Positions 1-64,000 of a DNA stretch of 64,000 nt are shown piece by piece. Made by a program: the position numbers and the translations under genes. The notes below the pieces were generated by a model. That model saw only the letters and a program-made list of their open reading frames with translations, was not told the origin of the DNA and searched no databases. Origin of the DNA: Mycetohabitans endofungorum. Lineage in GTDB: Bacteria > Pseudomonadota > Gammaproteobacteria > Burkholderiales > Burkholderiaceae. How positions within the stretch are numbered: position 1 is the first letter of the stretch; each line of letters opens with the position of its first letter. The stretch lies in the NCBI RefSeq assembly GCF_037477895.1, contig NZ_CP132744.1, forward strand, positions 2,232,001 through 2,296,000, in the 5' to 3' direction.

Positions 1-289
1 CGTCACCGAGTTTGCCGGTCGGCGCGCCGCCGCCCTGCGGCGACAGACTGTTCCAGAAAAACGTGTGGTTCCACACTTGTGCTGCGTTGTTAAAGATGCC
101 GCCCGACGATTTCTTGACGATCTCTTCCAGCGACAGGTTCTCGAACGCCGTACCCGGGATCAGGTTGTTCAGGTTCGTCACATAGGCCTGGTGGTGTTTG
201 CCGTAGTGGAATTCCAGCGTCTCTTCCGAGATGTGCGGAGCCAGCGCATTCTTCGCGAACGGCAGGGGGGGGAGCGTATGTTGTGCCAT
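1..289 (-). CDS. sodB: Superoxide dismutase, iron type (N-terminal part, cut by window edge)
   Basis: Cytoplasmic enzyme converting superoxide to oxygen and hydrogen peroxide. Only the first 96 codons are inside the window; the C-terminal domain lies beyond position 1. The HYGKHH motif supplies the first metal ligand (His28), and [13 protein letters not shown] supplies the second (His75); this wording is typical of Fe-type rather than Mn-type enzymes. The ATG at 287-289 is preceded by an AAGGAAG ribosome binding site about 8 bases upstream. A good sigma-70 promoter lies upstream at 350-378. The gene is followed on the same strand by nothing visible here, and xseA lies upstream of it on the same strand. 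Identity is secure. Confidence 0.95.
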
Positions 290-349
290 CGTGCAAACTT
301 CCTTTATAACGGATTGGGGACCAGGGAGAGTCATGCTGCCGAGCATTCG

Positions 350-378
350 ATTCTAGGTGAGTTGGAATAACCTCGCAA
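350..378 (-). promoter_or_regulatory. Probable sigma-70 promoter of sodB
   Basis: Read on the minus strand there is TTGCGA (373-378), a 17-base spacer and TAGAAT (350-355), about 60 bases upstream of the sodB start codon. This is a pattern match only. Confidence 0.5.
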
Positions 379-491
379 ATCGTCGGCCCTTTATGCGCAG
401 CATTGCTTTGCTTGTTCCTGTAAATGAGTCAGAACTGCTCGGCAGTGCACGATCCTGCGCGACAGCCAGCGCCGATATCGCCAACGCCGCC

Positions 492-1868
492 CTAGAATTC
501 CTCATCCAGGCGAGGCTGTACTTGCGCAATGCCGAGATCCGCGCTGCCGTGCGCGAGGTGCACCGTTACGCGGCGACCGGGTTTGAGCGCGTCCGGCGCG
601 CGCACCGCCGCGCCGCTGTGTGGGTCGATCAGCGCCGCATAACCGCGCTCAAGCGTGCGCCGCGGACTGAGCAACTCGGTGCGAGCGGCCAGCTCGGATA
701 CCTGCGCGCGTCGACGCTCGTGCTGCCTGCGCAGTGCATCGCCCAGGCGCTGCCCGAGCCGCTGCACACGTTCGGCCGCCCGCTCCATGTCGGGTCGGCT
801 GCGCCGCCAGCGCAACTGAACCATCGTCAGCTGCGCGCGCGCATCCCGCACCGGACGCGCGCCGGCCGAGCACAACCGCAGCGACAGTTGCCGCAGGTGC
901 TGGCGCTGCCTGGCGATCCGCTCAGCCGGGCTCACAAGCCGGCGCGCAAGCCAGTCCAACTGCTGCGCGCGCCGCTCCATCATCCGGCCGAAGCCACGCG
1001 CCAGCGCCGCGTGGCGCTGGTCCAACTCGCGCAATAACACGGCGCGCTGCTCACTGACCAGTTCCGCTGCCGCCGTCGGCGTCGGCGCGCGGACATCAGC
1101 GGCGAAGTCGGCAATCGTGAAATCGGTTTCGTGCCCGACGCCGGACACGATCGGCAACACACTAGAGGCGATTGCCCGCGCGAGCGATTCGTCGTTGAAC
1201 GCCCACAAGTCCTCGATCGAACCACCGCCGCGGCACACGATCAGCACATCGACTTCGGCACGGCGGTTGGCCGTGCCGATCATCGCCGCGACGCGCGCGG
1301 CCGCCTCAGCGCCCTGCACCGGCGCCGGGTAGACGATGACCGGCACATGGGGGGCGCGCCGTGCAAGCGTGGTCAACACATCGCGCAGCGCCGCAGCTTG
1401 CAGCGACGTGACGATACCGATGGTGCGCGGGTGCGACGGCAACGCGCGCTTGCGCTCAGCGGCGAACAGACCCTCGGCCTCAAGCTGCGCTTTCAGCTTC
1501 AGAAACGCTTCGTACAGGCGGCCTTGCCCGGTGCGTCGGACCGCCTCCACGTTCAGTTGCAACTCGCCGCGCGGCTCGTACATCGTCACCGTGGCGCGAA
1601 CCTCGATCCGGTCGCCCTCGCGCGGCGTGAACTGTGCATATTGGGCACGGCCACGGAACATCACGCAACGAATCTGCGCACAATCGTCCTTGATCGAGAA
1701 ATACCAATGGCCGCTGGCTGCCCGCGTAAAGTTCGAGACTTCGCCGGCGATCCAGGCGAGCGCAAACGCACGCTCGAGCAGGGTGCCGATCGCGCGATTC
1801 AAGGCGGACACGGAAATCACCGCGTCGCCGCCGACAAAGGGGGCCGAGGGAGAAAATTCTGCTGTCAT
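492..1868 (-). CDS. xseA: Exodeoxyribonuclease VII large subunit
   Basis: Large subunit of the ATP-independent exonuclease that degrades single-stranded DNA in repair and recombination; it works with the small subunit XseB, which is not in this window. The 458-residue length is normal for the family. The N-terminal third (about residues 14-110) is the OB-fold DNA-binding region, including [15 protein letters not shown] and [20 protein letters not shown]. The catalytic domain follows, with [14 protein letters not shown] and [17 protein letters not shown]. The C-terminal part is Arg/Ala-rich and probably coiled. The chosen ATG has no strong ribosome binding site, but the conserved region begins soon after it. 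The gene lies alone between sodB and a 414-base gap. Confidence 0.95.
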
Positions 1869-2282
1869 CGGGCGGTATTGGGGAACGGGAGGCTCCGCTA
1901 CGGTCCGGCGGGGCCGCAGCTGTCCACACAGTCGATTCTACCGGTCTTTGCGCCGCACCGGCCGGCCGTCTCCGTGCGGCAGCGTCAAACCTTTGCCACG
2001 CAAGACTTTGCACACTGCCCCAGTTGGCAGCAAATCACTGAAAAACTTTTCGCCCCATGGGCTTACCGGCGATAACCTCGAGATTCCCACAAAGTTATCC
2101 ACAATAATTGGGGATAGTATGCCGGCATCGAACCCATTATGGACAAATGATCAGCGTCCCCGTGCGGGCATCGGTCCGGTCCGGCCTTTCAGCCGGCTTG
2201 CCGCGCACGCCTGTGCCACGTTAGAGTTGTGGCCTGCCGTGCCGTTGTCCGACGCCCTACCCCATTTGCGTACCACCGCGCC
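1869..2282. other. Intergenic region xseA-lpxK with one consensus DnaA box
   Basis: This 414-base region separates the divergent xseA and lpxK genes. It holds one perfect DnaA-box consensus, TTATCCACA, at 2095-2103, in a locally AT-rich stretch. There is no cluster of boxes and no long AT-rich repeat, so this is not an origin. No coding region is supported. In Burkholderia genomes I recall exbB and exbD-like genes at this place; they are absent here. Confidence 0.5.
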
Positions 2283-3314
2283 ATGCTTATGCCACTGTCC
2301 CGTGCCATCATCGCCCGTCTCGAGCCTATGTTCTCGCGTGAATGGCAGCGCCGTGGCGTGCTCGCGTACACGCTATGGCCCTTGTCTCAGTTGTTTGCCG
2401 CCGTCTGCGCGCTGCGCCGGCTCGCGTATGCGCGCGGCTGGTGCAAGACGTGGCGCATCAGCGTACCGGTCGTGGTGGTGGGCAACGTGACGGTCGGCGG
2501 CACCGGCAAGACGCCAACCGTCATTGCGCTGATCGAGGCGTTGCGCGATGCAGGCTTCACGCCTGGCGTGGTGTCGCGCGGCTATGGCGCGCGCATCGTG
2601 CGGCCCACCGCAGTCAGCCCCGCGGCGTCGCCTGCGCTGGCGGGCGATGAGCCGCTGCTGATCGCCCGCCGCACCGGGGTGCCCGTGTGGGTCTGCCCGG
2701 ACCGAGTCGCGGCCGCCAGCGCGCTGGTGCAAGCCCATTGGGAAGTGGATGTCATCGTCAGCGACGACGGCCTGCAACACTATCGGCTCGCGCGCGACGT
2801 CGAGCTGGTGGTTTTCGATCACCGGCTAGGGGGCAACGGGTTCCTGCTGCCCGCCGGGCCGCTGCGCGAACCGCTGAGTCGCGTCCGCGACGCAACGTTG
2901 ATCAACAACCCTGACGGGCGCAGTCTGCCACCGTGGCCGTCGACTTTCGCGCTGACGCTGCAGCCCGCCGACGCCTGGCACCTGGATAATCCACACCTGC
3001 GCCGGCCGCTAGCGCAGTTCGCCGGCGAGCGCGTGCTGGCCGCTGCCGGCATCGGCGCACCGGAGCGTTTCTTCGCGACACTGCGTGCGAGCGGCCTTGT
3101 GCCCACAACACGCGCGCTGCCCGACCACTATCCTTTCGATGAGAACCCGTTCGTGACCGATACAGCCGATGCGATCCTGATCACCGAAAAGGATGCGGTA
3201 AAATGCACGGCTTGGCGTGACTCACGTCTATGGGCGGTGCCCGTCGACGCCACGCTCGACCCTCGCCTGATTGCGCTCGTTGTGGAGAAACTTCGTGGAC
3301 GCTCGCCTGCTTGA
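2283..3314 (+). CDS. lpxK: Tetraacyldisaccharide 4'-kinase
   Basis: Phosphorylates the 4' position of the lipid A disaccharide precursor in the inner membrane, the sixth step of lipid A synthesis. The start at 2283 gives 343 residues and places the membrane-associated N-terminal segment ([19 protein letters not shown]) and the P-loop GGTGKT (residues 72-77) where the family has them. An in-frame start 54 bases upstream is possible, but the extra residues look unrelated to the family. Further family motifs are [23 protein letters not shown] and ITEKDAVKC near the C-terminus. It overlaps the next gene by 20 bases, as usual in an lpxK-trm112-kdsB operon. Confidence 0.94.
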
Positions 3315-3489
3315 AATCCTCGTCTGCCCGCTGTGCAAGGGGCCTCTGCACCATGATCGCAACGCGCAGGAGCTCATTTGCCATGCCGACAAGCTCGCGT
3401 ATCCGATCCGCGACGGCATTCCAGTGATGTTGGTCGATGAGGCACGCCAGACGGTCGAAGGCACGCCGGTCGAGCCCGCCAGCAACTGA
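3295..3489 (+). CDS. Trm112/YcaR family small protein
   Basis: A 64-residue protein of the UPF0434/Trm112 family. The N-terminal [18 protein letters not shown] is diagnostic, with a CPLC cysteine pair at residues 11-14. Eukaryotic members activate methyltransferases; the bacterial role is not settled. I chose the GTG at 3295 because a GGAG motif lies 7 bases before it and the family begins exactly here; the upstream ATG at 3271 would add residues that overlap lpxK. The gene overlaps lpxK by 20 bases and is followed after 4 bases by kdsB, so the three genes are very probably one operon. Confidence 0.9.
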
Positions 3490-3493
3490 TCCG

Positions 3494-4309
3494 ATGCACG
3501 CCGCCGTTCCATTCATCGTCGTCGTTCCGGCCCGCCTCGCGTCCACCCGTCTGCCGGGCAAGCCGCTCGCCGACCTAGCCGGCAAACCCATGGTGGTACG
3601 CGTGGCCGAGCAGGCCCGCGCGTCAGGCGCGAGCCGCGTGTTGATCGCCACCGACGCCGAAGTCGTGCTCAATGCGTGCCGAGCGCATGGCATCGAGGCG
3701 CTGCTGACCCGCACCGACCATTCGACCGGCACCGACCGGCTGGCCGAAGTGGTCCACACATGCCGTCTGCCCGACGACGCGCTGGTGGTCAATGTGCAAG
3801 GCGATGAACCACTGATCGAGCCGCGGCTAGTCGCCGGCGTCGCCGCCCACCTGGCCGCCAATCCTGATTGTGCGATTGCCACCGCCGCCCATCCGATCGC
3901 CGAGCCGGCAGAGGTCTTCAATCCGAACATTGTGAAGGTGGTCCTCGATGCCCGCGGTATCGCATTGTATTTTTCCCGCGCGCCGATCCCGTGGTCACGC
4001 GATGCGTACCAGCCGCAATGGAGCCCAGAGGACGGCGTGGCGCCCGTGGTCGACATCGCGCGGCTGCCGGCGCCAAGTACTGCGGTGCATCGGCACATCG
4101 GCCTATACGCATACCGGGCTGGCTTCCTGCGCCGCTACCCCGAGCTTTCGCAGGCGCCGGTCGAAATCGCCGAGGCACTCGAGCAACTGCGGGCGGTGTG
4201 GCATGGGGAAAGGATCACGGTGTTGCTGACGCCACACGTGCCGTCGCCCGGTGTCGACACGCCGGCGGACCTAGAGCGAGTTCGCGCGATTCTCGCCCAA
4301 CGAGGCTGA
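3494..4309 (+). CDS. kdsB: 3-deoxy-manno-octulosonate cytidylyltransferase (CMP-KDO synthetase)
   Basis: Activates KDO with CTP to give CMP-KDO for the inner core of lipopolysaccharide, in the cytoplasm. The 271-residue product starts [15 protein letters not shown] and carries the nucleotide-binding motif [14 protein letters not shown] (residues 12-25) and the NVQGDEPLI motif typical of this family. The ATG at 3494 fits the family N-terminus; the longer upstream reading overlaps the preceding gene and is rejected. It is the last gene of the lpxK cluster and fits its LPS role. A 194-base gap then leads to adk. Confidence 0.95.
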
Positions 4310-4455
4310 GGATCGCGCGCCGCGTGGCATAATCGGACGCTTATGCTACGCCCCCAATAGCGACAGGCGGCATGTACGGCGCCCATTGGCGACGAGCTGT
4401 CCGCCGCGCTACGCACCGTGCGTCAGGCTACAGTCAGATTCGCGTGCGACGCTGA

Positions 4456-5166
<711 letters not shown>

Positions 5167-5183
5167 CCGGCACAGAACGGCGC

Positions 5184-5225
5184 GATCCAAGACACAACGA
5201 TCCAGGACATAACGATCTAGGATCG
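5184..5225. repeat. Degenerate 15-bp tandem repeat downstream of adk
   Basis: Two full units (5184-5198 and 5199-5213, beginning GATCCA) and a partial third unit (from 5214) follow the adk stop codon. Units differ at two to three positions. Confidence 0.7.
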
Positions 5226-5297
5226 CCACGATTGTGACGCCGCCCATGCGGCACGGCTCACGAGGTGCACGCGTATCGACAGCAGGAGACCATCGAC

Positions 5298-6056
5298 ATG
5301 CAGATCCGCGACAACGTTTTTGTCATCACGGGTGGCGCCTCAGGCTTGGGCGCAGGCACAGCCCGGATGCTGGCCGAGCACGGCGGCAAGCCGGTCATCG
5401 CCGACCTGAACAAGGCGGCGGGCGAGGCGCTCGCCGACCAACTCGATGGCCGCTTCGTCAAGTGCGACGTGTCGCGCGAGGACGACGCACGCACCGTGAT
5501 CGAGTCCGCCATGCGGCTTGGAACGTTGCGCGGCCTGGTCAATTGCTCGGGCATCGCGCCGGCGGCCAAGACCGTTGGCAAAGACGGCCCGCATCCGCTC
5601 GATCTGTTCGCCAAGACGATTAGCGTGAACCTGATCGGCACGTTTAACATGATCCGGCTCGCGGCGGCCGCGATGTCGGCCAACCCGCCCAATGAGCATG
5701 GCGAGCGCGGGGTCATCGTGAACACCGCATCGGTCGCCGCTTTCGATGGACAGATCGGCCAGGCCGCCTATGCGGCATCCAAGGGCGGCGTCATCGGGAT
5801 GACGCTGCCGGTTGCTCGCGACCTGTCGCGCAGCGCAATCCGTGTCATGACGATCGCCCCCGGCATCTTCGAGACGCCGATGTTGCTAGGCATGTCCGAA
5901 GAACTCCAGCATGCGCTCGGCGCGATGGTGCCATTCCCGCCCCGGCTCGGTAAGCCATCCGAATATGCGATGCTGGTCAAGCAGATTCTGGACAATCCGA
6001 TGCTCAATGGTGAAGTGATCCGGCTTGACGGCGCGATCCGGATGCAACCAAAATAA
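5298..6056 (+). CDS. Short-chain dehydrogenase, 3-hydroxyacyl-CoA dehydrogenase type II-like
   Basis: A 252-residue NAD-dependent short-chain dehydrogenase. The cofactor motif TGGASGLG is at residues 11-18, [10 protein letters not shown] follows the central strand, and the catalytic Tyr-x-x-x-Lys is Tyr158/Lys162 (YAASK). The sequence pattern, including [16 protein letters not shown] and the PGIFETPML stretch, resembles type II 3-hydroxyacyl-CoA dehydrogenases that act in fatty or branched-chain acid oxidation; the exact substrate is inference. The ATG at 5298 has CAGGAG 10 bases upstream and starts at the family N-terminus. The last codons and the stop are part of an 18-bp tandem repeat (6041-6112). 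Confidence 0.88.
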
Positions 6057-6112
6057 TCGATGCAACCGAAATAACCGGTGCAGCCGGAGTAACCTGGGCA
6101 ACCGCAGTCGCC
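6041..6112. repeat. 18-bp tandem repeat spanning a stop codon
   Basis: Four 18-bp units (6041-6058, 6059-6076, 6077-6094, 6095-6112) start at the last codons of the dehydrogenase gene; the first unit contains its TAA stop. Similarity decays from the first pair (two differences) to the fourth unit. Confidence 0.75.
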
Positions 6113-6161
6113 TGCGCGCGCCCGCGACCGAGACCGGACCGGTTGCTGCCGTGTCGGAACG

Positions 6162-7004
6162 TCAATCGCCGCGACGCGTACGCTGGCGCAACTCCTGCAA
6201 TTGCGACTCGATGACAGTCGCATCGGCCGCGTCGGGCTCTTGCTCCAGATAGCGCTCCAAATCCTCCAGGGCAGGTCGCAGATAGTCCAGCCGCGCATAC
6301 GCGAAGCCGCGATCGCGGACTTCCTCGATGCTCTCCGGCAGCAGGATGACGAGTCGTTGTTGGACGGCCAGCAGCCGTTGCCAGCGTTCGGTCTGCAGGT
6401 AGATCGTTTTCAGGTTACGCAACATCCGCGCGACGATCTCCCGCTCGGTGGCCGGTTGCAGCAGCGCGTGCAGCGTGCCGGCGATCGATTGCCCGCCTTT
6501 GTCCAAATACGGCTCGAGCATCTCGACCATGCGCGACTCGGTCAGCGACTCACCGGTCGTCGGATCCAGCATCACTTCGCCTTCTGCAATAGTCGCCCGC
6601 AACAGGAAGTGACCCGGAAACGACACGCCCTTGACGGGTAATCCGAGCTGCCCGGCCATCTCCAAGTAGATCACGGCGAGCGAAATCGGAATGCCGCGTC
6701 GCTTCTTGAGCACCATGTTCAGATGGCTATTGTCCGGATCATAGTAGTCGTTTAAGTTCGCGCAAAACCCCAACTCCCGGAAGAAGAAGCGGTTCAACCC
6801 CGACAACTTCTGCGTCACGTCGGCGCCCTGCGGCAAACGTCGACGCAGCCGCACCACCAACGCGTCGATATCCGTGAGGGTACCCTGCACGTCCAGGTCC
6901 GGATAGGCATCCTGTGCTAATGACAAGACGGCTTCGGTCAGCGGCAGGCTCTCATCCTGCGCAACCAATGCGGTGAAAAAATCGAGTATTCGGGAAGTCG
7001 TCAT
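6162..7004 (-). CDS. SirB1 family protein (transglutaminase-like fold)
   Basis: A 280-residue member of the SirB1/YchA family. The central part contains the family signature NDYYDPDNSHLNMVLKKRRG followed by IPISLAVIYLEMAGQLGLPV and GVSFPGHFLLR, related to transglutaminase-like proteins, and the C-terminal third looks like tetratricopeptide-type helices (RGFAYARLDYLRPALEDLERYL). The biochemical role is unknown. It lies 7 bases downstream of murJ on the same strand, so the two are probably cotranscribed. Confidence 0.9.
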   Translation of the reverse strand: MTTSRILDFFTALVAQDESLPLTEAVLSLAQDAYPDLDVQGTLTDIDALVVRLRRRLPQGADVTQKLSGLNRFFFRELGFCANLNDYYDPDNSHLNMVLKKRRGIPISLAVIYLEMAGQLGLPVKGVSFPGHFLLRATIAEGEVMLDPTTGESLTESRMVEMLEPYLDKGGQSIAGTLHALLQPATEREIVARMLRNLKTIYLQTERWQRLLAVQQRLVILLPESIEEVRDRGFAYARLDYLRPALEDLERYLEQEPDAADATVIESQLQELRQRTRRGD

Positions 7005-7011
7005 TAGCTCG

Positions 7012-8562
7012 TTATTTCACGCGGCGGCGGAAGTAGGCATATTTGAAGCCCATCAGAAACAATATGGCAAAATATAGCGCGGTAAGGATGACCAGCGTCG
7101 CGCCCAATGCTGCAATGCGCATACCCGGATGGTGCCCCAGTGCCACCCAATCGAACGACTGGTTAAACCAGCGCATCACGCCGGCGAGCACAAGGCACGC
7201 GCCGACCAACTGCACGAAAAACAGCCCCCATCCGGCCGATGGCACATAGATCGAGCGCCGACGCAAGCCGGCGAACAGCAGCAGCGCATTTACGCATGCA
7301 CCGATGCCGATGCTCAGCGACAAGCCCGCATGTGCAAGATGGGGCACGAACACGACATTGCACACTTGCGTGACGACTAGTACCGCCAACGCGATCTTCA
7401 CCGGTGTCTTGATGTCCTGTTTAGCATAAAAACCGGGCGCGAGGATCTTGATCAGGATCAGCCCGAGCAACCCCACCCCATAGGCAGCCAGGGCACGCGA
7501 CACCATCACGACGTCGTGGCCCGAGAACCGTCCATAATTGAACAACGTGGCTGTTAAGGGTTCAGCGTAGACGAACAGCGCGACAGCACTGGGGGCGGCC
7601 AACAGGAAAGTGAGCCGCAAGCCCCAGTCGAGCAGCGCCGAGTATTCCGCCGCATCGGCATCCGCGTGCGCCTTAGATAAACTGGGCAACAGAATCGTGC
7701 CGAGCGCGACACCCAGCAACGCGGTCGGGAACTCCATTAGCCGATCCGCGTACGATAACCACGATACGCTGCCGGGCGCCAAGTGCGAAGCGATATTGGT
7801 ATTGACGATCAGTGATAGCTGGGCGACCGATACCGCGAAGCTGGCAGGCATCATTTTCCACAGGACCCGCTTGACCCCGGGATGGGCCAGCGCGCGAACC
7901 GGATTAAGTCCGATCCGGGGCATCATCTGGACGCGTTTCAGCCCTGGCAGTTGCACGAGCAGCTGCAGCACGCCGCCGGCCAACACCGCGAAAGCGAGCG
8001 CGTAGATCGGGGTGTCCAAGCGCGGCGCAACGACCAACGCCGCGACGATGAAGCTAACATTGAGCAGGACAGGCGCAAATGCCGGCAGCGAAAAATTCCG
8101 ATAAGTATTCAAGACGCCGGACGCCAGCGAAGTCAGCGAGATCAACGCGATGTACGGAAACATGATCCGCGTCATCGTCACCGCGAGTCCGAACGCTTGA
8201 GCGTCGTGACGCAACCCCGATGCGACCACCCACACGACGAACCCGGAGCCAACGATGCCCAGCACCGACAAGCCGACCAGCACCCAGGCCAGCACGGTGG
8301 CGGTCGCGTCGACCAGCGTACGCGTCGCCTCATGCCCCTTCTGGCTCTTAAACTCGGCCAGGATCGGCACGAACGCCTGCGAAAATGCACCCTCGGCGGA
8401 CAGTCGCCGCAACAGATTCGGGATACGGAACGCGACATTGAACGCGTCAGTGTACGAGCTGGCGCCAAAAGCGCGGGCAATCAGCGTTTCACGCGCCAAT
8501 CCGGTGATCCGGGAAAGCAAGGTGAAGCCACTGACGGTGACGAGGGCGCGGAGTAGATTCAT
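7012..8562 (-). CDS. murJ: Lipid II flippase MurJ (MviN)
   Basis: Integral membrane protein that moves the peptidoglycan precursor lipid II across the inner membrane. The 516-residue length is normal. The family N-terminus is clear (VSGFTLLSRITGLARETLIARAFG, of which SRITGLARE is the key), as is LLRRLSAEGAFSQAFVP. Hydrophobic segments run throughout, consistent with 14 transmembrane helices. The start is the ATG at 8560-8562. The 526-base gap upstream, shared with the divergent rpsT, contains a 13-bp repeat array. sirB1 follows after 7 bases. Confidence 0.96.
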   Translation of the reverse strand: MNLLRALVTVSGFTLLSRITGLARETLIARAFGASSYTDAFNVAFRIPNLLRRLSAEGAFSQAFVPILAEFKSQKGHEATRTLVDATATVLAWVLVGLSVLGIVGSGFVVWVVASGLRHDAQAFGLAVTMTRIMFPYIALISLTSLASGVLNTYRNFSLPAFAPVLLNVSFIVAALVVAPRLDTPIYALAFAVLAGGVLQLLVQLPGLKRVQMMPRIGLNPVRALAHPGVKRVLWKMMPASFAVSVAQLSLIVNTNIASHLAPGSVSWLSYADRLMEFPTALLGVALGTILLPSLSKAHADADAAEYSALLDWGLRLTFLLAAPSAVALFVYAEPLTATLFNYGRFSGHDVVMVSRALAAYGVGLLGLILIKILAPGFYAKQDIKTPVKIALAVLVVTQVCNVVFVPHLAHAGLSLSIGIGACVNALLLFAGLRRRSIYVPSAGWGLFFVQLVGACLVLAGVMRWFNQSFDWVALGHHPGMRIAALGATLVILTALYFAILFLMGFKYAYFRRRVK

Positions 8563-8675
8563 GCGGCGGCATTATACGGACCCTATGCGACGGACACGAC
8601 CACGGCACGCTGCGGTAGCCGCGCTTACCGATGACAGCGCGGCGTGGCATTCGTCTCCGGAATCCATGGCAGCGG

Positions 8676-8875
8676 TCCCGTGTCAGCAGCCCGTGTCAGC
8701 AGCCCGTGTCAGCAGCCCGTGTCAGCAGTCCGTGTCAGCAGTCCGTGTCAGCAGTCCGTGTCAGCAGTCCGTGTCAGCAGTCCGTGTCAGCAGTCCGTGT
8801 CAGCAGTCCGTGTCAGCAGTCCGTGTCAGCAGTCCGTGTCAGCAGTCCGTGTCAGCAGTCCGTGGCAGCAGTCCC
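8676..8875. repeat. 13-bp tandem repeat array (about 15 units)
   Basis: The unit is CCCGTGTCAGCAG or the one-base variant with TCC. About 15 nearly perfect copies fill 200 bases in the murJ-rpsT divergent intergenic region. Early units carry C and later units T at one position. Because 13 is not a multiple of 3, all three forward frames read the same 13-residue peptide repeat, which is an artefact and not a protein. Confidence 0.95.
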
Positions 8876-8977
8876 AAGCGGCAGTCCCGGGGCGAGGGTA
8901 AATGGACCGCCCGTGCCCGTCGCCACTGCAGCTAACCAGACACTTCTACCTAGTTCGATCCGGGAGGGGGACGCCAA

Positions 8978-9007
8978 TTGCGCATCCCGTTGTTTTATTG
9001 TTATAAT
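8978..9007 (+). promoter_or_regulatory. Probable sigma-70 promoter of rpsT
   Basis: TTGCGC (8978-8983), an 18-base spacer and a perfect TATAAT (9002-9007) lie about 80 bases before the rpsT start, leaving a leader that could hold the S20 autoregulatory region. Confidence 0.6.
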
Positions 9008-9088
9008 CCGCCGTTTCGATAGTCCGCCGGGCAACCGTTCCCCGCGGCTCATACTCCAATACCGCTGGAAACAGGATAAGGAACCGTC

Positions 9089-9364
9089 ATGGCTAACTCC
9101 GCACAAGCTCGCAAGCGTGCCCGTCAGGCCGCGAAAGCCAATTCACACAATTCTGCGTTGCGCTCCAAAATGCGTACCGCGATCAAGGCCGTGCGCAAGG
9201 CGATCGAATCCGGCGACAAGGCAAAGGCTGCCGAGGTGCTGAAGCAATCGTCGAAGACGCTGGACATCATCGCCGACAAGAAGATCATCCATAAGAACAA
9301 GGCCGCTCGCCACAAGAGCCGCCTGGCCGCTGCCATCAAGGGTCTGGCGCAGGCTGCAGCGTAA
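9089..9364 (+). CDS. rpsT: 30S ribosomal protein S20
   Basis: Primary 16S rRNA-binding protein of the small ribosomal subunit. The 91-residue, Lys/Ala/Arg-rich product begins [13 protein letters not shown] and contains [17 protein letters not shown], both diagnostic of S20. AGGATAAGGA lies just upstream of the ATG. The gene is monocistronic, with a promoter at 8978-9007 and a strong terminator at 9503-9527. Confidence 0.98.
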
Positions 9365-9502
9365 AACCCCACGCGCCGGTTGATCGCCCGCGGCGCGGCC
9401 CGCCAAGCGGGCGCGTCGTGTGAAGACCCGGTTTCGTCAAAACACACCGAGTCGGCCCAGCGCAACACTGGTGGCGCAGCGATGGAGTAGAGTAGTCGAA
9501 GC

Positions 9503-9527
9503 AAAAGCCCGCAATCGCGGGCTTTTT
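9503..9527 (+). terminator. Rho-independent terminator after rpsT
   Basis: A perfect stem (AAAAGCCCGC paired with GCGGGCTTTT, loop AATC) followed by a T run. The A run on the other side makes it potentially bidirectional, serving the convergent DUF3579 gene as well. Confidence 0.85.
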
Positions 9528-9619
9528 GCGCTGAGATGGCAGCCCAAACCGCAGGGCGCTACGCGGCCACGCCAATCCGGCAGCAGGCGCCGCCCGCAAC
9601 CTTCGCTCGCCGTCGCCGT

Positions 9620-9967
9620 TTAGCCGACCTCACGTTTGGGCGCGGCGCGTTGCACTGGATGTTCGATCGGCAGCTCGCAGGCTTCGGTCACCACTAGATC
9701 ATTGTCCCGAGCGAAATTCATCACGAAATCGAAAGCCATCGGCTCAATGTCGCGCAGCCGCGAATCGACGATCACCGTCTTGATGTCACCGAGCATCACA
9801 GGCCGCACGTATAGCGAATACTTCAGCTTCGCGTTCGGCCCCGTCGCCCCTGGACCAAACGACGACATCACACCACACAGCCGCTCCGACCAATCACTCG
9901 GCCGAAACTTCTTTCCGTTCTTGGTAATGCCTTGAATGAAGTATTCGGTTGAGGATGAGTCGCCCAT
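9620..9967 (-). CDS. DUF3579 family protein
   Basis: A 115-residue cytoplasmic protein of unknown function, conserved in beta-proteobacteria next to argF (family recalled, not searched). Visible features: STEYFIQGITKNGKKFRPSDW near the start, of which FIQGITKNGKKFRPSDWSER is the conserved core, and LYVRPVMLGDIKTVIVD. I chose the ATG at 9967 (MGDSSSTEY) because the longer reading adds 32 residues of low-complexity character; an AGGTG motif lies 8 bases upstream. It is convergent with rpsT and divergent from argF across 519 bases. Confidence 0.8.
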   Translation of the reverse strand: MGDSSSTEYFIQGITKNGKKFRPSDWSERLCGVMSSFGPGATGPNAKLKYSLYVRPVMLGDIKTVIVDSRLRDIEPMAFDFVMNFARDNDLVVTEACELPIEHPVQRAAPKREVG

Positions 9968-10486
9968 GTGGAACACCTGAAAGACAGCCCCGCCAGCACC
10001 GGCTCGACGGCACCCGCGAATAAGGCAAATGAGGCTCCGCGACGCACGGACGTGTTTTCCCACGCCGTACTGCCGCGCGACACCACGGCGGCAGGCTCGT
10101 CGCGAAAGTCATTCATTATAGCGCACGCGGTCCCTTGCCGCAGCGCACTACCCTGCCCGGGATACCGAATCCGCGCTTCCCCATCGTTCTCGCTACCGTC
10201 GCGCTGAGCCTGCCTGCGCGCTGAATAGTCGTCGAGCCGAACCGGGAGCGCGCAACGCACAAGCTGGCGCGCGCCGCCTTTGTTATCCGCCGGTGACCCG
10301 GCCGTTCGCCCGCAAATGAGAACCGTCCGGCGCAGTGCAAAGTAAAACGATGCCCGGTCCGGCACGGCAGCGGGCGTAGGCCGGCTCGTCAAAGGCACCG
10401 AAATCCTTTATGCTGGATAGAATGATCCACATGGCAAGCAGCGGCGCCCGGCGTACTGACCGGCTTAGTCCGCCATATTTGTTTTT
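9968..10486. other. Intergenic region DUF3579-argF, nothing recognised
   Basis: 519 bases between divergent genes. No supported reading frame, repeat or RNA gene is visible. It must contain the promoters of both neighbours; I see no convincing -35/-10 pair. No clear ARG-box palindrome was found by eye. Confidence 0.5.
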
Positions 10487-11419
10487 ATGACCTCCACCAA
10501 AACGATTCGCCACTACCTGCAGTTCCGGGATTTTTCTGCCGACGATTACGATTACGTGCTGGAGCGCGCCCGGATTCTGAAACAGAAGTTCAAGAATTAC
10601 GAAACCTATCACCCGTTGCACGATCGCACGCTGGCCATGATCTTCGAGAAAAACTCGACGCGCACGCGGCTCTCGTTTGAAGCCGGGATCTTCCAACTGG
10701 GCGGCCACGCGGTCTTCATGAGCACGCGCGACACACAACTGGGTCGCGGCGAACCGATCGAGGATGCGGCGCAGGTCATATCGCGAATGGTCGACATCAT
10801 TATGATTCGCACGTTCGGTCAGGACATCCTGCGGCGCTTTGCACAGAATTCGCGTGTCCCGGTCATCAATGGGCTGACCAACGAGTATCACCCGTGCCAG
10901 GTGCTGGCAGACGTGTTCACGTTCCATGAGCACCGGGGACCGATTCGCGGCAAAACCGTCGCGTGGGTAGGCGACGCAAATAACATGGCCTATACATGGA
11001 TCGAGGCCGCGCACATCCTCGGTTTCAAGCTTCGCGTGTCGACACCACCGGGATACAGGCTCAATCACGCCTTGATCGACCCGGCACACCTGGCATCGGT
11101 TGAGGAAACCGACGATCCGCGCGCCGCCTGCGAAGGCGCCCACCTGGTCACGACCGATGTGTGGACCAGCATGGGCTTCGAACAAGAAAACGACGCGCGC
11201 AAGACCGCGTTCGCGGATTGGTGCGTCGATGCGGAACTGATGGCGCTCGCGCAGCCTGACGCGCTGTTCATGCATTGCCTGCCCGCACATCGCGGCGAGG
11301 AAGTGAGCGCCGACGTCATCGACGGTCGGCAGAGCGTCGTGTGGGACGAGGCCGAGAACCGGCTACACGTGCAAAAGGCGCTGATGGAGTTCTTGATGCT
11401 CGGCCGCCTGAATCATTAA
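10487..11419 (+). CDS. argF: Ornithine carbamoyltransferase
   Basis: Makes citrulline from ornithine and carbamoyl phosphate in arginine synthesis. The 310-residue product has the carbamoyl-phosphate motif STRTR (residues 57-61) inside FEKNSTRTRLSFE, the HPCQ-type motif as YHPCQVLADVFT, and the ornithine-binding HCLP motif (residues 263-266). Length is normal. The gene appears monocistronic: 232 bases separate it from the convergent murB. Confidence 0.97.
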   Translation: MTSTKTIRHYLQFRDFSADDYDYVLERARILKQKFKNYETYHPLHDRTLAMIFEKNSTRTRLSFEAGIFQLGGHAVFMSTRDTQLGRGEPIEDAAQVISRMVDIIMIRTFGQDILRRFAQNSRVPVINGLTNEYHPCQVLADVFTFHEHRGPIRGKTVAWVGDANNMAYTWIEAAHILGFKLRVSTPPGYRLNHALIDPAHLASVEETDDPRAACEGAHLVTTDVWTSMGFEQENDARKTAFADWCVDAELMALAQPDALFMHCLPAHRGEEVSADVIDGRQSVVWDEAENRLHVQKALMEFLMLGRLNH

Positions 11420-11651
11420 GTCCTATCGTCGGCCGTGCACCGCGACGGCGGAACGAACCGTCGAGCCGGCCGTTGCAGGACGCCGCACAGATCCAGCACA
11501 ACACGCCGCTCGCCCATATCGCGGCGCATGGCTGACGCGAGTCGGGATCGGCGCGACACGCCGTGCCTAGCACCCGATGTGCAACAGCCGCCCCGCAGTT
11601 CCGGCGGACAGCCGCAGGCTCGCCAGTACCAACGGTGGGGGATGCGCGGAT

Positions 11652-12716
11652 TCAGACGACGAGCGGCTCCATGTCGAGTTCCACGCCGAAGCGCTGGCTG
11701 ACATCGGCGCGGATCGTCTGCGCCAGCGCCAATACCTGTTCGCCGGTCGCACCACCGCGATTGACCAGCACCAGGGCTTGGCGTTCGTGCACGGCGGCCG
11801 CGCCGATCGAGCGCCCTTTCCACCCGCAGCGATCGATCATCCAACCGGCGGCCAGCTTGACGCGGCCATCGCGCTGCATGTAGTATACGATATCCGGCTC
11901 CTTCGCGCGCAGCGCCGCAAACTGCTCGGCGTCGACAATCGGATTCTTGAAAAAACTGCCTGCGTTACCCAGGACCGCCGGGTCAGGCAGCTTTTCATGC
12001 CGGATCGCGGTAACCGCGTCGAAGATCTGTCGCGCCGTCGGCTTGCCAATCCCGCTCGCGGCGAGCCGGCTTGCCACGTCCGCGTACGAAGCACGGGCAC
12101 GCCATCGCTTCGGCAAGCGAAACGCAACGGACAGGATGATCAGCCGGTCACGCGCAGCATGCTTGAATACGCTGTCGCGATAGCCGAACGCGCAGGCTTG
12201 TGCATCGAGGTCCACGATACGCCCGTCAACCATGTCGAGCGCGCGCAATCGTTCAAAGCGCTCGGCAAGCTCGAGGCCATATGCACCGATATTCTGCACC
12301 GGCGCGGCGCCGACCGTACCGGGAATCAGCGCAAGATTCTCCAATCCGGCCATGCCTTGTTGCAGCGTCCAGTCAACGAAGTCGTGCCAGCGCTCGCCGG
12401 CAGCGGCCTCGACAATGTAAGCATCGTCGGTCTGCGCGACGACGCGCTTGCCGCGCAAGTCGATCACGAGCGCCAAACCATCGAAGTCGCGCGTGAACAC
12501 AACGTTGCTGCCCGCGCCCAGCACCAGGCGCGGCATGCCGGCGATCCGCTGATTGGCACGCAGCGCAGCGAGGGCGGCTTCCGAGCGGATCGCACCGCCC
12601 AGTCGCGCGCGCACGTTAAAGCCAAACGTATTGTGATCTCGCAGTGAATAGTCCGCCTGCAGCGCATTGGGCGCCAGGTCAGCGTCAGTCAATCGGGACA
12701 TCGCAAAGGCCATCAT
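11652..12716 (-). CDS. murB: UDP-N-acetylenolpyruvoylglucosamine reductase
   Basis: FAD- and NADPH-dependent enzyme that makes UDP-N-acetylmuramate for peptidoglycan. The 354-residue product is of the long (type I, E. coli-like) form. Motifs: [10 protein letters not shown] near the N-terminus, [17 protein letters not shown] for FAD pyrophosphate binding, [17 protein letters not shown], and [15 protein letters not shown] [13 protein letters not shown] with the catalytic Ser. The C-terminal [29 protein letters not shown] closes the family pattern (short motif GAAAVHE). It is divergent from yajQ. Confidence 0.96.
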
Positions 12717-12902
12717 GGGTCAACGCCGCCGACGCGCATACGATCCGCTTTGGCGCGGCAGGCATGGCGCGCGATTGGCAAAACGCAGGCCATCGGTAAA
12801 ATGACAAAATGTGTCGCATTATAGCGGCTCGTCACGATTGTCCCGGCATCGCGCACTGGGCGTCGCGCAGCCGTGCTGGCAATTCTTTCGGGAGAAAATG
12901 CA

Positions 12903-13388
12903 ATGCCGTCGTTCGATGTAGTCGTGGAAGCCAACATGGTTGAGGTCAAGAACGCGGTCGAACAGTCGAACAAGGAAATCTCGACACGCTTCGACTTCAA
13001 GGGATCGGATGCGCGCGTCGAGCAAAAGGAGCGTGAGCTGACGCTGTTCGCCGACGATGATTTCAAGCTGGGCCAGGTCAAGGACGTGTTGCTGCAGAAA
13101 ATGGCTAAGCGCCAGGTCGACGTACGCTTTCTCGACTACGGCAAAATCGAGAAAATCGGCGGCGACAAGGTCAAGCAACTCGTCACCGTTAAAAAAGGCG
13201 TGGCGGGCGATCTCGCGAAAAAGATCGTCAAGCTAGTCAAAGACAGCAAGACCAAAGTGCAAGCTAGCATACAGGGCGACGCGGTGCGCGTGAGCGGCGC
13301 CAAGCGCGACGATCTGCAATCCGTCATTGCGATGCTGCGCAAAGAGGTGAACGACGCCCCGCTCGACTTCAATAATTTTCGCGACTGA
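12903..13388 (+). CDS. YajQ family cyclic di-GMP / nucleotide-binding protein
   Basis: A 161-residue protein of the UPF0234/YajQ family. It begins [19 protein letters not shown] and carries [17 protein letters not shown], the family signature. Members have two RNP-like folds and some bind cyclic di-GMP or tRNA; the role here is unknown. The ATG at 12903 is preceded by GGGAGAA and matches the family start, so the upstream in-frame ATG at 12873 is rejected. It is convergent with plsY, with 28 bases between the stops. Confidence 0.93.
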
Positions 13389-13416
13389 GCGGCGCTTTGC
13401 CTAGCAGCCTCGGCCG

Positions 13417-14040
13417 TCACCGCCGTGCATCGGATGCGCCTTTTTTGTCGCCAATCCGGCTCTCTTGTCCGGCCAGGAGCTTGCTGATATTCGCGCGGTG
13501 CCGCCACACCAACAACACGCTCATCGCGATAATGGCCCCGGCGATCGGGTTGCCACCAAACATGAAAAGGTCGAACAACGGCGCAAACAGCGCCGAGATC
13601 AGTGCGGCCAACGATGAATAGCGGAAAAAGAAAGCAATGATCAGCCACGTGGCGGCAGTCGAGATGCCGAGTACCGGGTCGATTCCGAGCAGCACGCCAG
13701 CCGCGGTGGCCACGCCCTTACCACCCTTGAAACGGAAGAACACTGGATACAAGTGGCCGAGAAATACGGCGATCGATGCCAACGCCACCGAGAATGCGTC
13801 GAGCCCGTATGCGGCGCCGACATGCTTGACGAGCCACACGGCAAGCCATCCTTTGAAAGCGTCGCCAAGCAGCGTCAGAACCGCCGCCGCCTTGTTGCCG
13901 CTGCGCAGCACATTGGTCGCGCCGGGGTTCTTCGAGCCATAGGTGCGCGGGTCGGACAGCCCCATCGCGGCGCTGACGATCACCGCGAACGATATCGAGC
14001 CGATTAGGTACGCCGCGACGGCGACAAGCAGGTTAGCCAT
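13417..14040 (-). CDS. plsY: Glycerol-3-phosphate acyltransferase PlsY
   Basis: Inner-membrane enzyme transferring an acyl group from acyl phosphate to glycerol-3-phosphate, the first step of phospholipid synthesis. The 207-residue product shows the motifs [45 protein letters not shown] (core [10 protein letters not shown]) and several hydrophobic segments, as expected for five helices. Length is normal with a slightly extended polar C-terminus. Two 7-bp tandem repeat arrays lie just upstream of its start. Confidence 0.95.
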
Positions 14041-14125
14041 GGAGGAGGATGTGCAACTCGTTCAAAGCGCGTCATTCTACCTAACCCCGGTCGTGCCCAG
14101 GCGCGCGCGAAAACTTGCTGCGCCG

Positions 14126-14187
14126 ACGCATAACGCATAACGCATAACGCATAACGCATAACGCATAACGCATAACGCATAACGCAT
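14126..14187. repeat. 7-bp tandem repeat, unit ACGCATA (about 9 copies)
   Basis: 62 bases of near-perfect heptamer repeats, 86 bases upstream of the plsY start codon. Abuts a second, different heptamer array. Confidence 0.95.
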
Positions 14188-14190
14188 GGC

Positions 14191-14262
14191 GCACGAAGCA
14201 CGAAGCACGAAGCACGAAGCACGAAGCACGAAGCACGAAGCACGAAGCACGAAGCACGAAGC
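14191..14262. repeat. 7-bp tandem repeat, unit GCACGAA (about 10 copies)
   Basis: 72 bases of perfect heptamer repeats directly following the ACGCATA array, with only a few bases between. The antisense peptide repeats in these frames (Ser-Cys-Phe-Val-Leu-Arg-Ala) are artefacts. Confidence 0.95.
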
Positions 14263-14310
14263 ATGGCACATGACGCAAGACAGCGCGCTGCATGCCGCAA
14301 TCCCACGCGT

Positions 14311-14802
14311 TCAGTCAGGGCTCGCGCAGTCTACTGGCGTGGCGGCCAGCAGTGTCGTGAGTACCGCCGGAGCAAGGCTCACAAGGTAACCGCGACGCCC
14401 GCCGTTCAGGTAAATCCGTTCGAGCAACAAGATCGTGCGCTCCACATACACTGGCAATGGCTTGCGCGTGCCAAATGGTGACGTGCCGCCGACCAAGTAG
14501 CCCGAATGCCGGTTCGCGACGTCGGGCCTGCACGGCCCGATACGCTTGGCGCCGATTTGACGCGCCAGGTTCTTGGTCGACACCGTGCGATCGCCGTGCA
14601 TCAGCACGATCAGCGGTTTCGCGTGCTCATCCTCCATCACCAGCGTCTTGATCACACAATGCTCGGGTACACCGAGCTGCCGCGCGGATTCGGCGGTGCC
14701 GCCGTGCTCCACGTACTCGTAGAGATGCTCGCCGAACTCGACATGGTGATGTCGCAGTAGTTGGGTGGCCGGCGTTTGTGAAACGTGTTTGTTCTTCGCC
14801 AT
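14311..14802 (-). CDS. ybaK: YbaK/EbsC family Cys-tRNA(Pro) deacylase
   Basis: A 163-residue trans-editing protein that hydrolyses cysteine wrongly attached to tRNA-Pro. The family pattern is visible: TPATQLLRHHHVEFGEHLYEY (TPATQLL is the key start), EDEHAKPLIVLMHGDRTVSTKNLAR with the catalytic-pocket lysines, and GYLVGGTSPFGTRKPLPVYVE. I start at the ATG at 14802 (MAKNKHVSQTPAT). Only 11 bases upstream lies the right end of an IS200/IS605 remnant, so the ribosome binding region (GGA, 6 bases away) straddles the junction. Confidence 0.9.
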   Translation of the reverse strand: MAKNKHVSQTPATQLLRHHHVEFGEHLYEYVEHGGTAESARQLGVPEHCVIKTLVMEDEHAKPLIVLMHGDRTVSTKNLARQIGAKRIGPCRPDVANRHSGYLVGGTSPFGTRKPLPVYVERTILLLERIYLNGGRRGYLVSLAPAVLTTLLAATPVDCASPD

Positions 14803-14813
14803 AAAGATCCATC

Positions 14814-14982
14814 TTGACATCCTCCCCCGCTTAAATTCTGGGGATTCCTACGGCGCTCGCCTCGGCATTGAGCCGCAGTGAGTCGCTTCGGTGGGTTCCT
14901 CTGCTGGTGGCATGACTGCAACGCTCACTTCACAGGCAAGGCGGGCATGTCCCGCCCTTAAAATGTTAATCGCGCCAGCCAT
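14814..14982 (-). pseudogene. IS200/IS605-family remnant: tnpB C-terminal tail and right end
   Basis: On the minus strand the reading frame ending with the TAG at 14848-14850 gives AINILRAGHARLACEVSV, the residues that follow the C-terminal zinc finger in TnpB proteins (usual form N-I-L-x-A-G-H-A). After the stop comes GAATCCCC, a short spacer and GGGGGAGGATGTCAA, the hairpin and TCAA-type cleavage end usual for these elements. About 36 C-terminal codons remain; the rest of tnpB, any tnpA and the left end are missing. In intact elements this right end is the scaffold of the TnpB guide RNA. Confidence 0.75.
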
Positions 14983-15055
14983 TTTCGGCCACGAGTGCAA
15001 TTGAGATTGTGCGCATCATCGACGCACGGCAGGACTACCCAAAGGGGAAACGAAA

Positions 15056-15112
15056 ATGAGGACGCTGTGCGCGCTCATCCTCGTGAGCGCGGTTTTAATT
15101 AGTCTGTCCTGA
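15056..15112 (+). pseudogene. Signal-peptide start of a small lipoprotein-like gene, cut by the IS5 element
   Basis: An ATG with an AAGGGG ribosome binding site 9 bases upstream opens a frame reading MRTLCALILVSAVLISLS, a classic lipoprotein or secretion signal, which then stops at a TGA inside the inverted repeat of the IS5-type element (from 15101). The natural continuation would be expected to be Gly-Cys and a short mature part, as in entericidin-type proteins; this is inference. The rest is not found on the far side of the element. Confidence 0.4.
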
Positions 15113-15138
15113 ACAATTCGCTTTGCTCTGCGGCGAAT

Positions 15139-16197
15139 TCATGCTGCTGACACCATGTGAGCCTCGCGATTGAGCAGAGCAAGCCAGATCAGGGCGCAAA
15201 AAAGCCGCAGCTTGCGCAGGATCATGCGCAGGTTGTGGCCGGCGCCGCACAGCAGCACATGAATCGCATCGCCCAGCGTACCCTTGAGCCAATTTCGATC
15301 GAGCTTGCCGTCTGACTTCATGTGTCCGATGGCCGGCTCGATTGCACTGCGACGCCGAATCATTGCTCGCAGGCCGCGCGTGATGCCGCGTCGCAAGCCG
15401 GGATGATAGAGCTTCACGCCATCGACCGCGACGCCCTTGTAGCCGCGGTCCACGACAGCCATCTGCGGCTGAACGTCGCTTAGGATCGCCGCCTGTTCCA
15501 ACGCTTCGGCCAGCGTGTGTCCATCGTAGGGATTGCCGGGCATCGAACGAGCTCCGATTACCAGACCCTCCTTGTGCGTCGTCGTGATCGACACCTTCAC
15601 GCCGAATTCGTACGGCTTGCGTGGTTTGCCTTTCGCCAAGCACTCGATTTCCGGCGCATGCAGCGCATACAGCTTGTTTTTGTCCTTGTGCTTTTGCGTG
15701 AGAATTCGCTTCGTGCGGCCAATCAGCGCTTCCAACGCCGCGCGACTTTGCTCAGCGACGCCGTCCAGCTGCCTCTGGACATCACGCATCACGCGTCCTA
15801 CTCGAGAACGCAAAGTGCGCAGCGCTTTGTTCATCCGCTTGTACTGCTTCGCATGCGCATAGCGGCCTACCTGGCTTGCCAGACGCGGCGCCTCGCGATT
15901 GTAATTTTGCCGCAGCTTCAGCCTGTGCCGGGCGGCCGCTTTTACCAGATGTTCCCGGCAACGCTCGAGCAGACGCGAGTCGGTAGGATGCGCAATCGCC
16001 TTTTCCATCACCGTCGTATCGACGATCAAGCGCTTCAGGCTCGAAGTCTTGATGACGTTCGCGCGTTTGGCCGCTTCGATCGTCTCGGCCAACAGTTCTT
16101 CAACGCCGGCTTCGCCTAGCCGCTTGCGCCAGCGCGTCAGGCTCGACGGATCAATCGGCGGCTTCGTCTGCAAGTACGTCTGGCCGGTGAACACCTG
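15139..16197 (-). CDS. IS5-family transposase, exon 2 (C-terminal 352 residues)
   Basis: DDE-type transposase. Exon 2 starts Gln-Val-Phe-Thr-Gly-Gln (QVFTGQTYLQTKPPIDPSSL), continues with IVDTTVMEKAIAHPTDSRLL, the second catalytic region YDGHTLAEALEQ...AVVDRGYKG, and the final IEPAIGHMKSDGKLDRNWLKG. Joined to exon 1 (18112-18375) it makes 440 residues, normal for this transposase group. Taken alone, the frame runs on upstream into the intron without a legitimate start, so an intact enzyme requires intron splicing. Confidence 0.88.
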   Translation of the reverse strand, partial: QVFTGQTYLQTKPPIDPSSLTRWRKRLGEAGVEELLAETIEAAKRANVIKTSSLKRLIVDTTVMEKAIAHPTDSRLLERCREHLVKAAARHRLKLRQNYNREAPRLASQVGRYAHAKQYKRMNKALRTLRSRVGRVMRDVQRQLDGVAEQSRAALEALIGRTKRILTQKHKDKNKLYALHAPEIECLAKGKPRKPYEFGVKVSITTTHKEGLVIGARSMPGNPYDGHTLAEALEQAAILSDVQPQMAVVDRGYKGVAVDGVKLYHPGLRRGITRGLRAMIRRRSAIEPAIGHMKSDGKLDRNWLKGTLGDAIHVLLCGAGHNLRMILRKLRLFCALIWLALLNREAHMVSAA

Positions 16198-16237
16198 ATT
16201 GCGGTAGGAATACCCGTTACCCGATACCCCCCGCTTA

Positions 16238-16270
16238 GATCCGAACGTGCCCAATTCAGGCATTCGGCTC
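16238..16270 (-). ncRNA. Domain V of the group II intron
   Basis: The minus strand reads GAGCCGAATGC, a short loop region, then GCACGTTCGGATC, forming the 33-34 base hairpin that is the catalytic core of group II introns. A domain VI-like hairpin with the 3' splice site follows (16198-16237). The maturase stop codon falls inside domain V. Confidence 0.8.
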
Positions 16271-17749
16271 CCACCTCGGGTGATTGACGGCAAATCGGCG
16301 ATCTGGCCAGTTATGAAGAATCTGCGGTTGAGGTAACCACTCGTCTGCCAGACGCTCAATACGCTGCCACGTCATCGTGTCCTTCTGACTGCGCCGCCGG
16401 AGCGTGCGCCGCCAGATATTCATAATGCCGTGCCTGAACGCACGCAACGCCCGGATATTGGTCGGAACGGCATGGTATGCAAAGTAGCCCCGAACGATCT
16501 GCGCCAGCCAGCGCCCTTGTGAGGCGATCGGCTCATGCATTCGCAAGCGCATTTGCTCCTTGACCTGCTTAAGCTTGGCGCGCAGCCGGTCCTTACGGCT
16601 TTTGCGCTTGAGTTGGAAGCTGCCGTTGCGTGACGTCCCACTGATGTGAGTGAAACCCAGATAAGCAAACGTCTGCGGCTTGCCCATGCCCTTACGCCTT
16701 CGCCGCTCGGCGGCATACCGACCAAACTCCAGCACACGAGTCTTCTCCGGATGCAGCGTGAGGTCGAACTCCTCCATGCGTTGCCGCAGCTCCTTCATCA
16801 GCCGCAGCGCATCTGCTTCGTGCTGGAAGCCCACCACCGTATCGTCCGCATATCGCGACACCACCACCGTGCCACGGGCTCGCTGACGCCGCCACCGTTC
16901 TATCCACAAATCAAAGACATAGTGCAGATAGATATTGGCCAGTAATGGGGAGATCACCGAACCCTGGGGCGTACCGGCCTGTACCGACATCAACCGGCCA
17001 TTGTCCAGCACCCCAGCATCGAGCCATTTGCCGATCAGGCGAATGACTCTCGGGTCCGCCACCCGGTGCTTCACGAAACGGATCAACCATTGCCTGTTGA
17101 CGGTGTCGAAAAAGCTTCGAATGTCGGCATCCAGAATCCAGTTTACCGGTCGCCACTGAATCGCTGCAGCCAATGCATCGAGTGCATCATGCTGGTTACG
17201 ACCCGGACGAAATCCATACGAGAAGCCGAGGAAGTCTTCCTCATAAATGGCGTTTAGAACCTCAACCATTACGCTCTGCACAAGCTTGTCTTCCAGCGCA
17301 GCGACACCCAAGGGCCTGAGACCTGCGTCTGCCTTGGGTATATAACGTCGCAGCACTGGCAGGGCACGGTAGCTCCCTGTATGAACCCGCCTGTGCAGGT
17401 CCCGGAGATTGCTCCCCAGTCCCACTTCATAGCTTTGCCACGTCACACCATCGACTCCCGGTGTTGCCTTACGTTTGAGCGCATAGAATGCAGCGCTCAG
17501 CCGCTCGACTGTGACGTGGTGCAGCAACGTCGTGAAACGCATCTTCTTATGCTGTCTCGCCAACTGCCGTACGCGATCCAGTCCCTGTGACACGCTTGCC
17601 CGGTTCTGTGCCCGGCACGTGTGATTCTGGTTCGCGTTCCCCTCGGTCCCCGCCCTTGGCTCCACCCACTCCGCAGCCGGTTTCCCGACCTTGTTCGCAG
17701 GTTTCTTCGCTACTACGGCGGAGTCTGACTTCTCACGTCCGTGCATCAT
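16256..17749 (-). CDS. ltrA: Group II intron reverse transcriptase-maturase
   Basis: A 497-residue intron-encoded protein that helps the intron RNA fold and splice and copies it into DNA during mobility. Reverse transcriptase motifs are in order: KRKATPGVDGVTW, RRYIPKADAGLRPLGV, YGFRPGRNQHDAL, DADIRSFFDTV, AGTPQGSVISPLLANIYLH (core GTPQGSVISPLL) and the catalytic YADD at residues 300-303. A maturase region follows (REF-like segment around RGYFAYHAVPTN). No H-N-H endonuclease domain is present. The ATG at 17749 has GAGGAG 9 bases upstream. The C-terminus, NHPRWEPNA, is encoded by the start of domain V. Confidence 0.93.
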   Translation of the reverse strand: MMHGREKSDSAVVAKKPANKVGKPAAEWVEPRAGTEGNANQNHTCRAQNRASVSQGLDRVRQLARQHKKMRFTTLLHHVTVERLSAAFYALKRKATPGVDGVTWQSYEVGLGSNLRDLHRRVHTGSYRALPVLRRYIPKADAGLRPLGVAALEDKLVQSVMVEVLNAIYEEDFLGFSYGFRPGRNQHDALDALAAAIQWRPVNWILDADIRSFFDTVNRQWLIRFVKHRVADPRVIRLIGKWLDAGVLDNGRLMSVQAGTPQGSVISPLLANIYLHYVFDLWIERWRRQRARGTVVVSRYADDTVVGFQHEADALRLMKELRQRMEEFDLTLHPEKTRVLEFGRYAAERRRRKGMGKPQTFAYLGFTHISGTSRNGSFQLKRKSRKDRLRAKLKQVKEQMRLRMHEPIASQGRWLAQIVRGYFAYHAVPTNIRALRAFRHGIMNIWRRTLRRRSQKDTMTWQRIERLADEWLPQPQILHNWPDRRFAVNHPRWEPNA

Positions 17750-18111
17750 CGGCTTCGGCTCCTCGCCTTCCCGACGCGGGCCTGGCCAGTACCGCTACAA
17801 CGCCAGGTCAGACGTGAGATCTCCCGGTTCCCGTGCAAGGCGCTTGCGTGCATGCCAGGTTCTACGACCACGCCGGATCGGCAGGCACTCGCGATGTCGC
17901 GCCCGCTCGTATTGCCTTCCACGTACTGGAGCGCGTCGGCATCCGGGATATCAACCATTTCGTGGCTCCATGGCTGGCCTGCACGTTCCCCTGCCGACGC
18001 TTCGCTGACCTCCTCACGGATGCCCGCGCACGGCTCGGGGGCAATGTGGCTCGCTATGCCTTCATCGTAGTGGACTCTCACCACCTACACCTTGCCGGTC
18101 TCCCGGCGCAC

Positions 18112-18375
18112 CCAGTACGGATTTTCCAGCCATTGCCAGACCACATCCTCGTCCGACAGGTCGAACGCATGCTGCAAGTACAGCAACCCCGCGATCAAAC
18201 GCGGCGACGTTGCCGGCCGGCCGCGGTGCGACACGAAGCTCGCGCTCATCGCCGTGCTCAATCGGTCCCAATCAATCAGATCGGCCAGACGAACCAATGG
18301 ATGCTTTAAGTTGATCTGCTCGCGCAGCGGCTGACGGAATAAATCCCTCTCTGGCACCAGCGTCTTCGGACCCAT
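18112..18375 (-). CDS. IS5-family transposase, exon 1 (N-terminal 88 residues)
   Basis: Starts MGPKTLVPERDLF and contains HPLVRLADLIDWDRL and GLLYLQHAFDLSDEDVVWQW, the N-terminal domain of IS5-type transposases, ending with ENPYW at the intron boundary. The frame then continues a few codons into the intron to a stop, giving a useless truncated product if unspliced. Together with exon 2 it forms a complete 440-residue protein. Confidence 0.88.
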
Positions 18376-18498
18376 TCAACCCTCGTCGAAATTTGCAGGA
18401 AATTCACACCAATATGCCTGTCTCTTGCAATTCCCACAACACCGTTTCAGCTGCCCAGCCTTGCTGCATCAGCCTGGACGGATTGTTCAGGTCAGACT

Positions 18499-18961
18499 AG
18501 ATAGCTTGCGCCATATTGGAACTCAAATTAATGCACTGGATTAGGCCATCCGTCGCGTGGCTCAAGCAAGTCCGGTCTGCCGACGCTTGATGACCGTGCC
18601 CGGCGTGGGCTCGCTGACTGCAGTGGCGTTTGCATCGGCCGTTGATAATCCTGAGCGCTTCTCAAGCGTGCGTGACATTGGCCCCTACCTGGGGCTGACG
18701 CCGACGAAATATCAATCCGGCAATGTCGATCGTAACGCAGGCATTTCGAAGGCAGGATGTCGGCTTACGCGCCATCTACTGTTCGAAGCGGCGTCCTCTC
18801 TCATCTCCCGATACCGGCAAAACTGCGATCTGAGACGATGGGCACTGACGCTTATTCCTCGCATTGGCGCTCGCAAGGCGATGGTCGCCACCGCGCGCAA
18901 ATTAGCGACCGTACTGCTTTCTATGTGGAAGGGGCAAACAGACTTTAAGGCGATCAGATAG
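18499..18961 (+). pseudogene. IS110-family transposase fragment (C-terminal part)
   Basis: The frame gives RRLMTVPGVGSLTAVAFASA, then GPYLGLTPTKYQSGNVDRN and KAGCRLTRHLLFEAA: the C-terminal Transposase_20 domain of IS110 enzymes with its helix-hairpin-helix motif. The N-terminal DEDD catalytic half is missing, as the sequence starts at the right edge of the IS5 element. A TAG at 18542-18544 interrupts an otherwise family-like run (NALD-stop-AIRRVA), probably a CAG to TAG change. It cannot make an active transposase. Confidence 0.85.
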
Positions 18962-19180
18962 TGGATTCGATTTGACTATTTGCACTGCCAGAGCCGAATA
19001 CTTCATTCAGGCTGATTACGTCGCCGCAGCGATTCCTTCACTCTCTTTGCGGTCCCACCGCGGCAATCACATCGGAACGCTGTAGCGACTTTCAAACGGC
19101 ACGTTGTGGCGCACTGCGACCACGTAGACGACAACGAGACGGCCTCTATGAAGCATTGCAACAGAGAGTAAGCTTATTGA
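18962..19180. other. Spacer between IS110 and IS66 fragments, nothing recognised
   Basis: 219 bases with lower GC than the core genome and no supported reading frame. Probably the remaining flank of the IS110 element and unrecognised debris. Confidence 0.4.
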
Positions 19181-19426
19181 CAGGAATTAGACGACAAGAG
19201 TCAGATCGCTGAACAGGCGCTGGAATACTTCGGCGCACTTTACGCTGTCGAGCGCGACGTTGCACAACTCAAGCCTGATCGCAGGGGGGAAGTGCGTCAG
19301 CAGCGCGCTGGGCCCATTGCCGATGCGCTACATGAGTGGATGTTCACTCAGCGCAAACGGGTCAGTGAAGGATCGGCGATCGCCAAAGCGCTCGACTACA
19401 GTCTCAAGCGCTGGGAGGCGCTCACG

Positions 19427-20079
19427 TGTGCGATTCACAGACATCGTTTCACTTTTTAGAGGGCCGTTTTCGTGGCGTGTTGGAACTTGCATCTCCTATC
19501 GGCGCCACGAGTTCTAACACGCGCCGGCGATATGTAGCAAGGGTCTTGTCGAGTCGCCATTCGCGGCGTTGGACGCGCTCTTTCAGTTCGTTGTAGGCAC
19601 CAACTACCTCTTCCGAGAGGGGTGTCAGTTCGCCCAGTTCTGCTATGCGATCGACGGGCGTTTTGCCACCGAGTGATCCGTGCGGGCGGCGCCAGTTATA
19701 GTCGAGGTGCCACTGTTCAATTTGCTCCTCGATCGCGCCTTCGGTCAGTTCTCTTTGCTCATGCAATCACAGCTCATTCTGGATCCGCCGCGCGCCTTTG
19801 TGCTCGGCACGCAGTCGGAGGATCGTTGCTCGATCGCTCTCAGAAACCTTCTGGTTTGGACTTCGGTGTGGACGGCGGCTTTGGGATTGGAGACCTGCTT
19901 CGCCGGCTTGCTGATAGCGGCGTAGCCATTTGCGAAGTGTCGGTCGAGAGATGCCACACCGCGCACACACGAGGCCGGCAACGCCGGCCTCGTAATACAT
20001 GTGCACCCAACGTAATCGCGCGGCGATCTCTCGGTCCATCGTCTCATTTTAGTTGAAACGATGTCTGTGAATCGCACAG
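19427..20079 (-). mobile_element. Internally deleted IS481-type element with 7-bp target duplication
   Basis: 653 bp bounded by perfect 25-bp inverted repeats (19427-19451 and 20055-20079, outer bases TGTGCGATTC). The 7-bp sequence GCTCACG stands on both sides (19420-19426 and 20080-20086), a target-site duplication that splits the IS66 tnpC frame. The transposase inside lacks its catalytic middle (see 19449-20039), so the copy could move only with help from an intact relative. Confidence 0.88.
19449..20039 (-). pseudogene. IS481-type transposase with central deletion and nonsense codon
   Basis: The first part (20039-19770) is the N-terminal helix-turn-helix region: CARCGISRPTLRKWLRRYQQ and AEHKGARRIQNEL. 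A TGA follows, then in the same frame HEQRELTEGAIEEQIEQWHL and YNWRRPHGSLGGKTPVDRI, the extreme C-terminal part of the integrase domain. About 150-200 residues including the catalytic DDE residues are missing between them, so the product cannot be active. Confidence 0.85.
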
Positions 20080-20402
20080 CTCACGCGTTATCTAGTCGAT
20101 GGACACGTGCCCATCGACAACAACTGGCTGGAAAATCAGATTCGTCCCTGGGCTATCAGTCGCTCGAACGGGTTGTTTGCCGGTTCGTTGCGCGCTGGAC
20201 AACGCGCCGCGGCAATCATGAGCCTGATTCGATCCGCGCAGCTCAATGATCATGACCCGTACGTCTATCTGAAAAACGTGCTCAATCGATTGCCCACCCA
20301 TCGAGCCGACGACATCGCCACCCTGCTACCACATCGCTGGGTGCCCACCGCAGCTTGATTGACGGCCATTTACGCCCTGGAATGCCTTCGCCGGATGCTT
20401 AC

Positions 20403-20541
20403 GTATTGTCAACCCTTCACGCACCTGTTCAGCGGTCAAACCGTAACGCTTCGCATACATCGCTTCACGATCACTGATTCACTTCCTCTCCTGCGGATGC
20501 AACTGCCGGTTGGAGAGAAGCGCTGCGCGAATGGAAACATT
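20403..20541 (-). pseudogene. Orphan CdiA pretoxin fragment, cut by the IS66 element
   Basis: On the minus strand, directly behind the immunity gene, the frame gives SNRQLHPQERK, a TGA, then in the same frame ISDREAMYAKRYGLTAEQVR before ending at the IS66 right end. The first part aligns with FNRQLHLEEKQ at residues 2782-2792 of the complete CdiA upstream, and the second with the helix that follows this motif in many Burkholderia exoproteins. It therefore looks like the start of a displaced CdiA C-terminal module of a different allele. The assignment rests on a short match. Confidence 0.6.
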
Positions 20542-20556
20542 CATGTGAATTCATAT

Positions 20557-20817
20557 CTACCAATCTTCTAAAGCATGAGAATATTGAGCAAATACATGAA
20601 GTAAGTCAGCATATTTGAACAACGGCCCGTCGGTATCTGCAAAATACCATTGATATTTGTCCTCCACCGGGGGCACTACCTTACCCTGTTCAATCTCCTC
20701 AAATAAGCCGCTCATAAATCCCAATACCATTTCCGCATCGTCATCTACTTTGGCATAGCGAGCCAATAGTTCGTGCAATGCACGCGCCTTCTCTTGCAAA
20801 TTCTTGACCTTATCCAC
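20557..20817 (-). CDS. Putative CDI immunity protein (no family recognised)
   Basis: An 86-residue acidic protein with no signal peptide or membrane segment, so cytoplasmic. Visible pieces are LQEKARALHELLARYAK, VLGFMSGLFEEIEQGKVVPP and YFADTDGPLFKYADLLHVF; it is rich in Asp/Glu and aromatic residues and predicted largely helical. I do not recognise a family. Position is the main evidence: it starts 8 bases after the stop of the cdiA-like gene, on the same strand, with a GAGG ribosome binding site overlapping that stop and a GTG start. This is where the immunity gene of contact-dependent inhibition systems sits. Confidence 0.6.
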   Translation of the reverse strand: MDKVKNLQEKARALHELLARYAKVDDDAEMVLGFMSGLFEEIEQGKVVPPVEDKYQWYFADTDGPLFKYADLLHVFAQYSHALEDW

Positions 20818-20825
20818 ACTTCACC

Positions 20826-23800
20826 TCAACGCAACGTAAATGGATTAATCTTGAACGGCTCAATCCACTGACCTCGGTTCGGCACAATGACTTGCTGCGC
20901 TCCGCCAGGCATCGTTACCATTCCCTGCGAAGTTCCCGCAACTTCCGATACAAACACATTCGGCGCAATGCCCGCTTTGGGCGTAATAGCGTAGTAATCC
21001 ACGCCCTTACCCATCATGTTAGCCGCTTGGGTTGCCGGTAAACCCAAAATCTGGCCCGCTTGTTCAGGTGTCATCGTTGCGATTGCGCGTGCTTGCTCGG
21101 GACTCAACCAGTAACCACTGTACGGTGAGATACTATCGCCCTTTGGCACCACCTTCACCAACATCGCACCAGGTGCTGCCGTCCCCATTTGAGGCAAATT
21201 CGCGCCCGATCTCATGTAACGTTGAGCAATTGTCTCAATATCCACCTTGGGCATATTCGGGTTTCCCATCCGAATCTCCTGCATCAATGCTTGCGCTTGG
21301 GGTGATTGCATCATCTCTGGCGGCATTTTAACGCCATCGGTCATGAAATCTTTATAACTAGCCGCGCTCAGCTTGTTCAACGCCGCCGCCCGGTCAGTAA
21401 TGGCGTTCACCACCGCTCCCGCCGTCACTGCACTGCCCAATCCCAATCCCGCTTCAAGCAGACTTGCCGCACCCGGCGACAATCCAAGCCCCGTCAACGC
21501 CTGGTTCAAATAGGTCGATTCCGGCTGCCCTGACACCGTCTGCTTCGCGCCCGCTATCAGTACATCTGCACTCGTACCCGCCACAAATGCATTCGCCACG
21601 CAGCCAAGGCCTGTCGTACACGTTATCGGCGCACTCGCTACTGCTCCGGCAACACCCATCGCACCCAATGTCGCTTGCGCTGCCCCCGCACCCCGAGACG
21701 TGAACTGATACGTGTTGTTCCACTGTTTCGCAGCATCGATATTCGCGTCACTGAATAAGCCCGACGTCGTATAACCGAACAGGCCGTCTTGTTGCGAAAG
21801 TATCCGGCGTTCATCGGCCAACGCATCGCTCGCACCGAATTCCGCGATTTGCTTGAAATGCTGATAGGCCGCACTGTCCTCTGGGTATTCCGCATAGCAT
21901 TTCGCCATCGCACAGGCTGCTGCCGCCAGCCGAGCTTCTTTAACTTCGTCTTTTCCTGCGAGTTCTCTGATACGCTGCTTCTCTTCTAGATGCAACTGCC
22001 GATTGAACCGATCGACGTTGTACGCCGCCTGCGCACCCTGCGTTCCCCCAACCACGCCCCCCGCCACGCTCGACATCACATTCGCCACAATGTTGCCCAG
22101 CGTCTTGTCCAAGTCCGCGTTGCCGGTCGGCTTCTGGTCCGCAATCTGCCGGCTCACCGCATCAAGCTTATTCGCCAGCAACGCCGATACCAACGACCCC
22201 GCGCCACTTTGCGCCGCCCCCAACAGCCCTCCACCAATGCCTCCCACCAGCGAGCCGCCCGCGCTCTGCAGGCCAACACGGTAGCGCCCGCTCTCATCCC
22301 ATTGCTCCGCTTCAGCCAAATACTGTTGCTTCTGTTGCGGATCGTCGCTCTCGCTAGCCGCCTGGAGCAAAGCGTCTCGCTTGGCATCCGCCACGTCCCC
22401 GATCCGCCGCGCAACCGCCTCGCCGGCGTCACGCATCGCGCTCATCAGCTCACCCTGATTCTGCAAGCTCTGCTGGACGTCCGGCGTCTTGTCCACCCGA
22501 CCGTTCAGATTCGTCGCATCGCGGTTCAGCCCCGCGATAGCCTGCTTTTGTTGATCAGGGTTCGTGATCTCGATCTCAGCAGCGCTGATCGCGCTTTGCG
22601 TACGGGCACGACTGCTGCCGCTTTCACTCAGATACAGCGGCGACGCCCCCCCGGCATTCTTGCCCGAGCTCGATCCGGTCGGCTGATACACATTGCCGCC
22701 GTCGCCTGTCGTCGCGCCACCACTGATGCCCAAGGTGCTTGCCTGGTAATCCGAGTGGTTCTCAATCGCCGAATAGCTCAGCGTGCCGGTCTTCAAGCGA
22801 TTCTGCGCTTTCGCCGCCTCGCTTGCAATATACGCCCCCTTCAGATCGGTGTTGCCCTTCACGGCAATGTCAAAACCGCCTTCGCCAGCCTCGATCCCCG
22901 CTTGCTCGGTAACGCTCGCGTAATTGCCACGCGCGTTGCCGTTCTGCACGTTGAAACTGGCACTGCCCCCGCCCTGGCTCACGTTCAGCCCGACGCCCGC
23001 GCTATGCTGGTGCGCCGCACTTACGCTGGTGTCCTGGACGCTCGCCACATTCAGGTCGCCCTGCACGTCGGCGACCACCCGATTGCCCTTCACGTTCGCG
23101 CCCACAACGTTCGTATCGCCACCGCTCTTAATCGTCACGCTCTCGCGTGCGCGAACGTGCGTGTTGTTCTGCATCGCCCCGTCCGAGTTGCCGTCGCCGT
23201 TGGCACGCGCGGCCGACGCCGACACGCCAAGCCCCTTCGTGCCAATCGATACGCCGACGCTGCCGCTTGTCGAGCCATTGTCGTGACGCACACGCTCGGT
23301 GTCGGTGCTGTTGCGCAGATCGACCCGATCGGTGGCCGCAAGGTGGACGTTTTGCGCATCAATCTGCGAGCCGTGAATGATCACGTTCCCTTGGCCTGGG
23401 TCCTTCTCGCCCGTTGCCTGGAATTTTGTGAGCCCGCCTGCCTGCACACGATTGCCGCGCGCCTGCGTACTGTCCTCGCTGAACGCTGAGCGGCTGCCGG
23501 ACGAGCCGATACTCACCGTCAGCTTCGCTTCGGGCATCTCGCCCTTGGCCAGCGTGCCTAATTCGCCCGGCACTGACTGGTACGCATCGTACAGGCCACT
23601 GGCCCCGGCTAGCCCGCGCAGCGCCCGTACCCGATCGTCTTGACTGTGGGCACCCGCGCTGGCCTGCTGTACCACATTATTCACCGCTGCGATGCCCGGC
23701 GTTTGAACCCCGAGCGTCACGCCGCTTTGCCGCATCGCCTGTTGTCCGCTATGGTGCTGTTCATCAGTCGCAGTCTGCAGCGTCACCGTCTTCGCCGTGC

Positions 23801-26800
23801 CCACCACGTCCTTCGCGGCGATGAGGTCGCTGCCTTTCACGTGCAACTCGTTGCCCACCTCGATCGTCACGCCATCCTTGACCGAACCGACCACGCTGCC
23901 GTGATGCGTGAGCGACGAGGATTGCGCCTGGTCCGATTGCGCGCGCGAGCCAATCGTCACGGCCAGCCCGTCTCCGGATAGCAGGCCCGATTCCTTCTTG
24001 TCGTAGTAGGTCGACGACTGTACCCTGTCCTGCGAGGTCGTCATGTTGACATCGCGGCCCGCCTGCAACTTCACATCATTCGTGCCGACCACATGGCTGC
24101 CCGTGATATTGATGTCCCGGCCACTTGCCACCGTCACGCCGTCGGCTGAAATCGTGCTGCTTTGACTGTAGACCGCCGTCCGGTCAATACCGCTCGCGGC
24201 CTGGGATCCGCTCACGACATTGCTGTGGCTATGCGTCTCGTGCGAATTCAACACGTGCGTTTCAGTCACCGCGCCCACGTTCACGTCTGCGGCCGCCAGC
24301 AGGTTCGCACGGCCCTTGTCCAGACTGATCGCACTGCCGCTGACCGTGATGTCCTGACCCGACACGATATTGACGGTATTGCCGCCCTTGAGTGTCGTAC
24401 CCGTGAGTGTCTGATTCAACGTATGCAGCGTCTCCGCATAGCTGCCATGACTGTCGCTGCCCGAACTGTTACTGTTCGTGGTCGTTGTCGCGCTCGCCGA
24501 GCCGAGTGACACGTCCCCCTTGGCGACAAGGTTGCCGCCTTGCCCGAGGTCGATCTGCGCACCCTTCGCCGTGAGGTCGCCGCCAACGTTGATATTGGAC
24601 ATACCGCCGACCTTGAGCGAGCTGCCGACAATACGGTTGATGTCCGTGTTCGATACACCATTCGCACGCTGTACGATTTTGTGCTCGCCGATCTGCTGCG
24701 CGCCGAGCGTCCAGTGACCACCGATATCGGTATTGAGATCGCCGCCAACCACAAGATTGCCCGCATGCTGCTGGACATCCCCACCAGTCACGATGCTCGC
24801 GTCACCCGCCACCTCCAATTTCGCGGTCGGTCCCAGCCTCGTCGTGACACGCGTCGCGCCGTCACGGCTCACCTGGTGCGTCGTCTTCGTCGCGGTATCA
24901 AGAACCAGATCTTTCCCCGCATCCAGTTGCAGGCTGCCGGCCTTCACGTTGGCCGACGTCAGGTCGATCTTGCCCTCGGTCGTGAGCGACATCAAGTCGC
25001 CGCTTTGCAGCACGCCAAACGCGTTGTCGATTTGCTTGCCCTGAATGGCGAGCGTATGCTCTGCCTTGACGGTGCCGCTGTTCGTGAACGACTGCACATT
25101 TTGCAGATCGATATTTGTCGCGGTAATCAGCGGGCCGTCCATGTTTTGCTGGCTAGCCTTCGCCAGATACACGACCGGCACTAAAACCGACTGACCGTCG
25201 ACCACGCGCGTCTCCATCATCACCACGTTGCCCGTCAGCTTCGACACCTGTTCGGCTGACAAGCTCACGCCAATCGGCAAATCAAGCGACTTGGACAACT
25301 CGGCACCGGCGGCCATCAGGGATTGGTACATTGACTGCACATTCGTGTGCGGACCGAGCACCGCCTTGCCCGTGAGCGCCGTAACCTGATTGCGCACCAG
25401 TTGCTGTTCGTAGAACCCATCGCCGAGACGTTTCGCGAGGGGCGTCAGATCGACGCCGATCTGCTTGAAGAAGTAATCGCTCGAAATGAAATGCTTGTGG
25501 TTCGTGAACGCGGGGTTCGTCTCGATCACATAGCTTGGGTTTGGTGCGGGATTCGGTCTGAACAACCCGCCTTGCGGAATCGTCAAGTTGTTCAGCACGT
25601 TTAGCGCCGTGGCACTCGCGATGATTGGATCGACGATCGTCGATACGCTGCCCCGTACTGGCATCCCCGGCAATTCCGTCCCGCTCACATTGCCGTTGAG
25701 CGAGCTGATCTCCGGCCCTGACACCGACTGGCCGGGGGGCAGGCCGAGCGACGGAATCGATGGGTTGCTCGTCGGGTTGTTGATGCTCACGCCCGTGCCG
25801 GAAATCGTGCCGTTGGCCCCCCAGGTCGCGTCGTAACCCGGCAGCCTGTAATCTTTGATGTCGGCAGGTGCCGCTTGCGTATAGCCTCCCGGACGGCCAG
25901 TGACGAACGGCGCATCGCCAAACGGCAACTGCCAGTTGTGTTCACTGTTGTCGTAGTTGTTGTAATGATACTGCCCCGAGTACCTCACTCTGACCATCGG
26001 CGCCTGCTGGCCGGTGGCGGCCCAACCATCCATGTCCAGGTGAGTGGGTTGCTGGATATCGCCGGCTGCCGCCACATTGCTCCAATAGTTTTGCAGCAGG
26101 CCGACTGCCGACGCGTCGAGGGCTCCACCCGAAATGATTTGTCCGGCTGGGCTGATGTCCGTCACAGTGTTTGCGACCGCCTTGCCCTCGTAGGTCGTGT
26201 ACTGATATCCGCTGTTCCACTGACCGCCTTGCGGCGGCTCGATGAATGCGCCGCCAATCATGTGCGTCATGTCCGGCCTGGGCATGGGGGGCCAAGGGAC
26301 ATTGTGACCGTAGCAGGCCTCCATATAAATCGCAGTGCAGCCTTGCATGCTGATGTTGTGTCGCGCTAGCAAGGCCGGGTCAACGTTTTCGGTGAAGCCC
26401 GAGGTCCTCATCACGCGGCGCGTGTTCAAGACCCTGTCGGCATGCAACTGCATTGGGCCACCGGACTCGATCCGCGCGGACTGGTTGTTGATCAGTGCAG
26501 CTCTCGTGTAGTGACCATTGGCATCCTTGCCCCCGGCCAACACGATCTTGCCCATGCCGACGATTCCCGTTTGTGCCATCGTGTCAATGGCCGTCGTGTC
26601 GTCGCGGTTCTCGATGTCGCGCGCGAGAATTTCCAGCAGGCCTTGGCTATCCGAGGCGCCCATCAGCGCCGTCGGCCCCAGATTGGACACCGTACCGTGC
26701 GCCTGAATCGTCGCACTGCCTCCAACCAGCGTTCCGGTATTGGTCAGATTGCCCGAATGCGTACGGAGCCAATTAACCGCCGAGATCGAACCAGAGTTGA

Positions 26801-29800
26801 CGATATTGCCTGCATTGACGCTCAGATTAGGGACCCATTGCAGGTTCGCGTGGTTCGTGAACGTGCCCGGCAACGTGAAGGTCAAGCCGTGACCGACCTT
26901 GAACTGCGTGTCGGAAGCTATCGTGTAATCGCCTTGCAGATGCAACGTTGCATCGTTGGCCGCGCCGTATGTGCCGCCGCCTTGCAGCGTGGCCGCCGCT
27001 ACCGTCAGGTTGCGCGTCGAGCTAATCAAGCCATCCGTGTTCGTCACTGCGCCAGTCATTGTCACGTCCACGTCGCCGTTAGAGTTGGCGAGATTGCCGA
27101 TTTTGCCGCCACGATTGTCCAGCGTGGCCCCTTGAACGTGGAGCGTCGCGCCGCTCAGTTGGCCACCTTGCGCGTTGACAATCGACGCCGCACTTACCGT
27201 CACATCGCCGTTGCCCGTAATCTTGCCCATGCTGGCAACACCGCCCGCATGACTGTTGACGATTTGGTTTGTACCTTGCACAGTCATGTTGCCCGTGCCG
27301 AGATCGTTGATCGAACCGTCAGTATTGTCGATCGACGCGGATTGAATCTCGAGCGTACTCGTATCGCCGGACGTCGGTTGGCCCGCCTGAATATGGCCGG
27401 CCTGGTTCACGAGCGCGCCTTCATTCGTCAATGACAGGGACATGTCCGAGCGCAGCAATCCTTGCGTATTATTGACATCGCCCTTGATCGTAGCAATGAT
27501 GCCGCGCTGGGCCGACACGACCCCTTGTACGTTGCTTAGGTCGCCGGCTTCAATAAGCACCTGGCCCGTGCTTTCGATCCGGCCCGATGTGTTGTTCAGC
27601 CGGCCTGCGCTGTGACTTGGCGCCACCGTCAGCGTCCCTGTGCCGACATGCGTAATCGTGCCCCCTGAATTGATCAGCTCAGCGGGAGCGAGCGTTAGCT
27701 CATGGCTGTTGGTCTTGAGCGTGCCGTCGTTCGAGTTGTCGATCTTGCCACTTACCTCAACGGTCATCGGCAACGCTTGCCATTGCGTGATTTTGCCGCC
27801 GCGGTTCGTAAGGTCCGCCGCCTTCAATGCAAGCTGGTTAGCTTCGATCGTCCCTTCGTCGTTATCCAGCGTTGAATCGACCGTCAGGCTTAAATGGGGT
27901 GCGCCGATCGAACCACTGTGATTCGACAGCGTGGTGCTATGAAGGATCGCCGCCCCCGCGCTTGTCTTCAATGTGCCGTTGTCGTTCGTCAACGTGCCGC
28001 CGAGCGTCGCGGTGAGTCCGGTTTGGCCGACCAGGGACCCCGACGTATTGTTGAAGGTGTTCGTTTGGACGACGATCTGGCCGTTGCTGTCGATCTTACC
28101 ACTGACGTTCGAAATCGAGCCTGTGCCATTGCCGAGCGTAAGCGTGCCGTTGCCTGCGTGATAAAGCGTACCGCCGTCATTAATCAACGCCGCGGGGGCA
28201 AGTTTCAGATCCGTGCTGTTGGTCTTGAGCGTGCCGTCGTTCGAGTTGTCGAGCGTTCCGCTAACGTTGACGGCGATCGGATCGCTTCCGGTCTGCGTTA
28301 TGGAGCCGCCGCGATTGAGCAAGTCGGTCCCGTTCAACGACAACCGATCTGCCTGTACGGTCCCGAAACGATTGTCCAGCGTCGTTCCGTTCAATGTGGC
28401 CGCCTGTCCTACGATCGTGCCGCCGGCATTATAAAGACGCGAACCCGCATCGACCGTGACGTTCTGAGCGGCCTTCAGCAGTCCGTTGCCATTGTCAACA
28501 AACTGCTGTCCGATCACGCGCAGATTCGCCGTGGTCGACATCGTGCCGTGATTGGCGACAATTCCTCCTTGCACCGTCACGTCGCCGTTGCCACTAATCA
28601 CACCGCCTTGCGCGCCGTTCGCCGCCGTGCCCGCTGTGTTCGTCAACTGGCCGCTCGTCGTGACGGATAGGCTGTCGCGGTTGAGCGACGTCACCCGACC
28701 GCCAGAATTGTCCAGCGATGCGCCGTCGATAGTCATGTGGCTGGCGCTCTCGATGATGCCTTGCTGGTTCAAGATTGCACCGCCGTGCACCTCGACCGTA
28801 CTTTGCGACAGCAGCTCGCCGCTCTGATTGGCAACTTGTCCGCCTGTCTTTACTAATAGCGGACCTTGCGCCGAGACTTTGCCGCTTTGGTTCGACACGC
28901 TGCCGCCCATCAGCGTCATGTCCGCGTCACTCGACAGCTTGCCGTGATCGTTAATTAATGCGCCCGATGCGGTCGCCTTGATCCCGCCTTGCGCGCTCGC
29001 TGTCGCGGCCGATAGATTTAAGTCGCCCGCGTTGGCGTTCAACGTCAGGCCGCCATTTGCGATGGTAAGGCTACCGGCAAGATTCACGTTGCTGCCCGTC
29101 AGGGACACGTTGTTGCCGGCCAGGGACACGTCGCTACCCGTCAGAGGCACGTCACTGCCCGTTAGGGGCACGTTGCTGCCTGCGCCGTGCTTGCCGGTCA
29201 CGCTCAACAGCCCCGTCGCCGTCACTTGCAGGTCGCCGGATTGGCCCATTGAGCCGTCGCCATTCACGCCCGCGCCGAGCGTACCAGTCGAATGGACGCT
29301 GCCGGCGTTCACCGTGACATCCTTCTGGGCCGTCAGCATTCCGCTGTGGACGAGGTCAGCGCCCGTATTCACAGACAGGTACTGTCGGCTATCGATCGTA
29401 CCGCGATTGTCGATCCCGCCAGCGGCCGACAGCCCGATATTGCCGCTCGCCTGCGTCTTGCCCGTCAACACCAGGCGGCCTTCGCTCGTCAACGTCAAAT
29501 CACCGGCCTGCGCGCTAATCGTACCCGCGCTGTGCACTCCCACACCGTGTTCGGTGCCGACCATCACGATCCGATCGGCGTACATACCGCCAAGTTGGCC
29601 AACGTCAATCGATACGCTTGGCGCCGGCCCGTCGCCTTGAATGGTCGTGGCCGCTAGCGTAGCGTAAGGCACTTGGTTCGCACCGCTCACCACGTTCAAG
29701 TTTTTGGCGCGAATTTCGGTGTTCACCTGCACCGCGCGTGCGATCAGGTCCACTTGATCGATGTTCAACGCATTAAACTTTGCACCATGCACAGTCACCA

Positions 29801-30350
29801 GCCCACGCGACACATTGAAGCCGGCTAGCGAGCCGTCTGCGCCATAGTACGGTTGTCCGGTCGTCAGCGTCGCCCGGCTCGTGTTGATAAAGCCCCCGCC
29901 GTTCACGATAATGCCCGACGGATTAGCGACCACCACCTCAGCGCGCGGACCGGCCACCTCCACAGGGCCACGCAGCTGGCTTGCTTCTAGACTATGAACC
30001 TCGTTGACGATGAGGCGCGCCGACTGATTCGGGCCGAAGTGCGGATTGCCGTTGATATAGCCTGCTCGATCCGTTTTAACAATCGCCGAAGCATTGTTTA
30101 GGATCGCGCCGGGCGCTTGGACGTCGAACTGATGGTAGTGATTGACCGACACGCCTGCCCCGGACGGCCGGGCAATATCGACCTGCGGCAAACCATTTTG
30201 CGTTTGGATGACTCGCGTCTCGCCCCCAGGAGCCGGCACGATTTGCGCAAGTCCACACGCTGGCCACGCGCTTAGCCAGAGCGCCACGAAGCGGGCGCGG
30301 CCCACACGCCACACCGGCTCAACACCCACTAGAATCCAACGCGTTGCCAT
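20826..30350 (-). CDS. cdiA: CdiA/FhaB-like two-partner secretion exoprotein with C-terminal toxin candidate
   Basis: A 3,174-residue surface exoprotein. Residues 1-36 form a signal peptide ending GLAQ. The TPS secretion domain follows (about 37-290), with NPHF at 102-105 and NPSGI at 143-147. Residues about 300-1300 are filamentous-haemagglutinin repeats (NRGG, DNSNDGTLKTN). Around 1310-1650 lies a non-repeat, aromatic- and Cys-containing region (CTAIYMEAC near 1336) that corresponds in place to the receptor-binding region of known CdiA. Haemagglutinin repeats of the second type run from about 1800 to 2550. The pretoxin part ends at AAYNVDRFNRQLH (to 2787), and the last 390 residues are the candidate delivered module, with two hydrophobic stretches (AGAVASAPITC, GLGLGSAVTAGAVVNAI) and a distinct 114-residue tail from 3061. 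Its enzymatic activity is not recognised. An immunity candidate follows directly; the transporter gene is divergent. Confidence 0.85.
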   Translation of the reverse strand: MATRWILVGVEPVWRVGRARFVALWLSAWPACGLAQIVPAPGGETRVIQTQNGLPQVDIARPSGAGVSVNHYHQFDVQAPGAILNNASAIVKTDRAGYINGNPHFGPNQSARLIVNEVHSLEASQLRGPVEVAGPRAEVVVANPSGIIVNGGGFINTSRATLTTGQPYYGADGSLAGFNVSRGLVTVHGAKFNALNIDQVDLIARAVQVNTEIRAKNLNVVSGANQVPYATLAATTIQGDGPAPSVSIDVGQLGGMYADRIVMVGTEHGVGVHSAGTISAQAGDLTLTSEGRLVLTGKTQASGNIGLSAAGGIDNRGTIDSRQYLSVNTGADLVHSGMLTAQKDVTVNAGSVHSTGTLGAGVNGDGSMGQSGDLQVTATGLLSVTGKHGAGSNVPLTGSDVPLTGSDVSLAGNNVSLTGSNVNLAGSLTIANGGLTLNANAGDLNLSAATASAQGGIKATASGALINDHGKLSSDADMTLMGGSVSNQSGKVSAQGPLLVKTGGQVANQSGELLSQSTVEVHGGAILNQQGIIESASHMTIDGASLDNSGGRVTSLNRDSLSVTTSGQLTNTAGTAANGAQGGVISGNGDVTVQGGIVANHGTMSTTANLRVIGQQFVDNGNGLLKAAQNVTVDAGSRLYNAGGTIVGQAATLNGTTLDNRFGTVQADRLSLNGTDLLNRGGSITQTGSDPIAVNVSGTLDNSNDGTLKTNSTDLKLAPAALINDGGTLYHAGNGTLTLGNGTGSISNVSGKIDSNGQIVVQTNTFNNTSGSLVGQTGLTATLGGTLTNDNGTLKTSAGAAILHSTTLSNHSGSIGAPHLSLTVDSTLDNDEGTIEANQLALKAADLTNRGGKITQWQALPMTVEVSGKIDNSNDGTLKTNSHELTLAPAELINSGGTITHVGTGTLTVAPSHSAGRLNNTSGRIESTGQVLIEAGDLSNVQGVVSAQRGIIATIKGDVNNTQGLLRSDMSLSLTNEGALVNQAGHIQAGQPTSGDTSTLEIQSASIDNTDGSINDLGTGNMTVQGTNQIVNSHAGGVASMGKITGNGDVTVSAASIVNAQGGQLSGATLHVQGATLDNRGGKIGNLANSNGDVDVTMTGAVTNTDGLISSTRNLTVAAATLQGGGTYGAANDATLHLQGDYTIASDTQFKVGHGLTFTLPGTFTNHANLQWVPNLSVNAGNIVNSGSISAVNWLRTHSGNLTNTGTLVGGSATIQAHGTVSNLGPTALMGASDSQGLLEILARDIENRDDTTAIDTMAQTGIVGMGKIVLAGGKDANGHYTRAALINNQSARIESGGPMQLHADRVLNTRRVMRTSGFTENVDPALLARHNISMQGCTAIYMEACYGHNVPWPPMPRPDMTHMIGGAFIEPPQGGQWNSGYQYTTYEGKAVANTVTDISPAGQIISGGALDASAVGLLQNYWSNVAAAGDIQQPTHLDMDGWAATGQQAPMVRVRYSGQYHYNNYDNSEHNWQLPFGDAPFVTGRPGGYTQAAPADIKDYRLPGYDATWGANGTISGTGVSINNPTSNPSIPSLGLPPGQSVSGPEISSLNGNVSGTELPGMPVRGSVSTIVDPIIASATALNVLNNLTIPQGGLFRPNPAPNPSYVIETNPAFTNHKHFISSDYFFKQIGVDLTPLAKRLGDGFYEQQLVRNQVTALTGKAVLGPHTNVQSMYQSLMAAGAELSKSLDLPIGVSLSAEQVSKLTGNVVMMETRVVDGQSVLVPVVYLAKASQQNMDGPLITATNIDLQNVQSFTNSGTVKAEHTLAIQGKQIDNAFGVLQSGDLMSLTTEGKIDLTSANVKAGSLQLDAGKDLVLDTATKTTHQVSRDGATRVTTRLGPTAKLEVAGDASIVTGGDVQQHAGNLVVGGDLNTDIGGHWTLGAQQIGEHKIVQRANGVSNTDINRIVGSSLKVGGMSNINVGGDLTAKGAQIDLGQGGNLVAKGDVSLGSASATTTTNSNSSGSDSHGSYAETLHTLNQTLTGTTLKGGNTVNIVSGQDITVSGSAISLDKGRANLLAAADVNVGAVTETHVLNSHETHSHSNVVSGSQAASGIDRTAVYSQSSTISADGVTVASGRDINITGSHVVGTNDVKLQAGRDVNMTTSQDRVQSSTYYDKKESGLLSGDGLAVTIGSRAQSDQAQSSSLTHHGSVVGSVKDGVTIEVGNELHVKGSDLIAAKDVVGTAKTVTLQTATDEQHHSGQQAMRQSGVTLGVQTPGIAAVNNVVQQASAGAHSQDDRVRALRGLAGASGLYDAYQSVPGELGTLAKGEMPEAKLTVSIGSSGSRSAFSEDSTQARGNRVQAGGLTKFQATGEKDPGQGNVIIHGSQIDAQNVHLAATDRVDLRNSTDTERVRHDNGSTSGSVGVSIGTKGLGVSASAARANGDGNSDGAMQNNTHVRARESVTIKSGGDTNVVGANVKGNRVVADVQGDLNVASVQDTSVSAAHQHSAGVGLNVSQGGGSASFNVQNGNARGNYASVTEQAGIEAGEGGFDIAVKGNTDLKGAYIASEAAKAQNRLKTGTLSYSAIENHSDYQASTLGISGGATTGDGGNVYQPTGSSSGKNAGGASPLYLSESGSSRARTQSAISAAEIEITNPDQQKQAIAGLNRDATNLNGRVDKTPDVQQSLQNQGELMSAMRDAGEAVARRIGDVADAKRDALLQAASESDDPQQKQQYLAEAEQWDESGRYRVGLQSAGGSLVGGIGGGLLGAAQSGAGSLVSALLANKLDAVSRQIADQKPTGNADLDKTLGNIVANVMSSVAGGVVGGTQGAQAAYNVDRFNRQLHLEEKQRIRELAGKDEVKEARLAAAACAMAKCYAEYPEDSAAYQHFKQIAEFGASDALADERRILSQQDGLFGYTTSGLFSDANIDAAKQWNNTYQFTSRGAGAAQATLGAMGVAGAVASAPITCTTGLGCVANAFVAGTSADVLIAGAKQTVSGQPESTYLNQALTGLGLSPGAASLLEAGLGLGSAVTAGAVVNAITDRAAALNKLSAASYKDFMTDGVKMPPEMMQSPQAQALMQEIRMGNPNMPKVDIETIAQRYMRSGANLPQMGTAAPGAMLVKVVPKGDSISPYSGYWLSPEQARAIATMTPEQAGQILGLPATQAANMMGKGVDYYAITPKAGIAPNVFVSEVAGTSQGMVTMPGGAQQVIVPNRGQWIEPFKINPFTLR
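29085..29180 (-). repeat. 21-bp tandem repeats inside the cdiA-like gene
   Basis: Four full units and one partial unit of 21 bp encode a seven-residue repeat of the form Leu-Thr-Gly-Ser-(Asn/Asp)-Val-(Pro/Ser/Asn) near residues 390-422. The length keeps the frame, so copy-number change would lengthen or shorten the stalk. Confidence 0.85.
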
Positions 30351-30558
30351 AGAGATTCGCCTCGTTGGGCAATTGAACTACCTTAGTATAAAGATTCGCC
30401 ATTGGCCAACCGCCTGTGCCGTGCCCCGGACACCGCCCCCATTCAATCGGAAAAAATACTGCGCGGGACGGACCCGCCCACCCCAGTGGGCCGCCCCGCC
30501 ATGCCAATATCAGGTCCCCGCTGGCCGCGCCAGCCCTATTTGCCAAGGAGCGCCTGCT

Positions 30559-32334
30559 TTGCCAACCTCGACAGCACGGCTACCCCCTCGCTACGCTGGC
30601 CCGCTTGTGGGATGTGCGGCCCTGCTGCTCGGCGGCATAGGCACCAGCCCCGGGGCGCTGGCGCAAAACCCGCCTGAACCGACGCGGCAAACCACCTATC
30701 CGGAACAGCGGCTTGAGCAACAGCGCCAGGCACAAGAGCGCGAACAGGCCATCAACACGCCTGCTGTACGCTCCAGCGCGCCGCCCGCCGCGGCCTACCC
30801 GGTGTTGCCCATCGAGCAGCCGTGCTTTCGCCTTGACCGCCTCGCGCTTAAGGTGCCCGAGCTTCTACCGGCATCCGTGCGCGCGCAAGGCGCCTCGGCG
30901 CTGCCCCAGGACCGCTTCGCATTTGCACGTCAATGGCTGGCACACTACGCGGGTCAATGCGTCGGCAAGCAGGGTTTGGACCGGCTTGTCAGTGGGCTAA
31001 CACAGGAGATTTTAAGCCGCGGCTATATCACAACACGGGTTATGCTGGCCGAGCAGGATCTGTCGCACGGCGAGTTGACCGTCACGCTAGTGCCAGGCGT
31101 GATTCATACCGTGCGTTTCTCGGAGCCGACGATACGCGGCACATGGAAGTCCGCGTTTCCAGCTAGAGCCGGCGACGCGCTGAATCTGCGCGATCTTGAA
31201 CAAGGCCTGGAGCAGCTCAAGCGCGTGCCGAGTCAGGACGTCGACATGCGGATTGAACCCGCCCAGACGCCAGGCCAAAGTGACGTGGTGATCCAGCTAA
31301 GGCGCGCCAAGCCGTGGACGATCGTCGCAGCAGTGGACAACTCGGGGGCACGGGCGACCGGCAAGCTGCAAGGCCACGTGAGCGTCGGCGTCGATAACCC
31401 ACTGGGCTTGAACGACATACTGAACGTGGGCGCCAACCATGATCTCAGTTTCAGCGACAAGCGGCTCGGCTCGCACGGCTGGAACGCTGCCTATTCGATC
31501 CCGTATGGATACTGGACCGCATCGCTGTCCGCCAGTACCAACACCTACTACCAACAGATTGTCGGCGTGAACCACACCTTTGTCGCAAGCGGCAACAGCC
31601 AGTTCGTCGACGCGCGCGTGCATCGCACACTGGCGCGCAGCCAGGCCGGTGTGTTCGGTGTGCAGCTGCGCGGCATTAAGCGCTTTGGCGCGAGCTTTAT
31701 CGAAGACACCGAAATCAAACCACAACGACGTAATAATACGTTTATCGAGTTGGGTTTGACCCATCGGCATTATGTCGGCGGTGCACAGTTTGACGGCCTG
31801 CTCGCGTACCGGCATGGCCTGGGTTGGCTCGGCGCAACGCCGGCGTTGCCACGCGGCTATCCGACGTATCGACTGCGCATGGCATCGCTCGATGCGAATC
31901 TGTCCGTGCCGTTCACGCTCGCGAGCCAGCCGTTGCGCTACGTCAGTGCCGCACACGGGCAGTTCACCAACGACCGGCTGTTTTATCTGGATAGCTTGAC
32001 CATCGGCAGCCGCTACACGGTGCGTGGTTTCGATGGCGAGACAATGCTCGCCGGCGAGCGCGGCTTTTACTGGCGCAATGAACTGCAAGCGCCCATCGCG
32101 CACACCGGGCAGCACGCTTATGCGGCGCTCGATTATGGCCAAGTCTTCGGTCCACTGACACGAGGCCAAGACGGCACGCGGCTCGTTGGCACGGCCCTTG
32201 GGCTGCGTGGCACGGTGCCTACGCGCTTGGCCACTTACACGTACGAGTTGTTCGCTGGCACGCCCCTGTATCGTCCAACGGCGTTATCGACGGCCCGCGT
32301 CACAGTCGGCTTTCAACTGAGCGTGCAGCTGTGA
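30559..32334 (+). CDS. cdiB: TpsB outer-membrane transporter (CdiB/ShlB/FhaC type)
   Basis: Outer-membrane beta-barrel of the Omp85/TpsB class that exports the cdiA-like exoprotein. I chose the TTG at 30559: AAGGAG lies 8 bases upstream, and the 591-residue product then starts with a signal peptide (hydrophobic core GPLVGCAALLLGGIG, ending GALAQ). A proline-rich linker leads to the POTRA region (CFRLDRLALKVPELL; ILSRGYITTRVML), then the barrel. The VRGF motif of the conserved pore loop is at residues 488-491, and the chain ends in an aromatic-containing strand (VGFQLSVQL). It is transcribed away from the cdiA-like gene, with 208 bases between the two starts. A longer reading from 30142 overlaps cdiA and is rejected. 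Confidence 0.9.
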   Translation: MPTSTARLPPRYAGPLVGCAALLLGGIGTSPGALAQNPPEPTRQTTYPEQRLEQQRQAQEREQAINTPAVRSSAPPAAAYPVLPIEQPCFRLDRLALKVPELLPASVRAQGASALPQDRFAFARQWLAHYAGQCVGKQGLDRLVSGLTQEILSRGYITTRVMLAEQDLSHGELTVTLVPGVIHTVRFSEPTIRGTWKSAFPARAGDALNLRDLEQGLEQLKRVPSQDVDMRIEPAQTPGQSDVVIQLRRAKPWTIVAAVDNSGARATGKLQGHVSVGVDNPLGLNDILNVGANHDLSFSDKRLGSHGWNAAYSIPYGYWTASLSASTNTYYQQIVGVNHTFVASGNSQFVDARVHRTLARSQAGVFGVQLRGIKRFGASFIEDTEIKPQRRNNTFIELGLTHRHYVGGAQFDGLLAYRHGLGWLGATPALPRGYPTYRLRMASLDANLSVPFTLASQPLRYVSAAHGQFTNDRLFYLDSLTIGSRYTVRGFDGETMLAGERGFYWRNELQAPIAHTGQHAYAALDYGQVFGPLTRGQDGTRLVGTALGLRGTVPTRLATYTYELFAGTPLYRPTALSTARVTVGFQLSVQL

Positions 32335-32388
32335 GCAGGCACACGTCATTGCTCTCTATCCATTTTCCCGCCTTTTCGAGGAAGTCCT

Positions 32389-32970
32389 ATGCGCATCCGA
32401 ACGAGTCGTGTCGTGTTGTTTTTAGCTTTAGCGCTGTCCTTAACCTCTCATACCGCATTTGCAGCGGATCTAGCTGCACATACTGTTGTTAGGCTGTTTA
32501 TAGACGCATGCATACCCAACATGGGAAAACCAGAGGATGTGCGAAAGTGGGCAGAAAAGATGAATTTGCGTGAAATCACCGATCCTATCCCGTTGTATGT
32601 TTTCGTCGGAGAGGGAAAGAAAGGAAAGGCCTGGGCCGTGCCAACTCGCTACGGAAATTTCGCGCTCGCTATACGCGGACAGACGCAAGCATGCGCTGTC
32701 TATGCGCAAGCAGCTAAGGCGGACGAAGTTGAGTCCATGTTCAGAAAAATAGTCGAAGGCAGCAAACGACCCGGGATGAATTTTGACGTGTTAGAAGATA
32801 AAACCTTGGAGGAGCCAACTGGAAACACACGTGTACTTGTGTATGAATTGTCTGCAATCGGCGCTTCGACCGGCTTTGTATTTATCATGCTGACTACCGA
32901 ACATCCGGATGGCGCATTTCAAGCCTCTCTCCGGGTGGCCGCAGCCAACGTCGCTTCTTCATCAAATTAA
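32389..32970 (+). CDS. Secreted protein of unknown function, linked to the transporter gene
   Basis: A 193-residue protein with a clear signal peptide (VVLFLALALSLTSHTAFA, cleaved before AD), so periplasmic or secreted. Recognisable pieces are FIDACIPNMGKPEDVRKWA, GKAWAVPTRYGNFALAIRG and VESMFRKIVEGSKRPGMNF, which remind me of the NMCC_0638 family of small (lipo)proteins; this is recall, not a search. It has GAGGAAG upstream of its ATG, lies 54 bases behind the transporter gene and is probably cotranscribed. GC content is lower than the core genes. Its stop codon coincides with the junction to the IS5 fragment, so the native C-terminus may have been altered. Confidence 0.75.
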   Translation: MRIRTSRVVLFLALALSLTSHTAFAADLAAHTVVRLFIDACIPNMGKPEDVRKWAEKMNLREITDPIPLYVFVGEGKKGKAWAVPTRYGNFALAIRGQTQACAVYAQAAKADEVESMFRKIVEGSKRPGMNFDVLEDKTLEEPTGNTRVLVYELSAIGASTGFVFIMLTTEHPDGAFQASLRVAAANVASSSN

Positions 32971-33394
32971 CGGGCACACGTTGGTTGAATCGTTGGAACA
33001 AGCGGCGATCCTGAGCGATGTGCAACCGCAGATCGCTGTTGTCGATCACGGCTACAAGGGCGTAGTGATCGACGGCGTAAAGGTTCATCATCCGGGCTTG
33101 CGACGCGGTATCACGCGAGATTTACGCGCAATGATCCGACATCGCAGCGCGATCGAGCCGTCCATCGTACACATAAAGTCAGACGGCAAGCTCGATCGCA
33201 ACTGGTTCAAGGGTACGCTGGGCGATGCGATTCATGCGGTGCTGTGCGGCGCCGGCTACAACCTGCGGATGATCCTGCGCAAGCTGTGGCTTTTTTTGCG
33301 CCCTGATGCTCGTCGCTTTGCTCAGCTTCAAAACCACCGCACCGTCAGCGGCCTGAGTTCATCGGAGGCCAAAACGAATTGTTTAGGGCGGACT
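32968..33394 (+). pseudogene. 5'-truncated IS5-type transposase and right end (second copy)
   Basis: The frame gives NGHTLVESLEQAAILSDVQP, AVVDHGYKGVVIDGVK and IVHIKSDGKLDRNWFKGTLG, closely matching the C-terminal part of the transposase at 15139-16197 but on the opposite strand. The N-terminal two thirds are missing. The end GTTTAGGGCGGACT (to 33394) corresponds to the terminal repeat of the first copy with several changes. It is an older, dead copy. Confidence 0.9.
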
Positions 33395-33695
33395 ACGTAA
33401 TGAGTGTGACGGTCTCAAGCATGATCGGTATGCGAGCCGATTGATGTTGCCAGTGTGCACCGAACCAGCGCTGCCTTAACAAAATTGCGACTCATTGTCA
33501 CTAACGAGTCCAGTAAATGCGACAGATCAGCCAGCCGCTGCTAACCTCCTCTCCTCGACTTGCGATGCAACCCTTATCTGCCCACTACAGGGCAGCCTTC
33601 GCTTTTTCCGCACTCCCATCGCCGTCTAACATCGGCGGTGAAACAACGAACTGCCCGACTTTCGTGTCGCACGAGACGCATAACGTATAAACGCG
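33395..33695. other. Intergenic stretch before the toxin-antitoxin pair, nothing recognised
   Basis: About 300 bases of moderately AT-richer sequence between the IS5 fragment and the mazE promoter. No supported gene, RNA or repeat is visible. Confidence 0.5.
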
Positions 33696-33724
33696 TTGAA
33701 ACCCCCAGTATATTCGTATATACT
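33696..33724 (+). promoter_or_regulatory. Promoter and operator of the mazEF-like operon
   Basis: TTGAAA (33696-33701), exactly 17 bases, then TATACT (33719-33724) is a near-ideal sigma-70 promoter. An imperfect 18-bp palindrome starting AGTATAT fills 33707-33724, covering the spacer and the -10 box, and a second short one (TTGT...ACAA) follows. This fits autorepression by the antitoxin. Confidence 0.7.
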
Positions 33725-33754
33725 TGTTTATACAATGATAGAAGGAGTGACATC

Positions 33755-34009
33755 ATGGCAAAAACCGCGACGCTCACGATCCAACAGTGGGGGAACAGCC
33801 TAGCTGTGCGCATTCCCGCTGCGGTTGCACGCTCAGCGCATTTCCAAGTTGGCCAGAAGGTGGAGGTGACGACGGATGAAGTTGGTGTAACAGTGAAGCC
33901 GGTGGGTCCGCGTAAGCTTACGCTCGCGGAAAAACTGGCGCGGTTTGATCCAATAAAGCACGGCGGTGAAGCGATGGCAACAAGCCGCGTTGGTGCGGAG
34001 GTGTTTTAA
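33755..34009 (+). CDS. mazE: MazE/PemI-like antitoxin, AbrB-type
   Basis: An 84-residue antitoxin with an AbrB/SpoVT-type DNA-binding fold at the N-terminus (LTIQQWGNSLAVRIPAAVA; the WGNSLAVRIP stretch is diagnostic) and a charged, flexible C-terminal tail that would bind the toxin. The ATG at 33755 has an AAGGAG ribosome binding site. Longer upstream readings have no support. The stop overlaps the toxin start by one base (TAATG), so translation is coupled. It should repress its own promoter with the toxin as corepressor. Confidence 0.9.
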   Translation: MAKTATLTIQQWGNSLAVRIPAAVARSAHFQVGQKVEVTTDEVGVTVKPVGPRKLTLAEKLARFDPIKHGGEAMATSRVGAEVF

Positions 34010-34371
34010 TGACAGGTGCTTTGTGGGTGCCTGACCGACGTGACATTATCTGGATTGACTGCAATCCGCAGGTCGGTCGTGAAATGAAGAATTTGCATCC
34101 GATGCTGGTCTTGTCACCGAAACCGTTCAACGAGCGAACCGGCATTGTCATCGGGCTTCCGATGACAACTGCCGACTTCAATGACACCAATCCGTTTGCT
34201 ATCAAGTTTCAGGGGCCGAAAAACGTCACGAGCTACGTGCTTGGACACCAGCCCAAGTCATTTGACTGGCGAACACGGGGAGCAAAGGCACATCCGTGGA
34301 AGCGCGTGCCGGATGATGTGTTCGCAGCCGCATGCGAACAATTAAACCAAATTATTGCGATTGGCGATTAA
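34009..34371 (+). CDS. mazF: MazF/PemK-family toxin, endoribonuclease
   Basis: A 120-residue toxin of the MazF/PemK family, which cleave single-stranded mRNA at short sequences and so stop translation. Family features are PDRRDIIWIDCNPQVGREM near the start, RPMLVLSP-like HPMLVLSPKPFNERTG and VIGLPMTT, and a C-terminal VLGHQPKSFDWRTRGAK stretch. It is translationally coupled to the antitoxin gene. The target sequence cannot be told from the protein. The pair lies at the edge of the mobile region, and nothing suggests it is broken. Confidence 0.9.
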   Translation: MTGALWVPDRRDIIWIDCNPQVGREMKNLHPMLVLSPKPFNERTGIVIGLPMTTADFNDTNPFAIKFQGPKNVTSYVLGHQPKSFDWRTRGAKAHPWKRVPDDVFAAACEQLNQIIAIGD

Positions 34372-34549
34372 GAAAACGGAAAAAGACAGTCATGGATTAT
34401 GCTAGGCGTGCGAGCACTGGTCGGGCTTAAAAGTTGACTGTTTAGCAGCGCACACAGAAACGCAGCCGGCGCACGGCATTTGAACCACGCGCTCGCATAC
34501 ACGAGCAGCGCAAAGCTTACCGCCCACCAAGCCAATCAGTCCCACACAC

Positions 34550-35476
34550 TCACCCGCGCGGATGATGTATCGCATGCAGCGCCTTGAGGCGCTCACGTGC
34601 AACATGAGTGTAAATCTGGGTCGTCGAAATATCGCTGTGGCCAAGCAGCATCTGCACCACGCGCAGGTCCGCGCCATGATTGAGCAGATGCGTCGCAAAC
34701 GCATGCCGCAACGTATGCGGCGACAGCGGCACGTGAATGTCAGCGCGCAACGCATATCGCTTGATGAGGTTCCAAAATTGCTGACGCGTCATCGCGCCGC
34801 CGCGCGCTGTCACGAACAGCGCGTCGGCGCCGCGCCCCCCAAGGAGCACCGCGCGCGCCTCGCGCAGGTAGCGCTCCAGCCAGCCTCGCGCCTCGTCGCC
34901 AAACGGCACCAAGCGCTCTTTTGCACCCTTGCCCATCACGCGCACCACACCCTCGTTCAACCCCACCTCGACCGTCTTGAGCATAACTAACTCTGAGACA
35001 CGCAACCCGCTCGCGTACATCAACTCAAGCATCGCACGGTCGCGCAATCCAAGTGGCGTGTCCAGATCCGGCGCACCTAGCAACGCCTCGACCTGCGCTT
35101 CATTGAGGGTGGACGGAAAACGGGGCGGCTGCCGAGCCGAACGGATGCGCAGCGTCGGATCAGCGGCGACGCGATGCTCACGTAACGCCCATGCGAAGTA
35201 GCGCCGAAACACCGACAAGCGCCGGTTCGCGGAACTGGCCTTGCCATCGCTGCGCACCGCCAGGTAGCCATTCAGGTCCGACTCGCGCGTCGCATCGAGT
35301 GTGCGCTCGTGCGTCGCCGCGAGCCAGTCGCAATACAGCGATAAGTCGCGCCGATACGCATCCAGCGTATTGCGGGACAATCCATGCTCGAGCCATAGCG
35401 CGTCGCAGAATGCGTCGATCGCCTGCGCGCTCGTGTTGCGATACGCGCTCAACTGTTCGACTTGCACGTCGCTCAT
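34550..35476 (-). CDS. xerD: Site-specific tyrosine recombinase XerD
   Basis: Recombinase that with XerC resolves chromosome dimers at dif. The 308-residue product has the N-terminal SAM-like domain and the catalytic domain with Arg159 (ASGLRVSEL), Lys183 (GKGAKERLVP), His254 and Arg257 (PHTLRHAFATHLL), His280 (LLGHSDISTTQIYTHV) and the nucleophile Tyr289. All catalytic residues are present. Its start codon overlaps the stop of ogt (ATGA), so the two are one operon. It is a chromosomal housekeeping copy, not a phage integrase. Confidence 0.95.
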   Translation of the reverse strand: MSDVQVEQLSAYRNTSAQAIDAFCDALWLEHGLSRNTLDAYRRDLSLYCDWLAATHERTLDATRESDLNGYLAVRSDGKASSANRRLSVFRRYFAWALREHRVAADPTLRIRSARQPPRFPSTLNEAQVEALLGAPDLDTPLGLRDRAMLELMYASGLRVSELVMLKTVEVGLNEGVVRVMGKGAKERLVPFGDEARGWLERYLREARAVLLGGRGADALFVTARGGAMTRQQFWNLIKRYALRADIHVPLSPHTLRHAFATHLLNHGADLRVVQMLLGHSDISTTQIYTHVARERLKALHAIHHPRG

Positions 35477-35964
35477 GCGTACAACTCACCCTGCTGAGGC
35501 ACCCGGATGCCTTCATGGCGCAGCAGCCAACACTTGACGTCACGAAAAAACCCCTTGCCCGCATGATGCGCAAAGCCACCGAGGTCGTTTGCTGCCACGA
35601 CGCGATGACATGGAACGACCAGTGGCGCGAGGTTGGACCCGCATGCCTGTCCGACGGCACGCGGCACCGCGCCGATCGACGCCGCCAGTTGCCCATAGGT
35701 CCAAACGGTGCCGGGTGCAATGCGACAGATACCGTCCCATACCCGGCGCTGGAACGTGGTGCCGGCGAGCGACAGCGGCAAGTCGAACACCGTGTCGGCC
35801 CGTTCGAAATAGGCGACGATCTGCGCTGCCGCCCGCCGGGCCAGCGCATTGTCCGGTATGCACAGCGGAGTCGTGCCGGGCAGGTAAACAATTTCATGAA
35901 CGAACCGGTCGTCGCTGCGGATACCGACCCGTCCGAATGGTGCATCGATCACGGCATTGAACAT
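35473..35964 (-). CDS. ogt: Methylated-DNA--protein-cysteine methyltransferase
   Basis: Suicide repair protein that takes methyl groups from O6-methylguanine. The 163-residue product has the PCHRV active site with acceptor Cys119, preceded by the DNA-binding helix (TYGQLAASIGAVPRAVGQA) with the Arg finger and followed by GGFAHHAGKG, where the usual Gly-Tyr-x-x-Gly pattern has become Gly-Phe-Ala-His. The ATG at 35964 has AGGAG 7 bases upstream; the longer reading lacks support. It is cotranscribed with xerD, overlapping it by four bases. Confidence 0.94.
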   Translation of the reverse strand: MFNAVIDAPFGRVGIRSDDRFVHEIVYLPGTTPLCIPDNALARRAAAQIVAYFERADTVFDLPLSLAGTTFQRRVWDGICRIAPGTVWTYGQLAASIGAVPRAVGQACGSNLAPLVVPCHRVVAANDLGGFAHHAGKGFFRDVKCWLLRHEGIRVPQQGELYA

Positions 35965-36081
35965 GCCAATTCTCCTGGGGACGCGCGCGGCGGTACGCGG
36001 CACGGACGGTCGATTTTACGTCCGAATCGTGTCTACGGCATCACGACGCGGCATCCGCGACGGCCAGCAGATGGGCAATGG

Positions 36082-37236
36082 CTACCCGTAGCCCAGCGCC
36101 CAGCGCACATGCTCGCGCACCAGCGCAGACGGGTCGTCTTCACGCTTGCGCAACGCTGCCAGCACAGCATCACGCCCTGCCGCGCCGCCACCGGCGCGCA
36201 GCGCATTGCCGAGTCCGACCGCGAGATTGCGCAGCCAGCGTTCGTAGCCGATCCGGCGGATCGCGCTGCCCGCCAGGCGCGTGTCGAAATCCTGCTCGCT
36301 CCAGCCGAACAATTCGATCAGTTGCGCGCCATCCAGCCCATTGCGTACATCGAAGTCCGCGCACCCGCTCGGCTGCGCAAACTTGTTCCATGGACACACA
36401 AGCTGGCAATCATCGCATCCATACACGCGGTTGCCAATCGCCTCGCGCAGCTCGACCGGAATGCTGCCGCGCAACTCGATCGTCAGGTACGAGATGCACT
36501 TGCGCGCATCGAGCCTATACGGCGCCACGATGGCACCCGTCGGGCACGCGTCGATACAGCGCGTGCAAGCGCCGCAATGCGCGCCCGCGTGTTGCGGCGC
36601 GCGCGACGGCTGGCTTTGCGCATCGGTGGGCAACGGCACGTCAACGAAGATCTCGCCGAGAAAAAATAACGAACCGGCGTCGCGATCGAGCAGCAACGTG
36701 TGCTTGCCGCGCCATCCGAGTCCGGCCTTTTGCGCAAGTTCGACCTCCAACACCGGCGCCGAGTCGGTGAACACCCGGTAGCCAAGCGGGCCGATGGCGG
36801 TTTCGATCCGCTCGGCTAATCGCTGCAGGCGCTGGCGCATCACTTTATGGTAATCGCGACCGCGCGCATAAATCGAGACCACCGCAGCGCTCGGATCGGC
36901 CAGCCGCGCATGCTCGCGCGCGCGCCATGACGCCGGCGTCCCGGCGGGCAGATACAGCATCCGTGCGCTGATGACCCGTTGCGTCCCGGGCACAAGTTCG
37001 GCCGGCCGCGCACGCTTCATGCCGTGTTTGGCCATATAATCCATCTCGCCGTGATAACCTGCGTCGATCCATGCGGCGAGCGCCGCTTCAGCATGGGACA
37101 AATCGGTATCACAAATACCGATTGCGCTGAAGCCCAGTTCGCGCGCCCATTCGCGCACACGCCGCGCCAGCGACACAAGTTCGGCGTCGGTGAGCGTCGT
37201 GCGGCGAATTTCAGTATCCGGCGATTGTTTCATCAT
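36082..37236 (-). CDS. queG: Epoxyqueuosine reductase
   Basis: Cobalamin- and iron-sulphur-dependent enzyme for the last step of queuosine tRNA modification. The 384-residue product has two [4Fe-4S] cluster motifs: HCGACTRCIDACPTGAI and CDDCQLVCPWN, and the family stretch GKHTLLLDRDAGSLFFLGEI (core NTLLL-like KHTLLL). A HEAT-like C-terminus ends the chain. The start is uncertain between ATGs at 37236 and 37233; both lie only about 15 bases from the divergent tsaE start, so promoter elements must lie inside coding sequence. Confidence 0.93.
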   Translation of the reverse strand: MMKQSPDTEIRRTTLTDAELVSLARRVREWARELGFSAIGICDTDLSHAEAALAAWIDAGYHGEMDYMAKHGMKRARPAELVPGTQRVISARMLYLPAGTPASWRAREHARLADPSAAVVSIYARGRDYHKVMRQRLQRLAERIETAIGPLGYRVFTDSAPVLEVELAQKAGLGWRGKHTLLLDRDAGSLFFLGEIFVDVPLPTDAQSQPSRAPQHAGAHCGACTRCIDACPTGAIVAPYRLDARKCISYLTIELRGSIPVELREAIGNRVYGCDDCQLVCPWNKFAQPSGCADFDVRNGLDGAQLIELFGWSEQDFDTRLAGSAIRRIGYERWLRNLAVGLGNALRAGGGAAGRDAVLAALRKREDDPSALVREHVRWALGYG

Positions 37237-37250
37237 TTCTATTGTACGCA

Positions 37251-37775
37251 ATGCCAGATGCACAAGCCTCGCCTCGTCCGTTGACAGAACGCGTGTTCGT
37301 GCTGCCGGACGAGCACGCGGCTAACGCGTTTGGCGCAACGTTGGCCGCGGCGATCACGGCGGCGATGCGTGCCGCGCCCGCGCATGGCATGCAAGTGCAC
37401 TTGGTTGGCGACCTCGGCGCCGGCAAAACAACGCTAGTGCGCGCGATGCTGCGCGCGCTCGGGCACACGCAACGCGTGCGCAGCCCAACCTATACGCTTG
37501 TCGAGCCCTACACGATCGAGAATGTCGACGGCGCGCCGCTGTCGATCTATCACTTCGACTTGTACCGCTTTGCGGATCCGGCGGAATGGGAGGATGCCGG
37601 TTTTCGCGAGTACTTCGGCACTGGGGCGCTGTGCCTGGTCGAGTGGCCGCAGCGCGCCGGCGACGTGCTTGGCATACCCGACCTGCAGATCGACCTCGAA
37701 GTCCAAGGCGAAGGCCGCAAGCTGACTGTGCGTGCCTATAGCGAAACCGGAAAAGAGTGCGTTGCCCGATGCTGA
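37251..37775 (+). CDS. tsaE: tRNA threonylcarbamoyladenosine biosynthesis ATPase TsaE
   Basis: ATPase that works with TsaB, TsaC and TsaD to make t6A37 in tRNAs. The 174-residue product has the Walker A motif GDLGAGKTT (residues 53-61), followed by RSPTYTLVEPY and HFDLYR, all diagnostic. The ATG at 37251 is preferred; a TTG 9 bases upstream is possible. It overlaps the amidase gene by 7 bases, an arrangement I know from many proteobacteria. Confidence 0.94.
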   Translation: MPDAQASPRPLTERVFVLPDEHAANAFGATLAAAITAAMRAAPAHGMQVHLVGDLGAGKTTLVRAMLRALGHTQRVRSPTYTLVEPYTIENVDGAPLSIYHFDLYRFADPAEWEDAGFREYFGTGALCLVEWPQRAGDVLGIPDLQIDLEVQGEGRKLTVRAYSETGKECVARC

Positions 37776-39334
37776 TCAAACCGTTCCGTTCGATTGAATC
37801 CGCGGCCACCGCATCGCATTGCTGGCGACGCCGGCAGATCCTGCGCGCGGGCGCCTCGACGCTGTTGCTGGGCCTGGCCGCGCCGCGCATCGCGCACGCG
37901 GCCGCGGTGCTGGGCGTGCGCGTGTGGCCAGCGCGTGACTATACGCGCGTGACGATCGAGTCGGACCAACCGCTGCAGAACTCGCAAAAACTGCTACAGG
38001 AACCGGATCGGCTCGTCGTCGATCTCGATGGACTGGAGCTGGACCAAACGCTCAAGGACCTGGTCGCAAAGATCACGCCCAACGACCCGCAGATCCAATC
38101 GGTACGCGTGGGCCAGTTCCAGCCGCACGTGGTCCGAATGGTGTTCGACCTGAAGGGGTCAGTCAAGCCGCAGGTGTTCGCACTCACCCCGGTCGGCTCG
38201 TACAAGTACCGGCTCGTGTTCGACCTGTATCCGGCAGTGCCGCCCGATCCGCTGATGGAGTTGCTCGCGCAGACGCAACGCAAGGAGGAAGCGCTCGAGC
38301 AACGCTCGGTCCCGGGCGCGACGCTGTCGGGCCCGGCGCTCGCGATGCCGTCGCCGTCCGACGGCGCCCCGGGGCGCGACGCGCTGGCCGGCATCGCACC
38401 GCCGACCAGCGGACGCGGCCATGCGAGCGACAACAGCGATGCGTTCTTCCAGCGCTTTGCGCAGGCCGATGCGGTGCCGCCACAGAGCGCCCCATCGGCC
38501 AAGCCTGCCCGACCGCCGTCGGCACCGCCGCAGCCCAACCACAATGCCGATAGGGGCGCGTTGGCGGCGCGCCGCGACAACGACGGCTACGGCTTCAAAG
38601 TGCCGCCGGGCAAGACCGGCACGGTCCGCCTGCTGACCGTAGCCATCGACCCCGGACACGGCGGCGAAGACCCAGGCGCGATTGGCGGTGCCGGCACCTA
38701 TGAGAAGCACGTCGCGCTGGACATCGGCAAGCGACTGCGCGCGAAAATTGACGCGCAGCCGAACATGCGGGCGATGATGACACGTGACGCGGACTTTTTT
38801 GTGCCGCTCGCGGTGCGTGTACAAAAGGCGCGGCGTGTCGGCGCCGACCTGTTTGTGTCGATTCACGCGGACGCGTTCACTTCGCCGCAGGCGCGCGGCT
38901 CGTCGGTGTTCGCGCTATCCGAGCGCGGCGCAACCAGTGCCGCGGCGCGCTGGATAGCGCAAAAGGAGAACGCTTCCGATCAGATAGGCGGCGTGGATTT
39001 CAAGAGTCGGGATGTGACATTGACGCGGGCGCTGTTTGATATGTCAACGACCGCGCAGATCCGCGACTCGCTGAAGTACGGCAATTACGTACTCAAGGAG
39101 ATCGGTGGCATCAACAAACTGCACAAGGCCAGCGTCGAGCAAGCGGGCTTTGCGGTACTCAAAGCGCCGGACATTCCATCGATCCTCGTGGAAACCGCGT
39201 TCCTCAGCAATCCGGACGAGGAGCAGCGGCTGAACTCCGAAGCGTACCGCGATCAGATGGCTACTGCGATCCTGAAAGGCATCAAGCGCTACTTCGCCGC
39301 GAATCCGCCGCTCTCGAAGAACCGGATGGCGTAA
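37769..39334 (+). CDS. amiC: N-acetylmuramoyl-L-alanine amidase with AMIN domain, Tat-exported
   Basis: Periplasmic amidase that cleaves septal peptidoglycan during daughter-cell separation. The 521-residue protein starts with a twin-arginine signal (RRRQILRAGASTLLLGL, cleaved after AHA at about 44), then an AMIN septum-targeting domain (about 46-150), a Pro/Ala-rich linker (about 200-280) and an Amidase_3 zinc domain with IDPGHGGEDPGAIG, SIHADAF and the catalytic region LVETAFLSNPDEE. Activity in this family is controlled by an EnvC/NlpD-type activator. The start overlaps the tsaE stop. Confidence 0.95.
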   Translation: MLIKPFRSIESAATASHCWRRRQILRAGASTLLLGLAAPRIAHAAAVLGVRVWPARDYTRVTIESDQPLQNSQKLLQEPDRLVVDLDGLELDQTLKDLVAKITPNDPQIQSVRVGQFQPHVVRMVFDLKGSVKPQVFALTPVGSYKYRLVFDLYPAVPPDPLMELLAQTQRKEEALEQRSVPGATLSGPALAMPSPSDGAPGRDALAGIAPPTSGRGHASDNSDAFFQRFAQADAVPPQSAPSAKPARPPSAPPQPNHNADRGALAARRDNDGYGFKVPPGKTGTVRLLTVAIDPGHGGEDPGAIGGAGTYEKHVALDIGKRLRAKIDAQPNMRAMMTRDADFFVPLAVRVQKARRVGADLFVSIHADAFTSPQARGSSVFALSERGATSAAARWIAQKENASDQIGGVDFKSRDVTLTRALFDMSTTAQIRDSLKYGNYVLKEIGGINKLHKASVEQAGFAVLKAPDIPSILVETAFLSNPDEEQRLNSEAYRDQMATAILKGIKRYFAANPPLSKNRMA

Positions 39335-39353
39335 TGCGTCAGCGCGCCTACGG

Positions 39354-40013
39354 CTAGTCGGCTCGGCGCCGGCGCAACATCTTCCAGCCCGCGCCCAGCG
39401 CCACCGGCACGACCGCCGTGGCCACGCCGACCAGTACGATCGTATTTAGATGATCACGGATGAACGGAATATTGCCGAACAAGTAGCCGCATACCGTGAG
39501 CAACACGACCCACAGCAGCGCGCCTAGCATGTTGTATAGCTGGAAACGCGCCGGGCTCATGCCGGATACGCCGGCCACGAACGGTGCAAACGTGCGCACC
39601 ACCGGTACAAAGCGCGCGAGCACGATCGTCTTGCCGCCGTGGCGTTCATAGAATTGATGCGTCTTCAGCAGCGCGGCGCGATCCAAGAAGCGCTCGCCGA
39701 ACTTCCAGTGCGCATCGAAGACTTTTGGCCCGATATAGCCGCCGATCAGATAGTTGACCGTGTTTCCGCCAACCGCGGCCACCAGCAACAGCACGTTCAA
39801 CAGTAGCAGGTCCATTGATCCGGAAGCGCTGAACGCACCGCCGATGAACAGCAGCGAATCGCCCGGCAGAAACGGCAACACGACCAAACCGGTTTCGCAG
39901 AACACGATCAGGAACAGCACGACGTACACCCAAGCGCCGTACTGTTGGATGAAGTCGCCCAAAAATTTGTCAATATGCAGGACAAGGCTGAGAAATTGCA
40001 GGAAGGTATCCAA
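39354..40013 (-). CDS. DedA family membrane protein
   Basis: A 219-residue integral membrane protein of the DedA/SNARE-associated family, implicated in undecaprenyl-phosphate or phospholipid movement and membrane homeostasis. The family motifs FCETGLVVLPFLPGDSLLF and GRF.P-type ARFVPVVRTFAPFVAGVSGM (core RFVPVVRTF) are present, with several hydrophobic helices. I propose the TTG at 40013 as start: an AAGGA motif is 6 bases upstream and the family N-terminus follows; the longer reading from 40100 adds 29 polar residues. It is convergent with amiC (20 bases apart). Confidence 0.88.
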   Translation of the reverse strand: MDTFLQFLSLVLHIDKFLGDFIQQYGAWVYVVLFLIVFCETGLVVLPFLPGDSLLFIGGAFSASGSMDLLLLNVLLLVAAVGGNTVNYLIGGYIGPKVFDAHWKFGERFLDRAALLKTHQFYERHGGKTIVLARFVPVVRTFAPFVAGVSGMSPARFQLYNMLGALLWVVLLTVCGYLFGNIPFIRDHLNTIVLVGVATAVVPVALGAGWKMLRRRRAD

Positions 40014-40146
40014 AAGGCGTCCTTGAAACCACGAAAATTGGCGTGGATGATACCGGAATACTCGGTCTGCTCCGATGAAACCGTCCGGTCGCCAGCGCAA
40101 CCAACCCCGTCACGACCGGGCAGCGGTGTCTCGCTATAATAGATGA

Positions 40147-42492
40147 ATGTCACAGTCTATTGAGCCGGGCATGTCCGACGCGGCACGCCCATCCGTTGAC
40201 GGCGAATCGCCACCGGCGACGCCATCCTCCCCTGTCGCCGATTCGGCCCCTGCCACCGATTCGGCCCCTGCCACCGATTCGGCCCCTGCCACCGATTCGG
40301 CCCCCGCTGCCGATCCGGCCCCCGCTGCCGATCCGCCCTCCGTCGCTGATCCGGCTCCCACCGATGGACCTACCGTGCAGCGGCATGGCAGGCCGACGCG
40401 CGCCATCCAGCCATTGCCGGATCAATTGATCAGCCAAATTGCGGCGGGCGAGGTCGTCGAGCGGCCGGCATCGGTCGTCAAAGAGTTGATCGAGAATGCG
40501 CTGGACGCCGGCGCGACAGCGCTGCGCATCACGCTGGACGAAGGCGGCGTCAAACGCATCATGATCGCAGACGACGGCTGCGGCATCGCAGCCAACGAAT
40601 TACCGCTGGCGTTGATGCGCCACGCCACCAGCAAGGTCCGCTCGCTGGCGGAGCTTGAGAGCGTCTGCACATTGGGCTTCCGTGGCGAGGCGCTCGCGTC
40701 GATTGCATCGGTCGCACAGACCAGCATCACGAGCCGCACCGCCGACGCGCCGCACGCCACCCGCATCGATGCGCAGACCGGCGCGCTGTCGCCGGCCGCC
40801 GGCGGCGTAGGCACGACAATTGAGGTGCGCGATCTGTATTTCAGCACCCCTGCGCGCCGCAAGTTCCTCAAGAGCGAGCAGACCGAACTTGGGCACTGCC
40901 TGGAGGTGATCCGGCGCGCCGCGCTATCGCGCCCGGATGTCGTATTCTCGGTGCTGCACAACGGCCGCGCCGTTGAGCACTGGAACGCGGCCAGCGCCGC
41001 CGCGCGCACCGCAAAAATCCTAGGCGAGGCGTTCGCGACGTCGCATCTACCGCTCGAGGAAGCGGCCGGCCCGATCGCGATCTATGGTTTCGCCGGCCTG
41101 CCGACCGCGAGCCGCAACCGCGCCGACCAGCAATATTTCTTCGTCAACGGCCGCTTCGTGCGCGACAAGCTGCTCACGCATGCGGTGCGTGCCGCCTACG
41201 AGGACGTGCTGCACGGTGACCGCTATCCGGCCTACGTACTGTTCCTCGACCTGCCACCCGAAGGCGTTGATGTCAACGTTCACCCGTCCAAGATCGAGGT
41301 ACGCTTTCGTGACTCGCGCTCGATCCATCAGTTTGTCTTCCATGCGGTGCAGCGCGCGCTGGCTCGGCACGCCGGCGCCTCGCCCGACACGACCACGGGC
41401 GGCCACGCGGCGCGCCTGACACCTGCCGTGCCGGACACGGCGGGCCCGGGGGCCGGAGGCAGCGGTGTGGGCGCGGGCTCGCAGGCCGAATCCAATGCCG
41501 TATCAGCAGCGTTGTCCGGCGTGGCGTTGCCACAGGGCGGGGGGCAGTCCGCCGGGCTTCGCCGTGGCGGGCCTGCCGCGACACCGGGATCCCCGAGCTG
41601 GATATCGCATACGCGGATGCGCCAGGGCGTGCTACCGGTCGCCCAACCGCTGGCCGTCTACGATGCGTTGTTCGGCCGGCGCGATGGGGCCGCAGCCTCT
41701 TTGTTGCCCGTACACGGTGACGCCTCTTCCGCGCCTTCGCCGGCACCCGGCTCGGTAGCGGACCAACCATCGTCGCCGACGGACACCGAAAGCATACGAC
41801 CCAGCCCGTCCGCCACCGACGAGGCTGATTCTGCCTCTGCCACCAACGAGGCCCCTCCCCCCTCTCCCGCTAACGGGCCTGCGGCGGCGCCGGCACAGCC
41901 GCTTGACGAGCATCCACTGGGATTCGCGCTCGGCCAGTTGCACGGCATCTACGTGCTGGCGCAGAACACGCGCGGACTGGTGCTAGTCGACATGCACGCC
42001 GCGCATGAGCGCATCCTGTACGAGCAATTCAAGCACGCGCTCGCTCAGCGGCGCATCGCTGTACAACCGCTGCTGATCCCGGTGACAATGCAAGCCGATG
42101 CGGTCGAGATCGGCGTGGCCTGCGAGGAACGCGAGACGCTTGATGCATTGGGCTTTGACATCGCTTCGCTGTCTCCAACCACGCTGGCTATCCGGGCCGT
42201 GCCCGCGCTGCTCAAGGATGCCGACCTAGTCTCGCTGGCGCGCGCGGTGCTTGCGGACCTGCACGCGTACGGCGGCTCGCAGGTGCTGACCGAGCACCAG
42301 CATGAGCTGCTCGGCACGCTGGCGTGCCACCATGCGGTGCGCGCGAACCGGCGCCTGAGCATTGACGAGATGAATGCGCTGTTGCGGCAAATGGAAGCCA
42401 CCGAGCGCGCCGATCAATGCAATCATGGTCGTCCAACCTGGTTTCAGCTCACGCTCAGCGAACTGGACCGGTTGTTCATGCGGGGCCAATAG
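40147..42492 (+). CDS. mutL: DNA mismatch repair protein MutL
   Basis: Mismatch-repair ATPase that couples MutS to excision. The conserved core starts only near residue 88 ([20 protein letters not shown], of which AAGEVVERP is key), then [14 protein letters not shown] and [10 protein letters not shown] of the GHKL ATPase. A long Ala/Pro/Ser-rich linker (about 420-590) joins the C-terminal dimerisation domain. There, [12 protein letters not shown] (from Asp615) matches the DQHAx2Ex4E endonuclease motif as DMHA, as in other beta-proteobacteria. The extra N-terminus of about 85 residues contains an 18-bp tandem repeat; internal Met9 is an alternative start. miaA follows after 7 bases. Confidence 0.93.
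40240..40362 (+). repeat. 18-bp tandem repeats in the 5' end of mutL
   Basis: Nearly seven 18-bp units from 40240; the first three are identical (GATTCGGCCCCTGCCACC) and later ones diverge. They encode repeats of Asp-Ser-Ala-Pro-Ala-Thr or Asp-Pro-Ala-Pro-Ala-Ala before the ATPase core. Copy-number change keeps the frame. Confidence 0.92.
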
Positions 42493-42499
42493 TCGCGCC

Positions 42500-43513
42500 G
42501 TGGCATCCGCCCCCGTCATCGCATGCCTGCTCGGGCCGACCGCGTCTGGTAAGAGCGCCGCCGCGCTCGAACTGGCGCGCCATGCCCCGATTGAGATCGT
42601 CAGCGTCGATTCGGCGCTCGTCTACCGGCAAATGGACATCGGGACCGCCAAGCCGACCGCGGCCGAGCGCGCTGCGGTGCCCCACCATCTGATCGACATC
42701 ATCGACCCGCTCGACGCCTATTCGGCCGCCCAGTTCCGCACCGACGCGCTACGCCTGTGCACACAAATCATCGCGCGCGGCAAATTGCCATTACTGGTGG
42801 GCGGAACCATGCTGTACTACAAGGCACTAGTCGAGGGCTTGAACGAGTTGCCGGGCGCCGACGCGTCGATCCGGGCCGCACTCGACCAGGATGCAGCGCG
42901 CGAGGGTTGGCCCGCCCTGCACGCGAAATTGGCGCAGATCGACCCGGTATCGGCGGCGCGAATCGCGCCCAACGATTCACAGCGGATTCAGCGTGCACTG
43001 GAGGTCTGGCAGCTGACCGGTCAGCCGATGTCCACGCTGCTGCGGGCGGCGTCCCACCCGGGCGCCGATCCGAGTAGCGGTCGCCAGGCCGCAGGCGACG
43101 TCGACGCGCGCGTGACAAAGCACGCCGGTCTACCGCCGTCGCCCCGCTTCGCTGCCGTTTCGCTGGAACCCTCCGACCGGTCGGTGCTGCACGCGCGCAT
43201 TGCACGGCGCTTCGACGCGATGCTGGACGCCGGCTTGATCGACGAAGTGCAGCAATTACGTGCACGCGGCGATCTACACCCCGGATTGCCGTCGATGCGC
43301 TGCGTCGGATACCGACAGGCGTGGGCGTACCTGGACGGCGAATACGATTATGCAACGATGCGCGACAAGGGCATCTTCGCGACACGCCAGCTTTGCAAGC
43401 GGCAATTGACATGGTTGCGCTCGATGCCCGAGCGGATTGTCGTCGACTGTGTCGGCACCGACGCCGGCCCGCGTGCCGTCGACGCAGTGCGGCGGATATG
43501 GGCACCGACGTAG
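42500..43513 (+). CDS. miaA: tRNA dimethylallyltransferase
   Basis: Adds a dimethylallyl group to A37 of tRNAs reading UNN codons. I start at the GTG at 42500, which gives 337 residues and the family N-terminus; the P-loop GPTASGKS is at residues 12-19. Other motifs are [21 protein letters not shown] (core [16 protein letters not shown]), [19 protein letters not shown] and [11 protein letters not shown], with RCVGYRQAW near the end. The reading could begin within mutL, but that gives unrelated residues. Operon with mutL; convergent with purM. Confidence 0.94.
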
Positions 43514-43557
43514 CAGACGCCGCGATCAGTGCGGCGGCGCCACGCCACGCCAGGGCG

Positions 43558-44619
43558 TCACACCACGATCGTCTGTGCCTCGCCGGCGTTGCGCTCGCGC
43601 ACCGTGCCGAGCGTCCACACTTGTTCGCCGGCTGCCGACAGCATGCCGGCCGCCGTCTGCGCGTGCTCGGCCGCGACAATGACTACCATCCCGATTCCGC
43701 AGTTGAAGACGCGATGCATCTCCGCGTCGGCCACGCCACCGTACTGCTGCAGCCACGCGAACAGTGGCGGCAACGGCCATGCACGGTGGTCCAGTTCCGC
43801 GCACAGCTGCTCGGGCAGCACGCGCGGCACGTTCTCGACGAGCCCGCCCCCCGTGATATGGGCGATACCCTTGACCGGGAGTTGCTGCATCAACTCGAGC
43901 ACGGGCTTCACGTAGATGCGCGTAGGCGCCATCAGCGCATCAGCCAGCGAGCGGCCATCGAAATCGGCTTGCAGATCCGGCGCCGCACGCTCGATGATCT
44001 TGCGCACCAGCGAATAGCCGTTCGAGTGGATACCGCTGGAGGCCAGGCCCAGCACCACATCGCCGGCGCCGATCGTGCTACCGTCGATGATCTTGCTTTT
44101 TTCGACTGCCCCGACTGCGAACCCGGCAAGGTCGTATTCGCCATCCGGATACATCCCCGGCATTTCGGCCGTCTCGCCGCCGATCAGCGCACAGCCCGCC
44201 AGCTCGCACCCGACGGCAATACCCTTGACCACGCTCGCCGCCGTCTCGACGTCGAGCTTGCCGCAGGCGAAATAGTCAAGGAAGAACAGCGGCTCGGCCC
44301 CTTGCACAAGAATATCGTTGACGCTCATGGCCACCAGATCCTGCCCGACCGTATCATGCCGGTTCAAATGGAACGCGAGCTTGAGCTTCGTGCCCACGCC
44401 GTCGGTGCCGGAGACCAGCACCGGCTCGCGGTATTTCTTCGGTACCTCGAACAGCGCGCCGAATCCACCAATGCCCGTCAGCACGCCGTCGCGCATCGTC
44501 TTTTTTGCGAACGGCTTGATGCGGTCAATGAGCGCGTCTCCCGCGTCGATGTCGACGCCCGCATCACGGTAGGACAGGCCCGGCGCCGGCGCGCCGGGAG
44601 TGGATTTCGGTTGATTCAT
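43558..44619 (-). CDS. purM: Phosphoribosylformylglycinamidine cyclo-ligase (AIR synthetase)
   Basis: Makes 5-aminoimidazole ribonucleotide in purine synthesis, ATP dependent. The 353-residue product has the family motifs [48 protein letters not shown] (core MSVNDI) and [11 protein letters not shown]. Length is normal. It is divergent from hda, and the 102-base gap between them contains a palindrome at 44651-44670. Confidence 0.97.
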
Positions 44620-44650
44620 GGCGAAAGCGCGAGAAGCTCGCGGGAAGGTC

Positions 44651-44670
44651 GGTAAAATTACAATTTTACC
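44651..44670. promoter_or_regulatory. AT-rich palindrome between purM and hda
   Basis: Two perfect 9-bp arms, GGTAAAATT and AATTTTACC, separated by two bases, lie in an otherwise GC-rich divergent promoter region. TAAAAT on either strand could serve as a -10 box. It could be an operator; no known regulator consensus is assigned. Confidence 0.5.
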
Positions 44671-44721
44671 CGATGCGAGTGTGCCACCCGCACGAACTCG
44701 TCAAACTGCATTCCAGGACCC

Positions 44722-45441
44722 TTGCCACCCGTGCCGACCTCGTCTGCTTCCCATCGTCAACTCACACTCGACCTGGGTACACCGCCGCCAAAGACATTCG
44801 AAAACTTCTTCGCCGGTGCCCATGCCGAACTGGTCGCCCGTCTCGCCGGCCTGGACACCGCCCTCGCGGCCGGGCCGGTCGCGGACCGCACATTCTACGT
44901 GTGGGGAGACGCCGGGAGCGGGCGCAGCCATCTGCTGCAGGCGCTGGTGGCCGGCGCATCCAGCGGCCGCGCGCGCTTTGTCGCGCCACCCAGCCCGCTG
45001 TCGGCGTTCGGCTACGATCCGCGTGTCGCAATCTATGCGGTCGACGATGTCGACCAACTCGCCGACGCACAACAGATCGCGCTGTTCAACCTGTTCAACG
45101 AGGTGCGCGCCAGTCCAGGCAGCGCGCTGGTGACCACCGGCAACGCCGCGCCACTGCATCTAGCCGTGCGCGAGGATGTGCGCACGCGCCTGGGCTGGGG
45201 CCTGGTGTTCCATCTCGGCGCGCTGGCCGACGAGGACAAGGCGGCCGTGCTCAAGCAAGCCGCGCGCGAACGCGGCCTGACGTTCGCCGACGACGTGCCG
45301 ACATGGCTGCTCACACACTACCGCCGCGACATGCCCAGCCTGATGCACGTCCTGGACGAGCTCGACCGTTTCGCCCTCGAGCACAAGCGCGCGGTCACGC
45401 TGCCGCTGCTGCGCGCGATGCTGGCGGACAGCTTCAAGTAA
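44722..45441 (+). CDS. hda: DnaA regulatory inactivator Hda
   Basis: DnaA-like AAA+ protein that with the beta clamp stimulates ATP hydrolysis by DnaA and prevents re-initiation. Near the N-terminus QLTLDLGTPPPKTFENF contains the clamp-binding QLTLDL motif. The P-loop is GDAGSGRS, followed by HLLQAL, and VDDVDQLADAQQIALFNLFN is the Walker B region; the DnaA domain IV is absent, as expected for 239 residues. The start is uncertain: TTG at 44722 has a CCAGGA motif; a GTG at 44731 is the alternative. Confidence 0.88.
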   Translation: MPPVPTSSASHRQLTLDLGTPPPKTFENFFAGAHAELVARLAGLDTALAAGPVADRTFYVWGDAGSGRSHLLQALVAGASSGRARFVAPPSPLSAFGYDPRVAIYAVDDVDQLADAQQIALFNLFNEVRASPGSALVTTGNAAPLHLAVREDVRTRLGWGLVFHLGALADEDKAAVLKQAARERGLTFADDVPTWLLTHYRRDMPSLMHVLDELDRFALEHKRAVTLPLLRAMLADSFK

Positions 45442-45442
45442 A

Positions 45443-46150
45443 ATGCGCTCCATGACGAAAACCGCACGCAATCTCGCCCTGTTCGACCTGGACCATACGC
45501 TGATCCCCACCGATAGCGATCATGAGTGGGGACGCTTCATGGTCAAGCTCGGCATTGTCGACGCCGACAGCTTCTCGCGCGAAAACGACCGCTTCTACGC
45601 CGACTACCAGGCAGGCAAGCTGGACATCCATGCGTACCTGCGCGCGATGCTCACCCCGCTGGCGAAATACTCGCGGCGGCAACTGGACGACTGGCATGAA
45701 CTGTTCATGCACGAGGTCATCAACCCGCGGATCCTGCCCGCCGCCCGCGCATTGGTGCAAGAGCACCAGGAGGCGGGCGACCTGTGCTGCATCGTGACGG
45801 CGACCAACGCGTTCATCACCGCACCGATCGCGGAAGCATTCGGCATCGAGACATTGATTGCGTGCGAGGTCGAGACGACGGACGGGCATCCCGACAGCCC
45901 GTACACGGGCAACTCGATGGGCGTGCCGAGCTATCGCGAGGGCAAGATCGTGCGGGTGCAGGCGTGGCTGGATTCGCTCGGCTGCGACTGGACGAGCTTT
46001 GCGCACAGCTACTTCTATAGCGACTCGCACAACGACATCCCGCTACTCGAAAAGGTCACCGACCCGGTGGCGACCAATCCAGACGAGAAGCTGCGCGAGT
46101 ATGCGCTGGCCCGTGGTTGGCACATCCTTGAACTGTTCCAATCGACGTGA
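45443..46150 (+). CDS. HAD-superfamily hydrolase, subfamily IB (SerB-like phosphatase)
   Basis: A 235-residue phosphatase. The HAD motif I is DLDHTL with Asp15 and Asp17, motif II is in IVTATNAFITAPIAEAFG, and motif III/IV in YSDSHNDIPLLEKV (SDSHND). This group (HAD-IB, PSPase-like) acts on small phosphorylated metabolites; the substrate is not known. It begins one base after the hda stop, and its stop overlaps the GTG start of pcnB, so hda, this gene and pcnB are probably one operon. Confidence 0.9.
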   Translation: MRSMTKTARNLALFDLDHTLIPTDSDHEWGRFMVKLGIVDADSFSRENDRFYADYQAGKLDIHAYLRAMLTPLAKYSRRQLDDWHELFMHEVINPRILPAARALVQEHQEAGDLCCIVTATNAFITAPIAEAFGIETLIACEVETTDGHPDSPYTGNSMGVPSYREGKIVRVQAWLDSLGCDWTSFAHSYFYSDSHNDIPLLEKVTDPVATNPDEKLREYALARGWHILELFQST

Positions 46151-47865
46151 TTACAAAATTCATCCGCAAGTTGTTCGGCTCGCGTAGCGGCGATGCCACC
46201 TCGCCGGCCAACACATCGCGCAGCGCCGACGCCGATCGAGGCGGCGCGAATGCCAACACGGACAGCGCTGCGACAGGCCGTCGGCGCAATACGGCGCGCG
46301 ACGCGCAGCGCAGCACGCCAGCTGACGCGCGGGGCGCGCAGGACACTAGGCTGCCGTCGCGCAAGCCACCGCGCCGCACGCCGCGCCGCAACACCTTAGC
46401 CGCCAGTGGCCATGCCAGCAGCCATACTGCTGCTGATGGTGAAGCCGAAGTACCGGTGATCGTGCCAGCCGACATCCATCGTATCGATCCGGCGCTGATC
46501 TCGCGCCATGCCATCCGCGTCACCGACACGCTGCAACAAGCCGGTTTTCGCGCGTTTATCGTCGGCGGCGCGGTGCGCGATCTGCTGCTCAATATCGCGC
46601 CGAAGGATTTTGATGTCGCCACGGACGCCACGCCGGATGAGGTCGTCAAGCTGTTCCGCCGCGCCCGGTTAATCGGCCGGCGTTTTCAGATCGTCCACGT
46701 CCAGTTCGGACAGGAGATCATCGAAGTATCGACGTTCCGCGCGCTGATGGACGCGGCGCCAGCTGGCGCCAGGCCCACGGACAGCGAGCCGGCTGCGCCA
46801 CCGCGCAAGCTGCGACGCGGCGAGCTGGACCGGCGCACGCATGCGGTGGACGCGAGCGGGCGCGTGCTGCGCGACAACGTGTGGGGCGAACAGCACGAGG
46901 ACGCGACGCGGCGCGACTTCACCGTCAACGCGATGTACTACGATCCGGCGACGCAGACCGTGCTCGACTACCATCGCGGGATGGACGACATTCGCCAACG
47001 CGTGCTGCGAATGATCGGCGAGCCCACCACCCGCTTTCGCGAGGATCCGGTCAGGATGCTGCGTGTCGTGCGTTTCGCAGCCAAGCTGGACTTCACAATC
47101 GAATCGTCGACGCAGGCGCCGATCGCCGAGCTGGCGGATCTGATCAACAACGTGCCGGCGGCCCGGCTGTTCGACGAGATGCTCAAGCTGCTGCTGTCCG
47201 GACACGCGCTCGGCTGCCTGAAGCAGTTGCGCGCGCTGGGCCTGCACCATGGGCTGTTGCCGCTGCTGGACGTGGCGCTCGAGCAGCCCGGCGGGGAGCG
47301 TTTCATCACGCTTGCATTGACCCATACCGACGAGCGCGTGCGCTTGGGCAAACCGGTCTCACCCGGGTTCCTGTTTGCCTCGCTGCTGTGGCGCGAAATG
47401 CAACTGCGCTGGCAGCAATACGAGGCTGGCGGCGAACATTCGATCCCGGCGCTGCATCGTGCCATGGACGACGTGCTCGACCAGCAGACCGAAAAGCTCG
47501 CGATCCAGAGGCGCTACACCGCCGACATGCGCGAAATCTGGGGGCTGCAGCCCCGGCTGGAGAAACGTTCCGGCCGCAGCGCGTTGAAGCTGCTGGAGCA
47601 CCAGCGGTTTAGAGCAGGTTATGATTTTCTCTTGCTACGCTGCGAGGCAGGCGAGTTGGACGCGTCGGTCGGTCAATGGTGGACGGATTTCATCGCCGGC
47701 GATCCGGGCACGCGCGAGGCGCTGCTGGCGCAGGGCGACAAGGAGCGCTCGCCGCGCAAGCGCCGGCGCCGTAGCGGCTCGCGCAACCGCAAGGATCCTG
47801 GCGAAGGTGCCCAGCAGGCCTCGTCGCCGACCGACGGTGAACCACGTGGCAACGGCGACGCCTAG
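46147..47865 (+). CDS. pcnB: Poly(A) polymerase I
   Basis: Adds poly(A) tails that mark RNA for decay. The 572-residue protein starts at a GTG overlapping the upstream stop. A basic, low-complexity N-terminus (about 15-100) precedes the nucleotidyltransferase domain: GGAVRDLLL (140-148) and the metal-binding Asp154/Asp156 in KDFDVATDATPDEV. The RNA-binding region follows with RREDFTVNAM-like RRDFTVNAMYYDP and FREDPVRMLRVVRFAAKL (core EDPVRMLR). The C-terminus is basic (RKRRRRSGSRNRK). The size and the E. coli-like motif wording favour poly(A) polymerase over CCA-adding enzyme. Confidence 0.92.
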   Translation: MITKFIRKLFGSRSGDATSPANTSRSADADRGGANANTDSAATGRRRNTARDAQRSTPADARGAQDTRLPSRKPPRRTPRRNTLAASGHASSHTAADGEAEVPVIVPADIHRIDPALISRHAIRVTDTLQQAGFRAFIVGGAVRDLLLNIAPKDFDVATDATPDEVVKLFRRARLIGRRFQIVHVQFGQEIIEVSTFRALMDAAPAGARPTDSEPAAPPRKLRRGELDRRTHAVDASGRVLRDNVWGEQHEDATRRDFTVNAMYYDPATQTVLDYHRGMDDIRQRVLRMIGEPTTRFREDPVRMLRVVRFAAKLDFTIESSTQAPIAELADLINNVPAARLFDEMLKLLLSGHALGCLKQLRALGLHHGLLPLLDVALEQPGGERFITLALTHTDERVRLGKPVSPGFLFASLLWREMQLRWQQYEAGGEHSIPALHRAMDDVLDQQTEKLAIQRRYTADMREIWGLQPRLEKRSGRSALKLLEHQRFRAGYDFLLLRCEAGELDASVGQWWTDFIAGDPGTREALLAQGDKERSPRKRRRRSGSRNRKDPGEGAQQASSPTDGEPRGNGDA

Positions 47866-47908
47866 CGGCTTGCACGAACGCCGGCCATCGAATGCAGGAG
47901 TCGACGTC

Positions 47909-48451
47909 ATGACCGTAGCCTATCTTGGCCTGGGCGCGAACCTTGGCGACGCGCGCCAGACGCTAAAGGACGCCGTGGTCTGCCTCGCGCAGCAGGCTCC
48001 CGTTACCGTGCTCGCGAAATCGAGCCTGTACCGCACCGCCCCAGTCGATGCCGGTGGCGACGACTTCTACAATTGCGTGGTGAAGATCGATACCACGCTT
48101 GCCGCACGGCAGCTGCTCGCCCTGTGCCACGGCATTGAGCATCACTTCGGCCGCGAGCGCCCGTACCGGAACGCACCTCGGACGCTGGACATCGATATTC
48201 TGTTGTACGGCACCGGGCAACTCGACGAGCACGACCTGACGGTGCCGCACCCGCGGTTAACCGAGCGGGCGTTCGCGCTAGTGCCGCTGCTCGAACTGGA
48301 CGCAGCGATTGAGATTCCCGCGCTGGGCCATGCGCACTGTTACCTGCCTGGCGTCGCGTCGCAGCGCATCGAAAAGGTCGCCCCTTGCCAATGCCCGTTC
48401 CGACGCGTCGCTGCTGCGATCGTGGGCGGCAAGTCGGGGCCGCGCCAATGA
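47909..48451 (+). CDS. folK: 2-amino-4-hydroxy-6-hydroxymethyldihydropteridine pyrophosphokinase
   Basis: Pyrophosphorylates hydroxymethyldihydropterin in folate synthesis. The 180-residue product begins MTVAYLGLGANLGD and contains SSLYRTAPVD, DFYNCVVKI, FGRERPYRNAPRTLDIDILL (core RNAPRTLDIDIL) and VPHPRLTERAFALVPL, all diagnostic. The ATG at 47909 has CAGGAG 9 bases upstream; a longer reading overlaps pcnB and is rejected. Its stop overlaps the next start (ATGA). Confidence 0.95.
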   Translation: MTVAYLGLGANLGDARQTLKDAVVCLAQQAPVTVLAKSSLYRTAPVDAGGDDFYNCVVKIDTTLAARQLLALCHGIEHHFGRERPYRNAPRTLDIDILLYGTGQLDEHDLTVPHPRLTERAFALVPLLELDAAIEIPALGHAHCYLPGVASQRIEKVAPCQCPFRRVAAAIVGGKSGPRQ

Positions 48452-49140
48452 ACCCGTCCACCGTCGTACCACCGCTGACCGTCCATGCGCCGGTGCAGCC
48501 CACGCCGTTCGGCTATCTAGTGATCGAGGGGCCAATCGGCGCCGGCAAGACCACGCTGGCGACGCAACTGGCGACACGCTGGTCAATGCAAACGCTGCTG
48601 GAGCGCGCGGCTGACAACCCGTTCCTCGAGCGCTTCTATCACGACAACGCGCGCTACGCGTTACCAGCGCAATTGGACTTCCTACTGCAGCGCGAGACGC
48701 AAATGCGCGCGATCGCCGATGCACGGCAGCGCGGCACGCCGCTCGTCGTAGACTTCCTGCCGCAGAAAGACGAATTGTTTGCCCGCCTGACGCTGCCCGA
48801 CGATGAATTCGCGCTGTATCGCGCGCTGGCTGCACATGTGCCGCTCGCCCGGCCAGTGCCGGATCTCGTGATTTACCTTCAAGCCAGCCCGGAAACGCTG
48901 TTCGCCCGGATTCAAAAGCGCGCGATTCCGATGGAGACGCATATCACCGATGCGTACCTGCGCGCATTGTGCGACACGTACAGCGAATTTTTCTATCACT
49001 ACAACGACGCGCCGCTGCTCAGCGTCAATACTGACCATCTGGATCTGGCAGGATCTGACGCAGACCTGGACTTGCTGGTCAAGCACATCGGATCGATGCG
49101 CGGCCGCAAGGCGGTATGGGTGAAGGGCACGGCGCGATAA
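48448..49140 (+). CDS. Deoxynucleoside kinase (deoxyadenosine/deoxyguanosine kinase type)
   Basis: A 230-residue dNK/thymidine-kinase-2 type enzyme that phosphorylates deoxynucleosides for salvage. The P-loop is GPIGAGKTT (residues 28-36), with [10 protein letters not shown], the substrate-binding [12 protein letters not shown] and a LID-region [18 protein letters not shown]. In Burkholderia this gene is often annotated simply as a deoxynucleoside kinase between folK and panB; the preferred substrate cannot be told here. It overlaps folK by four bases and precedes panB by 22 bases. Confidence 0.85.
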
Positions 49141-49162
49141 CGCTCTCCAAGGATCATTTGTT

Positions 49163-49981
49163 ATGAGCTATCTGCAAAATTCTGGCCGTCGCGCCGTCAC
49201 TGTTCCGCGCCTTCAGCAGATGCGCGAGGCCGACGAGCCAATCGCGATGCTAACGTGCTACGACGCAAGCTTTGCGGCATTGCTCGAGCGCGCGGGCGTG
49301 GACGTGCTCCTCATCGGCGACTCGCTCGGCAACGTGTTGCAGGGCCAGAACACGACGTTGCCGGTCAGCGTAGCGGATATCGCATACCACACCGCCAGCG
49401 TGGCGCGCGGCAGCCGCGGCAACGCGCTGGTCGTCTCGGATTTGCCGTTCGGCAGCTATGGTACGCCAGCAGACGCGTATTCAAGCGCCGTCAAGCTAAT
49501 GCAGGCGGGCGCGCAGATGGTCAAGCTCGAGGGCGGTGCGTGGCTTGCCGAGACGATCCGCTTCCTGGTCGAACGATCGGTGCCGGTCTGCGCGCACCTG
49601 GGGCTCACGCCGCAGTCGGTGCACGCGTTTGGCGGCTTCAAGGTCCAGGGCAAAAACGATCTGGCAGCCGAACAGTTGAAAAAGGACGCTCAGTTGATTG
49701 AGCAGGCCGGCGCGCAGCTGCTCGTGCTCGAAGCGATCCCTGCCGCATTGGGCGCCCAGGTCACCGCGGCGCTGACGATTCCGACCATCGGCATCGGCGC
49801 CGGAGTCGACTGCTCGGGCCAGGTACTGGTATTACATGACATGCTCGGCGTGTTCCCTGGCAAACGGCCCCGGTTCGTCAAGGATTTCATGGTCGGCCAG
49901 CCGTCGATCGAGGCAGCCGTCCAGGCCTACGTGCGTGCAGTCAAAGAACGGACGTTCCCCACCGCAGAACACACGTTCTGA
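49163..49981 (+). CDS. panB: 3-methyl-2-oxobutanoate hydroxymethyltransferase
   Basis: Transfers a hydroxymethyl group from methylenetetrahydrofolate to ketoisovalerate to make ketopantoate for coenzyme A. The 272-residue product has the motifs [38 protein letters not shown] (core [10 protein letters not shown]), [36 protein letters not shown] and [20 protein letters not shown]. Length is normal. An AAGGAT motif lies before the ATG. It closes the folK-dgk-panB operon; its dependence on a folate cofactor fits the cluster. Confidence 0.97.
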
Positions 49982-50012
49982 ATCGACGTCGCTAAAGGCG
50001 AAGAAGGCGAAG

Positions 50013-51926
50013 CTAACGGCGAAGCAACTGTGCCGGCATCGCACCGCGCAGCGCATTGCAGACAATGAGCGCATCGCGGCGCTCGAAGTCGGCGCGCGTG
50101 ATCGGCCGCTCGATGGCTTGCCACACCGGATCCGCGAGCAACACCGAGCGCATAACGCCGGGTAATACACCGCTGGCCAGCGGCGGGGTGACCCAGCGGC
50201 CGTCGATTCGCACGAATACCGTGCTGCGGCCGCCTTCGGTCAGCTCGCCAAGCCGATTGAAAAACAACAGGTCAAACGCGTGATGGTTTTGCGCCAGCTG
50301 CCATGCTCGGTCATAGGTATCCCGGCAGGTGGTCTTGTGACGCAGCAACGGATCGCCCGGGTCCGGCGCAGCGATGCCGTGGTCGGACGCCAGCATTACG
50401 CGCACCGGACCGGCCGCAAGCGACGGCAATGGCGTCGCGCTGACGTCGATGGCCCCGTCCTTGCGCAGCGTCGCGCGCATCCGATATGCGCGATCCGGCG
50501 CGAGCGCCGCGCAGGCCTGCACGAGCCGTGCCGCAAATACCTCGGCGTCGAACCGGAAGCCGAAATAGCGCGCACTGCGCTCAATACGGGCGACATGTAG
50601 ACCTGCGTGGCGCACGCCCTCCCGCGTGGCATACATCGTCTCGAATAACTGGAAACCGGGGTCCACCTCGGTTAAGAAACGCGCCTTTAACGCACATTCG
50701 AAATATTCGTCGTGCGCGACGCTGTCCAGCACGATGCCGGCACCCACACCGAGCGTGCCCGCCCGCACGTCGGCACCCATACCAGTGTCCGATCGCGGTG
50801 CCAACACCAGCGTGCGAATAGCCACCGACAGGCAAAAATCGCCAAGCGTGCGTGCGGCAGCACACGTGTCGAGCCAGCCAATCGCACCGGTATACAGCCC
50901 ACGTGGTGTCGTCTCGATTGACTCGATCAACGCCATCGTGCGAACCTTTGGCGCGCCAGTAATCGAGCCACACGGAAAAAGCGCCCGCAGCACGTCGGCA
51001 AAACTGATCTCGTCACACACGCGCGCGTGCACGGTCGATGTCATTTGCCACACCGACGCGTACGGCTCGACCTCAAACAACGCGGGCACGCGAACCGAAC
51101 CGGTCCGCGCGATCCTGCCCAGATCGTTGCGCAGCAGGTCAACGATCATCAAGTTCTCTGCCCGGTTCTTATCGTCGGCGGCCAATGCCCGCGCTTGCTG
51201 CGCGTCGAGCTGCGCGTCATTCGCACGCGGCGCCGTGCCTTTCATCGGCCGCGCGACGATCTTCCCGCCACGATGCTCGACAAACAGTTCGGGCGACAAC
51301 GACAGCACATGGGTGCCATCGGGCAGCGCCAGCAAAGCGCCGAACGGCACCGGCTGGCGCGCTCGCAAACGTCGATACAATGCAGGCGCTGAGCCGAACA
51401 TATCGAACGCGAGCCGATACGTATAGTTGACTTGATAGGAATCGCCGTCGCGCAATGCTGCATGAATGCGCGTGATCGCGTCGTCAAATGCGTCACGCGT
51501 GACGCTGCTGCGTACGTTCGCGATGCCAGCCACCCCAGGATCCGCGCGGCCGCCGTCCTGCTGCTGCAACCACGCCGCAACCTGCTCCGAGGACAGGCAG
51601 CGCAACTCGCGGAACAGAAGAATGCGCAGCGCACCGCCGCCAGCGCGCCTGGCCGAGCATTGCAGCCGTACGCCCCATTCGTAGTCCGCAAGTAACAACG
51701 CATGCAGCCCCGTGCGCAAGTCTGCGTCAACTTCGGCGAGCACCGCATCGAGCCGATCGGGATCGGTGCAAGTGCGCTCATGCGAAAACGCCGTGTAGAG
51801 ACGCGAGCGGCATGCAGGGGCATCAGCCGACGCCTCCTCGGGCGCACAGTCGTCGAGCAGCGCAAACACGCGGGCGCTGTCGGGGTCGCCCGCAGCCTGT
51901 GCCACTCCCGCGTCAACTGCCATCAT
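50013..51926 (-). CDS. pabBC: Fused aminodeoxychorismate synthase component I and aminodeoxychorismate lyase
   Basis: A 637-residue fusion for making p-aminobenzoate for folate. The N-terminal half (about 40-380) is a chorismate-binding PabB domain with DSYQVNYTYRL, LSLSPELFVEHRGGKIVARP (core SPELFV), RPMKGTAPR, DLLRNDLGRIA and FPCGSITGAPKVRTM. The C-terminal half (about 395-637) is a class IV PLP aminotransferase domain (PabC) with HKTTCRDTYDRA, where the Lys would carry PLP, and GELTEGGRSTVFV. It starts one base after dnaJ on the same strand and so may be cotranscribed with the chaperone cluster. Confidence 0.92.
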   Translation of the reverse strand: MMAVDAGVAQAAGDPDSARVFALLDDCAPEEASADAPACRSRLYTAFSHERTCTDPDRLDAVLAEVDADLRTGLHALLLADYEWGVRLQCSARRAGGGALRILLFRELRCLSSEQVAAWLQQQDGGRADPGVAGIANVRSSVTRDAFDDAITRIHAALRDGDSYQVNYTYRLAFDMFGSAPALYRRLRARQPVPFGALLALPDGTHVLSLSPELFVEHRGGKIVARPMKGTAPRANDAQLDAQQARALAADDKNRAENLMIVDLLRNDLGRIARTGSVRVPALFEVEPYASVWQMTSTVHARVCDEISFADVLRALFPCGSITGAPKVRTMALIESIETTPRGLYTGAIGWLDTCAAARTLGDFCLSVAIRTLVLAPRSDTGMGADVRAGTLGVGAGIVLDSVAHDEYFECALKARFLTEVDPGFQLFETMYATREGVRHAGLHVARIERSARYFGFRFDAEVFAARLVQACAALAPDRAYRMRATLRKDGAIDVSATPLPSLAAGPVRVMLASDHGIAAPDPGDPLLRHKTTCRDTYDRAWQLAQNHHAFDLLFFNRLGELTEGGRSTVFVRIDGRWVTPPLASGVLPGVMRSVLLADPVWQAIERPITRADFERRDALIVCNALRGAMPAQLLRR

Positions 51927-51927
51927 G

Positions 51928-53055
51928 TCACTCGAAGAAGCTTTTCACGCGGTCGAACCAGCCCTTGCTCTGCGGGCTATGCCGCGCGCCCCCTTCGACC
52001 AGCGACTTCTCGAACTGGCGCAGCAGGTCACGTTGCGTATCAGTCAGCTTGACCGGCGTCTCCACCTGCACGTGCACGTACAAGTCGCCCGGCACGCTCG
52101 AGCGCAAACCCTTGAGGCCCTTGCCACGCAGACGGAACGTCTTGCCCGATTGCGTGCCCTCCGGCACGGTGAACGATGCCTTGCCAGCCAGCGTCGGCAC
52201 CTCGATCTCACCGCCCAGCGCCGCGGTGGTGAACGCGATCGGCATCTGGCAATGCAGGTCGTCGCCGTCACGCTCGAAGACGGTGTGCGGCTTGATGTGG
52301 ATCTCCACATACAGATCACCGTTCGGGCCACCATTGATGCCCGGCTCGCCGTTGCCGGCGGAACGAATCCGCATCCCCTCATCGATGCCGGCCGGAATCT
52401 TCACCTCCAGCGTCTTGTTTTCTTTGACTTTGCCGACGCCGTGGCAATGAGCGCACGGCTCCGGAATGTACGTCCCGGTGCCGTGACACTTTGGGCATGC
52501 CTGCTGAATGCTGAAGAAACCCTGCGACATGCGCACCTGCCCCTGCCCATGGCAAGTCGGGCATGTCTCAGGCTTGGTGCCCGGCTTCGCGCCGGAGCCA
52601 TGGCATACCTGGCACGATGCCCAACTCGGCACGCGGATTTGCGTCTCATAGCCATGCGCGGCCTGCTCCAGCGTGATCTCCATGCTGTAGCGCAGGTCCG
52701 CGCCGCGGTACACCTGCGGACCAGCCCGCCGGCCACCGCCTGCGGCTTGCCCAAAAATATCGCCGAAGATGTCGCCGAACGCATCGGCAAAACCGCCAAA
52801 GCCTTGCGCACCCGCCGCGCCCATGTTCGGGTCGACGCCCGCATGGCCGTACTGATCGTACGCGGCGCGCTTCTGTGAATCGGACAGCATTTCGTAGGCC
52901 TCTTTCGCCTCCTTGAAACGCTCTTCCGCCTCCTTGTTGCCAGGATTGCGGTCCGGGTGGTACTTCATCGCCAGCTTCCGATACGCCTTCTTGATATCGT
53001 CATCGGACGCATTCTTGGCGACACCCAGCACGTCGTAGTAGTCCCGTTTGGCCAT
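51928..53055 (-). CDS. dnaJ: Chaperone protein DnaJ
   Basis: Hsp40 co-chaperone that brings substrates to DnaK and stimulates its ATPase. The 375-residue product has the J domain with HPD at residues 33-35, a Gly/Phe-rich stretch (about 76-105), four zinc-binding CxxCxGxG repeats ([32 protein letters not shown]) and the C-terminal substrate domain. Everything expected is present. It follows dnaK by 163 bases on the same strand. Confidence 0.98.
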
Positions 53056-53218
53056 ATCGAGTCAATGCCATCAAACAAAATGGGCCCGGAGAGCCGCTAA
53101 GCCCGCCAGGCGCTCTGCCTTCGCCACCGTGCTACGGTACACGATGGCACACAAATGGCCGGCCCGGTGGACGCGGCACGCATCGCGCACCGCGCACCGG
53201 CTGCCACCGCCGCTTCGC

Positions 53219-55162
53219 TCAGTCCTTCTTCACTTCCTTAAAGTCGGCGTCGACGACGTCGTCCTCGGCCTTGCCGGACGGTGCAGCGGACGACGCGCCG
53301 TCCCCGGCCGATGCCCCGGCCGCGCCCGCCTGGGCCTGCATGTCGGCGTACATCTTCTCACCGAGTTTTTGCGACACCTTCGACAGCGCTTCGATCTTCG
53401 CCTCGACCTGCGCCTTGTCGGACGCGCTCTTCAGCGCTTCCTCCAGTTCCTTGAGCGCAGCCTCGATCGCGCTCTTCTCGCTCGCGTCGATCTTGTCGCC
53501 GTAGTCAGACAGCGCCTTCTTCGTGCTGTGCACCAGCGCGTCACCTTGGTTACGCACGTCGGCTAGCTCGCGTAGGCGATGATCCTCCTCAGCGTTCGCC
53601 TCAGCATCCTTCACCATTTTCTCGATCTCAGCCTCGGACAGGCCCGAATTCGCCTTGATCGTGATCTTGTTCTCCTTGCCCGTGCCCTTGTCACGCGCAT
53701 GCACGTGCAGGATGCCGTTCGCGTCAATGTCGAACGTCACTTCGATCTGCGGCACGCCGCGCGGTGCGGGCGGGATGCCTTCCAGGTTGAATTCGCCCAG
53801 CAGCTTATTGCCGGCCGCCATCTCACGCTCACCCTGGAACACCTTGATCGTCACCGCCGACTGGTTGTCGTCGGCCGTCGAGTACACCTGCGTGTGCTTG
53901 GTCGGGATCGTCGTGTTTTTGTTGATCATCTTCGTCATCACGCCGCCAAGCGTCTCGATGCCCAGCGACAGCGGTGTCACATCCAGCAGCAGCACATCCT
54001 TGCGGTCGCCGGAGAGCACCTGGCCCTGGATCGCCGCACCCACCGCGACCGCCTCGTCCGGGTTCACGTCGCGACGCGGCTCCTTGCCGAAGAACGCCTT
54101 GACCTTGTCCTGCACCTTCGGCATCCGTGTCATGCCACCCACTAGGATCACGTCATCGATGTCACTCACCTTCACGCCCGCGTCCTTGATCGCGGTGCGG
54201 CACGGCTCGATCGTGCGCTCGATCAGCTCCTCGACCAGCGCCTCCAGCTTCGCGCGGGTGATCTTCAAATTCAAGTGCTTCGGGCCGGATGCGTCCGCCG
54301 TGATGTACGGTAGGTTGATCTCGGTTTGTGCCGAGCTCGACAACTCGATCTTGGCCTTCTCGGCCGCTTCCTTCAGCCGTTGCAGCGCGAGCACATCCTT
54401 GGACAGGTCAACGCCCTGCTCCTTCTTGAATTCACCGATGATGTAGTCGATGATCCGCTGGTCGAAGTCCTCGCCACCGAGGAACGTGTCGCCGTTGGTC
54501 GACAACACCTCGAACTGCATTTCGCCGTCCACGTCGGCGATCTCGATGATCGAGATATCAAACGTGCCACCGCCCAGGTCATAGACCGCGATCTTGCGAT
54601 CTCCCTTCTCGGTTTTGTCCAGTCCGAAGGCGAGCGCCGCGGCGGTCGGCTCGTTGATGATCCGCTTCACGTCCAGGCCGGCGATGCGGCCTGCATCCTT
54701 CGTGGCTTGCCGCTGGCTATCGTTGAAGTACGCTGGCACGGTGATCACCGCTTCGGTCACCGGCTCGCCGAGGTAATCCTCGGCCGTTTTCTTCATCTTG
54801 CGCAGCACTTCGGCAGAAATCTGCGGCGGCGCGAGCTTCTTGTCGCGCACCTGTACCCACGCGTCGCCATTGTCCGCCTTGATGATCTGGTAAGGCATCA
54901 GGCCAATGTCCTTCTGCACTTCCTTCTCTTCAAAGCGACGGCCGATCAGCCGCTTGACAGCGAATAGCGTGTTCTTCGGGTTCGTCACGGACTGGCGCTT
55001 GGCCGGCGCGCCGACCAAAATCTCGCCATCGTCCATATACGCGATAATCGAAGGCGTCGTGCGAGCGCCTTCCGAATTCTCGATCACCCGCACCTGGTTG
55101 CCTTCCATCAGCGCCACGCACGAATTCGTGGTACCGAGGTCGATCCCGATAATCCTGCCCAT
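53219..55162 (-). CDS. dnaK: Molecular chaperone DnaK (Hsp70)
   Basis: Hsp70 chaperone. The 647-residue product starts [20 protein letters not shown]; ATPase motifs include [29 protein letters not shown] and [20 protein letters not shown] (core DLGGGTFD), and the substrate domain follows with [15 protein letters not shown]. The C-terminus ends EVKKD, close to the usual EEVKD-type tail. An AGGAGAT ribosome binding site is upstream. The upstream gap contains a weak RpoH-like sequence (55235-55260). Confidence 0.98.
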
Positions 55163-55234
55163 TTTTACTAATCTCCTGGCTTTGATCTAGCAGACCCGCG
55201 CAGCGCGCGGTCATCCATTCACGTCTGCCCACAA

Positions 55235-55260
55235 CGTGGGTGCAACAGTGCTGATTTCAA
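55235..55260 (-). promoter_or_regulatory. Weak RpoH-type promoter candidate upstream of dnaK
   Basis: On the minus strand TTGAAA (55255-55260), 14 bases, then CCCACG (55235-55240). The -10 part departs from the CCCCAT consensus, so this is only suggestive. Confidence 0.3.
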
Positions 55261-55308
55261 TACCCTGGCATGCACGCGAGCTTTGCCGAGGCGAGACGCC
55301 GGCCGCAC

Positions 55309-55935
55309 TCACTTGGGCGCGGCCACGGTGACCAGCGCCGGGCGCAACACGCGGTCGGCGATCACGTAGCCTTTTTGCAACACGCTGACGACCGTGTTGG
55401 CCTCCTGCTCGGCCGGCACCATCGAAATCGCCTGGTGCCGGTGTGGATCGAATTTCTCGCCGACCGGATTGATCTGCACAACGCGTCCCTTCTCCAAAGC
55501 GCTCGACAATTGACGTAACGTCAGTTCGACACCCTCACGCACCTTCGCCAAGTCGCCGGCGTTGTCCGCCAGTGCAGCCTCCAGGCTGTCAACGACCGGC
55601 AGCAGGTGCTCGGCGAAACTCTCGATCGCGAACTTGTGCGCCTTGGCAACGTCGTCCTGCGCGCGCCGCCGCACGTTCTCCGTCTCCGCGCAGGCGCGCA
55701 GGAAACTCTCGTGCAGTTCGGCGATCTTGGCATGCGCTTGCTCGAGCGCCTTGGCCTCGGCGGCGGCATCGGCCTCGCCGAATTGCCCATTGTCGGCGCC
55801 CGGCTGTGCCGCCGCGGCGACCTCGCGCTGAGCCTCGGCCGGTTGCACCTGTGCGTCCTGCGCCGTTTGCGTGCCGTTGCCGGCAGGTTCAGTATCCGAT
55901 GCGGGGCGATTCTGGCTTGCTTGCTTCTCTTCCAT
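55309..55935 (-). CDS. grpE: Nucleotide exchange factor GrpE
   Basis: Releases ADP from DnaK. The 208-residue product has a long acidic, Ala/Gln-rich N-terminus (about 1-55), a coiled-coil ([20 protein letters not shown]), the family signature [19 protein letters not shown] and the C-terminal beta domain with [20 protein letters not shown] (core [10 protein letters not shown]) and [19 protein letters not shown] prefer the ATG at 55935 over an upstream TTG at 55950; neither has a good ribosome binding site. It precedes dnaK by 146 bases. Confidence 0.95.
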
Positions 55936-56038
55936 GATGGCCGTGGTCAATTTCAGTCAATGGTTCGATTCGGCTATTCCCGCGTCCGGCCGGCCCGACA
56001 GGCGCCGGGGCGCGGGAAACCGTAGTTGCGCAATCGAC

Positions 56039-56063
56039 ATGGGGTCAACGCAGGCCTTTTCAA
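56039..56063 (-). promoter_or_regulatory. RpoH (sigma-32) type promoter of grpE
   Basis: On the minus strand TTGAAA (56058-56063), 13 bases, then a perfect CCCCAT (56039-56044), about 105 bases upstream of the grpE start. This matches the heat-shock consensus and suits the gene set downstream. Confidence 0.7.
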
Positions 56064-56115
56064 TAGCTCGCCGCAAAAAGTCACGGCGCGGCGCCGTCTG
56101 GCATGGCAACCTATC

Positions 56116-56157
56116 GTTACACGATTTCCTGTATGGGTTACACGATTTCCCGTATGT
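56116..56157. repeat. Two 21-bp direct repeats upstream of grpE
   Basis: Adjacent copies 56116-56136 and 56137-56157, beginning GTTACACGATTTCC, with two differences. They lie just upstream of the RpoH-type promoter. Confidence 0.9.
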
Positions 56158-56268
56158 TGCACCGCAAATAGATTGAGCGCCCGCCGACGCTGACCTACAC
56201 TTCGTTATGAGGCGCTTCAAGACGCGTGTCCCCTGATTGCGTCAACGGCGCTCCCACCGCCCAGCCAA

Positions 56269-56451
56269 ATGCCCGTTTCCGCCCGTGCCATGAAACTGAC
56301 TTTTGCCATTGGGGTGGTCGCCGTGGTATTGATCGCGGGAACGACCGCCATTTGCCTATCCGGGGCCGTCACCGAATCCACGACTGAGTACGGCGGCGTC
56401 CACGCGACGCTCGAGTCGTTATTCAATCCGCACCGGACAATTTGTCAATGA
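56269..56451 (+). CDS. Possible small membrane protein (weak)
   Basis: A 60-residue frame with one convincing hydrophobic stretch (FAIGVVAVVLIAGTTAICL) and a Met-Lys at position 8 that could be the true start (56290). No ribosome binding site is visible, and the end overlaps the 3' end of the Hsp15 gene on the other strand by 29 bases. No family recognised. It may be chance; reported because the 300-base region has no other gene. Confidence 0.25.
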   Translation: MPVSARAMKLTFAIGVVAVVLIAGTTAICLSGAVTESTTEYGGVHATLESLFNPHRTICQ

Positions 56452-56830
56452 TGCGCCGATCGCGCTTCGTTGGCCGCCCGTGAAGTGTCGCAGCAGGCTC
56501 CCGAAAAGTCCTGCGCCGCTCCAACTCGGCCAGCCGCCGCGCGTTGCCGGCCGGCGTCTCCTCGTATAGCGTCTGCGCGATCGCCGCCGGACCACGCACA
56601 TCACATACGCCCCGCACCTGCACTTCCCATACGATGCGCTCGATGTCGATTTGCACAATGTCGCCGACGCGCACCTCCTTGGCCGCCTTCACCGACTCGC
56701 CGCCGATGCGCACCCGACCCTTGCCAAGCGCCTCGGCCGCCAGTGAACGGGTCTTGAAAAACCGCGCCGCCCACAGCCACTTGTCGATGCGCAGCCGCGC
56801 GTGAGGACCGGTTAAGATCTTCAAATTCAT
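56423..56830 (-). CDS. hslR: Hsp15 family ribosome-associated heat shock protein (S4 domain)
   Basis: A 135-residue basic protein with one S4 RNA-binding domain: LRIDKWLWAARFFKTRSLAA, GKGRVRIGGESVKAAKEVRVGD. Family members bind free 50S subunits that still carry nascent chains after heat shock. The ATG at 56830 gives the family start, the longer reading overlaps hemH. It follows hemH by 8 bases on the same strand. Context in a chaperone cluster agrees. Confidence 0.9.
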   Translation of the reverse strand: MNLKILTGPHARLRIDKWLWAARFFKTRSLAAEALGKGRVRIGGESVKAAKEVRVGDIVQIDIERIVWEVQVRGVCDVRGPAAIAQTLYEETPAGNARRLAELERRRTFREPAATLHGRPTKRDRRIIDKLSGAD

Positions 56831-56838
56831 TGGCGAAC

Positions 56839-57915
56839 TCACGCGGATGTCGTCGCTGCCGTGCTCTGTTGCGGCGTAGCAATCGGCCACCCTTGCAGAT
56901 GAGTGACGACGATCTCGGCCAGCGCGCGGATCCACGGTTGCGCATCGTTGACACACGGGATCCGATGGAACTCGCGCCCCCCCGCCCGCAAGAACGTATC
57001 ACGACCCTCGATGCCGATTTCCTCGAGCGTTTCGAGGCAATCAGACGTGAAGCCCGGGCAGAACACGTCAACCCGACCGGCTCCGGCCGCGCCCAACTCC
57101 TGCAGCGTCGGTGCGGTATAAGGTTGCAGCCATTGCGCGCGTCCGAACCGCGACTGGAACGTGAGCCGGCATTCAACCTCGGTCAACCCGAGCGCGTGGG
57201 CCAGCAACGTCGCGGTTTGCCGGCATTGCTCGGCATAGGGATCGCCCAAATCCAACGTGCGCTTAGGCACGCCATGAAAGCTCAACAACAGCCGATCGCC
57301 GGCCGTGAAATCGGGTCGGCCGTGCTGCTGCCAATAGTGCAGCACTTGAGACGCCAGCGCCTCGATATAGGCGGGATGGTCCGCATAATGCTTGATCGTG
57401 CGGATCTCCAGTTGGTTGCGCATACGCGCCAGCGCGGAGAACGCTGCATCGAATGCGCTGGCGCTGGTCGAGGCCGAATACTGAGGATACAGCGGCACCA
57501 ATAGCACCCGCTCAGCGCCGGCGCGCTTGAGTTGATTCAGCACATTGCCGATGCTGGGTGTGCCATAGCGCATTGCATAGTCGACGAGCACGGAACACCG
57601 GCCTGCCGCCAGCCACTGCCTCAGGCCGTCGACCTGCCGCTCGGTGTGCACGCGCAGCGGCGAGCCCTCCGCGTCCCAGATCGCCGCGTACTTGCGCGCC
57701 GACGCGCGGCCGCGCAACGGCAAGATCAGCGCGCGCAGCACAATCTGCCACAGCGGCGCAGGGATCTCAACGACGCGTGGGTCGGACAAGAACTCGGCCA
57801 AGTAGCGCCGCACCGCGCGCGGCGTCGGTGCAGCGGGGGTGCCGAGGTTGATCAGCAGCACGCCGACCCGGTGCGATGCGCTCGGCTGCGAGGGCAGCTC
57901 AAGATCAAAATGCAT
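56839..57915 (-). CDS. hemH: Ferrochelatase
   Basis: Inserts ferrous iron into protoporphyrin IX, the last step of haem synthesis. The 358-residue product has [14 protein letters not shown] at the start, [13 protein letters not shown], the catalytic His in [19 protein letters not shown] (core SFHGVP) and [17 protein letters not shown] with the conserved Glu residues. The ATG at 57915 has a GGATCC-like ribosome binding site and is preferred over an upstream start. Downstream on the same strand is hslR, upstream hrcA. Confidence 0.96.
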
Positions 57916-58060
57916 GAGAGGATCCGTTGAGCACCGCAATGGTGCACTTGTTATCCGATTATAACGGCCGCTCGGCGCTTGGCGCCGTGGCGCGCCGGCT
58001 GGCCATCCGGATAGTGGCGCGCCACGACGAATCGGCTCAGGCTGGAGCCGCAGGCTCGCG

Positions 58061-59080
58061 TCAATGCTGAGATAACGCGAACGACAGCAGCCGGGCGGTG
58101 ATGTCCACGATCGGAATCACGCGGTTGTACGCCATGCGGGTCGGGCCGATCACGCCGAGCGTGCCAACGATCTTGCCATCGACTTCATACGGGGCGGTCA
58201 CAACGCTCATTTCTTCGATCGGCACGAGCGTAGATTCTCCACCGATGAAAATCTGCACGCCCTGCGCATGGCTCGATACGTCGAGCAACTGTAGCAGGCT
58301 AGTCTTCTGGTCGAAGACATCGAACAGCTTGCGCAGGCGAGCCATGTCGGACGACAGATCAACCACTTCGAGCAGGTTCCGCTCACCCGAGATCAGGACG
58401 TTGTCGGATTCGTCGTCGGTTTCCGTGCTGGCGGTGACAGCGGCCTGCATCAGCTGCATCATGTCGCCGCGCAGCGCGTCGATTTCCTCGCGCAGTCGGC
58501 GTCGCACATCGTCGAACGACAGGCCCGCATAATGCGTGTTGATATAGTTGGAGGCCTCGGTCAGCTGCGACGGCGAATAGTCGCGCTGGGTCGCCATGAT
58601 CCGGTTTTGCACGTCACCTTCGGGGGTGACGATGATCAGCAAAATCCGCTTGTCGGACAGCCGCATGAACTCGATTTGTTTGAACACGTGACTGCGCCGC
58701 GGCGTGAGCACAACGCCGGCGAACTGCGACAGGTTGGACAGCACGCTGGCCGCTGCCGCGACGACCTTCTGCGTCTCGCCCGGCTTGAGCTTGTCCTGCA
58801 CCGCGAGCTTGACCTCGGCTTCCTGGGCGTCGGGCTGCACGGTCAGCATCGTGTCGACGAACAACCGGTAGCCGCGTGGCGTCGGAATCCGCCCGGCCGA
58901 CGTATGAGGGCTGGCGACCAGTCCTAGCTCCTCGAGGTCGGACATCACGTTGCGGATCGTCGCCGGGCTCAGTTCGAGGCCCGAATACTTGGACAACGTG
59001 CGCGAACCGACCGGCTGACCTTCGGCGATATACCGTTCGATCAGCGTCTTAAGCAGGGTCTGGGCACGAGGATCTAGCAT
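58061..59080 (-). CDS. hrcA: Heat-inducible transcription repressor HrcA
   Basis: Represses heat-shock operons by binding the CIRCE inverted repeat. The 339-residue product has the N-terminal winged helix ([49 protein letters not shown]) and the conserved C-terminal FIGGES and [19 protein letters not shown] motifs. The ATG at 59080 (MLDPRAQ) is the family start. I saw no CIRCE element (TTAGCACTC-N9-GAGTGCTAA) in this window, so its targets, probably groES-groEL, lie elsewhere. Confidence 0.96.
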
Positions 59081-59198
59081 AGTGAAAATTCTAGCGTAAA
59101 TCTTGCACGCAGCGAGGGTCGGCATCTATCCGACGCGCACGTGCGACCCGAACCACGAAAGCATACAGTTTGCCAGACACCTATGGTGTAATGCGGGC

Positions 59199-60098
59199 AT
59201 GGAAATGGGCCAATTCAAAACTGTTGCGCTGATCGGCCGCAACAACACACCTGGCATCGGTGAGCCGCTTGCTGCGCTCGCCGGCTGCCTAACGCAACGC
59301 GGGTTTCAGATCGTGTTCGAAGCCGACACGGCGCGCGAAAACGGGCTGCACGCCTATCCAGCGCTCACGCCGGCCGAGATCGGCACGCGCGCCGACGTCG
59401 CCGTCGTGCTCGGCGGCGACGGCACAATGCTGGGCATCGGCCGACAACTCGCGCCATACCGCACCCCGCTCATCGGTGTCAACCACGGCCGGCTTGGCTT
59501 CATCACCGATATCGCCATCGCCGACATGAACCGGTTGGTACCGCAAATGCTGTCGGGCAGCCATGAGCGCGAGGAGCGCTCATTGTTGGAGGCCCGCATC
59601 ATGCGCACTGGCGAGCCGATCTACCACGCGCTGGCGTTTAACGACGTCGTCGTGAACCGCAGCGGCTTCTCTGGGATGGCAGAGTTACGCGTGTTGGTCG
59701 ATGGCAACTTCATGTCGGACCAGCGCTCAGACGGGCTGATCGTCGCCACGCCAACCGGTTCCACCGCATACGCGCTCTCGTCCAACGGTCCGTTACTGCA
59801 TCCGCAATTGCAAGGGATCGTGCTGGTGCCGATCGCGCCACACGCATTGTCGAATCGGCCGATCGTGCTGCCCGACACGTGCCGGATCGCGATCCAGATC
59901 ATCGGCGGGCGCGACGTCAACGTGAATTTCGACATGCAGTCGTTCACCGCGTTGCAACTTGAGGATACGATCGAGGTGCGGCGCTCCAGGCACACGGTGC
60001 CGTTCCTCCATCCGGTCGGCTACAGTTATTACCGAACCTTGCGCAAGAAGCTGCACTGGAATGAGCACTCGTCGCTTGGCGAGGACGAGCCCGGCTGA
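59199..60098 (+). CDS. nadK: NAD kinase
   Basis: Phosphorylates NAD to NADP. The 299-residue product has the GGDG motif at residues 72-75 ([15 protein letters not shown]), [19 protein letters not shown]-like [15 protein letters not shown] and the substrate motif [17 protein letters not shown]. The ATG at 59199 is chosen; another ATG is at 59205. It is divergent from hrcA across 118 bases and followed by recN, the usual order. Confidence 0.96.
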
Positions 60099-60183
60099 GC
60101 CGGTGCCAGTCACCGCTGCACGCCGGCTCAATCATTGCAAACTCACCCAATCCGCCTTTCACGACGACCGCTTTCGTTCGCCT

Positions 60184-61836
60184 ATGCTGCGTCATCTGTC
60201 GATCCGGGACTTTGTCATCGTCGCCTCGCTCGACATCGAGTTCGAGCGTGGCTTTACCGTTTTTTCCGGCGAAACCGGCGCCGGCAAATCCATCTTGATC
60301 GACGCGTTGGCGCTGGCACTGGGCGCGCGAGCCGACGCGACGGTGGTACGCACTGGCCAGAACCGTGCGGACATCACTGCTGAGTTCGACGCGCATGAGG
60401 GCGCCGCGCAGTGGCTGGCCGAGCATGCGTTCGACGACGGCAGCGGGCACGTGGTGCTGCGCCGCGTAATCGACGCCAACGGCCGCTCGCGTGCATTCAT
60501 CAACGGCACAGCCGCCACGCTTGGCCAGTTACGGGACATCGGCGAAATGCTGGTGGACATCCATGGCCAGCACGCCCACCAGTTACTGATGCGCGGCGAC
60601 GCGCAGCGCGCGCTATTCGATGCGCACGCGGGCCTGACGGCGCTGACCGCGGACGTCGCGCGGGCGTGGCGCGGCTGGCGCGACGCGGCGACGGCCGTGC
60701 AGGCCGCGCAAGCGCGGGAGCGCGAGGTGCACCTCGAGCGCGAGCGGCTGGTGTGGCAATTGTCAGAACTTGAGAAGCTGGCGCCGCAATCCGGCGAATG
60801 GGATGAAATCAGCGCCGAGCACCGCCGGCTGTCGCACGCGGCAAACCTGATCGACGGTGTGCAAGCGGCGCTAGGCGCCTTGTCCGAATCGGACGACGCC
60901 ATGATCACGCAACTGGGTGCCATCATCGCGAAACTGCGCGGCCTGGCCGAAATCGACAGCGCGCTCGGCGACGCATTGGCCGCGCTGGAGCCGGCCGAAA
61001 TTCAACTGCAGGAAGCGGCCTACTCGCTGACTCACTACGCGCAGCGGCTCGAGCTGGACCCGGCGCGACTCGCGCAGGTCGAAGCCCGGCTCGATGCACT
61101 GCATTCGACTGCGCGCAAATTCAGGATGCAACCGGATGCCCTGCCCGACGAGTTGCTGGCACGGCGCGCCCAATTGCAAGCGCTGGATGCGGCGACGGAC
61201 ATCGACGCGTTGCGCGCCGCGCAGGCGTGCGCGGAGCAAGCCTACATGACGCTTGCGGGGCGACTATCCAAAGCCCGCACCAAGGCGGCCAAGGCGCTGA
61301 GCCACGCGGTGACCACCGGGATGCAGGACTTGTCGATGGCTGGCGGGCGGTTCGAGGTCGCGTTGGAGCCCTTGCCTGAAGGCGGCCAGCATGGGCTCGA
61401 GCAGGTCGAGTTCCGCGTGGCCGGCCACGCCGGCGTGCCGTTGCGGCCGCTGGCGAAGGTGGCATCCGGCGGTGAGTTGGCACGCATCAGCCTCGCGCTG
61501 TCAGTGATCGCGAGCACCGCGAGCCCGACGCCGACACTAATCTTCGACGAGGTCGATAGCGGCATCGGCGGCGCCGTCGCGGAGGTCGTTGGACGACTGC
61601 TGCACCAGCTCGGCCAGATCCGACAAGTGTTGTGCGTGACCCACCTGCCGCAGGTCGCCGCCCGCGGCGAGCACCACTTCAGCGTGGCCAAGTCCACCGA
61701 TGCGCAAGGCGCAGCGCGCAGCGAAGTGACCGCGCTGGATCGCGCGAGCCGCGTCGAGGAAGTCGCGCGCATGCTCGGAGGCGTCGAGATTACCGCCACC
61801 ACGCGCAAGCACGCGAAGGAAATGCTGGCCGCTTGA
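60184..61836 (+). CDS. recN: DNA repair protein RecN
   Basis: SMC-like ATPase for double-strand break repair. The 550-residue product has the Walker A motif SGETGAGKSIL (residues 28-38) and MLRHLSIRDFVIV at the start, long coiled-coil arms (about 170-400), and near the C-terminus the signature ASGGELARISLAL and Walker B PTLIFDEVDSGIGG. The ATG at 60184 is the family start. No LexA box was recognised upstream. It is convergent with glnE (7 bases apart). Confidence 0.96.
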   Translation: MLRHLSIRDFVIVASLDIEFERGFTVFSGETGAGKSILIDALALALGARADATVVRTGQNRADITAEFDAHEGAAQWLAEHAFDDGSGHVVLRRVIDANGRSRAFINGTAATLGQLRDIGEMLVDIHGQHAHQLLMRGDAQRALFDAHAGLTALTADVARAWRGWRDAATAVQAAQAREREVHLERERLVWQLSELEKLAPQSGEWDEISAEHRRLSHAANLIDGVQAALGALSESDDAMITQLGAIIAKLRGLAEIDSALGDALAALEPAEIQLQEAAYSLTHYAQRLELDPARLAQVEARLDALHSTARKFRMQPDALPDELLARRAQLQALDAATDIDALRAAQACAEQAYMTLAGRLSKARTKAAKALSHAVTTGMQDLSMAGGRFEVALEPLPEGGQHGLEQVEFRVAGHAGVPLRPLAKVASGGELARISLALSVIASTASPTPTLIFDEVDSGIGGAVAEVVGRLLHQLGQIRQVLCVTHLPQVAARGEHHFSVAKSTDAQGAARSEVTALDRASRVEEVARMLGGVEITATTRKHAKEMLAA

Positions 61837-61843
61837 AGCCTCT

Positions 61844-64000
61844 TCACGCACCGAAGACCTGCTCCCATAGTCGCGTGACCGCGTCGCGCTCGACCTGCAC
61901 ACGCTCGGGCGGCACGCGCGCCTTGTCCATTCCATCGAGCCGCAGCGCATGCTGCAGCTTACGATAGGTCCGGTAGGCGCCGCCGACCTGTTCCGCCTGT
62001 GTCTCGGACATCAACCCGATGCGGGCCGCCTCACGCAGCAACGCGATGTTACCGGTGTTGCGCCGCAGTACGGGATGCGCGCCGGCATGCAGCAGCACCC
62101 AGTACTGGACGATGAACTCGATGTCCACCATGCCGCCGCGATCGTGCTTCAGATCGAACAGCGCTGTGGGATTGGGATGGCCTTCGGCCACCTTTTGCCG
62201 CATCGCGGCAATCTCCGTGGCCAGCACCCGCGCATCGCGCGGCTGAGCGAGCACCTGGGCACGGATCGCATCGAACTGCGCGCCGATGCGCACATCCCCG
62301 GCACAGAAGCGCGCGCGCGACAACGCCTGATGCTCCCATACCCACGCGGTGTTGGCGGCATCCCCCTCGCGCAATTGGTACCGTCGGAAGGCGGCGAGGC
62401 TCGTGACCAGCAGCCCGGCCTCGCCGTTCGGCCTAAGCCTCAGATCCACATCGAACAGCGTGCCGGCGCCAGTGGACATGGTCAGCCACGTGATCAGCCG
62501 CCGCGCGAACAGCGCGTAGATCTCTGCGGCACACTCATCGGGATCGTCGTACAGAAAGATGAGGTCCAGGTCTGACGCATAACCGAGCTCCTTACCGCCG
62601 AGCTTGCCGTACGCAATGATTGAGAAGCGCGGCACGTCGCAATGACGGCGAGCCAACTGCGGCCATACGGTCTGCAGCGTCACATCCAGGACCGCGTCGG
62701 CCAGTTCCGACAACCGGTCGCTGATGTGCTCGACCGATAGATGACCCCTGAGATCCAGCAGCAGGATCCGGAACACCTCAGCCTGGTGCGCGTGACGCAG
62801 CAAATCCATCTGATGCTCAGTGCCGTCTGCATCAGCAAGCCGGGCGAGCAGCATCCGCTTGAACTCGGTCCAGTCGAACGGGCTCACCAGCGCCTCGTCG
62901 TCGAGCAACTCGTCGAGCACCTGCGGATGGCGAATCAGATAGCCGGCAGCCCAACGCGACTCGCCGAGCACGGCGAACACGCGTGCCAGCGCAGCCGGAT
63001 ACTCAACCAGCAACGCCAGGTACGAGCCACGCCGCGCGACCGCTTCGAGCAGATCGAGAAAACGCAGCAACGTCGCATCGGCCCTTTCATTGCAATGCGT
63101 CGGCGTCGCCTCCAATGCACGCAGCACGAGCTTGTCGAAACGCGTCCGATGCCGTTCCGGCAGGCCGGCGTAGCGCGCAGACTGCCAGACCGCATGCAAT
63201 CGCGACAGGATGGCTGGCGGGTCGTTGAACCCCAGCGATGCAAGCCGAGTGCGCAACTCATCGTCGGCTGCCTCATCGGCGAGTGCACTGCTCCAAATCC
63301 ATGTGGCGGTCTCCTCCCACGCTGTGCTGCCAATCTTGCCGAGCGCCTGATCGCCTGCGCCGGCCGGCGCCGCCGCGTCGCCACGCTTGTCCGCGAAGAT
63401 CTGGTCAAACTGCTGCCCGACGAACGCGCGGTGGCGCTCCAGCACAGCCAGTAGTGCCCGATAGTCAGCAAAACCGAGTGATGCTGCCAGTTGCGTGCGC
63501 TCGCCTTCATCGACAGGCATCGCATGGGTTTGCGCGTCGTTCACGTATTGCAACCGGTGCTCGATGCAGCGCAGCATTTGATACGCCTGTGCGAGTCGCT
63601 GAACCGCGCCACGCGCTATCAAGCCGCGCGCCGCGGCATGATCGAGTACCGCCAGCGTCGGCCGGATACGGAACCCGGCGTCTTGACCGCCCCGGATCAA
63701 TTGGAAGACCTGCGCGGTAAACTCGATCTCGCGGATGCCGCCGCGACCTAGCTTGATGTCATCGGCCTTGTCGCGGCGCGACGACGCGCGGCGGGTGGCC
63801 TCCTGACGGATCTGCACATGCAGCGCCCGGATCGCCGCAATCACGCCGAAATCGAGATAACGGCGATAGACGAACGGCCTGACCTGTGCATCAAGTTGCG
63901 CCGCCAGTCGCGCGCCGGCGTCGCTACCCACGTCCGACACCAGCCGTGCCTTGATCCACGCATAGCGTTCCCATTCGCGCCCCTGCACATAGAAGTACTC
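61844..64000 (-). CDS. glnE: Glutamine synthetase adenylyltransferase/deadenylase, C-terminal part (cut by window edge)
   Basis: Bifunctional enzyme that adenylylates and deadenylylates glutamine synthetase in response to PII. About 718 C-terminal codons are inside the window; the N-terminus lies beyond 64000. Visible are the end of the first nucleotidyltransferase domain (KLGRGGIREIEFTAQVFQL), the central linker, and the second domain with IIAYGKLGGKELGYASDLDL and the metal-binding DLDLIFLYDD, then LRPNGEAGLLV and RGGMVDIEFIVQYW. The reading frame continues open at the window edge. Confidence 0.96.
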   Translation of the reverse strand, partial: EYFYVQGREWERYAWIKARLVSDVGSDAGARLAAQLDAQVRPFVYRRYLDFGVIAAIRALHVQIRQEATRRASSRRDKADDIKLGRGGIREIEFTAQVFQLIRGGQDAGFRIRPTLAVLDHAAARGLIARGAVQRLAQAYQMLRCIEHRLQYVNDAQTHAMPVDEGERTQLAASLGFADYRALLAVLERHRAFVGQQFDQIFADKRGDAAAPAGAGDQALGKIGSTAWEETATWIWSSALADEAADDELRTRLASLGFNDPPAILSRLHAVWQSARYAGLPERHRTRFDKLVLRALEATPTHCNERADATLLRFLDLLEAVARRGSYLALLVEYPAALARVFAVLGESRWAAGYLIRHPQVLDELLDDEALVSPFDWTEFKRMLLARLADADGTEHQMDLLRHAHQAEVFRILLLDLRGHLSVEHISDRLSELADAVLDVTLQTVWPQLARRHCDVPRFSIIAYGKLGGKELGYASDLDLIFLYDDPDECAAEIYALFARRLITWLTMSTGAGTLFDVDLRLRPNGEAGLLVTSLAAFRRYQLREGDAANTAWVWEHQALSRARFCAGDVRIGAQFDAIRAQVLAQPRDARVLATEIAAMRQKVAEGHPNPTALFDLKHDRGGMVDIEFIVQYWVLLHAGAHPVLRRNTGNIALLREAARIGLMSETQAEQVGGAYRTYRKLQHALRLDGMDKARVPPERVQVERDAVTRLWEQVFGA

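Follow-up and report, generated by a model that had tools for sequence, protein, structure and literature searches.

A group II intron at a conserved codon boundary of IS5-family transposase genes in Mycetohabitans and other genera

An IS5-type transposase gene on the minus strand of the window, i.e. of the whole 64,000-nt stretch of DNA that was analysed, is interrupted by a group II intron that encodes its own maturase. As claimed in an earlier note on this DNA, and confirmed here by matches of both exons to the IS5_1 profile of NCBIfam (NF033578, cut-off 275), the gene is split into 88 and 352 codons. The 5' exon (88 codons, 18112..18375) scores 107 bits and the 3' exon (352 codons and a stop codon, 15139..16197) 421 bits, and they cover adjoining profile positions, 2-80 and 81-418, respectively. 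The 3' exon includes motifs that we take to be of the DDE type, by comparison with those of IS5 transposases. The intron-bearing insertion sequence (IS), also on the minus strand, extends over 15102..18497 and is 3,396 nt long, or 1,482 nt without the intron, which matches the 1,482-1,483 nt of its empty relatives. Its terminal inverted repeats of 21 nt (15100-15120 and 18479-18499) are 90% complementary. No matching target-site duplication was found at the window IS; the flanks are unequal (TATCTA and TAATTA), and the left one has matches in four of the eight genomes of the genus that were searched.

The surroundings are rich in insertion sequences, with fragments of IS110 and IS481 transposases at 18557-18961 and 19767-20039 beside the loaded IS, and further along the minus strand (20826-30350) lies a gene for a filamentous haemagglutinin-type protein of 3,174 aa. 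The genome of 3.55 Mb is contained in two contigs, and the source fields of the sequence records place Mycetohabitans inside Rhizopus.

The intron, on the minus strand, begins with GTGCG at 18111, ends with CGCAAT at 16198 and comprises 1,914 nt, as defined by Rfam, by the same ends in close relatives and by an empty site; the boundaries, length and ends given in the earlier note are thus correct, on that strand. The domain I region (Rfam D1D4-6, RF02005) was found at 17858..18078 on the minus strand with 182.6 bits (E 4.9e-54, gathering 49), and domains V-VI (RF00029) at 16198-16272 with 38.4 bits (E 1.3e-4), just below the gathering value of 40. Domain V, as supported by the RF00029 match and by covariation, occupies 16237..16271 (minus strand) with the catalytic triad AGC at 16267-16269; the previously claimed position was 16238-16270. 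Domain VI (16200..16235, minus strand) contains a bulged A at 16205, which from its position is presumed to be the branch point. For a selected set of 24 related introns, standard pairs make up 98.4% of the 672 cells in the helices of domains V-VI, and both sides have changed in 14 of the 28 pairs, values that were reached by none of 500 shuffles. The covariance-model check proposed in the earlier note gave domain I and domains V-VI, while domains II and III were not individually assigned. The arrangement of an intron within a transposase gene is without doubt real and beyond chance.

An intronless copy of the transposase gene (L112) is present in the same genome at G000:C1:1166487-1167806. 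Its protein is 94% and 99% identical to the products of the 5' and 3' exons of the window gene, and its DNA is 94.3% identical to the window IS over 388 nt on the 5' side and 99.1% over 1,097 nt on the 3' side. In L112, the 5' exon extends up to position 3251 and the 3' exon starts at 3252, exact to the base, and hence insertion of the intron was precise. Next to the junction the two copies differ by third-position changes only, in the last four 5' codons, so that the deviation at the junction of intronless relatives, named earlier as a possible refutation, is not seen in this copy. Splicing would restore an uninterrupted frame of 440 codons, like that of L112, as had been predicted. The exact rejoining of codons was, however, rejected as a proof of splicing, since any clean insertion of an intron gives an exact join. 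The unequal flanks, together with the unequal identity of its two parts to L112, indicate that the window IS has probably rearranged by recombination with another IS copy. Only one full copy of the intron is present in the genome, and thus recent homing within it is not seen.

The maturase, a predicted reverse transcriptase of 497 aa (16256..17749, minus strand), has an intact frame with YADD in the translation and matches the RVT_1 profile with 134.9 bits and TIGR04416 with 340.9 bits (curated cut-off 300). Among solved structures, its sequence best matches reverse transcriptases of group II introns and related enzymes, with the GsI-IIC reverse transcriptase at the top. No endonuclease domain was found in a Pfam search with E up to 10, which returned, besides RVT_1, only a low-scoring match to GIIM (7.9 bits). 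The stop codon of the maturase, at 16256-16258, is indeed located inside domain V, a feature that had been described as a compact layout. It is one of several positions in the intron family, as judged by a survey of 64 introns with a length of 1,800 nt or more, 60 of which contain a long frame. The frame ends 73-83 nt before the sequence end in 23 of the 60, the common 73-nt class corresponding to the first base of domain V, 51-58 nt before the end in 19, and 16-19 nt before it, inside domain VI, in 11; the remaining seven frames are truncated or irregular. Termination in Glu-Pro-x-Ala inside domain V, as in the window intron, was observed in 14 of the 60. The layout with the stop codon in domain V is therefore common to close relatives and variable across the family. 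In the 11 relatives with the latest frame end, the maturase frame crosses the whole of domain V, and protein and catalytic RNA share the sequence.

Target recognition was investigated by a blind covariation scan, in which 79 distinct introns were aligned over their first 340 nt and each intron position was compared with each exon offset. The set was obtained from 87 introns by removal of duplicates, and introns whose alignment fell short of the first 3 nt, including the Pseudomonas group, were left out. About 3,600 registers were compared with a control consisting of the exons of other introns; the contrast is conservative, as exons of related introns are among the controls. The best register joined intron positions 183-188 to exon positions -1 to -6, with 5.61 of 6 bases paired versus 2.85 in the control. 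In the window it corresponds to EBS1 (CCAGTACG, 17922..17929, minus strand), which pairs over 8 bp with IBS1 (CGTACTGG, 18112..18119, minus strand) at the end of the 5' exon, where the Pro-Tyr-Trp codons finish. A second, independent register connected intron positions 155-160 with exon positions -7 to -12 (4.24 of 6 paired versus 2.57). The EBS2 region (TGGTTG) is found at 17952..17957 on the minus strand, and its GGTT (17953-17956) can pair with AATC in the 5' exon, one of the pairs being G-U, although at ~4 bp this pairing is weak for the window intron. At the top of the single-base scan of 63 introns, intron position 247 was paired with exon position +1 at a frequency of 0.98 versus 0.51 expected; in the window, this is EBS3 (G, 17865, minus strand) opposite the C at 16197, with which the 3' exon begins. 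By position and behaviour, the three covarying registers are EBS1, EBS2 and EBS3. In one relative (L150), EBS1 is altered to match the TATTGG spelling of the same codons. Assignment of the intron to class C (IIC), the members of which have no EBS2, was considered and rejected, because the site lies inside a coding gene and the EBS2 register covaries.

Intron DNA matches of some kind, mostly distant or short, were detected in 69 of 398 sampled Burkholderiaceae genomes, the window's included. Nineteen plasmid records matched the intron, at least 80% of it in seven of them, and the plasmid pBRH01 of M. rhizoxinica HKI 454 contains the intron at 356996-358908. The best 80 of 137 candidate stretches with maturase relatives in genome contigs were kept. 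Among the loci fetched that retain 500 nt or more of the intron at no less than 88% identity, the insertion follows Pro-Tyr-Trp in an IS5 transposase at every 5' junction that was read. These are the window and L105, L106, L107, L110, L025, L026, L108 and L109, as well as L116, L119, L150 and L111; the last, on pBRH02, is truncated and has a frameshift beside the junction. Thus, the same codon boundary is filled in IS5 copies of Mycetohabitans, Paraburkholderia and Burkholderia by introns that are 88-99% identical. L031, where an IS5 5' exon lies immediately upstream of the intron, and L116 probably represent one locus; L118 is without a readable 5' end, and L129 is an intron piece of 141 nt with 89% identity and another flank. 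A distant branch, ~70% identical, occupies the same codon boundary of another IS5-like transposase in Microvirga (L039, L040, L052), and a truncated copy at 76-77% identity (L158) is preceded by Val-Tyr-Trp codons. The remaining relatives with flanks read are inserted at other sites.

When genomes of the phylum (398) and of the order (399) were searched for the junction pattern, an exact match was obtained in the window only. With the window counted in both, the pattern was matched in four and three genomes, respectively, and the reversed pattern in five and three. The four places with one mismatch have no maturase match within 1.5 kb on each side and look like chance matches.

A quick tree was constructed from intron DNA without domain I, using 44 rows of a set of 68 from which introns aligned over less than 1,450 nt had been left out. 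The IS5 branches of Burkholderiaceae and Microvirga are separate in it, which corresponds to two changes of target. Joining them costs 25.6 log units, and as the AU test gave p 0.053, one origin of the IS5 target is not rejected. It is a tentative possibility, somewhat less likely than not, that unrelated group II introns have independently made IS5 transposase genes a common landing ground, the two branches at the same Pro-Tyr-Trp|Gln boundary and a third, different intron elsewhere in the gene. In that case, the slowest-changing codons of a fast-moving parasite would be the permanent address of the introns, which could keep the parasite in check.

The relative age of intron and IS was assessed from synonymous divergence among the six Burkholderiaceae copies with complete introns (the window, L105, L106, L025, L108 and L109). 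In all 15 pairs, which share branches and are therefore non-independent, the maturase dS (0.01-0.22) was lower than the transposase dS (0.31-1.35; 303-418 codons, fewer for damaged copies), with none of 300 bootstraps against this in any pair. Synonymous divergence of the introns is thus ~5- to 100-fold lower than that of the surrounding transposase. Between L108 and L109, there are seven differences in 1,914 nt of intron and 3-8 per 30 nt outside, with a transposase dS of 1.1. The introns on two plasmids of Microvirga sp. VF16 (L039 and L040) are identical over 1,914 nt, yet the transposase dS is 0.6 (163 codons). Compared with these two, L052 has a maturase dS of 0.11 and a 3' exon dS of 0.40-0.48; one G is missing at its junction and the 5' exon looks damaged, so only the 3' exon was compared. 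The dS values between the window and Microvirga are saturated and uninformative. Different constraint could explain part of the low maturase dS but hardly the 5- to 100-fold gap or the identity over 1,914 nt. Hence, the intron most likely entered IS copies that had already diverged, on its own.

The edges of the intron bear on how it was gained. In 15 of 16 pairs (the 15 above and L039/L040), the nearest 30-nt exon bins on both sides differ, and such a jump in mismatches at the intron edges fits retrohoming into diverged targets. That the intron passed from one IS copy to another by gene conversion or homologous recombination, and not by reverse splicing, is highly improbable, as conversion tracts should extend into the exons and as the exon-binding sites follow the exon across 79 introns. 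IS copies do recombine, as seen from the unequal flanks of the window IS and from the different identities of its two parts to L112, and the window/L105 pair is exceptional in having one and zero mismatches in the 30-nt bins beside the intron. Exon-guided recombination fits, at most, this exception.

The earlier note had regarded the intron, if it splices, as carried along by the IS, one mobile element riding on another; however, the divergence in the 15 pairs points to an intron that moves by itself. That an IS loaded once has spread the intron by transposition, splicing keeping it mobile, is accordingly rather unlikely. In five of the ten copies with both exons read (the window, L106, L025, L108 and L039), each transposase piece is an open frame of normal length and the motifs are present, as would suit such a vehicle. 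Two of the four loaded copies with both IS ends, L106 (TACATA) and L025 (TAACTG), have perfect 6-bp target-site duplications, whereas no match between the flanks was found for the window copy or L109. The duplications indicate that the IS in L106 and L025 arrived by transposition, before or after gain of the intron. Duplications of 6 bp also flank three of four empty copies (L112, L132 and L136, but not L142). Transport by the IS does not predict the mismatch jump at the intron edges, and no two of the loaded copies compared are at clearly different loci with near-identical exons, the introns being more alike than the exons. The sole near-identical loaded pair, L107 and L110 (5' exon 99.5%), shares the same IS110 neighbour and is apparently one locus in two strains. 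Transport of the intron by the IS is nevertheless possible.

The evidence therefore favours a mobile group II intron specialised in IS5-family transposase genes, which, as the sequences suggest, has very probably spread by retrohoming into a conserved stretch of codons. Spliced lariat RNA together with the maturase would reverse-splice into the DNA for the Asn-Pro-Tyr-Trp|Gln stretch of IS5 transposases, the target being chosen by pairing of EBS1, EBS2 and EBS3 with IBS1, IBS2 and IBS3, and the intron would then be copied into place. As no endonuclease domain was found, it is proposed that copying is primed probably from the replication fork. The host genomes would supply a stock of targets in their IS5 copies. 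Passive carriage of the intron by the IS may also occur, and with exact splicing some level of transposase production would be possible. Points against retrohoming are the EBS2-IBS2 pairing of only ~4 bp in the window, the single full copy and the conversion-compatible exon bins of the window/L105 pair. The single copy, the lack of a target-site duplication and the score of domains V-VI below the gathering value would also suit a dead remnant, with intron and IS both being relics. This is very unlikely given the intact maturase frame with YADD, the conserved pairs of domains V-VI, the perfectly paired EBS1, the transposase motifs and the presence of both inverted repeats.

A similar system is known in Sinorhizobium meliloti, in which RmInt1 homes to the transposase gene of ISRm2011-2 (PMC4238363, PMC5894124). 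According to these papers, RmInt1 is a IIB3/class D intron and likewise occurs in closely related IS elements; less than 1% of exons are correctly spliced in its host, and it is regarded as limiting its IS. It is described as endonuclease-less in PMC8914252. Like RmInt1, the window intron is a probably mobile group II intron in which no endonuclease domain was found and whose target lies in an IS transposase gene, and it is also more alike between copies than the surrounding IS, at one fixed site. It differs in that its host IS is of the IS5 type, versus IS630 for RmInt1, and in that its filled codon is common to IS copies of several genera. RmInt2, a second intron of the same bacterium, has another IS, ISRm17, as its target, the inverted repeats being recognised (PMC5894124), and not a transposase codon as for the window intron. 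Group IIC introns at terminators and attC sites are also endonuclease-less but choose structural motifs (PMC4424553), in contrast to the base-paired homing site in coding sequence that the window intron appears to follow. On sequence grounds, the case resembles RmInt1 in kind, with a different IS family as host. No description of this intron was found in the open-licence literature among the matches listed.

By analogy, the intron might act as a brake, silencing its host IS by poor splicing as proposed for RmInt1, for which the splicing level given in PMC4238363 is the precedent. Five of the ten loaded transposases are damaged (L107, L109, L040 and L052) or, as in L105, open with a protein end that departs from the others and no IS end found, but undamaged loaded transposases exist too, and a brake is possible without being quite probable. 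It concerns the effect on the host IS and does not conflict with retrohoming.

If retrohoming into this site is correct, the intron would recognise, at the DNA level, a motif that is conserved in the protein. The IS5 copies would form a natural record of a selfish RNA tracking another selfish element across genera, in which the pace of change of intron and host is comparable at a single locus. Related genomes that have the site with and without the intron would provide material on how far introns restrain the spread of an IS, and the RmInt1 precedent would be widened to the IS5 family. The repeated use of one codon and a transposase gene with two introns appear to be the noteworthy parts.

The latter gene is that of L107 in pBRH01 of M. 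rhizoxinica HKI 454, where a second, different group II intron (L107:6482-8684) is inserted ~568 nt into the 3' exon. Rfam D1D4-7 matches it with 108.9 bits and domains V-VI with 58.9 bits, and its maturase is 30% identical to that of the window intron. The same second-intron junction occurs in L143 and L139 of that genome, without the first intron, and the window genome gave only two short, weak matches to the second intron.

Related introns occupy other kinds of site. One lineage (L120, L159, L160, L162 and L164) directly borders a palindrome, for example CTGTATATTTATACAG, that appears to resemble a LexA/SOS box; intron insertion at a LexA/SOS-like palindrome was not found in the open-licence literature among the matches listed. 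A sister lineage is located directly after an apparent stop codon, in the context Arg-His-x-Phe-stop | intron, in L027, L117, L123, L127 and L152 and also in L153, L154, L155, L161 and L167, and EBS1 fits in those tabulated. The genes before these introns are presumably of the porin type, as judged by the C-terminal motif.
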